Part shown: positions 1 to 35,082 of the stretch, piece by piece
Position numbering within the stretch: position 1 is the stretch's first letter
Layout of the letters: each line of letters begins with the position of its first letter
IMG/VR virus record: IMGVR_UViG_3300007960_000080
Coordinates: 1 to 35,082 of that record
Reading direction: 5' to 3' (one strand)
From: a virus
DNA length: 35,082 nt
The notes under the pieces: model-generated
Database searches by the model: none
What the model saw: only the letters and a program-made list of their open reading frames with translations
Told to the model about the DNA's origin: nothing
Program-made: the position numbers and the translations under genes

Positions 1-380
1 TCCATAGTCCGCCAACCACCGCTTCCACATATTTCGTATTGATCACTACAATAGAACTTAACCCATTGTAAGTACGAATGAGGCATTGGATGATGAATCC
101 ATCTATTACCCAAGGAATCAGTAAGTACCACCAAATATGCAAGATCTGGATTATTAGTTTTAAAAGTTTTCATTGCAACTGGAATATCAAATATTCTACA
201 GTTACGATCAGTATAATAAGTATCTATCTTCCATCTTTCTCTAATTAATATATAAGGTAAGTCTGAATGAAATATAGTTGTTGATACTGGATCTGAATCC
301 ATAGCAGCTTCAGTCTTCGTATCACTTGTCATATGTAATAAAGAGCCATTTCCGGGTCTTACTTTTAAAAGAGTACTCAT
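1..380 (-). CDS. Partial gene after the tail tip, function unknown (3' end outside window)
   Basis: An ATG at 380 with TAGGAG seven bases upstream (overlapping the previous stop) opens a frame that runs unbroken to the window edge, 126 codons. The start reads MSTLLKVRPGNGSLLHMTSD, followed by FHSDLPYILIRERWKIDTYY, PVAMKTFKTNNPDLAYLVVL and HSYLQWVKFYCSDQYEICGS. It is mostly strand-like with aromatic residues and has no membrane segment or signal peptide. Position right after the tip gene suggests a tip-associated or fibre protein. No family is recognised from this part. Confidence 0.7.
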   Translation of the reverse strand, partial: MSTLLKVRPGNGSLLHMTSDTKTEAAMDSDPVSTTIFHSDLPYILIRERWKIDTYYTDRNCRIFDIPVAMKTFKTNNPDLAYLVVLTDSLGNRWIHHPMPHSYLQWVKFYCSDQYEICGSGGWRTM

Positions 381-390
381 TTTGTTACTC

Positions 391-2988
391 CTATGAGATA
401 TAAATAGATTTATTGTCAAGATCAATAACAAACAGATTATCATCACTTTTAAGTACACCAGCTGTTATTGTTCCTATATTAGCATTAATTGAAGATAAGT
501 CAGTCACATTAATCGCTTGAGCTGTTACAGTACCATCCACTAATAAATTACCATCAATAAACTGAACTTGTACATCCCAGGTAACCCCGTTAAATCTCCA
601 AGCCTTAACTGCCGGAGCTGTACCAGAGATGATAAAAATATCATCAATTACAGCTGTCAATCCTGTGGCAGCTTCAAACTTTGAATTAACGGTGGATGAG
701 GAGTATGCATCAAGAGTAGCTTGATCTACAGCTTCAGTAGTACGCCACCAGCCTGGACCTCGATCACCATCAGCACCATCTGTACCAGGATCACCTTGTG
801 GACCTTGCGCACCATCAACAAGTTCAAGCAAATAAATATTTTTAGTAATGTTGATAATATCAGGATCAGTTATAGCTAATTCTTCCTCAGTGCCATTAAT
901 TGCAAAATCGATTGCAATGAAGTCTTGAGCATAAGGTGTTATAGTTGTTTGATCTAATGTGATTGTAAGTGTAGCTACATTACCTACAAATGTAATAGCG
1001 TAAGAGCCTTGAGAAGGATTTGTCAAATCACCAGTTAAGGGTGAAGTAATTCTCCAAGACTTTGAACTAAGGTCTCCAACACTATCATAGTTGGCTTCAG
1101 TATTGAATAAATAAAGTGTAATATCTGTAGCAGGTGATACAGGATCAGTATTGCCAGTTGTATTATCTCTTTTAACTATCAAGTTAGGTGTCGGTATGTT
1201 AAAATTAATATTTGAGATCAATGCATTGGATGTCACAATAGCATTATTCGAAGTTAACCAACTAGAGAATCTACCTAATCTAGTCTTTGAACGTATTCTA
1301 TATTGATATGTAGTAAGGAAAGTTGGTTGATGTAGTATTTTACCAATTCCATAATGAACGGTTCCAATAGGTGTCCATTCTATACCACTACCTAAATCTA
1401 CACCTACCTCTACTTCATATTCATGTACTATTGCATCATCAGCATCTGTAAATGTAATTTCTACAATATTATACAAAGAATTCTTTGTGGAAATAATACT
1501 AGCAGCAACATTTGTAGGAGGTTCTACAGTGAAATCAATAACAGTTTGGTTATGAACATTTTCAATAGCTGCTGAATTATACACATAAATAGAAGGATCA
1601 TACTCAATAGCAATTACATCGAGTGTATAATCTAGATTCATCTGAATACTGTTGATTCTAACATATCTATCAAAATTGTTTCTAGAGCTATTTAATCGAA
1701 CAACATCACCTGGTTCATAATTAAGACATTCGTGTGTTGTTTCAAATCTAAATCCTGCAAGTCGTGATTCATTCATCATTGCAGAAGATATTCCGATAGC
1801 ACTATAGTAGTTACAAACACCTGCCATTGTATGATTTAATTCAAGAGGAACATTTAAATCATCAGTCAAATAAGTAGTATTAATATTTTCATAAGTATCA
1901 GATGCAAAATCTTTAGCTGCATTAGCATACGAAATTACAACTTTATTATAACGACCTTCTACATCTGATTGTGAGTATCTAATATCAGACGTTAGTTCAG
2001 CATCACTAATAGTACCTTCAGAAGCATCTGCTGCAGTTACTGTACTGTCAGGTACAGATAATTTAATCTTGCCATGTACATCTCTAAACAGTACAGCACC
2101 AGGAACAGTTTCAAGAATGGTACCAATATTAGTAATATGATCAACATCAGGAAAAATTTGACCGTTGAATTCATGTCGTTTAATATCTCTCGAAGCAGTT
2201 CCAGTATGAACTTTACCTTGTGTAGTAACTCCAGATTTAATAATTTGATTAGATATTGTTGCAGCAGCATCAAATGAAGAAATGTCTAAAGCACTTTCAG
2301 TTAAACCTGGTCCAATAATATCATCTAAAAGATAATCTACTAAAACCTCAATTGAATTATTTGAAAACACCTTAGTCGCTTGTAACGAACCAGCAGAAAA
2401 TGTACGTATTTTCTTACCTTTAACATAATAAGCAGTATATGGTTTACCACCAAATTGAGGTTCATCTCTATTCATTCTAAAGTATTCAGTAGAATATGTT
2501 ACATCCTCAAATGTAGCAGAACCATCCCGATCAAGTGTAGCAGATCCATTGATAGACCCACCATTTTTATTTATATAAAGTTTTACCCAATCAAGATAAT
2601 CATCTCCATCATAAGCCTCATCATTAATATCTGCAAAAACAAGCTCTTCGATAGGTGAATTGCCTAAAACTCTTTGCATTATTAAAGTTTCATTTTTGGA
2701 ACCAGAGAAACTTCCTAGATTTCCTAAAACATCTTCATCAGCTGTTGCAGCTACGCTGTTAAAAGATGATGCTACAGAAGTATATACATCAATCGGATCT
2801 ACCCTAGAATATCCATAGATATTAGGAATGGGTTGATTTGAACCTGTTAAACGAATTTCTCTAGTAGCAGCTCTATCTTTAGCAGCTGCAGCTTGTGCTT
2901 TTTGTCTTTTCTTTATATCTTGTTGTTGATCATATTGATATATAAAAGAAGCGACAGTAATTAACGCACTAATAGGATCGAAACCCAT
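391..2988 (-). CDS. Tail tip / central fibre protein (lambda J-like)
   Basis: An 865-residue protein that probably forms the tail tip and contacts the receptor. The N-terminus has a helix (DPISALITVASFIYQYDQQQ) and the conserved IPNIYGYSRVD turn at about residues 54-64. Residues about 80-480 hold the hub-like region, including TISDAELTSDIRYSQSDVEG and FETTHECLNYEPGDVVRL. Residues 485-700 look like fibronectin-type strands. A short collagen-like run of Gly-x-y triplets lies at 726-746 (from GAQGPQGDPG to GDRGPG). The C-terminus (NIGTITAGVLKSDDNLFVID) matches J-type ends. Length is shorter than lambda J. The TAG is followed at once by the next gene's AGGAG. Confidence 0.85.
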   Translation of the reverse strand: MGFDPISALITVASFIYQYDQQQDIKKRQKAQAAAAKDRAATREIRLTGSNQPIPNIYGYSRVDPIDVYTSVASSFNSVAATADEDVLGNLGSFSGSKNETLIMQRVLGNSPIEELVFADINDEAYDGDDYLDWVKLYINKNGGSINGSATLDRDGSATFEDVTYSTEYFRMNRDEPQFGGKPYTAYYVKGKKIRTFSAGSLQATKVFSNNSIEVLVDYLLDDIIGPGLTESALDISSFDAAATISNQIIKSGVTTQGKVHTGTASRDIKRHEFNGQIFPDVDHITNIGTILETVPGAVLFRDVHGKIKLSVPDSTVTAADASEGTISDAELTSDIRYSQSDVEGRYNKVVISYANAAKDFASDTYENINTTYLTDDLNVPLELNHTMAGVCNYYSAIGISSAMMNESRLAGFRFETTHECLNYEPGDVVRLNSSRNNFDRYVRINSIQMNLDYTLDVIAIEYDPSIYVYNSAAIENVHNQTVIDFTVEPPTNVAASIISTKNSLYNIVEITFTDADDAIVHEYEVEVGVDLGSGIEWTPIGTVHYGIGKILHQPTFLTTYQYRIRSKTRLGRFSSWLTSNNAIVTSNALISNINFNIPTPNLIVKRDNTTGNTDPVSPATDITLYLFNTEANYDSVGDLSSKSWRITSPLTGDLTNPSQGSYAITFVGNVATLTITLDQTTITPYAQDFIAIDFAINGTEEELAITDPDIINITKNIYLLELVDGAQGPQGDPGTDGADGDRGPGWWRTTEAVDQATLDAYSSSTVNSKFEAATGLTAVIDDIFIISGTAPAVKAWRFNGVTWDVQVQFIDGNLLVDGTVTAQAINVTDLSSINANIGTITAGVLKSDDNLFVIDLDNKSIYIS

Positions 2989-3551
2989 CAGCTAGTTCCT
3001 CCCCATTTTCTTGTTTTAGAATCTTCAGTATCAAAAGCATAATCCATGCAAGTATCAGCAGGATATCTGCGTTTCTGACTAGACTCGGTAGTTGTTCTAT
3101 TTGTTATTTGATGTAGTTTAGTTAACGGACCTGAACACTGAATCTCTACAAAAGGTTCATCTTCAGATATTTCACTACCTACATGAGATATTTTTCCTAT
3201 ATAAGTATCTAAATATTCTCCATCAATTTCACCTGTAGTAATGTCAGCAAAACCAGTAAGAACAGTTACAGGAACACCAATATTTTCAGCATCAAGTTCA
3301 GTACGCCAAGATGAATCAGCATCAGTCACCTTTATTATAAATAGATCTCTAGAAATTTCAGCTTGGGCTTTTGGAGGAGATACTGAAACCAAACCACCAT
3401 CAGCCAAATATATATCACCATTATAATCTATATTACGTGGTGCATTAGTAATAAAAATTGCACCTGCTGTAAAATCAAATTTAATAAGTACAAAAGGTGC
3501 TATAATCTTATTAGCAATTTTAGTTCCAATACTAGCACTTACTTGTAACAT
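2988..3551 (-). CDS. Tail hub-type protein (DUF2163-like)
   Basis: A 187-residue protein resembling the DUF2163 / phage BR0599 tail proteins found just before the tip protein. Visible features are APFVLIKFDFTAGAIFITNA near the start, NIDYNGDIYLADGGLVSV at about 40-57, a strand series (PVTVLTGFADITTGEIDG, YIGKISHVGSEI, FVEIQCSG), and the C-terminal Arg/Asp/Cys region ending RRYPADTCMDYAF and then RKWGG. Such proteins sit between the distal tail ring and the tip. The start overlaps the previous gene by 13 bases and its stop overlaps the J-like start by one base. Confidence 0.7.
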   Translation of the reverse strand: MLQVSASIGTKIANKIIAPFVLIKFDFTAGAIFITNAPRNIDYNGDIYLADGGLVSVSPPKAQAEISRDLFIIKVTDADSSWRTELDAENIGVPVTVLTGFADITTGEIDGEYLDTYIGKISHVGSEISEDEPFVEIQCSGPLTKLHQITNRTTTESSQKRRYPADTCMDYAFDTEDSKTRKWGGTS

Positions 3552-3820
3552 TTTGAATTCATCCTGTAGGTAGCTATAAATCCAGATTTACGCCATTCAT
3601 GTCCCATTAACTTAAAATTGAATAGTTCCACAAATTTGACCAATTTTCGATCTTCAATTGGAATATAGCAATAAAATAAAGGGTAATTTAAATCCCGTGC
3701 ATGTTTCTTAATTCTAGAAATAAACTCCCTCCGTGAAGAGGGAGTCCATGTTCCAGGTTCTACTTGTACATGCACAACATATTTGCCCTCAGCAAGTTTG
3801 TCATACTGTATGTAAAACAT
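3539..3820 (-). CDS. Small tail-module protein with an acetyltransferase-like pattern
   Basis: A 93-residue protein. An N-terminal strand (YVVHVQVEPGTW) is followed by a basic helix (SRREFISRIKKHARDL), YPLFYCYIPIEDRKLVKFVE and LFNFKLMGHEW. The helix, strand, and K-x2-KFVE-x-FNFKLMG ending recall the C-terminal half of GNAT proteins and small internal virion proteins of T7 gp13 type. A full acetyl-CoA loop is not visible, so an active enzyme is doubtful. It overlaps the distal tail gene by one base and the next gene by 13 bases, so it belongs to the tail operon. The function is uncertain. Confidence 0.55.
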   Translation of the reverse strand: MFYIQYDKLAEGKYVVHVQVEPGTWTPSSRREFISRIKKHARDLNYPLFYCYIPIEDRKLVKFVELFNFKLMGHEWRKSGFIATYRMNSKCYK

Positions 3821-4425
3821 TATAAATTCTCAATAAAATTTAAAGTAGCTTCTTGTAAGATACCTTCTGAGTAGCTTGTAACATTATTATCTACTTCATT
3901 AAGCACTTCAATTTCAACATCATTAAATTCTACACTTTCACCTAAATCGATAGCATAAACTAATGGAGGAAATATTTGAAGTGTTGCTTCATGAATAGAG
4001 CCATTTACACTACTTTTACAAGTTGACTTTAAAGCATAAACTTTAGTATGATTACCAAATGTGATAAACCGACCAGCTGGAATATTAAAAGGAAAGGATG
4101 ATTCAATAGTTACGGTATTATCACCAATCGAGGCTGCTGATTGCAGTACTACATTACTACCAGATAATTCATTTTCAGTCCACAAATGTTGCGGCATCTT
4201 AATCGAAAATGGGATAGTAGCTCCATAGGTCAACCAATTAGCAAATAAGTCTGCATTAAGTGTACTGTTAGTATCTAAAACAGTAATTGCTAATTCATAC
4301 CTTTGTGCAAAAGTCCTTGCACCACTACGTCTAAGGTTTAATGATTCGCTTAATAAAGACTTCTCATTGGAACCAATTTCAAGAGGAGTGGTGTAGGGAT
4401 ATTTATCAAAGAGATAATATGCCAT
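3820..4425 (-). CDS. Distal tail / minor tail protein
   Basis: A 201-residue beta-rich protein that begins in a TAATG overlap with the tape-measure stop, the position of a distal tail protein or lambda M/L-type component. It has an N-terminal strand region (SLNLRRSGARTFAQRYELAI), then NADLFANWLTYGATIPFSIK and a middle domain with long strands (NTVTIESSFPFNIPAGRFIT), ending EATLNFIENL. The general form, a first domain that packs against tube-like rings, fits a distal tail protein, but I cannot match a named family. The next gene overlaps its stop. Confidence 0.65.
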   Translation of the reverse strand: MAYYLFDKYPYTTPLEIGSNEKSLLSESLNLRRSGARTFAQRYELAITVLDTNSTLNADLFANWLTYGATIPFSIKMPQHLWTENELSGSNVVLQSAASIGDNTVTIESSFPFNIPAGRFITFGNHTKVYALKSTCKSSVNGSIHEATLQIFPPLVYAIDLGESVEFNDVEIEVLNEVDNNVTSYSEGILQEATLNFIENL

Positions 4426-7400
4426 TATATTACTCTCCTTTCTTTGAAATTATTTTGAGTCATATTTGCAATTTCAGGAATCATTTTAAGTACTTCCTTT
4501 CTAGTTTGTCTAGAAACATCACCTGTAATATGAATTTGAATGGTTTGGTTAGAAGCTGGTTTTCTATTAGGGCTGCTAATCATAGAAGAAGATACTAAAC
4601 CACCGGTCGCGAACTTAGGTAATTTACCTGAATTTATAGCAGTTAGTAGTTTATAATTCTCTTTAGTAGCTTGTGCATTTACAACAAACTCTCCATTTGA
4701 TAATCTGGCCATAATAGAGTCTGAAGTGCCTGTACCTGGACCTATTACCATACCACCTTCAGCAAATGAAAAGATACTGCTAACAAAATCACCAATACTG
4801 TTTAAGAAACCACCTCCACTCGAACCGCCTGAAAATAAGGTGCTAAGGCCATTAATACCTTGTAGAATCAAGTCACCAAAGCTCTTAAAACCCTCTAGAA
4901 GAATATTTCCTAAAGCACTGAATAGAGAAGATTCTTGTTGTGTACCTTCTTGAACAGCTATAGTAGTTTCTGTAGTAGCGCTGACAAGATCATCAATCTT
5001 ACTTCCAGGTTGTTTATCATTCTGTGTAGCAACATTGGTACCAAATCCAAATATTGCTGCACCAAGATCTTTAGCAAGATTATCTAGAAAACCACCTTCA
5101 CGAGTGAATGGGTCCATAAGACCATCTACAAAGGTATCTAAAACACTATTAGTAAAATTGTCTAATACTTGTTCTAAAAAGTCTGTCGTAGTTATCTCAC
5201 TTTTAATTAAACTATTGATAGAACCTTTTAAGCTATTATTAACAGTATTAGTGAACGAACTACCAGCTTTTTCTGCAGCAGTCTCTGTAGCTCCAGTGAT
5301 TGTATCAAATAATTCCTTAATCGCTTCTTCACCTTTTCTGATAGCTTTTCTAATTTTAGTAATAGTAGTGTCATCTGGAGTTTCAGATAAAAGCGTATAT
5401 TGGATTTGCATAAATTCAATCGCAGATCTAAGTTTTTCTTTCTCACTAGATGACATAACATCAAATGTATCTTTATCAAAAGAAATGCCAAAATCAGAAA
5501 GAGTTTTAGATAGATGGCTAAAATTAGTTCTAAAAGATTCTAAGTCTTCTTGAAATAACTTTTGAACATTATCACGATCAGCCTTAAGCTGTCTAAAAGT
5601 TTTACCAACATCTGTTGCATCAGATGAATTTAAATCTTCAAGAGCAGCCATACCATCAGCAAAAATACCGGCACTTTTAGCCATTTCTGTTCTTAAGCTA
5701 GGAACCATATTATAGAATTCAGCTAAAGAAATGTTTAAATCAGGAAACGATTCGGTAATATCTTCAAACTGCTCTTTTAATAGTTTAGCATCTTGACTCT
5801 TAATCCCAATACCACCAGCTCCAGAAGGATCTCCAGAAATACCTTTTACAATACTTTGGATATCTTTTCTTAAAGCATCTCTATCAGATTCTAATTCAAA
5901 AGTTTTCTTAAGACCTTCAGGAAGTGTAACTAGCTCATTATTTATTCTGCGTAAGCTTTCTAAACTACGTACTAAATTATTTAATTCAGTTGGTGTAGCT
6001 TGTTTAAGTTCTTTTATAGAAATAGGTTGTTTGATGTCTTTTAATGAATTAGCAATAAGTTTAAGAGATTCTTCGTAACCTTTGATTTCAGAGTAGCGTT
6101 TAGTAATACTATTAGGATCACCAGAAAAATAACCTTTAATACCACCTACTAGATTACCAACCTCTTTGCCAATTTCAGAACCAAGAACAGAATCTATTGC
6201 ACCCATAAAGTTATCAGCAAATTTACTGATAAGACCATTATCTTCTTCAATACTAACATGAAGTGGGTTACTTTTAGAACCGTCTGGACCAGTTCCAAGA
6301 GTGACCTTAGAAGTACCACCGGAAAGATCAATACCCTGACGAAATCCAGGCACTTTAAAGCCACTGTTAATTAATCTAAGAAGATTACGATTTCTAGAAG
6401 CATCCTTAGCATTTACAACAAACTCTCCATTAGACAGCATTGCGGGAATATCATCTGAAGTACCACTTCCAGGACCATAAACAAAACCACCAGAAGCACG
6501 ATTCTGAATATGATCGCTTGAACCACCAAATTGTGATTTTATAGCATGTTTTAAAGATTCCCACATTACATGTAGTGATGCACTAGTATCTTCAAAATTA
6601 CGTATCTGTTCTTCAGTAAAACCTGTAGCAGCCTTCAATACTTTTTCTTGATTTTCCTGATCGAGTTTACTACGAATCGTAAAAGCTTCTTCAAGAGGAT
6701 CTGTTCCAAATAACTCTACTAAACTATCTTTAATCCAGCCTAAAGGATTATCAGTAAAAGCAGGTATCTCTCTTTCACGTTTTTCAGCACTTAATCTTAA
6801 TGCTTCTAAATTTACGGCAATCCTGTCTACAGATTGATTCATCTGTTCTGGAGTAATTGCATACTCTAGATTTTTCTTACCACGCTTTAAATCAGCCTCT
6901 AGTCGTCTATCATTAGTAAATACTGAAGCAATTTCAGTTGCAATAACAGCTCCTGCAGAAGCAACTGCAAGTCCTAAAATTGTAGCAACTTGCACCCATG
7001 CATTCTTAGAAAGAATACCTGCGAGTAAAGGTCTAACAAAACCTTTTACCATGGTTGCTACGATTAACTTAACAGCTCCTTCAAGTAGTATCCTGACAAC
7101 ATTAGCAATAGTTGCGCCTATAGCGCCACCTATGCCCATGCCGATCATACCACCAGCCATAGATACACCAACTTTCACCCATTCAGGGGAGCCTGTAAGA
7201 GTCTCTGCTATTTGACCGCCTAATTCATAACCGTAAGCTGCACCAAAGACACCACCAACAGTACCACCAATCTGAGAAACACCAGCCTTAAAACGTTCAC
7301 GTCTTTCAGTAAATACTTCTTCAAGTCTGGATTGATGCTTAAGTAAGGGTTCAAGCTTCTTATTTAAACCTTCGATTCCCTTGCCTTCTTTCTCAAATCT

Positions 7401-9743
7401 ACGAGCTGCTTGATCTAGAGTATTGGAAGCATCTAACAGTTTAGTAAAAGCTTTTCTATTACGAACTCCTAGTGTATCAAAATCACCACGATGTCCCTTG
7501 AGAGCTTCTTCAATTTGTGCAGTAGTGATTCTCTGACCAGAAATTCCTTTACGGCCAAGAAGATTCTTAAACTCTTTATTGTAAGACCTTTTAGCAATTT
7601 CTAAAGTCTTTTCAGAATACTTAGTTTGATTCTTTATCTGTGCTTTAAGACTATCAATGCGTTTATCTAACGCCCATTTTTCTACAGCTTGATAACCAAC
7701 AACACCTGTTTTAGCAGGCAGTAAAGCAAATTGCTTGATAACATTACCGAAAAACTCTCTACCAGATTCAAAAAGTAATGATAAAGAGAGTAGGATAGAA
7801 GCCAAACCTAACGGATTTTCTATAGCAAAATTCTTAAAGAAATCAACAATAGCAGAAGCAAATTTTCTAGCAAGACCTAAAATGGAATCAGCTACTGAAT
7901 CAGAAGAGAATCCTGCTGCTGCTGCAAAACCGAATACAGCTACAATAGTCCCAATAAGACCAGTTCTAAACTTCTCAGAAATACTAGCCGCAAAGAAGGC
8001 AAACGAAGCAGCACCTACAAGGATACTAGTAAGATTTTCTTTTAGACCTTCTATTTGAGTGGTTACCTTAATCTTAAAATTAGATAAAGAACCTTTTATC
8101 TCAGAAACTTTGGTTTTGACGTAGGAAAAAGCTGTACCAAAGACAGTCTTAATTCGATCAATAATTTTCGATGGACCATCTTTGAAGAACTCTACAGTGG
8201 CATTAAATGCAGCTGCAAGATCTCTTTGTATTGCATCTTTTAGACGTATTACAAGAGCTTTAATACCAATAAAAGCAGCCTCAGCATAATATTTAAACTT
8301 AGATAAAAAGTTATCGTCTATAGGCTCACCTACGAGATCTCTAGCATCTTTAATACCAGCTACAGCACCTGTGATAGCAACACCAATGCCACCCAACAAA
8401 GCAAGTATTCCATTAAGAGCTAATAGTGGTGTTTTAAATATTTTAGCTGAGAAGAGCAATGTGATTCTAGACAACAAAAAGGTAAATAATAGATTTGCTT
8501 CAGATACAAAAGTAGTAATATAAGAAAGCGGTTTAGCAAGTAATTTCTTAACCCAATCAATAATACCTAACACTAAATCAGGTATCCATGAATTACCAAT
8601 TACTTTATCATATAGCCAGTAAAATGCTCTTTCTGCTTGTGCTACAAACTTATGAATCATTCCCAAAGCAGTTTCTAGATCAGGAAAAACATCTCTAACA
8701 GAAATTCTTGGAATATTTGTTATAACGTTATTGAACAAACTACTAGCAAAAGTGTATATTTGAGATGTTACAGTTTTAATCTTATCAGATACACGTTCAA
8801 ATGCTTTGAAAAAGATTGCAAAAGGTAAAGCAAGAAATTCACCTAATTGTTGAAATTTATAATAAAAATCTAATAAAAATAGTTTAAGTGATATTTTAAT
8901 ATTAAGTAAATGATGACTAATACTTTCAGCTACATCAAATAAAGCTAATGCCATATTATTGATAACATCAGCTAGTCCCTTACCTGTGCCGAATAATTCA
9001 CCTTTAATATTAAAAAATAGAACATTGAATGCGTTACCTAAATTAGTAAAGGCTTGTGCATATGTAATACCTAACTTACGGAATTGATCATCAATATCTT
9101 TTTGTTGCTTCAGTATAGCATTAAAAATAGTTGAAAATGTTAATTTACCTTCTTCGGCAAGTTTTCTAAGCTTACCAAAAGGTACTTCCATACCTTTTGC
9201 TAAGTTTAGAGCAAATACAGGAGCAGCTTCGAATACAGCACGTAACTCTTCACCAGCAAATCGGTTTGCTGCTAAACCTTGACCTAGTTGAAGAATAGCT
9301 GATTGTGTTTCAGCTGCAGTAGCACCGGAGATTGCTAAAGTCTTTTGGACAGTAGCAGTAAATGCTGCTATTTGTTTCTGTTGAATAGCAAATCTCTTGC
9401 CTGCTAATGCTACCTTCGAATACAGATTAGCAGTAGCATTTAAATCGGTTCTTGTAGATACAGCAGTTTTCTTAACATTCTTTAGCGCCTCATTAAACTG
9501 TTTAGTACCATCTGTTACTGAGATGAGTCTATTCTTAAGGTTTTGGAAAGTATCAGCATGAACAGTAAATTGTTTAAAAGCTACAGCAGCAGTAGCTACA
9601 GCAGCTATACTTTTAGCGAGAGTATCAAAACCTTTAACAGTATTGTTAACACTAGTTTCGATATTCCCTACAGATTGTCGCAATTTGGCAAGATCACTTC
9701 TTGCAGCTCTAGAATCTGATCTTGTTTCAATTTGAATTGCCAT
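4425..9743 (-). CDS. Tail tape measure protein
   Basis: A 1772-residue protein that sets tail length and is ejected ahead of the DNA. The start is ATG 9743 with AAAGG seven bases upstream; an upstream TTG at 9758 is less likely. Residues about 50-260 contain the tape-measure N-terminal domain (TRTDLNATANLYSKVALAG, GQGLAANRFAGEELRAVFEA, EGKLTFSTIFNAILKQQ). Several hydrophobic segments follow (NGILALLGGIGVAITGAVAG, GLIGTIVAVFGFAAAAGF, GGMIGMGIGGAIGATIANVV), expected to cross the inner membrane during ejection. Two copies of a GPGxGTSDxIxAxLSNGEF motif lie at about residues 1087 and 1664. At about 1.5 angstroms per residue the tail would be near 265 nm. No peptidoglycan hydrolase motif is evident. 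Confidence 0.93.
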   Translation of the reverse strand: MAIQIETRSDSRAARSDLAKLRQSVGNIETSVNNTVKGFDTLAKSIAAVATAAVAFKQFTVHADTFQNLKNRLISVTDGTKQFNEALKNVKKTAVSTRTDLNATANLYSKVALAGKRFAIQQKQIAAFTATVQKTLAISGATAAETQSAILQLGQGLAANRFAGEELRAVFEAAPVFALNLAKGMEVPFGKLRKLAEEGKLTFSTIFNAILKQQKDIDDQFRKLGITYAQAFTNLGNAFNVLFFNIKGELFGTGKGLADVINNMALALFDVAESISHHLLNIKISLKLFLLDFYYKFQQLGEFLALPFAIFFKAFERVSDKIKTVTSQIYTFASSLFNNVITNIPRISVRDVFPDLETALGMIHKFVAQAERAFYWLYDKVIGNSWIPDLVLGIIDWVKKLLAKPLSYITTFVSEANLLFTFLLSRITLLFSAKIFKTPLLALNGILALLGGIGVAITGAVAGIKDARDLVGEPIDDNFLSKFKYYAEAAFIGIKALVIRLKDAIQRDLAAAFNATVEFFKDGPSKIIDRIKTVFGTAFSYVKTKVSEIKGSLSNFKIKVTTQIEGLKENLTSILVGAASFAFFAASISEKFRTGLIGTIVAVFGFAAAAGFSSDSVADSILGLARKFASAIVDFFKNFAIENPLGLASILLSLSLLFESGREFFGNVIKQFALLPAKTGVVGYQAVEKWALDKRIDSLKAQIKNQTKYSEKTLEIAKRSYNKEFKNLLGRKGISGQRITTAQIEEALKGHRGDFDTLGVRNRKAFTKLLDASNTLDQAARRFEKEGKGIEGLNKKLEPLLKHQSRLEEVFTERRERFKAGVSQIGGTVGGVFGAAYGYELGGQIAETLTGSPEWVKVGVSMAGGMIGMGIGGAIGATIANVVRILLEGAVKLIVATMVKGFVRPLLAGILSKNAWVQVATILGLAVASAGAVIATEIASVFTNDRRLEADLKRGKKNLEYAITPEQMNQSVDRIAVNLEALRLSAEKREREIPAFTDNPLGWIKDSLVELFGTDPLEEAFTIRSKLDQENQEKVLKAATGFTEEQIRNFEDTSASLHVMWESLKHAIKSQFGGSSDHIQNRASGGFVYGPGSGTSDDIPAMLSNGEFVVNAKDASRNRNLLRLINSGFKVPGFRQGIDLSGGTSKVTLGTGPDGSKSNPLHVSIEEDNGLISKFADNFMGAIDSVLGSEIGKEVGNLVGGIKGYFSGDPNSITKRYSEIKGYEESLKLIANSLKDIKQPISIKELKQATPTELNNLVRSLESLRRINNELVTLPEGLKKTFELESDRDALRKDIQSIVKGISGDPSGAGGIGIKSQDAKLLKEQFEDITESFPDLNISLAEFYNMVPSLRTEMAKSAGIFADGMAALEDLNSSDATDVGKTFRQLKADRDNVQKLFQEDLESFRTNFSHLSKTLSDFGISFDKDTFDVMSSSEKEKLRSAIEFMQIQYTLLSETPDDTTITKIRKAIRKGEEAIKELFDTITGATETAAEKAGSSFTNTVNNSLKGSINSLIKSEITTTDFLEQVLDNFTNSVLDTFVDGLMDPFTREGGFLDNLAKDLGAAIFGFGTNVATQNDKQPGSKIDDLVSATTETTIAVQEGTQQESSLFSALGNILLEGFKSFGDLILQGINGLSTLFSGGSSGGGFLNSIGDFVSSIFSFAEGGMVIGPGTGTSDSIMARLSNGEFVVNAQATKENYKLLTAINSGKLPKFATGGLVSSSMISSPNRKPASNQTIQIHITGDVSRQTRKEVLKMIPEIANMTQNNFKERRVI

Positions 9744-9754
9744 TGAATAACCTT

Positions 9755-9792
9755 TCAAAATAAAACCCAGAGCTTAATATAAAGCCCTGGGT
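9755..9792 (-). terminator. Terminator-like hairpin just before the tape-measure gene
   Basis: The minus strand reads ACCCAGGGCTT-TATATT-AAGCTCTGGGT, an 11-bp stem with one G-U pair and a six-base loop (9792-9765), followed by TTTTATTTTG. This is the form of an intrinsic terminator for transcription towards the tape measure. On the other strand the hairpin is followed by ATGAG, so the signal is directional. Partial read-through would lower tape-measure expression relative to the chaperones; that consequence is inference. Confidence 0.7.
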
Positions 9793-9797
9793 ATGAG

Positions 9798-10127
9798 TTA
9801 GTTTTTCTTAACTTTGACAATAGTACCTATTGGTCGTCCGTATTTAAGAGCTGTTCTTTCTATAAATAGACTAGCAGCTTGTTTAGAATGACCATTGTTA
9901 AGATGTTCAATATGATTAACATTATTAACAATACTTGGTCCAAATAAGCCTGGAATTACACTCCAGCCAGCTCTTGCTTCTCCAGTATCAATAGGTGTTT
10001 TTGACACAAGATCTGCTTTCATTGTATTAGCAGTTATTAGTAATTTTGTCTGAATTTCTTTATTTTGTTCTTTTTCAATTTTCTTAAATTCACTATTTAT
10101 GCCCTTGAGAGCTATTTTTACAGTCAT
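9798..10127 (-). CDS. HK97 gp10-like minor tail / tail completion protein
   Basis: A 109-residue protein with the features of the gp10-like family: a helical N-terminus (EFKKIEKEQNKEIQTKLLIT), the motif SKTPIDTGEARAGWSV, then VNHIEHLNNGHSKQA, and a final strand segment with RPIGTIVKVKK. Family members act in tail completion or at the head-tail interface, where the HIEHLNNG loop is conserved. The gene is normally close to the tail terminator; here it comes after the chaperones and just before the tape measure, a variant order. It starts in an ATGA overlap with the GT frame. A terminator-like hairpin follows six bases after its stop. Confidence 0.75.
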   Translation of the reverse strand: MTVKIALKGINSEFKKIEKEQNKEIQTKLLITANTMKADLVSKTPIDTGEARAGWSVIPGLFGPSIVNNVNHIEHLNNGHSKQAASLFIERTALKYGRPIGTIVKVKKN

Positions 10128-10465
10128 TTTAAGTCCTCAAAATTAAGTTGAACACCACCTTTAGCTCTAAGTAATCTAGATAGCATTTGAGAACCTTTTA
10201 ATGTTGCCAATGCGTCTTTATTTTGATTTTCACGAATAACAGGAGCAAGGCTGGGAAACACATTCTCAGGTTTCTCATTAGTTCCAAAAGATTTCATAAT
10301 ATAAAAAGTTCTGAGATCTTCTTTCCAGCCCAGTGGTCTTCTATCAAAATAAGCCATCCAGCCAATAAACTCATCATAAGGCATTTCTTGTTGAAGCTTG
10401 TAAAGAGGTGTCTTTAGAGTATATGCTATTTCATATAATAACATATCCTCTTCAGACAATACTAC
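10124..10465 (-). CDS. T-like extension of the tail chaperone, made by -1 frameshift (GT)
   Basis: This frame encodes 111 residues after the shift site, plus two linking valines. It lacks a good start of its own: the first start-like codon is a TTG at 10459 with no suitable ribosome site. The sequence EMPYDEFIGWMAYFDRRPLG at about residues 25-44 is the conserved core of phage minor tail T proteins (helix ending in a Trp, then a Pro-Gly turn), which links the chaperone to tail-tube subunits. Only the fusion is expected to be made, at a low ratio to G. The TGA overlaps the next ATG (ATGA). Confidence 0.85.
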   Translation of the reverse strand, partial: VVLSEEDMLLYEIAYTLKTPLYKLQQEMPYDEFIGWMAYFDRRPLGWKEDLRTFYIMKSFGTNEKPENVFPSLAPVIRENQNKDALATLKGSQMLSRLLRAKGGVQLNFEDLK

Positions 10466-10764
10466 TTTCCCCTTTGAGGGTCCATTCCTGAATACTTCAT
10501 AATCTCATTAGTAAGAGTTGAAAGCTCCTCTACAGGAAAACTATCAAAATCTTCATCTGAAAGTTCTAAAGCCTCAGGGACAGACATTTTGATAACAGAT
10601 TTCATAATTTCAAAACCATCTTCATCAGCATCTCCCCTATCAGCATTTGCCTGAGTCAATATTTGAATCTCCATGACTTGAGATACCGTAAGCTTTGAAA
10701 TTACTAATTGTTCACCCATAAAATTAACTTTTTTGGTGATTTTCTTACCAACTAAATTCTTCAT
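10462..10764 (-). CDS. Tail assembly chaperone (lambda G-like)
   Basis: A 100-residue protein. I place the start at ATG 10764, one base after the previous stop, rather than at 10809, which would overlap that gene by 44 bases. It has an N-terminal strand region (KKITKKVNFMGEQLVISKLT) and a helical C-terminal part (SVPEALELSDEDFDSFPVEE, then LSTLTNEIMKYSGM), matching phage tail-assembly chaperones. These bind the tape measure before the tube polymerises around it. The gene ends AGG GGA AAG TAG, containing the slippery heptamer G-GGA-AAG in the correct phase, so some ribosomes should shift -1 into the next frame. Confidence 0.85.
   Translation of the reverse strand: MKNLVGKKITKKVNFMGEQLVISKLTVSQVMEIQILTQANADRGDADEDGFEIMKSVIKMSVPEALELSDEDFDSFPVEELSTLTNEIMKYSGMDPQRGK
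10465..10471 (-). other. Programmed -1 ribosomal frameshift site (GGGAAAG)
   Basis: The minus strand reads CAA AGG GGA AAG TAG at the end of the G-like gene. The heptamer G GGA AAG has the X-XXY-YYZ phase and is the same heptamer used between lambda G and T. Slipping back one base gives GGG AAA GTA GTA TTG, which runs directly into the open frame at 10124-10459. The predicted fusion has 100 residues of G, two valines, and the 111-residue T-like part, about 213 in total. Confidence 0.88.
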
Positions 10765-10765
10765 T

Positions 10766-11002
10766 TTATTCACTCTTGAAGTCTTTGGAATATTGATATT
10801 GGAAGTCATCTAATTGCTTCCTCATTGCATGTAAATGGCCTAGTGTTTTAAATACTTCTTGCGATTTAGATTGATCATCTTCAAATTCAGACACTCGTTC
10901 AAAGGTTTTTCTAATGGAGATATCAATACTTTTACGCATATGTTTAGCAGTAGTTCTTAAAACATAACCCATACTAAATGGTTTCTGTAATTGATCGTTC
11001 AT
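10766..11002 (-). CDS. Small protein upstream of the tail chaperones
   Basis: A 78-residue mostly helical and charged protein (TAKHMRKSIDISIRKTFERV, then FEDDQSKSQEVFKTLGHLHA and MRKQLDDFQYQYSKDF). The ATG at 11002 has AGGA nine bases upstream. It ends TAAAATG, one base before the next start, so the two genes are coupled. Its position between the tube and the chaperone genes suggests a tail-assembly role, but no family is recognised and the function is unknown. Confidence 0.6.
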   Translation of the reverse strand: MNDQLQKPFSMGYVLRTTAKHMRKSIDISIRKTFERVSEFEDDQSKSQEVFKTLGHLHAMRKQLDDFQYQYSKDFKSE

Positions 11003-11023
11003 AAGATGTAATCCTAATAGATA

Positions 11024-11081
11024 AGGGGCACAGCTATGGGCGGCTGTCGTTTAAATAAACTTCGCCAGGGTTTATCCCCCT
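11024..11081 (-). other. Possible three-way-junction RNA element after the tail-tube gene
   Basis: In the 87-base gap after the tail-tube gene, the minus-strand RNA can pair AGGGG (11081-11077) with CCCCU (11028-11024), closing two internal hairpins: AUAAAC/GUUUAU (11075-11070 with 11060-11055, nine-base loop) and ACAGC/GCUGU (11047-11043 with 11034-11030, eight-base loop). No U-tract follows, so it is not a standard terminator. It could slow transcription, mark an RNA cut site or protect the upstream message. The fold is by eye; no energy was computed. Confidence 0.35.
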
Positions 11082-11089
11082 AAATATTA

Positions 11090-11677
11090 TTAGACGGTGA
11101 AAGCACCCTGAAAGTCGGACTGAACTGACAGAGTCAGAGTGGCAGTATTACCATCAGTCAACTGTGGATTAACCTGCAAGGCTTCTACTTTACCATACCA
11201 AAAATACATACTATTCTCGACAGTGCCAAGACCGGTAGCAGCACCAACAGAGTCAGATGCATGGCCATCAGGATTAGCATTCAGAAGTGTGAAACGAAAG
11301 ACATAAGCCTTACCATCACCAACCATATCACCAAGAATAGTACCATCAGCCAGTTCAGCAGCTACAAAGTTGATCTGAATTTCCATAGAAGGGGCATCAG
11401 ACTGACCTTGGATCTGTTGTGAAGTAGAAGATCCATAGACAGGAACATTAACGATATTCGGAGGAGTACCCATAGAGGGGAACTCTCGAACATCAGTAAC
11501 ACGGACATAGGTATCAGTAGCTTTAGTGCCACCAATAGATGCGATTTCATTAGCAAACAGATCTTTTAGATCAGCTTCGCTCAAAGCATCATAACCAGTG
11601 CGGGTAATGTCCGTGGAAGGAACGGCGATCGATAAGTCAGAGAACATACCTGCGCCGATAGTGGAAATATGAGACAT
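11090..11677 (-). CDS. Major tail (tube) protein
   Basis: A 195-residue protein located between the tail terminator and the tail-assembly chaperones, as expected for the tube subunit of a siphovirus. It is beta-rich, with VRVTDVREFPSMGTPPNIVN, SMEIQINFVAAEL, YVFRFTLLNANPDG and a final strand region TATLTLSVQSDFQGAF. The GTPPNIVNVPVYG loop is typical of tube proteins of this group. The gene is visibly more G+C-rich than the tape-measure gene, in keeping with high copy number. It is followed by an 87-base structured gap before the lower-expression genes. Confidence 0.85.
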   Translation of the reverse strand: MSHISTIGAGMFSDLSIAVPSTDITRTGYDALSEADLKDLFANEIASIGGTKATDTYVRVTDVREFPSMGTPPNIVNVPVYGSSTSQQIQGQSDAPSMEIQINFVAAELADGTILGDMVGDGKAYVFRFTLLNANPDGHASDSVGAATGLGTVENSMYFWYGKVEALQVNPQLTDGNTATLTLSVQSDFQGAFTV

Positions 11678-12084
11678 TATTGAACTCCAAAATAATTAAA
11701 CGGTATTGAATAGGTTGCTCTGTAGAGCGAATGGTTTTCCTTATCTATTCCTAGAGGCTGCACAGAACTGTTTTGAAATTGAGTAACAGTTCCAGCATGT
11801 GTAGATAATGATTTACCTACAAGATAGTTATCTAACTTATCAGCTACTGCAAACAAAGGCTTAGGACCATTTCCTTTTGGAACAAAGACTTCAATAAGCA
11901 ATAATCCTGAAATCGATTTCAAATTAACACCAATATCACTTGGTAAGATATTAACTCGAATAAATTGATTACCAGGATCTACAGCAATAAAGTTAAAAGG
12001 ATATGTATTTATGCTCTCAGCTTTCCATGCTACACTATCGAAAACAGAAAAGATATCCTCTTGAAGGTCGATATATTTACCCAT
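11677..12084 (-). CDS. Tail terminator / tail completion protein
   Basis: A 135-residue protein directly upstream of the tail-tube gene, the usual place of the tail terminator. It has an N-terminal helix (LQEDIFSVFDSVAW), strands including FIRVNILPSDI and GLLLIEVFVPKGNGPKPLFA, a second helix (AVADKLDNYLVG) and a C-terminal strand pair (YRATYSIPFNYFG). This alpha/beta arrangement is the lambda gpU fold pattern: a hexamer that caps the tail tube and joins it to the head. The assignment combines fold impression and gene order. The stop overlaps the tube gene's ATG by one base. Confidence 0.72.
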   Translation of the reverse strand: MGKYIDLQEDIFSVFDSVAWKAESINTYPFNFIAVDPGNQFIRVNILPSDIGVNLKSISGLLLIEVFVPKGNGPKPLFAVADKLDNYLVGKSLSTHAGTVTQFQNSSVQPLGIDKENHSLYRATYSIPFNYFGVQ

Positions 12085-12086
12085 AA

Positions 12087-12464
12087 TCAGACCTCCTTAT
12101 ATAACTCTATTAAAGCTATATAACCATCATCTTTAATAGGTTGTCCAAGATTCCAATCATCAGAACCAATAGTCACATAATCATAACTAGTAACATCAGT
12201 TCCGAGATCTTCTCTTTTAAACATTATCTGCTTCTTAACTACATTACGAAGTTCATTACCACTTCTACGACCGGTACTTGCCTTTTTATTATCAATAACT
12301 ATAGCTTTAATAATTGTTGTAGTTTCTATTCCTTCTATGGGATCGCCAGTAGAAAAATCAAAACCACTAATAGGCTTTTTATTAAAAGTAACATCAATAG
12401 CGAGATCTTTGACAAGTATGAAAGCTCTTCGAAGATTGTTCTCGATTAAAGCTTTATAACTCAT
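12087..12464 (-). CDS. Head-tail joining / neck protein
   Basis: A 125-residue beta-rich protein coded between the adaptor and the tail terminator, a position usually held by a head-closure or stopper protein. Visible segments include ALIENNLRRAFILVKDLAID, then a strand pair with GIETTTIIKAIVIDNKKAST, KKQIMFKREDLGTDV and YVTIGSDDWNLGQPIKDDG. The pattern of a short OB-like barrel ending in a Trp-containing strand matches head-closure proteins in general form, but the call rests mostly on gene order. It overlaps the previous gene by one base and precedes the next by two bases. Confidence 0.65.
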   Translation of the reverse strand: MSYKALIENNLRRAFILVKDLAIDVTFNKKPISGFDFSTGDPIEGIETTTIIKAIVIDNKKASTGRRSGNELRNVVKKQIMFKREDLGTDVTSYDYVTIGSDDWNLGQPIKDDGYIALIELYKEV

Positions 12465-12943
12465 CAGTTAGCCCTCCACCAATGCCTAGCCCCTTGATTG
12501 ACAAGCAAAGGTTTTACCATACGCTTAACAAATGAAGGAATCTTAGATGCGCCAGTAATATTGATTAACTTAATAGGTCCAATTTCAAGTTCTTGAACAC
12601 TACCAGTATCATCTAAGAGACCGTCATTGTTAAGCAGGTGATAAGCAAGTTCGTAAGTAGCTTTAAGAATCCTATCAGGAACTTCAGTATCACTAAGATA
12701 TGCTGCAGCACCTAATTTAGGATCAAAGTATTGCCCAATTCTAGGAAAAGCTAAACTTTGAATATCGCTCACGGCTTGACCAGTCCAATCCAACTCATCT
12801 AGGAAAGCAGTAGCTGTTACTAAAGCCTTTTCTTTTTCAAGATCATCAGCTGCATCCCAAGCTGCAACATCAATTCTATCACCGAAATAAGTATTAGCAT
12901 CAGTAAGGTCTACGTATGAGTTTGTATTCTTGACAAGTGCCAT
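12464..12943 (-). CDS. Head-tail connector (DnaT-like/gp6-type adaptor)
   Basis: A 159-residue protein starting 14 bases after the major capsid gene. The opening SYVDLTDANTYFGDRIDVAAW, followed by helices with KALVTATAFLDELDWTGQAV and FPRIGQ, is typical of the head-tail adaptor family often labelled DnaT-like in phage annotations, despite having no replication role here. The helix PDRILKATYELAYHLLNN and the C-terminal Trp/Arg tail (GARHWWRAN) fit a ring protein beneath the portal. The stop overlaps the next ATG by one base. Confidence 0.8.
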   Translation of the reverse strand: MALVKNTNSYVDLTDANTYFGDRIDVAAWDAADDLEKEKALVTATAFLDELDWTGQAVSDIQSLAFPRIGQYFDPKLGAAAYLSDTEVPDRILKATYELAYHLLNNDGLLDDTGSVQELEIGPIKLINITGASKIPSFVKRMVKPLLVNQGARHWWRAN

Positions 12944-12957
12944 AAGCTGACTCCAAA

Positions 12958-14154
12958 TTAGCTGTGGAAGATAGGCAGAATACCAAGAGACAATGCAGAA
13001 TCAGCCTTACGAATCCAAGTACCAGTGGTATTAGCCAAAGTGTCTGCAATATCAGTAAGCAGAGTAGGTGTGTTGTTATCAATACCATATTGATACATAG
13101 CATCAGAGGGGAATGAATCCTGAGAACCAGCCCAATTATAGCCAGCAGGATGCGCAACATAGCCCCAACGATGCCAAATAGAGGTAGAACCACCACCTTT
13201 ATAAGAGGCAGGAGCGCGATCAATTTCCACAGGCATCGGCACATCCAGAGATTCCATAGCAATTGCACCTGGAAGTACAATAAAGGAAGTCTTAGTACCA
13301 ACAATATCAACACCAGCTCCAGTGTTCAGCTTAGCCAGTTCAGCAGCACTTAAACTCTGAGCTGCACGAGTCTGAATCAAACGAAACTTACCTTGGAAGA
13401 TGGTATCAAATTTAATATTACCGTCGACAACACCGTCCTGATCAACAAGATTAGCAGAACGCAGAGATGCCATTACTTCAGGAGAAGTAATAAGATAAGC
13501 ATATTCCGGCTCATAATCTTTATATGCCATACCAAAAGCATTCAAGAAACCAGCAGCACGCTGTGCACCACGTTCCATAGAAGCTACGGTATTGTCATAA
13601 GCTTTAACAACAGCATCAGAACCAAGATCTACATAAAAACCATACTTAGGATCAGTAGGATCATTCTCAAAGGTTTGACCACCTAAGCCAGTACCACCGC
13701 CACCAACAGCTGTACCATTGATAGCTTCAGAAATAGCCACACCTTTAAGAATAGCCAGAATAGCATTATGTTCATCCTGAGAACGATGCTCACCAAAATC
13801 ACGACCGATTTTAGCAAGACCATCCTGCTGAGTAACAACTTCCTGCATATTAACTTTAGTACCACCATACGTACGTACAGTTTTAACATAGTTAAGATAA
13901 TCAGAAGTATAAGTACTACCAGTACCATCAGCACTATCGGTCAAAGATGCAATATTAATAGTAGGATTCATTGGCTTGAACCAACGCATCTGACCAATAA
14001 AAGTTTCAGTATTGGTGTCAATCTGAGGATTTCCACTTACAATACCAGTGCCTGACAGCTTCTTAGCATTAGTATAGGCTTCATCAGTGTATGCGCTAAT
14101 AGCTTCTTGCAGAGCAAAATTGTCAGCGCCGCTTACATCAACACGTAAAGTCAT
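12958..14154 (-). CDS. Major capsid protein
   Basis: A 398-residue protein following the scaffold gene by 18 bases. It contains the layout of an HK97-fold capsid protein of the kind made with a separate scaffold: an N-terminal arm, YLNYVKTVRTYGGTKVNMQE at about 85-105, a long helix (DFGEHRSQDEHNAILAIL), a domain with YAYLITSPEVMASLR, and a C-terminal segment with SIWHRWGYVAHPAGYNW. The gene is richer in G+C than its neighbours by eye, as expected of the most highly expressed virion gene. No cleavage site or protease is evident, so maturation may occur without processing. The fold assignment is from context and pattern rather than a search. Confidence 0.87.
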   Translation of the reverse strand: MTLRVDVSGADNFALQEAISAYTDEAYTNAKKLSGTGIVSGNPQIDTNTETFIGQMRWFKPMNPTINIASLTDSADGTGSTYTSDYLNYVKTVRTYGGTKVNMQEVVTQQDGLAKIGRDFGEHRSQDEHNAILAILKGVAISEAINGTAVGGGGTGLGGQTFENDPTDPKYGFYVDLGSDAVVKAYDNTVASMERGAQRAAGFLNAFGMAYKDYEPEYAYLITSPEVMASLRSANLVDQDGVVDGNIKFDTIFQGKFRLIQTRAAQSLSAAELAKLNTGAGVDIVGTKTSFIVLPGAIAMESLDVPMPVEIDRAPASYKGGGSTSIWHRWGYVAHPAGYNWAGSQDSFPSDAMYQYGIDNNTPTLLTDIADTLANTTGTWIRKADSALSLGILPIFHS

Positions 14155-14172
14155 GTTTTAAATTTCCTTCAA

Positions 14173-14868
14173 TTAGCTTTTTCGTAGAGTTCCAGCTCTA
14201 GCTTTTGCCAATACCTCATCTTGAGACATATCGAAAATAGATTTGGAACTGGATGTATCAGTGTTATTCGATTCACCGCTACCGCCACCAGAATTAGCTT
14301 TGACTTTCAACAAGAAAGAATTATTTTCATTATCCATGAATTCTTTTACAAAATCAGTAACAGTTTTACCAGATTTATGTACCCAATTTCCATTATCATC
14401 CTGAGTTAACTCAGTAATGATTTCTCTAAAGGCCATTTCACTAGCAGAACTATTACGAAAATCATAACCACGAAGCTCATCACGAACACTAATATCACGT
14501 GTAAGTTCGACATTACGTTTTTCGAGAGCTGCACGTTTAGAACGTTCTTCAGCAAGATCACGCTCATAGAGCTCTTTATGCTTACCTTCTTCTTCTAAAC
14601 GTTTCCTTTCGGCTTCTTTCTCTTTCTGTTCAAATTCAGCAAGTTTAGTCATAGCTTCATCTCTAGAAGCATAAGCACTATCAAGTTTATCTTTCAAACT
14701 TTTAAACTCGGCATCAATTTGATCTTGGACTAACTTCTTAATATCAGGATTGTTCATATCAATAGTAGTACTTGTATTAGTAGTGTTAGTACTATTGTTA
14801 GTATTCTGATTCTGATTGTTAGTTGTTTCGTTGTTGTCAGTATTCTGATTATCAGTATTATCGGACAT
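14173..14868 (-). CDS. Scaffolding protein
   Basis: A 231-residue protein starting at ATG 14868, with AAAGGAAA upstream; a GTG at 14889 would add seven residues that read as the ribosome site itself, so I reject it. The first 40 residues are Asn/Thr/Gln-rich low complexity encoded by imperfect short DNA repeats. Residues about 45-130 form a long charged coiled coil (KLAEFEQKEKEAERKRLEEE, ERSKRAALEKRNVELTRDI). The C-terminus is a short helical domain (SIFDMSQDEVLAKARAG), typical of capsid-binding scaffold ends. Position immediately before the major capsid gene supports the role: it templates prohead assembly and is then lost. No prohead protease is encoded nearby. Confidence 0.85.
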   Translation of the reverse strand: MSDNTDNQNTDNNETTNNQNQNTNNSTNTTNTSTTIDMNNPDIKKLVQDQIDAEFKSLKDKLDSAYASRDEAMTKLAEFEQKEKEAERKRLEEEGKHKELYERDLAEERSKRAALEKRNVELTRDISVRDELRGYDFRNSSASEMAFREIITELTQDDNGNWVHKSGKTVTDFVKEFMDNENNSFLLKVKANSGGGSGESNNTDTSSSKSIFDMSQDEVLAKARAGTLRKS

Positions 14869-14977
14869 TTTATTTTCCTTTCTGAGCACGGCTCATTAGC
14901 GACACTATACACGGTATATGTCTTTGAAAATTCTTTTCAGGGTTTATATTCACCTGGGTTAATTTAACGGGGTTGAA
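14869..14977 (-). promoter_or_regulatory. Intergenic region with four short inverted repeats before the scaffold gene
   Basis: The longest non-coding gap in the window, 109 bases between the polymerase fusion and the scaffold gene. On the minus strand it reads through GGTTGA-T-TCAACC (14971-14983, containing the fusion's stop codon), GTTAA-A-TTAAC (14958-14968), TGAAAA-GAA-TTTTCA (14925-14939) and TATAC-CGT-GTATA (14906-14918). The last two are perfect 6- and 5-bp stems with three-base loops. It also holds ATAAACCCTG, shared with the gap at 11003-11089. A TATAGT sequence lies near the fourth repeat, but no convincing -35 box is seen. Probably a promoter, operator or RNA-processing region for the capsid genes. 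Confidence 0.45.
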
Positions 14978-17900
14978 TCAACCTACACCATACCAACCCA
15001 AGTCATCTTCGAAAACTTCTGGAATTTCTTTCAGAATATCTTCTTTCATTAAAATATCAGTATCTTTTAAAAGTCTACCGTCAATTCTAGATCGTCCAGG
15101 AATAGGAATCAATCCAGATTCAATAGCTTCTTCTAAATACTTATCATATATAGTTTTTGGAAGACCTCTCTTTCTCATTTCATCTAAAGTGTCTTTAATT
15201 ATATTTCGCTTTAAAGAATCAGCATAGATTTTTCTTAAAGCAGATCTTGCCGCCATAATATCAGCAGCATTACTAAAGAAAGCATCATGAATAGTAGATG
15301 TTGGAATACCATTCGCTTGACCCCATAAGTGAAAACGTTTCACAATAACAGCATCATTCGAATGATTTCCATTAACAGCAAAAGCAGTCCTTGCTTTAGT
15401 AGCATCAGCTATATCGTTAATTTTTCCAGATTTGTTAATAATCTGTTCCCACCAGGTAGCATCAGTTTTCTGAGGTACTTGTAAAATATTAGTAACCCAA
15501 TTACCATACTTATCTTTATACGTAAGTCTTTCTTCAAATACTTGTGTAAAATTCTGTTCAATGACTTTACCATCGAAGTTAACCCAAGGGACATTTGTCC
15601 AACTCTTAGGGAGCTTATTAGCTTTAAATACTTCAACTTCATTCACAGTTTTCAACTGAAGAAAATCTACTTGTAGATATTTAGCACCAGTGCGTCTTGT
15701 TTTAGGATCCGCTACACCATAAAGAATTTCAGATAAGAACCCATTATTTTTCCAAAATCCAAAGTTCTTTAAAACTTTTTCACTTAAAACTTCTCCTCTT
15801 TTAATGCCAAGAATTTGACTTACTGAATCAGGTAAGATATAGCCTTGTTCTTTATCACCTAATACAGTTTTCTTTATAATAGTTGTCCAATCAAAGGCAC
15901 TTTTAGAAGGTTTGGAATTCTGAAGATAATCTTCAGCTAATCTACCGAAGTATCTAGTAAAGGATTTTAAAATAGGAACTTGCTCTGCTAAGTGTTCACT
16001 CATAATACTAGCAATTTCTTTAAAATCATTAGGTGTAATGACGCGATTATATGATTTAGAGATTTTTTCTACAAGTTCTTTTGTATTCGGATCTAAAAAG
16101 TATAACTGGTCAAGAATGTCATCACCAGGATCAATACCTTTATTAAAGACATCTCTAACATTTACTCGAATAGCTCTTAGTTCGTCTGCAGTTTCAGGAT
16201 CAAATCTTTCATATCTAGCAATACGAGCAGATATCTCACTTAACACCTTATCTCTATCAGAAGCCTTAACTACTAAAGTGTCTGTGTCTCTATCAAGAAT
16301 TTTAGCAAGTTTACCTTCAACATTCATAATACCGGTACGTTCACCAGCACCATAGAATGTTACCATATTTTGAGCTTTAGCAGCCTTTCTTAAATCTTTC
16401 TCGGTCAAGTTTAGCTTTTGGTTAAGTTTTCTAAATTTAGGATCATTATATGTCGCAGCAGCAATTTCATCATATAATCTTTTCTTTTGATTGGTAGGAA
16501 TGACATTACTAAGTTCAGCAAGTTGTTTATTTCTTGTAGTAAGCGCGATAATCTGTGCTCCAGAAGACGATGCATCCTGTTCTAGGGCAAGAGCTGTTCT
16601 ATACTGCTCTAAAGCTCTTATAGAAGCATTAGAATAATCACCCTTCAAGTGTTTATCAATTTTAGCAGATTCAATAGCAAATCTAAAGAATTTACCAAGC
16701 TCTTCACCCTCAACCCTCGCTACCATCTCAGATTCGAGAATTTTACGAATATCTTGAGGTTTACCCCTGATCATTAGATTCCCGATTCTAACAAGCTCAG
16801 GACGCCATTTCTTTGCAATCTTCTGCCTGCCAGTAAAGCTTAAAGAATTGTATCGACCCTCAAAATAATCATCCAGACCACCTAAGAAAGCACCTATTTG
16901 GTCTTCATAATTACGAAAGCCAAGAATCCCTAAATTTCGTTCATGTGCTGTATTAAGGAATGGTCTAAAAGTTTCCCCAGATTGAGGGCCAATAAGCCCT
17001 CTATCATAGATACGAGCGCGATGATCGATAAAAGGATGGTTACTAAAAGAACGACCCGAACTACGTAACCAATCCATAGCTTTGAAGCGTTCATATGAAT
17101 CACCTCTTGATATTATATATTTTCGGTATTGATTTAAACCATCAAAGTATGCTGCTTTTCCTTTATCATCTTTAAAATTAAGAAGTTTAACTGTGAAATC
17201 ATAGAAATCTTCATCAATCTTGTATTCAGACTTAGCCGCCCAATTTAATGCTTTTACAAGATTTTTATCAATAAATTCTTCAGGAAAATCCGAAAAACTA
17301 GAAGTAGATGTGATAGGAATTCGAGTATCTTCGTATCCTATTCTATTCTTAATAAAGTAAGTTTTATAACCTTCTCGAAATACTAGACGATTTTTAGAAG
17401 AAGTAACACTAACTCGTAAACCTAATTCAACCTTTCTGGTGAGTTTAGCGTATTCTTGAATACGAGGATCTGTAATTCTAATATTATATGAAAAAGTATC
17501 ATAATATGGGCCGAAGTATTGCCCACTCATTCTACTCTTCATTCTACGTTTTTGAACACCAAATGTTTCTAGTTCATACAGTTTCTTAGCATTCTTAGAC
17601 TCTAGAATCTGTTTTCCTAATTTATGCCATTTAGTACGACTACCATTCAGATTAGCCATATTATATAGATCACGACCAATAGCAACAGCTAATTGATCGA
17701 AATCAGGAGAGTCGGCAAGACTCAATCTATGTGCAAATCGAAGATAGAACTGCTGTAATTCTGCATCACTTAATCTAGTTCTTACTCTAAGAGGGATATC
17801 AGGGTCTAAAAAACGTCTTAAATCCTTAGCAACTTTAGGGGCTATTCTGTCTTCCCACTTATTTTTTGCCCTAATATTACTAATAAAAGTATCATGCAAA

Positions 17901-19606
17901 TCATCTAGTTGAGTATTTCCTAAAATAGGATCTATGTAATTACTGTCAGCGAGTCTTTTTAATAAGTTACTATCTTTACGTAATTGAGTTTCAATTGCAT
18001 CAGAAACATTCATTACATCAAACTTGACTTGACTCTGAGATACAGCTTTAAAATTAGTCCAAAAATCATTAGGGTTATTTCTGTAACGTGTAAAGATGAT
18101 CCTTAGATTATCTACTACTACAGCTCGTTCATTGATACTCATTTGATCTGCTAAAGAGCTGTCAAACCTTTCAATAAAATCTATATCAGCCTTTTTTAGA
18201 GACGTAGATTCTCTAACAAGTCTTAAGTTATTAGAATGTACACCTGGTGCTGGTTGAAATAATCTAGTATCTTCATAACGACCAGTTACAGGATTAAACT
18301 TCAACTGATCTTCTCTAGGAAGTTGTGTAAGAACTCTTCTCTTAGTTGCACGTTTGGTGTGTATTAAATTACCACGATAGTTAGTTAAAGATAATACACC
18401 ATCTAATTCTCTTGATTGTAATATATAATACTGTCTAAGACGATCAGTTAATGCTGTATCTCCAATAAAATCATCAGGTGAAGAAGCTCCTATATGTAAT
18501 GCATCTAGCCTTTCTTTTGCAATAGCAAATCTTCTAGAATCTCCAGGTCTGGTGTATTCAGAGTCTGTCAATCGACGCAGTTCTTTAATACCTATGGAAT
18601 TACCTTCAGGGTTACTAAACTTGTCAATCATTAATTGACCTTTCCTAAAAAGTTCAACTTTCTGCATATCACCAATATGTCGATACTGGGTTTCTTTAGT
18701 CTGCCTTAACAACCAAGAATGGTAAGATTCTTTAAGGGGAGTTTGCCCATCATAAAATGCAATCTGCTTTTTAGATAGTTTTTTAAGGTTTCTTTTCCTT
18801 ACTTGAGCGACACCTTCCAACTTACTTAAGTCATCCCAACTTTTAACCACTGGAGTTGTTGTTGAACGACAATTATAGTGGGCTGGAGGGAGATGCGCCG
18901 TGTTACCTATTGCATAGATATGACCATCTCGGTGCGTACAGATTGCGGTTGTCCTAGCGTCCAAAACAGCCACATATTGCCAACCCTCTAATCCATCCTG
19001 ATTCGCTGTATAAACCTCGTGATCAATTTGGTTATATACACTAGTAATGGCAGTTGTAGTAAGAGCTCTAGACTGATTTCTAGTAATTCTATAAATATTA
19101 CCTTTACGTACATTCTTAGCTATTTCTTCAAAGGTATCACCTTCAGCAAGACCTTTTCGTATAACACTTTCTATACGTTTCCTCTCACTGTGACTTACAC
19201 CTGCCCATCCTTGCGCAAGTGTCTTGTCACCATGTAAGGGTCTTTTTAAAACAATATCTTCTGAAATACGTCTTTGAGGTCGTTTGACCCGCCATACTTG
19301 ACTCATCGAAGCCTCAAGAAGTTGATAAGCGTATGATGCTTGGTCAGAAGCAAGATCTAATAAAGACCTCTTAGATATATTATATGCATCTTTAAAGGTC
19401 TTTAGTAATTCTTTATCAAATGCTTTATGGAAATCATCAAAGCTTTTAGCATTTCGAATAAGTCGATCAGTACGAATGGCATGGCCATTAATTATAACTT
19501 CAATTTTATCATTGGATCGCCTTTCGTATAAACGAATCATTGCTGAGCGATCCAAGACTTTATCATAGATTTGAGTATTAACATTAATAGCCATTGACTG
19601 CCTCAT
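14978..19606 (-). CDS. Minor head protein (Mu gpF / SPP1 gp7-like) fused to a T7/N4-type single-subunit RNA polymerase
   Basis: A 1542-residue protein. The N-terminal 250 residues match Mu F/SPP1 gp7 head proteins: helical region, then YVAVLDARTTAICTHRDG (C223) and LPPAHYNCRS (H243, C246). The remainder carries single-subunit RNA polymerase motifs in order: FIDHRARIY (R865, like T7 R425) with GPQSG; motif A DASSSGAQ (D1011, like T7 D537 in DGSCSGIQ); motif B R1073-x3-K1077-x7-Y1085-G (identical spacing to T7 R627, K631, Y639); NGNHSND (H1415, like T7 H784); and motif C TIHDAFF (D1441, like T7 D812). All catalytic residues are present. The B-to-C distance, about 356 residues, is longer than in T7 or N4. 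Likely packaged at the portal vertex and ejected to transcribe early genes. The start at 19606 overlaps the portal stop (ATGA); an ATG at 19594 with GAGG six bases upstream is a good alternative. Confidence 0.9.
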   Translation of the reverse strand: MRQSMAINVNTQIYDKVLDRSAMIRLYERRSNDKIEVIINGHAIRTDRLIRNAKSFDDFHKAFDKELLKTFKDAYNISKRSLLDLASDQASYAYQLLEASMSQVWRVKRPQRRISEDIVLKRPLHGDKTLAQGWAGVSHSERKRIESVIRKGLAEGDTFEEIAKNVRKGNIYRITRNQSRALTTTAITSVYNQIDHEVYTANQDGLEGWQYVAVLDARTTAICTHRDGHIYAIGNTAHLPPAHYNCRSTTTPVVKSWDDLSKLEGVAQVRKRNLKKLSKKQIAFYDGQTPLKESYHSWLLRQTKETQYRHIGDMQKVELFRKGQLMIDKFSNPEGNSIGIKELRRLTDSEYTRPGDSRRFAIAKERLDALHIGASSPDDFIGDTALTDRLRQYYILQSRELDGVLSLTNYRGNLIHTKRATKRRVLTQLPREDQLKFNPVTGRYEDTRLFQPAPGVHSNNLRLVRESTSLKKADIDFIERFDSSLADQMSINERAVVVDNLRIIFTRYRNNPNDFWTNFKAVSQSQVKFDVMNVSDAIETQLRKDSNLLKRLADSNYIDPILGNTQLDDLHDTFISNIRAKNKWEDRIAPKVAKDLRRFLDPDIPLRVRTRLSDAELQQFYLRFAHRLSLADSPDFDQLAVAIGRDLYNMANLNGSRTKWHKLGKQILESKNAKKLYELETFGVQKRRMKSRMSGQYFGPYYDTFSYNIRITDPRIQEYAKLTRKVELGLRVSVTSSKNRLVFREGYKTYFIKNRIGYEDTRIPITSTSSFSDFPEEFIDKNLVKALNWAAKSEYKIDEDFYDFTVKLLNFKDDKGKAAYFDGLNQYRKYIISRGDSYERFKAMDWLRSSGRSFSNHPFIDHRARIYDRGLIGPQSGETFRPFLNTAHERNLGILGFRNYEDQIGAFLGGLDDYFEGRYNSLSFTGRQKIAKKWRPELVRIGNLMIRGKPQDIRKILESEMVARVEGEELGKFFRFAIESAKIDKHLKGDYSNASIRALEQYRTALALEQDASSSGAQIIALTTRNKQLAELSNVIPTNQKKRLYDEIAAATYNDPKFRKLNQKLNLTEKDLRKAAKAQNMVTFYGAGERTGIMNVEGKLAKILDRDTDTLVVKASDRDKVLSEISARIARYERFDPETADELRAIRVNVRDVFNKGIDPGDDILDQLYFLDPNTKELVEKISKSYNRVITPNDFKEIASIMSEHLAEQVPILKSFTRYFGRLAEDYLQNSKPSKSAFDWTTIIKKTVLGDKEQGYILPDSVSQILGIKRGEVLSEKVLKNFGFWKNNGFLSEILYGVADPKTRRTGAKYLQVDFLQLKTVNEVEVFKANKLPKSWTNVPWVNFDGKVIEQNFTQVFEERLTYKDKYGNWVTNILQVPQKTDATWWEQIINKSGKINDIADATKARTAFAVNGNHSNDAVIVKRFHLWGQANGIPTSTIHDAFFSNAADIMAARSALRKIYADSLKRNIIKDTLDEMRKRGLPKTIYDKYLEEAIESGLIPIPGRSRIDGRLLKDTDILMKEDILKEIPEVFEDDLGWYGVG

Positions 19607-21165
19607 TCTTCTTCTAGCTTACCTGCAAAACTATTTGATCCTTTTGGGATCAAAAGCTCATCATCATTGATTTCTTTTTGACCCGCTTTATCATCATAGT
19701 CAGCTGCTAGCATATCATTTTGTTTAAGGATTTGTAACCAAACAGTGCGTGGAATAAGACCTTCCTGATACCATTCTGTTGCTAGTCTAAGCCAATCCGC
19801 ACCTAATGGAATAGGATTAAAATCAGCAGATAAACTAAATTCAACATCAGTTGTTTTTAGGTCTAAACCATAGCGCCAGTTTAACATAAAAGTAATAATT
19901 TGTGTCAAAACTGCACTAATTTTACTATTTAGTGTACCAAGTTGTGCTGTTTGAGCAGCATTTCTAATTTCAAGAGCTACACCAGATTGAGCTGTTTCAG
20001 GTGATAGCATTCTAATACCTAGTTTGGCCATTTCTTCAATAGAAGATGCAATGGCTTTCTCCATATCAGCAAGAGCAGCTGTGGGAGTTTCTAAAGCAGA
20101 TATAGTACTATTTTCAGGAAGCTTGATCCAAGAACCCAAACCTGCACTAACAATATCCTCAAATTGATCATCAGTCATATCTGCAGATATTACAGGTGTA
20201 TATGTAGATGCACCATAGAGAAGATGGTTACGTCTGCTTAACTTATTATAGAGACTGACTTCTTTATCAACAAGAGGTATGATTGTAGGCTCATTTATGC
20301 TAATGCTACCATTAAGTGGCCATGCTGGTATAAAATCTAATCTTTCACCATTTACTAAGATGTTAGTGACAGTATTTGCTAAAACAAACTTAACTTTAGA
20401 AGTTGCACTAGGATTATGAAAAGTTTGACCACTAATTACAGGAACATTCTTTTCAATATCTTGTTTCTGAAAAATACGAATTTGATATTTTCCGTCTACT
20501 ATCTCATGAACTCGAATAGTGTCAATCAATTCAACATGAAATTCATTATCAGAGTGTTCACTTTCTTCAAAACCTCTAGTAATCACTCGAACAAGTTGTT
20601 TCTTTCCCTTAGCATTAGTAGAAACACGCCAGTTAATAACACTTTCCGCTTTCCAAAGAACAGGATAGGGCATAATACTTTGCTGTTCTTGTTTAGTAAG
20701 TTCATCAGGATTACCTATAGTAGGGTAGTCTACATAAACCCAGGCTCTGCTTGTCTGAATTTCTTCCCAAAGTGCTTTATCCATAAATGCAATTAAAGGA
20801 CTATCATCTTGAGCAAAGTCATTTAGAATCCAACTAGCTGCTTCTTCAGGAACCTCTTCTGGTAATGTAAGTTCAGGATCTTTTCTTAACAAACCACCAA
20901 CAAGCATCTTAGCAAATTGAGAGACAATTCCAGGTAATTCAGCTTCAGCTTTATAAAAATCATACTGCTGCTGTGTCATGGAAGGTGAAAAAGGTATTAA
21001 AAGATTGCGAAAATTAGTAGTATCAAGGTAACCATCGTAATCTTTTGTAAAACGCTCTCCACTACAGATAGCTCTGCATTTATCCCATAAAGGTTTGACA
21101 GATTCATATTCGGCATTAGGATCCGCTACTGTTCTGGTTTGATCTGCAGCATTAGCGACAGCCAT
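19603..21165 (-). CDS. Portal protein (DUF4055-like)
   Basis: A 520-residue protein with the features of DUF4055 portal proteins: an N-terminal helical segment (YESVKPLWDKCRAICSGERF, residues 20-39), then QQYDFYKAEAELPGIVSQFA and LVGGLLRKDPEL at about 66-99, a central wing region, and a long helical stem/crown (ETAQSGVALEIRNAAQTAQLG). Portals form a dodecameric ring at one capsid vertex through which DNA is packaged and ejected. Length is normal for the family. It directly precedes the minor-head/RNA polymerase gene with a 4-base ATGA overlap, so the two are co-translated and the second protein is likely to bind the portal. The C-terminus is acidic. Confidence 0.88.
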   Translation of the reverse strand: MAVANAADQTRTVADPNAEYESVKPLWDKCRAICSGERFTKDYDGYLDTTNFRNLLIPFSPSMTQQQYDFYKAEAELPGIVSQFAKMLVGGLLRKDPELTLPEEVPEEAASWILNDFAQDDSPLIAFMDKALWEEIQTSRAWVYVDYPTIGNPDELTKQEQQSIMPYPVLWKAESVINWRVSTNAKGKKQLVRVITRGFEESEHSDNEFHVELIDTIRVHEIVDGKYQIRIFQKQDIEKNVPVISGQTFHNPSATSKVKFVLANTVTNILVNGERLDFIPAWPLNGSISINEPTIIPLVDKEVSLYNKLSRRNHLLYGASTYTPVISADMTDDQFEDIVSAGLGSWIKLPENSTISALETPTAALADMEKAIASSIEEMAKLGIRMLSPETAQSGVALEIRNAAQTAQLGTLNSKISAVLTQIITFMLNWRYGLDLKTTDVEFSLSADFNPIPLGADWLRLATEWYQEGLIPRTVWLQILKQNDMLAADYDDKAGQKEINDDELLIPKGSNSFAGKLEEE

Positions 21166-21166
21166 A

Positions 21167-21430
21167 TTAGCCTCTCAGTTTAGAATTAAATTCCTTAACC
21201 GTACCTTCAAATCTACGATTAGTAGAGCTATTCACAGCTTCGATAGTATCTTTACCAGTTGCTTTGATATACCAAGTACTAGGAATGCGCTCAGAACCTT
21301 TAAATTCAGAAGGGTTTTCTACTTTAGCGGTTGCTTTCAGTTCAGAAACTTCAGGACTATTCTCTACCTCAGTTTCAACTTTTTCTTCAACCTTAATTTC
21401 TTCTTTTTCGGGTTTATTAATAGATACCAT
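21167..21430 (-). CDS. Small Glu/Lys-rich protein upstream of the portal
   Basis: An 87-residue protein. The first 45 residues are highly charged and probably disordered (EKEEIKVEEKVETEVENSPE). The last 40 form a compact strand-rich segment (STWYIKATGKDTIEAVNSST, then RRFEGTVKEFNSKL). It follows the Trp-repeat microprotein by 10 bases and precedes the portal start by one base, so its stoichiometry may be tied to the head genes. It might be a head decoration or accessory protein. No family is recognised. Confidence 0.55.
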   Translation of the reverse strand: MVSINKPEKEEIKVEEKVETEVENSPEVSELKATAKVENPSEFKGSERIPSTWYIKATGKDTIEAVNSSTNRRFEGTVKEFNSKLRG

Positions 21431-21440
21431 TTTATATTTC

Positions 21441-21581
21441 CTATTTCTTGAATCTAGGGAAAGGGATATAACGACTCGGCATAGAAGCTATGCGTTGTAC
21501 TTTCTTGACAACCCTTACCAAAATAGTTCCCCAGGAATTTTTCCAAGAAGATTTCCAAGAATTTCCCCATGAAGAACTCAT
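21441..21581 (-). CDS. 46-residue tryptophan-repeat microprotein
   Basis: An ATG at 21581 overlaps the previous TGA as ATGA, so translation is probably coupled; the upstream ribosome site is weak. The product begins with a four-fold tryptophan repeat, SSWGNSWKSSWKNSWG (residues 2-18), followed by a basic tail (VRVVKKVQRIASMPSRYIPF). Small ORFs opening with SWG-type repeats occur in other phages, in my recollection, without known function. The regular Trp spacing (every four residues) and the conserved overlap argue that it is real. It could be a membrane-active or virion-bound peptide; this is inference. Confidence 0.65.
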   Translation of the reverse strand: MSSSWGNSWKSSWKNSWGTILVRVVKKVQRIASMPSRYIPFPRFKK

Positions 21582-22789
21582 ATTAATGGACCCCACTCAT
21601 TACCGGGTGTACCATTGCCCTTTACAGCAGTACCATTTACTTGCTTAACATTAGCATCTAAAGGTACAGATGTATCAATTTTAACATTAGATGGTTGCAA
21701 CAAACAATCAGTATATACTGTAGAGCCATTCGAAGTATCTAAAACTCTAGCATTACCACGTAGATATATATCGCCTGCGACACATGTATTTTCTAGTTCA
21801 ATACTACCTTCATTAAAGCCTATAATATTCACAGAACCTGCTACATTTCGAACAGCTAGACAACCAGCATATCCACTACAACTTATAGATGTTGTTACCG
21901 AATTTTGTAAATCAAATATAGGTTTGTTAGGTAACATCACACCTGAAAAACAATTATCTAATAGTACAAAAGCTCCATCAGCTATTTTAGTTAAACCACC
22001 AAAATCACAATCAGTCAAATGTCCATCAAGACCTGTGAAGCCATTTTTAATAGCACAATGTTTAGCGTTAATCCTACCAGTAGCAATACCAGCTAAATCA
22101 ATATCATAAAAGAAAGAAGAATCAATACTAAATCCTGCACAGTTAATAGTTTCATGATTAGAACCTTTTACGGTAAAGCCTTCCATATTACGGTCTAAAG
22201 TAATGTCTGAAAATAACTGTATATTTTTAATATTTTTCAGATTACTATAATCAATCAAACCAGCTACATTATTGAAGGGATTTTGTACAGAACCATCTCC
22301 AAACTGAGTATTATTAAAATCATAATATAACACTAATTCAGTATTGGCATAAATAGACCTCAACATAGAATCTTGTTCTACATCAAGACCTGAACCGCCT
22401 GTGATAGTAATAACCTCTACCTGAGGTGGAACGTAAGCAATATCGATAATAGTGGATGGGGTTAAAGGCGCTCTATCAAAACAAGCAATACCTTCTTGAC
22501 CATCATCTGTGATAATTGTTCCTATAATTGTTATTTGATGGCTTGTATCATAAGGAATTATGCGAGTACCCTCTAGACAAATAACAAAACGTTCAGTAGC
22601 CTTACCACTACCTTTATCTTCATTACCTTTAGCTTGTAGAAAAATATTATATTTACGTAATTCTTCATTAGTTCGTCTAAGAGTACGCATTTCTTTATAA
22701 ATATCTATAGGATGCACAGAAGTACCTACTGTATCTGCGTGGAGATAGATATTACGATTAGGTCTATCAATAGATGCAATTATTGTCAT
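21578..22789 (-). CDS. Predicted beta-helical virion protein
   Basis: A 403-residue protein. The N-terminal region contains a basic helix (DIYKEMRTLRRTNEELRKY, residues about 28-46), then a compact beta domain to about 130. From about 150 to 375 there are repeated short strands and Asn/Gly turns with many Cys and Asp residues (NHETINCAGFSIDSS, KNGFTGLDGHLTDCDFGGL, DLQNSVTTSISCSGYAG), the look of a right-handed parallel beta-helix as in fibres and tailspikes. No catalytic carboxylate arrangement can be assigned. It is coupled by ATGA overlaps to the small gene before it and the Trp-repeat microprotein after it. Virion role inferred from neighbours. Confidence 0.65.
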   Translation of the reverse strand: MTIIASIDRPNRNIYLHADTVGTSVHPIDIYKEMRTLRRTNEELRKYNIFLQAKGNEDKGSGKATERFVICLEGTRIIPYDTSHQITIIGTIITDDGQEGIACFDRAPLTPSTIIDIAYVPPQVEVITITGGSGLDVEQDSMLRSIYANTELVLYYDFNNTQFGDGSVQNPFNNVAGLIDYSNLKNIKNIQLFSDITLDRNMEGFTVKGSNHETINCAGFSIDSSFFYDIDLAGIATGRINAKHCAIKNGFTGLDGHLTDCDFGGLTKIADGAFVLLDNCFSGVMLPNKPIFDLQNSVTTSISCSGYAGCLAVRNVAGSVNIIGFNEGSIELENTCVAGDIYLRGNARVLDTSNGSTVYTDCLLQPSNVKIDTSVPLDANVKQVNGTAVKGNGTPGNEWGPLI

Positions 22790-23109
22790 AATATCACATC
22801 TCCATTTTGATTTAGTGTTCCTCCAAACTTATCTATGATCCATCTGATGACAGCTTCTTTGATACCGTCAGACAAACCATATACAGAAATAAGACTTGGA
22901 GGAACACCAGGGATAGCTTCAAAGTAGGGATTTACTTCAAGTGCAACTTCAGACAACTTTTTATTAATAGCACCCCAATTATCTTGAACATGAAGTTCAG
23001 TTATTCCATCTTCAGCAAGTTCAACTCTCTGCACCTTTACAAATATCCAAGGTTCAGATCTTGTTCGGGGTAGATCAATAATGATCTGTTGTGTACGCAA
23101 CTTGACCAT
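22786..23109 (-). CDS. Small virion-block protein of unknown function
   Basis: A 107-residue mixed alpha/beta protein. The first half is strand-rich (QQIIIDLPRTRSEPWIFVKV) and the second includes VNPYFEAIPGVPPSLISVYG and a helix ending AVIRWIIDKFGGTL. There is no membrane segment or metal motif. It lies 25 bases after the 523-residue virion gene and overlaps the next start as ATGA, so it is probably made together with the 403-residue protein, perhaps as a partner or chaperone. I do not recognise a family. Confidence 0.55.
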   Translation of the reverse strand: MVKLRTQQIIIDLPRTRSEPWIFVKVQRVELAEDGITELHVQDNWGAINKKLSEVALEVNPYFEAIPGVPPSLISVYGLSDGIKEAVIRWIIDKFGGTLNQNGDVIL

Positions 23110-23134
23110 AAATCACCCATTTTTACCTTACACG

Positions 23135-24706
23135 TTAGTTTCCACCCCAGGGATAAGAAGTGGTAATAGTAGAGGATATATCAGTAATTTGCCACAAAGT
23201 CTTAGCAGCAGTTACGCCACCATCACCCTCACATTCAAATACTACCCACTTATCAGCACCAGCAGGACCACCTACAGTATCACCGTCATAATCAAATACA
23301 AAGACAACTGCATTAGCAGTACGATAAAGCTCTCCTACAACTTGAGTAAGAGAGTTAATATTACCTTTAACAGCTGTTGTATCAGGTGTTTGTACAGTTA
23401 CAGCACCTGAAGTACCGAAGTCATCACCACCACCAACAGCATTATCAGCACCATCACGGAAGAAGCAATGAAACCATGCGTTAGTATCAGCAACAGCATT
23501 AGCACCTACAGTAACAGTATTTGTCACATAGAAAGGGTAGGTAAGTTCAGTACCAGCATCATCAATAAGCGCAATATTAAGCTTGTCAGCACCGGTCAAG
23601 TTTTCAATGAAAAGACCTTCACCAGCTTTGCCAATATCAGCGGCACTAGCAGTACCTACAATAGGTTGGATCTTACCTGCACCAGTATATCGATACCATA
23701 CATTAAATTGTTTACCATTAGTAACGTTTGTACTATGAGTATTAATATCAGCATCAACAGTTGCAATCGCATCAAGATAAGCTACACATTGAACAAGAGA
23801 AGCATTTCCCGGATTATTAAGTACCCAAGTGAAACTTTTAGCATCACCTTGGTTAAATCCATCTTCCGACCTTGCAACATCCAACTCTTCAAGAGTCATA
23901 TTGGTCCAAGGAGCTAATTGACTTGCAGGAGTAGCATTATATACTGAAGCAAGAGGGTGATCAGTAGTGTTAGTAGTCAGATGAACAGATTCACCAAGAG
24001 CGAATCCTGAAGAGTAACCATCCATTTCAGATACACCCGAATCTGCTAATACTTTACGGTCATGGTTATAACCGTAAGTACGTACAGAAAGTGCTTCATA
24101 AGTACGAGTATCAAAATCACCAGCACCGGAATCTGAAGGTGTGTTTCCTGTACTACCAAACACTTGGATAGCTTCATCGATAGGGCCTGCCTTATCGTAA
24201 TCTACTGTAGCACCAAACTGAGAAAGCTGATAATAGGGTTGAGAACCAGACTCAATATTACCCAGCGAAACGTTACCATAATAGATACGGTCGATACCAC
24301 CATCAGAGGCTAGCTCTCGCCAACCAGAACCACGAACTTTAACACGATCAGTTCCGGCAAATTTACGAGAATTAATAATATTGTACGCACCTGCGAATTT
24401 AAAAGAACCTTCAAAATAAGGGTCATATTTACGTAAATTTTCATCAAGACGGCGTTGTTCACGTTCAAAGGCATAAAGAGCTTCCATCTTAACGCCGTCA
24501 GTATCATTTAAAGGATTTGCTACAGCAGCACCACCTCCACGAGCTGTCATATCAATAGTAGCTAGCTCAGAAGCAGTGATAAGCTCAATCTCACCAGTAG
24601 TAGTGTTAAAGAAAATATTACCATCTGGTGTTCCAGATCTACTTTGAGAAGATTGCACTAATCCCAAAGTATTTGAATCAAAGTTGGTTAAATCAATTGT
24701 TGCCAT
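23135..24706 (-). CDS. Large virion structural protein (523 aa)
   Basis: A 523-residue protein with an N-terminus typical of phage virion proteins that start from a short anchoring strand (MATIDLTNFDSNTLGLVQ, then DGNIFFNTTTGEIELIT). Residues about 70-110 include a helical stretch (LYAFEREQRRLDENLRKYD). The rest is beta-rich, with GWRELASDGGIDRIYYG, NVWYRYTGAGK and a C-terminal KWVVFECEGDGGVTAAKTLW. The DNA is more G+C-rich than its neighbours by eye, which suggests high expression. The start lies 14 bases inside the previous gene; the upstream GGGAA is weak, so coupling is likely. A decoration or fibre role is possible; no precise family is assigned. Confidence 0.65.
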   Translation of the reverse strand: MATIDLTNFDSNTLGLVQSSQSRSGTPDGNIFFNTTTGEIELITASELATIDMTARGGGAAVANPLNDTDGVKMEALYAFEREQRRLDENLRKYDPYFEGSFKFAGAYNIINSRKFAGTDRVKVRGSGWRELASDGGIDRIYYGNVSLGNIESGSQPYYQLSQFGATVDYDKAGPIDEAIQVFGSTGNTPSDSGAGDFDTRTYEALSVRTYGYNHDRKVLADSGVSEMDGYSSGFALGESVHLTTNTTDHPLASVYNATPASQLAPWTNMTLEELDVARSEDGFNQGDAKSFTWVLNNPGNASLVQCVAYLDAIATVDADINTHSTNVTNGKQFNVWYRYTGAGKIQPIVGTASAADIGKAGEGLFIENLTGADKLNIALIDDAGTELTYPFYVTNTVTVGANAVADTNAWFHCFFRDGADNAVGGGDDFGTSGAVTVQTPDTTAVKGNINSLTQVVGELYRTANAVVFVFDYDGDTVGGPAGADKWVVFECEGDGGVTAAKTLWQITDISSTITTSYPWGGN

Positions 24707-25016
24707 TATTTATATTCCCAGTACTGAGATAATTGTCGAGTTTTTTAGCAAGAATATCATTAGTATGTTCTAATGATTTAATATGGCTCATAAGATGTTC
24801 TATACGTTGCTCATAAGCTGCTTGCATAGAACCTCTACCATCTGACAGACCTTCTTTATATGCTTCTGACTCTGCTCTTTTTGCAAATTCAACGATAGTG
24901 ACTACTTCACCATCAGTAAGTCTTCTGGGAAGTTTGGCGATAAATTCATCATCTTTAGTTTTGATGTGCCAATCGCCATGCTCAATTTGTTGTATTTGAC
25001 AAGTATTTAATTTCAT
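24693..25016 (-). CDS. Small protein with a C-terminal coiled coil
   Basis: A 107-residue protein that begins three bases after the previous stop. The N-terminal half is a compact mixed region (QQIEHGDWHIKTKDDEFIAKL). Residues about 45-97 are predicted by eye to be mostly helical with heptad-like spacing (AYEQRIEHLMSHIKSLEHTN, ILAKKLDNYL), and the tail is Asn/Gly-rich. It may oligomerise or act as a chaperone for the adjacent virion proteins. Its last 14 bases overlap the start of the next gene. No family is recognised. Confidence 0.55.
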   Translation of the reverse strand: MKLNTCQIQQIEHGDWHIKTKDDEFIAKLPRRLTDGEVVTIVEFAKRAESEAYKEGLSDGRGSMQAAYEQRIEHLMSHIKSLEHTNDILAKKLDNYLSTGNINNGNN

Positions 25017-25019
25017 TTT

Positions 25020-26588
25020 TTAATCATTCGTTTCTAGATTTAAATTGATATCAACTTCCGAACTAGCTTGGGTCAATGTATAATAAGTCAACGACTCCTT
25101 ATAGTCGTTTGATATGATTTGGATCGCTATATTCTGGTTAGAATATGTATGAGAAATTGTTTGACTACTTTCAGTAGCATTTTCAGCTCCAGTTCCACTT
25201 ATCTCAACAGAACCTACTAAACTACCCTTATTAGTGACCTCATAAGCACGCCATTCATAATTAGGACTAGGTACGGTAGATAAGTTAAAAATGAAGTTAT
25301 ATGAAACTGCATTCACTTGAATAGTACCACCACCAGTAGCTTCACAGTTTATCTGTTGTATATTACAGCCATTTGAAGGATTGATTTCACAAGTACCTGT
25401 ACCTGAAAAATTCACTTGAATAGTATTATTAGAAAATTGATGCCCATTAAAACTGTAGATACCTGCAGTTGTAATCTCAATACATCGATTGTTACTATCA
25501 AACACCATATCACTTAACTGAGACATCTCAGCTGGTGAATTAATGACAATCGTACCGGTTGTACTCGCACAACTGATTACTGACAGACTATCAATAGTAG
25601 CGCCATTTGGTGTAAGTTCAGAAGATGATTCCCAAAAACCGCCTGTAATTGTATGTCCTGACTGAAGACTACCTGTTAGACAATCATAAAATTTAGTTGC
25701 AGTAGTTGTGCCAAATCCCGGTAACTGTATTGTACCCATCCCTAAAAATGTACTACTTTTAATTGTTAAGGAATTAATAGTAGCACTTAAGTCTAATTCA
25801 GCTCTAGATGTGCCTTTAGATTTACAAATGAAACCTTCAAGGTAAATATCAGTAACACCGGTACCCTGTTGAGATTTGATCTTATAGAGTGTAGAAGAAA
25901 CAACTTCATTCGCGAAAGTAATCTGTTCGTTTACAGAATAGAGATTACAATTTTTAGAACCAGTATCCCCTAAAATAAGTTCACCATGAGCAAACATCTC
26001 TTCTTTAATAAGTGCTAAAATATTATACTTATTCGAAAGTAGACCATCTTCTACAGCAACATCATAAAAATCGATTTGTTCAGATGTTGTGCTATTGATC
26101 GTAAGTCCATTACCAAATCTCCAGTTATCTAGCCAAGTATTAGCAGGAACATTACGAGGTTTAGCATTAGTATTAACCCTAAGACCAACACTTGTCACAG
26201 ATGCACTATTTACAGAACCTGAAGTAGGTGTACTTTCAATATCAAGAATAAGATCTAACCAACCGCCAGAGTAGGTATCAGCTCCTTCTAATGTCCAATA
26301 AGCAGTATTAGTACCATCACTCGCATATACTTGAATACCATCTGAGGCAATATTATGAATATATGCTAGAAATGCTAAGTTAATGTATAATCTCAAATGC
26401 TTATTTTGAATGTTCCATGTACCAGAAACATAAACATCGTTTGCACCGCTCGCAGTTAGAGCACATTCTTGAGAATTATCACCTTCAACTTTAATATCAG
26501 GGTTAGCTGAAAAAGAATCACCTAAGAAGGCTGGCGAGCCAGTATTACCATATGATATTTCTGTTTGATCAGAAACAACATCAACCAT
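25020..26588 (-). CDS. Virion protein, beta-rich, probable lectin/beta-helix type
   Basis: A 522-residue protein led by a strong ribosome site (AAAGGAGG, five bases before ATG). The first 180 residues look like a jelly-roll domain (GTWNIQNKHLRLYINLAFL, GGWLDLILDIES, TWLDNWRFGNGL). The central part, about 200-420, consists of short strands rich in Ser, Thr, Gly and Asn with turns such as STFLGMGTIQLPGFG and GFWESSSELTPNG, suggesting a parallel beta-helix. The end is another small beta domain. This composition is typical of phage surface proteins contacting glycans. No catalytic residues can be identified. It opens the second virion block, directly after the lysis group. Confidence 0.65.
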   Translation of the reverse strand: MVDVVSDQTEISYGNTGSPAFLGDSFSANPDIKVEGDNSQECALTASGANDVYVSGTWNIQNKHLRLYINLAFLAYIHNIASDGIQVYASDGTNTAYWTLEGADTYSGGWLDLILDIESTPTSGSVNSASVTSVGLRVNTNAKPRNVPANTWLDNWRFGNGLTINSTTSEQIDFYDVAVEDGLLSNKYNILALIKEEMFAHGELILGDTGSKNCNLYSVNEQITFANEVVSSTLYKIKSQQGTGVTDIYLEGFICKSKGTSRAELDLSATINSLTIKSSTFLGMGTIQLPGFGTTTATKFYDCLTGSLQSGHTITGGFWESSSELTPNGATIDSLSVISCASTTGTIVINSPAEMSQLSDMVFDSNNRCIEITTAGIYSFNGHQFSNNTIQVNFSGTGTCEINPSNGCNIQQINCEATGGGTIQVNAVSYNFIFNLSTVPSPNYEWRAYEVTNKGSLVGSVEISGTGAENATESSQTISHTYSNQNIAIQIISNDYKESLTYYTLTQASSEVDINLNLETND

Positions 26589-26609
26589 TACAGCCTCCTT
26601 TCATGTAGC

Positions 26610-26930
26610 TCATTGTAATGTCTTACACTCTCGTGAATTGTATTTAGGATAATCTATTGCAGATTTTTCTCTGTCACAACGTAAATGAGTCCACTTGTCT
26701 TTATAGTGAAGGTTCATATCAATTAATTTATAACCTACACCTTTAGACATATATTTCTCATAAAAACGTTGATCAAGATATGTATTACGTTTACCTTTAG
26801 ACTCTTCTAGTTTAGTACCATTTATCGCATAGATATTCCAAGCTGAAGCAAGAGATACACCAATCAACCATATGATAATAATTGCAGGCATTTGATCCAT
26901 ACCTTGTCTAGAGCGTCTATTGCATTTCAT
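26610..26930 (-). CDS. Small single-pass membrane protein next to the holin
   Basis: A 106-residue protein with a short basic N-terminus (MKCNRRSRQG), one membrane helix (PAIIIIWLIGVSLASAW, residues about 15-31) and a soluble domain of about 75 residues that is probably periplasmic. I chose the ATG at 26930 because it overlaps the holin stop codon as ATGA and follows GGGGA; a TTG at 26942 would add four residues. The topology and position fit an inner-membrane spanin or another lysis accessory, but the coiled coil expected of a classical Rz protein is not obvious. Two cysteines lie near the C-terminus (LRCDRE, SRECKTL). The function is not identified. Confidence 0.55.
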   Translation of the reverse strand: MKCNRRSRQGMDQMPAIIIIWLIGVSLASAWNIYAINGTKLEESKGKRNTYLDQRFYEKYMSKGVGYKLIDMNLHYKDKWTHLRCDREKSAIDYPKYNSRECKTLQ

Positions 26931-27265
26931 TTCGGTCCCCAATCCTTTAGAAACTTATCTGCTTTATCTTCAAGTGTTGGTATTAAGCGAACTATAAAAG
27001 ATAGCATGCCTCTGAGTATCTCATTTGCAAACAGAATACACACACCGACAGCTAATTGTTTAGTGTCAGAATGCCATGGCATTTGGCTAACTGCCAGTGT
27101 GGACAGGTATAGCATGCATCCGCCATAAATCACAAAGCTGATAATATCGAACTTCTTACGCTCATTAGGCTGTTTTAAAGTCCATCTTACGAGAGATGCA
27201 CCAAATACAATAAATATTCCTGCTAACCACGGTTTTATTGCAGCCCATAGCGCTGAATCAACCAT
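26927..27265 (-). CDS. Holin-like protein with three membrane helices
   Basis: From the ATG at 27265 this is a 112-residue protein with three hydrophobic segments: LWAAIKPWLAGIFIVFGASL near the start, FVIYGGCMLYLSTLAV in the middle, and VGVCILFANEILRGMLSFIV near the end, followed by a charged tail (EDKADKFLKDWGPK). Size and layout fit a class I holin, which opens the inner membrane at lysis. The ATG has AAAGGAAA about seven bases upstream. A second in-frame ATG at 27295, with GAGG five bases upstream, would add MQSHYIKGNK, making a basic extension. This resembles the dual-start holin/antiholin arrangement of lambda S. The TGA overlaps the next ATG (ATGA). Confidence 0.7.
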   Translation of the reverse strand: MVDSALWAAIKPWLAGIFIVFGASLVRWTLKQPNERKKFDIISFVIYGGCMLYLSTLAVSQMPWHSDTKQLAVGVCILFANEILRGMLSFIVRLIPTLEDKADKFLKDWGPK

Positions 27266-27318
27266 TTTGTTTCCTTTTATATAGTGAGATTGCATAATCA
27301 CCTCGGCGGGGTTTGGGC

Positions 27319-27678
27319 CTAAGGGTTAATAAATAGATGGCGAACTTTGCCCCATCTGAGTATAGCATTATATGCAAGTGTTCTTAACCAATTTGGAACT
27401 TCTTCTTGTCGTAAAAGCATCTCTTTGTTCATCTCAAATGCGGCTAAATCCCACTCCCATCCTTGATCTTCAAGTAACCAATCATGTAAGATAGCAGCAT
27501 GAAATAGCCGATTCTTTGATGAGATGAACCAACGAACAAACCATACTATAGATGCACCATCGCATTCAAAACCTTTAGGAATACGATGACCTGTCTCTGT
27601 AATAAAATCTTCTAATAATCTAATTCTAGATCTCTTCCACCAAGCATCTGACGGTATAATGCAGATATGTGCATACAT
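27319..27678 (-). CDS. DUF1353 family protein
   Basis: A 119-residue protein with the two hallmarks of DUF1353: IPKGFECDGASIVW at residues about 33-46 and AAILHDWLL at about 61-69. The family is common in phages, often beside lysis genes; its biochemical activity is not settled as far as I know. The conserved Asp and the HD pair look like a possible metal or catalytic site, but that is inference. It lies just before the holin-like gene, 53 bases upstream of the stronger holin start, which makes a part in lysis worth considering. The ATG at 27678 follows a short gap after the previous gene. Confidence 0.8.
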   Translation of the reverse strand: MYAHICIIPSDAWWKRSRIRLLEDFITETGHRIPKGFECDGASIVWFVRWFISSKNRLFHAAILHDWLLEDQGWEWDLAAFEMNKEMLLRQEEVPNWLRTLAYNAILRWGKVRHLFINP

Positions 27679-27689
27679 AGTAAGTACTC

Positions 27690-28427
27690 CTAGTCAAGAT
27701 TTAATTCATTATAAATATCCTGACGGATGATACCTAATCGGTTCATCGCTTCTTCTTCTGTAATAATACCAGCTTCATGTTCAGCAATAATAGTATCAAT
27801 TAAAGTTTTCTTTTGCCAACTCCAAGTATACGCTTGTTCTCCTTGAGCTGTTAATAAGTCGTCAATAGCTTCTAAATCAGCAACTTCTAAATGATACATT
27901 TGGTTATCTTTAGCTCTAAAATACGGTATCGGAGTTAACCCATCAGGTGTATGTGGAAGCTTCTTACCTGCTCTTCCACGATCTCGATATTGCATTAGAT
28001 TATGAAAGCTTTCAAGACCACCATCGAACATGACACCATTATATTCAAAATCAGCAAACTTTATTTTAGAACGAATATCTGAGACAACCTTACGAATACG
28101 AACTGCTTCACGCTTAAATGATTTAGTACGTACAGATGTTGAAATTTCTCGAATACCGTTTTCCTCAAGAATGACTCTCAATTCTGGATTATTCCAACGA
28201 AGCGCAATAGATCCTGCAAAGAACATTCTTGTTGGGTACATCTTCTGAACTTCACCAGTTACATTACCATATCCATCGAAAGTATTTTCCATTACAGGTT
28301 CAGATTGATCTGTAGGTTTACCATCACTGTCAAGCACAGATTGAAACATCGGCTTAAGAATTTCTTTACCATAAAGATCTCTAGTACCTGTTATAGTTTT
28401 ACCATTTTTATCAAATCCTTGCCACAT
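27690..28427 (-). CDS. Virion- or fibre-associated protein, DUF4376-like C-terminus
   Basis: A 245-residue protein of uncertain function. The C-terminal 70 residues (NQMYHLEVADLEAIDDLL, then a Trp-rich helix and LIDTIIAEHEAG) resemble the helical C-terminal domain of phage fibre-associated DUF4376 proteins. The N-terminal half has a turn-rich opening (GFDKNGKTITGTRDLYG) and a basic helical region (SVRTKSFKREAVRIRKVV). No signal peptide or membrane segment is present. It begins in a TAATG overlap with the large adhesin gene, so a fibre-associated or fibre-assembly role is plausible. It could equally be a virion component; confidence in the function is low although the gene is clear. Confidence 0.6.
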   Translation of the reverse strand: MWQGFDKNGKTITGTRDLYGKEILKPMFQSVLDSDGKPTDQSEPVMENTFDGYGNVTGEVQKMYPTRMFFAGSIALRWNNPELRVILEENGIREISTSVRTKSFKREAVRIRKVVSDIRSKIKFADFEYNGVMFDGGLESFHNLMQYRDRGRAGKKLPHTPDGLTPIPYFRAKDNQMYHLEVADLEAIDDLLTAQGEQAYTWSWQKKTLIDTIIAEHEAGIITEEEAMNRLGIIRQDIYNELNLD

Positions 28428-31312
28428 TAAAATGCCCTCGAATATTTCTCTGGAGCTTCAGCCCACGCCATTACAATATACCTCGATTGATCGGCATTGA
28501 TACCAGCACTATCTTCAGTTACCCTAAACCCATTAGACATAAAGAATATATCGTCACGATCTGCCGAAATATCTTCAACATCTGGTGTATCAAATTCTAA
28601 AGATCCTATCATTTCATTATAAGGGTCTCTGGCAGAATCAAAAATATACCAATTATTACTTATAAGATCCAATCGCTTTATCACAACAACTTTAGGTCTG
28701 AAACCTAAATGTACATAAGGACCTTCTAAGCCACCATTACCAACATAGCTAGTGAATTTACTGAAGCCTTCGATACCAGTCCAAAGGTATGCAATATAGT
28801 TATCAGTTCCAGAACCATTAGTATTATTCAAGGTATTGTTAGTTACCATAAATTGCGTAGAAGACCAATTTCCAGTACCCCAAGGTGTATTAGCCGGACT
28901 TTCTACTTGATTAATATCGAGCTTTAAGAAATGGATATCACTTGAAAGCTCTTTATGCCATACAAACCAATTTTCAGAGCTGTCTGTTCGTTTTACTATA
29001 GCGAATTCAATAGTTTTGCCTAAGTTATGATTTATATTTCGATTTGCAGTGTTATCACCACTATATTCTACAATATCAAAACCAGCTAATCTATTCTTTT
29101 TCCAACATAAAGCCTCGTAGTTATCACCAGTAGCATTAGTATAAGAAGTCGATTGCGTACCTTTTGTCAAACCTAGACCATCAGTTCTAAATTCATCAAC
29201 ATAACCATAACCACTATTAAAATCTTCAGCTATGGTATCATTAGTATAAATAGAATAACCAGCACCTCTAAGAGAATCATAAACAGAGTGCCAAATAGTA
29301 CCATCATTGATATTAAAAAGGATTGCAAGATCAGGTTGAAAAGATAGACCTGATATATCTCTAGTAGCTGCATCATCACCAGTCCAAGAAAGTATATCAA
29401 AATACTTAGTAGGATTAGCAATATCAGGCTCTGGCATGTTAGCTGTACAAATAGATTGATAACCAGAATCAGGAGTCACATTCCAATCTCTTTGACCAAA
29501 ATTAACTTCTATAGTATCTTCATTATGCCAAAAAGCTGGAAAGAGTGTGTCAGCATCTGAAAAAGATATCGCACTAGTACTGTCAGTAGCAGTTTTCCAT
29601 TTAATAGTCTTATTATCCATGTCTACCATGCACATAATCCAGACATTAACTCCTGGATTTGAAGACCATTCTAATGTATGTTCAGTACCTTCTACAAAGA
29701 CTGATGTTATAGATTCTTTAGCATAATTAATAAAAGAGCTACCAGGTCCTGCATAGTTCTCCATCTTTTCATTCCATCTGGCAGTACCAATACTTATATT
29801 AGCACCACCTGTGATCATTTTTCCTTCAAAGCACCATTTACCTGTAGAAGGAAAGGCAGTAGTACATGGAATTAATGGTTCTGTTGCACCACCTGACTCT
29901 ACAGACTCTAGACCACCATTATTTAAGTTAGACTGTACAACTGAAGCAAATCCAAAATGGTGGAGAATAGGAAAAGTGTTTGTAGGAGTATCATTTACTT
30001 GATTGGCTGAGGTAAGATTAGTAGCAGTTAAAGTGTTACCAGTTGGTCGTGCAGATGCCTCAGTCCTTAGATAACGATAATCTAAATCTTCATTTAAAGC
30101 AATACCTGCAGAATAAATATATTCAGTAGTAGCACCTGTATAACTTTCAGTAGTTTCATCTTGTTGTAAATATACCAAAACGAATGTCTGAATACCTGTT
30201 GTTGTAACAGTACCTGAAACACCACATTTATACCAACCATTACCTAAAGACTCTATAAAATTATCACCAATCTGACTTGTAGAAGAAATGACTCCAGTAG
30301 ATAGATTAAAGCGTGCCTTAGCAATACTACCATCAGTAGCGTTCCAAACCAGTACATTAATCCAATCAAGAGAACCAGCTTTTAAAATTGCTACTCCGCT
30401 ATACACACCTGCTGTAGATAAGCTAACACCCTGAGCATATCTATGGATATTATTATCAACAGTATTTATAATCTTATCTGCTGTATTTGTACCAAGAGGG
30501 TCTGTAATCTCTGCTGTATTTGCACTTACAGTTATTTGACTTTTGTTCCAAACTATGTTGTCAATTTGTTCAGAATAAGTGAGTCTATTACTACCTCCAA
30601 GAGAATCATACCCTAGGTTAGTAGCATCCTCAAAATCAAGTCTAATGTCGAGATCAGAGTGTGCAGTAGAATAACCTTTAGGAACCCATTGACCTGTTAC
30701 TGGATGAAATTCACCAAAAGCTGTCTCATCTAAACTATCAGTATTATGGATTTGAACTCTAGCAAGATACCCATCAACATATATATCATCACTAACCTTG
30801 ATAGTAGCACCGGTTAACAAAGCTTTGATTGTTGTGGTTGTATTAGCAGGTATTGATGACTCATTGAAGTCAGTGATTCTATTACCATTAATCCACACTT
30901 TAGCTCTATCTGCTTGAGTAGCGTTATCAAGATCTAATGCCATCACTACATGCATCCAAGCAGTAGCATCTTTAAGAATCGGACTACAACGTAAACTCAG
31001 TAAAGTAGTGTTATCATTACGCATTTGGAGCAGCATAGAGTCAGATGATGTGCCATCCCATTCCATAATTACATAATGTATAGTACCGTTACCAATATAT
31101 ATTGGATGTTCATCAACTGTTTCATTAGAAGCAAGCCTTCGATACCAAGCTGACATAATTAAATGCTGATCATCTGAACCGTTAAATGAAATAGCTTTAG
31201 ATAAACTACTAGAATCTGCTGAATCGAATAGAAGACTATTAGTAATAATGTCACCAAAGAAATCACCTGCAGGATCGCCCTGTGTGTGTCCTCCTAAAGG
31301 TATTAGACTCAT
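28427..31312 (-). CDS. Large multi-domain fibre/adhesin (LamG-like, SPRY-like, DUF7483-like)
   Basis: A 961-residue protein built of beta-sandwich modules. Residues about 45-225 look like a LamG/concanavalin-type lectin fold (AWMHVVMALDLD, KVWINGNRI). Residues 240-435 resemble the carbohydrate-binding module that opens with NRLTYSEQIDNIVW. Residues 450-635 resemble a SPRY domain (GKWCFEGKM, VDMDNKTIKWK, VNFGQRDW). From about 637 to 955 there are three related copies of a roughly 105-residue unit, starting YFDILSWTGDD, GFDIVEYSGDN and GFSKFTSYVGN, like the DUF7483 units of phage fibres. The protein probably binds host surface glycans. It overlaps the genes on both sides by one base and is likely co-translated with them. 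Domain names come from pattern recognition, not a search. Confidence 0.8.
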   Translation of the reverse strand: MSLIPLGGHTQGDPAGDFFGDIITNSLLFDSADSSSLSKAISFNGSDDQHLIMSAWYRRLASNETVDEHPIYIGNGTIHYVIMEWDGTSSDSMLLQMRNDNTTLLSLRCSPILKDATAWMHVVMALDLDNATQADRAKVWINGNRITDFNESSIPANTTTTIKALLTGATIKVSDDIYVDGYLARVQIHNTDSLDETAFGEFHPVTGQWVPKGYSTAHSDLDIRLDFEDATNLGYDSLGGSNRLTYSEQIDNIVWNKSQITVSANTAEITDPLGTNTADKIINTVDNNIHRYAQGVSLSTAGVYSGVAILKAGSLDWINVLVWNATDGSIAKARFNLSTGVISSTSQIGDNFIESLGNGWYKCGVSGTVTTTGIQTFVLVYLQQDETTESYTGATTEYIYSAGIALNEDLDYRYLRTEASARPTGNTLTATNLTSANQVNDTPTNTFPILHHFGFASVVQSNLNNGGLESVESGGATEPLIPCTTAFPSTGKWCFEGKMITGGANISIGTARWNEKMENYAGPGSSFINYAKESITSVFVEGTEHTLEWSSNPGVNVWIMCMVDMDNKTIKWKTATDSTSAISFSDADTLFPAFWHNEDTIEVNFGQRDWNVTPDSGYQSICTANMPEPDIANPTKYFDILSWTGDDAATRDISGLSFQPDLAILFNINDGTIWHSVYDSLRGAGYSIYTNDTIAEDFNSGYGYVDEFRTDGLGLTKGTQSTSYTNATGDNYEALCWKKNRLAGFDIVEYSGDNTANRNINHNLGKTIEFAIVKRTDSSENWFVWHKELSSDIHFLKLDINQVESPANTPWGTGNWSSTQFMVTNNTLNNTNGSGTDNYIAYLWTGIEGFSKFTSYVGNGGLEGPYVHLGFRPKVVVIKRLDLISNNWYIFDSARDPYNEMIGSLEFDTPDVEDISADRDDIFFMSNGFRVTEDSAGINADQSRYIVMAWAEAPEKYSRAF

Positions 31313-32037
31313 TATCCCATCTCCACTACTTCTACATAACTTTCGTTATTAGCATACCTAGTAATGCGCATTTCATATGTACTATTAGCTACTAGTGTCG
31401 GAATAGTCCCTATAGGACTTACACCAGTACCTAAACTAACAGTCCTATCAGTTGAATCTACACTAATACGTATCTTAAGCTCACCAAACTGCCAAGCATT
31501 AACTGATTCATTGATAGTAATATCAGATGTAATTGACCAAGTCTTTAATAGCTCTTCATCAAATGAAATAGTGAATGTACTACCTGTAATGGCATCAACT
31601 TGAGTAGAAATGCCTTTATAAAAATGCATAGTGTTATTTGTAAGAAATTGCATTACATCTGTATTTGTAGTACATTCCCAAGAACCCCACACATCAGCTT
31701 CAATTACACGTTTCCAAATCTTACCTACATTAGAATCATTCATACCATAAATAATCTGTACACCATAATCAACTTCCGCAGCATTATTATAGTACATCAT
31801 TGAGTGTAAGAAGCCCCAACCAGTGGAAAGAAAATCTGAAGGTTCATTAGTAACACTGTTGCCAGTAAAATTATAAATACTATTATGCAGAACAGTATTT
31901 AGATCGCCATTAAATACAGCATGAACGCCATTCTCATCAAACCCTCTCCATCTATCTCGAAGATTTGTCAGATTAGTGTCCATTTCACTATTGGTTAATG
32001 GAGACCCTTTGTCTGCTCTAGTAGTGAGAATTGCCAT
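31312..32037 (-). CDS. Tail-fibre-type protein with conserved N-terminal anchor
   Basis: A 241-residue protein. Its start, MAILTTRADKGSPLTNSEMD followed by TNLTNL, is the classic opening of many phage fibre proteins and probably anchors the protein to the virion. The centre has aromatic, Asn-rich strands with a WGSWECTTNTD segment, as seen in fibre tips. The C-terminal 80 residues form a beta-rich domain (FTISFDEELLKTWSITSDI and RTVSLGTGV). The gene is followed immediately by the large fibre gene in a TAATG overlap, so the two proteins may assemble together. The fibre role follows from the N-terminal pattern; receptor specificity cannot be read. Confidence 0.75.
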   Translation of the reverse strand: MAILTTRADKGSPLTNSEMDTNLTNLRDRWRGFDENGVHAVFNGDLNTVLHNSIYNFTGNSVTNEPSDFLSTGWGFLHSMMYYNNAAEVDYGVQIIYGMNDSNVGKIWKRVIEADVWGSWECTTNTDVMQFLTNNTMHFYKGISTQVDAITGSTFTISFDEELLKTWSITSDITINESVNAWQFGELKIRISVDSTDRTVSLGTGVSPIGTIPTLVANSTYEMRITRYANNESYVEVVEMG

Positions 32038-32053
32038 AAGGATCTCCTATCTA

Positions 32054-32506
32054 TTATTGTACTTGAAGAGTCCAAGTAATGGACAGAGTGTCACTAGCAC
32101 CTTTATTAATAGTCCCAAAGACAACTCTAGAAAGCAAAGTACCGCTGGTACCAGCATTCAGAAGAGCAGCTTCAACAAGAGCAGCTGTAGCCGTCCCTGG
32201 AGGAAAGGTAGCCACATACTGAACAGAATCATTAGTGACAGTAGTAGTTACAATAGTTGTACTATCAAGAGCTACACGACCAGATTCTGCACCAAGAGCG
32301 GTGTCTGTACCAGTGGCTGCAGTATTATCAGTACCTACTGCCATATGAGATATCACATTTTCAGCAGTACCAACCATACGACTGGCAATATAAGCAAGGC
32401 CCGTATTAACTACTAAATTGCACTCATTTTTATGTTTTACATTACCGAATTTATCAGTAAGAGTTAAGAGAACAGTACCCTTAACTTTCAGTTTGTCTAT
32501 TAACAT
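32054..32506 (-). CDS. Phage virion structural protein (150 aa)
   Basis: A 150-residue beta-rich protein. The N-terminal stretch (DKLKVKGTVLLTLTDKFGNVKH) leads to NLVVNTGLAYIASRMVG, a pattern I associate with small virion proteins found near fibre genes in many phages. The middle is rich in Thr and Ala (GTDNTAATGTDTALG) and the end is a run of short strands. No catalytic motif or membrane segment is seen. It lies between the repeat protein and a fibre protein with gaps of about 10-16 bases, so it is probably part of the same adhesion apparatus. Its DNA looks somewhat richer in G+C than its neighbours by eye, as do the capsid and tail-tube genes, which may reflect high expression. Confidence 0.65.
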   Translation of the reverse strand: MLIDKLKVKGTVLLTLTDKFGNVKHKNECNLVVNTGLAYIASRMVGTAENVISHMAVGTDNTAATGTDTALGAESGRVALDSTTIVTTTVTNDSVQYVATFPPGTATAALVEAALLNAGTSGTLLSRVVFGTINKGASDTLSITWTLQVQ

Positions 32507-32516
32507 CTAGGTTTCC

Positions 32517-33659
32517 TTAAAAATTTGAGGTAATGCCTATGTAACCAGGCTCTACGTAATCTTCAGCAAAATAATCTTGCATATACAATGTTCCAGATTC
32601 AGTTATCGATGTAGTATCTAACAAACCACCCTTAGAAGAGGTCTTCGCAACACTTTCTATAATAATGGTTGAGTCAGTAAATACAGTGCTAACAGTTTTG
32701 GCAATAATACTATTGATTACAACATTATCTTGAAACGGTTTATCAACATCTAAATTTAAACTTTCAGAAATTGTGACAAGATCATTCAAGTATTCATAAA
32801 CTCCTAAGATATACTCAAAAACTTCGCTAATACTAACAGTATCAACTAATGGTCTACCGACCGATTTTGAGACTGTTTCTGTATAAGAAATAGCTTCAGC
32901 TAATATCTTAGAAAAGACAGCATGTAGATCTTCTACTGTCGAAATATTCTCAGATAACCCTTTAATGAAACTGATATCAAAACTATCTGTAATTACAGAT
33001 GAATCCAATTGCACTTTACTATAATTCTTTGATAAGCTTTCCGCTATTGTTGTAGTATCAGCGAAGGCTCTTAGATAGTTAGCTGTAAAAGAAATGATAT
33101 CTATTACAGAAGCTGTATCTGTTAAGGCTTTCTCAAAAATTATATTAAAAAATTCTGTTTGATTCACATTATCCGTAAATACTTTAGAAGTTTGTAGTTC
33201 TAAAATATCATTGATATTAGCATATTCATCTAAAATTTTATCTATACTCATTAAAGTTGTTTCAGAAATAAGTATAGTATCAAAATAAACACCACCTAGA
33301 TACATTATATAATCAAATGTTTCACTTAGTGAGATATTATCTGTATATACTTTACTTAAGCTCAGTGCTATATTATCTGCTAATGTTGCACTATCACTAA
33401 GACTCCTTCCAGGAACAAAATCCAAAAGTTCGGCAATAGTGACTTGATCATTAAAGGTTTTAAGAAGAACATTTCCTGGAGCATCATGATATCTAGGTAC
33501 TTTTACCTTAAGTTCAAGTAACTGATCTACATGTCCCTGGATAGTCTTATCATCAACAGTAGCTATAGTAGTAGGTTTCTTGATAGAGCCAGTTAAAAGC
33601 TTCTTTTTAACACTAGCTACTAAAGCTTTATGAATAATTGTTACTGTCTTTTTAACCAT
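32517..33659 (-). CDS. Virion repeat protein with about sixteen 18-residue repeats
   Basis: After about 70 basic N-terminal residues, most of this 380-residue protein is made of about sixteen imperfect tandem repeats, usually 18 and sometimes 19-20 residues long. The pattern is hydrophobic-x-D-x-x-x-I-x-E followed by a hydrophobic half ending in K-V or similar, for example YTDNISLSETFDYI and FADTTTIAESLSKNYSKV. Such regular repeats suggest an elongated solenoid or fibre. No enzyme motif is seen. The short C-terminus ends with a Gly/Tyr-containing tail. The gene sits among virion genes, nine bases after the previous one, with AAGG upstream. A fibre or scaffold-like virion role is inferred from architecture and position only. 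Confidence 0.65.
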   Translation of the reverse strand: MVKKTVTIIHKALVASVKKKLLTGSIKKPTTIATVDDKTIQGHVDQLLELKVKVPRYHDAPGNVLLKTFNDQVTIAELLDFVPGRSLSDSATLADNIALSLSKVYTDNISLSETFDYIMYLGGVYFDTILISETTLMSIDKILDEYANINDILELQTSKVFTDNVNQTEFFNIIFEKALTDTASVIDIISFTANYLRAFADTTTIAESLSKNYSKVQLDSSVITDSFDISFIKGLSENISTVEDLHAVFSKILAEAISYTETVSKSVGRPLVDTVSISEVFEYILGVYEYLNDLVTISESLNLDVDKPFQDNVVINSIIAKTVSTVFTDSTIIIESVAKTSSKGGLLDTTSITESGTLYMQDYFAEDYVEPGYIGITSNF

Positions 33660-33668
33660 AAACGAACC

Positions 33669-34253
33669 TTATGGTACTAGACTGGTGGGACTAAACAAGA
33701 TCTCGATAAGACCTCTGACTGGTTTCCAAGTATGTTGGAAAATAGCAGTACCTGGTTCTGTTACTCGAAGTTCTAAGAAACCATAGATAGGTGCATCTAC
33801 AGCTGGACTTACATTATAATTACCCCCAAGAGTATCAGGCAATTGTACATAAAGAGTTTGTGGATTGAATAGTTCCCAAAGAGGATCACTATCAGGAGGT
33901 GTAGCATTTACTCTTGCTGAACCTTCCGAGAGTTTATAATGTAAAGTGTTATATTCTACATATTCTTCAATATTATAGGCTGCAATTGCACTCCACACAC
34001 CTCTATTAGTACAAGTCCTTACAGTAAGAGCTTCTTGAATACCTGCAGGTTGTATAGTGGTAGGTTTACTACCTACACCATCATTGAGACCTTCAACCAC
34101 AGCTGCTTCAAAGATATATCCATCATTAACATCATCAACAAATTCTAATATAATTGGATACTCTATTTGTTCTCCTAATACTAATGAAAGAAGAATGCTG
34201 CCAGAATCATCAATTAAATCATTAGTGGCAGCTGTTATTCGGGTACGTGCCAT
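33669..34253 (-). CDS. Predicted virion protein with a chitin-binding-like segment
   Basis: This 194-residue protein is not assigned to a named family. Residues about 85-129 have the spacing of a short carbohydrate-binding module of the CBM5/12 kind: a Trp, then Y-x-EYVEYNTLHYKL, then a proline-rich turn ending in DPLWELF. Such modules are common in phage virion and fibre proteins. The C-terminal part is beta-rich. The gene starts in a TAATG overlap with the zinc-ribbon gene, has GAGGA upstream, and is followed nine bases later by a repeat protein, so the two are probably co-translated virion components. A receptor or surface-sugar role is inference. Confidence 0.6.
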   Translation of the reverse strand: MARTRITAATNDLIDDSGSILLSLVLGEQIEYPIILEFVDDVNDGYIFEAAVVEGLNDGVGSKPTTIQPAGIQEALTVRTCTNRGVWSAIAAYNIEEYVEYNTLHYKLSEGSARVNATPPDSDPLWELFNPQTLYVQLPDTLGGNYNVSPAVDAPIYGFLELRVTEPGTAIFQHTWKPVRGLIEILFSPTSLVP

Positions 34254-34525
34254 TATATGTCCTCATATTTCGTAAATTCGCCACAAAGAGCACACATCGC
34301 GCCTTCTGGCTCTAAGTAGAAATGCTCGTTACCACATTCACAAATTCTAACTTTTTCTGGAATCGTGAATCCCTCAAAAGCACCTTTAAATGCTTTACAT
34401 TCAGGACATTGTAATTCGGTTGTTCCTACAAGAGCTACAGCTGACCATGTATATCCACATTGAAGACAAACAGCTGGACCACTTATATGAGGTCTTTGTG
34501 CTGTTATGTCAATAACATCGCCCAT
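34253..34525 (-). CDS. Small double zinc-ribbon protein
   Basis: A 90-residue protein with four cysteine pairs: C20-x2-C23 and C40-x2-C43 form one predicted zinc ribbon, and C62-x-C64 with C78-x2-C81 a second, rubredoxin-like one. Such ribbons bind zinc and usually contact nucleic acid or protein; no more specific role can be read here. I chose the ATG at 34525 because GAGGA lies seven bases upstream. A GTG at 34570 would add 15 residues but lacks a comparable site and overlaps the minigene. It lies directly after the large terminase gene, so a packaging or late-transcription role is possible, but that is inference. Its TAA overlaps the next ATG by one base. Confidence 0.75.
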   Translation of the reverse strand: MGDVIDITAQRPHISGPAVCLQCGYTWSAVALVGTTELQCPECKAFKGAFEGFTIPEKVRICECGNEHFYLEPEGAMCALCGEFTKYEDI

Positions 34526-34535
34526 AAGTCTATCC

Positions 34536-34580
34536 TCATAAGCTGACTGTAGCACCAGATTTAAAAACACTAGTTATCAT
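34536..34580 (-). CDS. Possible 14-codon minigene or leader peptide
   Basis: An ATG at 34580 follows a very good Shine-Dalgarno sequence, AAGGAG, with six bases of spacing. It encodes MITSVFKSGATVSL and stops at TGA (34538-34536), ten bases before the start of the zinc-ribbon gene. The stop codon sits within that gene's own ribosome site (TGAGGA). It may be a true microprotein, or a leader whose translation opens the site for the next gene. No family is recognised. The strong start signal is the only evidence. Confidence 0.4.
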   Translation of the reverse strand: MITSVFKSGATVSL

Positions 34581-34590
34581 TATTTACTCC

Positions 34591-35082
34591 TTAGAAATTA
34601 AAACCACGAGCAGTACTTTTAGTACCGAGCCTGATCGGATATAAGTATTCAATACCATACCTAATACCATCAGAGAAATGTTCAAGATTCTCTGTCTTAT
34701 CGATAGTAGCTGAATCAGGATTACGATCTAACCATTTAGTACGTTCTAGAGATTTAATCACACCTTTACATCTAGGATGTACATACATATCGATGTCACC
34801 AGCAGCTGTTTGTAGTTTCTTATTTACAGCAGCTACACTATCGACAATTGGCGGAGATTTTTCTCTAGCAAAAACGTTGAATCCTGCCTGCTTAAGAATA
34901 CTTAAATCAGTTTGTCCAACAGGAGCAGAAGATTTTTTAGACTTACCTGTAGGGTCAGGATAGACGTTTATTCTATGACCTTTATATTTCTCTCGGATAT
35001 ATTCCGCAAGATTTTCAGTATCAGGATGTCCTTGTGTTTCTTCAAGAATTTGTACTTGATTACCACGAATAGCAGAGAAGGA
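34591..35082 (-). CDS. terL: Terminase large subunit, C-terminal part (5' end outside window)
   Basis: The frame is open from the window edge to a TAA at 34591, giving the last 163 residues; the start and the ATPase domain lie beyond 35082. The protein cuts concatemeric phage DNA and pumps it into the prohead through the portal. The visible part matches the C-terminal nuclease region of large terminases: YPDPTGKSKKSSAP, then DLSILKQAGF, a VNKKLQ segment, VHPRCKGVIKSLERTKW, and near the end HFSDGIRYGIEYLYP, whose Asp is expected to be one of the nuclease metal ligands. These features are seen directly; the assignment rests on known family patterns. An internal ATG at 34788 would give only 65 residues and is not the start. 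The downstream minigene's ribosome site AAGGAG overlaps this stop codon. Confidence 0.92.
   Translation of the reverse strand, partial: SFSAIRGNQVQILEETQGHPDTENLAEYIREKYKGHRINVYPDPTGKSKKSSAPVGQTDLSILKQAGFNVFAREKSPPIVDSVAAVNKKLQTAAGDIDMYVHPRCKGVIKSLERTKWLDRNPDSATIDKTENLEHFSDGIRYGIEYLYPIRLGTKSTARGFNF

Follow-up and report, generated by a model that had tools for sequence, protein, structure and literature searches.

The window, which is the whole stretch of DNA analysed here, is an IMG/VR virus record of 35,082 bases. On its minus strand, read from 19606 to 14978, lies an open reading frame (14978..19606) whose 1542-residue translation joins a MuF head protein to a single-subunit RNA polymerase (MuF-RNAP), as revealed by Pfam and PHROG matches and by structure. 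The first-pass annotation had described a Mu F/SPP1 gp7-like N-terminus, and two profile matches agree on it: Phage_Mu_F (PF04233) at residues 144-250 (18857-19177, minus strand; E=4.9e-14, 53.5 bits, Pfam cut-off 29.6) and the head morphogenesis family PHROG 241 (phrog_241) at residues 3-348 (E=3.5e-62). The head module occupies residues 1-349 (18560..19606, minus strand), with a boundary at 349 that is conserved with the head protein of Pelagibacter phage Kolga. Its MuF identity is based on Pfam and PHROG; the AlphaFold2 model of this part is of middling quality and has no match in the PDB. The two head elements reported earlier, C223-T-H225-R-D-G and PPAHYNCRS at residues 240-248, are exactly placed, but their full conservation did not hold. 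H243, C246 and R247 are invariant across 42 homologues, while H225 (31/42) and N245 vary and the C-x-H-R-D-G element is only partly conserved.

Residues 350-564 form a linker or unassigned stretch between the head module and the polymerase fold, which extends over residues from about 565 to 1542 (14981..17914, minus strand; model residues 185-1162 aligned to T7 RNAP). The polymerase half is supported by an RNA_pol match (PF00940, in two stretches) above the Pfam cut-off (E=6.2e-13, 48.8 bits, cut-off 22), and by PHROG 414, RNA polymerase, over residues 860-1096 (E=1e-20). The eight catalytic residues listed in the first pass stand exactly where they were placed, and in an alignment with T7, SP6 and other enzymes each one pairs with its T7 counterpart. 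These are, on the minus strand, R865 (codon 17012..17014; T7 R425), D1011 of palm motif A (16574..16576; T7 D537), R1073, K1077 and Y1085 (T7 R627, K631 and Y639) within polymerase motif B at residues 1073-1088, RKAAKAQNMVTFYGAG (16343..16390), H1415 (15362..15364; T7 H784), and H1440-D1441 of palm motif C (15284..15289; T7 H811-D812). T7 Y571 is likewise kept in the fusion polymerase. In the 42 homologues, which include both DSS3 roseophages, R865, D1011, K1077, Y1085, H1415, H1440 and D1441 are invariant; R1073 is kept in 39 of the 42 and is Ala in the two roseophages.

The AlphaFold2 model of residues 381-1542 was computed from 40 window and locus sequences, the two roseophage rows being left out, and reached a pLDDT of 77 and a pTM of 0.73. 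Its top PDB match is T7 RNAP (Z 28.8, 528 residues, 3.5 Å), followed by mitochondrial RNAPs (Z about 19-26), N4 mini-vRNAP (18.4) and N4 RNAPII (13.5), these matches spanning residues 565-1542, and Foldseek returned the T7 RNAP fold with an E value of 1.6e-17. The structure prediction proposed earlier for this half has given a match across the whole palm of T7 RNAP, which implies that D1011, K1077 and D1441 cluster in space in the model. A single-sequence phmmer search of PDB sequences with the fusion protein gave no match, while a profile search matched T7 RNAP and N4 RNAP2, weakly. The polymerase core has a dN/dS of about 0.05, that is, strong purifying selection. The catalytic residues, the predicted fold and this constraint together indicate that the fused polymerase is a whole and maintained T7-fold enzyme.

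The fusion gene overlaps by 4 nt with the portal protein gene (19603..21165; phrog_145, E=2.8e-69) and is followed by genes for the head scaffolding protein (14173..14889; phrog_206, E=3e-13), the major head protein (12958..14154; phrog_247, E=3.5e-19) and the 1777-residue tail tape measure protein of a long-tailed phage (4425..9758; phrog_17300, E=6.5e-61), all on the minus strand. Genes for a head-tail adaptor, a tail terminator, the major tail protein and tail fibres are further minus-strand neighbours. The gene order is that of the MuF family, next to the portal gene and ahead of the scaffold and major head protein genes, and the order portal, MuF-RNAP, scaffold, major head, tail and tape measure bears out the siphovirus setting proposed earlier. 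Its place within the portal-scaffold-capsid operon and the 4-nt overlap with the portal gene mark the fusion gene as a late head gene. Upstream of the portal region, a 961-residue protein (28427-31312, minus strand) matches phrog_19943, 'virion structural protein' (E=4e-94), and tail-fibre families.

A search of IMG/VR with the single sequence returned 366 stretches with a relative of the polymerase part, and at least 540 stretches encode such a relative. Among 127 loci with a readable RNAP frame, the MuF signature lies in the same frame in 114, and the other 13 are cut by a contig end; apart from these 13 cuts no relative lacks MuF beside a readable RNAP, and in none are the two parts split. 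Across 50,697 phage records, the whole protein occurs only in EBPR siphovirus 1 and in the roseophages DSS3_VP1 and DSS3_PM1 (Naomviridae). The identities within this set of full-length homologues are 59% and 29-31%, and the database labels read only 'minor head protein-like', 'head morphogenesis' or 'head protein'; the homologue of DSS3_VP1, whose laboratory host is R. pomeroyi DSS-3, is DSS3VP1_00028. The polymerase part of DSS3_VP1 and DSS3_PM1 is 32-37% identical to that of the window. In a scan of one genome per species, the family was found in a single Gammaproteobacteria MAG, on two contigs (L193 and L194; JAOUJT010000001.1 and JAOUJT010000313.1), and this sequence probably derives from a phage contig that binning placed there, either along with its host or by chance.

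The head protein of Kolga is 31% identical to the window protein over residues 1-349, and a metallopeptidase-like C-terminus replaces the RNAP. This C-terminal part of Kolga gp59 (locus L147, 20001-21902) has an HEFAHH region and a Peptidase_Mx1 match (E=9e-5) that is below cut-off. With the same head module joined to another C-terminus, Kolga serves as a natural control, and the comparison of the sequences suggests that the module behaves as a carrier of exchangeable cargo, in line with accounts of MuF toxins (PMC5512222, PMC6316719).

Two homologues of the fusion gene are interrupted. A Group I intron (Rfam RF00028, 56.3 bits) lies at 10219-10425 of locus L064 (IMGVR_UViG_3300044630_001302), inside the homologue, at a point that corresponds to residues 1413/1414 of the window protein and adjoins the catalytic NHS motif. 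In EBPR siphovirus 1 (gp47/gp48/gp49; locus L082, 23189-24040) the homologue is split at residues 1082/1083, within polymerase motif B, by an insert that encodes an HNH endonuclease and has an Rfam match below threshold. The insert is probably an intron, so gp47 and gp49 are likely to be exons of one protein.

A PF00940 search revealed that all 15 larger relatives (14 IMG/VR genomes and DSS3_VP1) encode both the fusion and a separate, free T7-type RNAP of about 690-990 residues, whose gene is split in one genome (G011, two pieces of 514 and 257 residues). DSS3_PM1, like DSS3_VP1, has a free RNAP, so that the two roseophages combine a full-length homologue with a free enzyme. In the window, a 35 kb fragment, and in the partial EBPR siphovirus 1 record no second RNAP was found, and the fusion occurs alone, as may be expected of fragments. 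In the tree, the fused RNAPs group together with 100/100 support, and the free ones are placed among T7-like enzymes. Since the two kinds of polymerase form separate 100/100 clades, the idea that the MuF gene recently acquired a copy of the free RNAP is rejected. The free RNAP frames of G005 (40438-42273, 926 residues) and G007 (18123-20177, 994 residues) have their RNA_pol match in two pieces, which suggests an in-frame insert, either an intein or an extra domain.

Unsupervised repeat counting in the intergenic DNA of eight relatives yielded two promoter-like motifs. Motif A has the core ACCCCGTTAAATTAACCCT and the fuller form A[A/C]CCCGTTAAATTAACCCt; exact copies number 47, in 14 of 22 records, and the reversed-pattern control gave 0. 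Its sites lie on a single strand within each record, which is the gene strand where checked, and it precedes head and other genes in the relatives. The sole copy in the window is an exact CCGTTAAATTAACCC at 14956-14970 (minus strand), between the fusion and scaffold genes, within the extended site AACCCCGTTAAATTAACCCAG (14954-14974, minus strand), and has a matrix score of 34.8 against 7.6 for the best of the shuffles. EBPR siphovirus 1 carries a variant of motif A at the same place.

Motif B has the core GCGgAAAAnnnGGTATCTTATATGA with a 5' hairpin, and the fuller form tGCGgAAAAnnnGGTATCTTATATGA, in the intergenic DNA of relatives. Exact copies occur at 35 sites in 15 of 22 records (reversed-pattern control, 0), again on one strand per record, the gene strand where checked. 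The motif is placed in a region of small ORFs ahead of the gene for the free enzyme: of the 35 sites analysed, comprising exact ones and the variants of G004 and G011, 29 fall within 8 kb upstream of that gene against 12% expected, and they do so in all 14 IMG/VR genomes, which share ancestry, so that the count describes a conserved placement and not 14 independent events. The corresponding figure for motif A is 5 of 40 sites. The early-region ORFs tested, from motif B to the free RNAP, gave no Pfam match above cut-off. Motif B holds no inverted repeat in itself; the hairpin lies downstream, beginning at the end of the motif (mean z −2.6 against −0.4 in controls) and reaching 0 within about 20 bases. 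The stems of these hairpins are many and different in sequence, and the hairpin is as would be expected for the structured 5' end of an mRNA. No convincing motif B was found in the 35 kb window. A motif-B-like site at 32369 (minus strand), inside a tail-fibre-like ORF (32054-32506), scores 18.7 with the matrix against 6.7 for the best of the shuffles.

DSS3_VP1 has a motif-B-like repeat, GAAAACTAAGGCATCTATAATGA, in two copies at 35.8 and 36.2 kb; its free RNAP gene lies at 42.4 kb, 6.2-6.6 kb further downstream. These are the two best matches to the motif B matrix in 75 kb, with scores not above those of shuffles, and CATCTATAATGA is the putative counterpart of motif B in this phage. The repeat before its later genes, ATAGGGTGCGTTAAAGAGGGGG, is more T7/SP6-like than motif A, and occurs in about 12 copies (e.g. 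2341, 6588, 7416, 19334 and 29404), often with a hairpin after it, also ahead of the portal gene. These repeats are likely to be promoters of the free RNAP of DSS3_VP1, whose later transcripts would then start at CGTTAAAGAGGGGG. The DSS3 relatives in IMG/VR are too few for footprinting of the DSS3 motifs.

Taken together, these observations make it likely that the MuF-RNAP is delivered with the virion and reads early genes from motif B, among them the gene of the second RNAP, which in turn reads motif A. The MuF-RNAP would be made late, together with the portal protein, and by analogy with SPP1 gp7 its MuF module would bind the portal and so carry the polymerase into the procapsid. For SPP1 gp7, entry into the procapsid by way of the portal and presence in the virion are known (PMC6316719), and C-terminal payloads on MuF proteins are a known theme (PMC6316719, PMC5512222). 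With expression from the late head operon, the polymerase would miss the early genes of the same infection; the portal-binding MuF module would place it for entry into the particle and for exit along with the DNA. The first-pass view that the head domain tags the polymerase for packaging by linking it to the portal is well supported by analogy, given gp7, the payload theme and the natural control of Kolga. The polymerase would then leave the particle together with the DNA by way of the tail and, once inside a new host, read the early genes from motif B promoters tGCGgAAAAnnnGGTATCTTATATGA, with transcripts starting near the conserved 5' hairpin. The early region would lead into the gene of the free T7-type RNAP, which would then read motif A promoters ACCCCGTTAAATTAACCCT ahead of the head and other genes. 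The second RNAP and motif B lend some new, indirect weight to host-independent early transcription, also suggested in the first pass.

We infer the pairing of motifs with polymerases from their position and from one case of co-variation. Genome G014, whose free RNAP is the first-branching one of the window family, combines a typical MuF-RNAP with three exact sites of motif B. It lacks motif A, and a search there for a counterpart of motif A found none. This co-variation fits an assignment of motif A to the free RNAP and of motif B to the MuF-RNAP.

In T7, transcription is started by the host RNAP. It is conceivable, although rather unlikely, that a virion-delivered MuF-RNAP mainly pulls the genome in by transcription or reads motif A, and that motif B is an early promoter of the host RNAP with an alternative sigma factor or of the free RNAP. 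The indirect nature of the motif-polymerase pairing leaves room for such an assignment, the AT-rich block TATCTTATAT of motif B resembles a −10-like element, and transcription by the N4 vRNAP also drives genome entry (PMC4496689). However, motif B has no conserved −35 block, and its upstream GCGgAAA block keeps a constant place (−13 to −6, counted from TATCTT), unlike sigma-70 spacing. Moreover, the early region of the one genome analysed, G013, shows no excess of sigma-70-like sites (23 against 24 in shuffles), and G014 keeps the MuF-RNAP and motif B though it has no motif A.

The position of the gene in the late operon would also suit a polymerase that is never delivered and works on the procapsid or late in the cell, in packaging-coupled transcription or late expression, perhaps once cleaved off the head module. 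We regard this as improbable, as a free RNAP gene is already present in 15 of 15 larger relatives, the two parts are split in no relative, and MuF C-terminal payloads carried in the head have precedent (PMC6316719, PMC5512222). Toxin or host-modifying domains are frequent on MuF proteins (PMC5512222) and the Kolga module bears a metallopeptidase-like payload, so the polymerase fold might serve as an effector against the host and not as a transcriptase; the retention of all T7-type catalytic residues, the strong constraint on the RNAP core and the promoter-like motifs in the genomes of relatives make this very unlikely. That the fusion arose by chance or misassembly, or holds a dead polymerase relic, has a negligible probability in view of the domain matches, the catalytic conservation, the T7 fold, the dN/dS and a fusion conserved in hundreds of IMG/VR stretches and in cultured roseophages; a chance or assembly artefact was rejected.

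The first-pass assignment to a T7/N4 family stands for its T7-type, single-subunit part, but membership of the N4-type vRNAPs is rejected by size and domains, the protein having 1542 residues, a MuF N-terminus and a polymerase fold that runs up to the C-terminus. N4 gp50 has 3500 residues, with dedicated regions for injection and encapsidation (PMC5512222). In this Schitoviridae protein, an N-terminal injection region and a C-terminal MPTase/encapsidation region flank the polymerase, whereas the fusion is without these; gp50 belongs to a podovirus, whereas the MuF-RNAP lies in a siphovirus-type genome. By structural Z the modelled polymerase is nearer to T7 and POLRMT (28.8 for T7 against 18.4 for N4 mini-vRNAP). 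A blastp comparison of the fused RNAP with the N4 vRNAP gave no significant match, and in the tree the N4 vRNAP stands apart from the fused clade on a very long branch, where the deep topology is unsure. On sequence, the fused enzyme is not demonstrably closer to the N4 vRNAP than to other members of the family.

The likeness to N4 is one of arrangement. In both, a single-subunit RNAP is encoded among the virion genes, and the gene of a second single-subunit RNAP follows small genes in the early region, here in 15 of 15 larger relatives; the early-region ORFs without Pfam matches also resemble the small early genes of N4. The early promoters of N4 are hairpins centred near −11, whereas motif B is linear with the hairpin downstream, if motif B is indeed the promoter of the MuF-RNAP. 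N4 late genes use the host sigma-70 RNAP, whereas the head genes of MuF-RNAP relatives carry motif A. The encapsidated N4 vRNAP reads early genes, which encode a second RNAP (PMC4496689). The same wiring is seen here in gene content and motif placement, and by this analogy the MuF-RNAP probably works like the N4 vRNAP.

Giant phages of the AR9/PBS1 and phiKZ types also use a virion RNAP for early genes and a second RNAP for later ones. Their RNAPs are multisubunit enzymes, whereas both are single-subunit here; AR9 has two multisubunit RNAPs (PMC5312081). With SPP1 gp7, Mu F (gp30) and the MuF polymorphic toxins, the fusion shares the N-terminal MuF module, a gene right after the portal gene and a C-terminal payload, which is an RNA polymerase in contrast to the toxin, RelA/SpoT or PBECR domains of known MuF proteins.

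A single-subunit RNAP in the virion is known from N4, as are C-terminal enzymes on MuF proteins. The first pass named no characterised MuF-RNAP fusion, and none is described in the literature found, the founding 2021 roseophage paper lying outside that set. New here are the separate T7-type RNAP beside the fusion in 15 of 15 larger relatives and the two recurring promoter-like motifs. It is an evenly balanced question whether this is a second, independent invention of a virion-delivered single-subunit RNAP, made by a widespread group of long-tailed phages, with the T7-fold enzyme as a MuF payload, a linear early promoter motif B and a handover to a second T7-type RNAP with motif A, by which the host RNAP would be bypassed both early and later.

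N4-like podoviruses and giant phages are known to carry RNAPs in the virion, and here such an enzyme would take a compact, single-chain form on the head protein of a long-tailed phage. It occurs in hundreds of viral contigs from the environment and in two cultured roseophages, whose records omit the polymerase. If true, the proposed delivery illustrates a way to target a large enzyme to the head and to get it through a long tail, and it supports a modular view of MuF proteins as an address with a payload, be it polymerase, peptidase or toxin. It would also add two new families of candidate promoters and the polymerases that go with them. The DNA of DSS3_VP1 is dU-substituted (PMC12697855), and the same route suggests how such a dU-DNA phage might start transcription.
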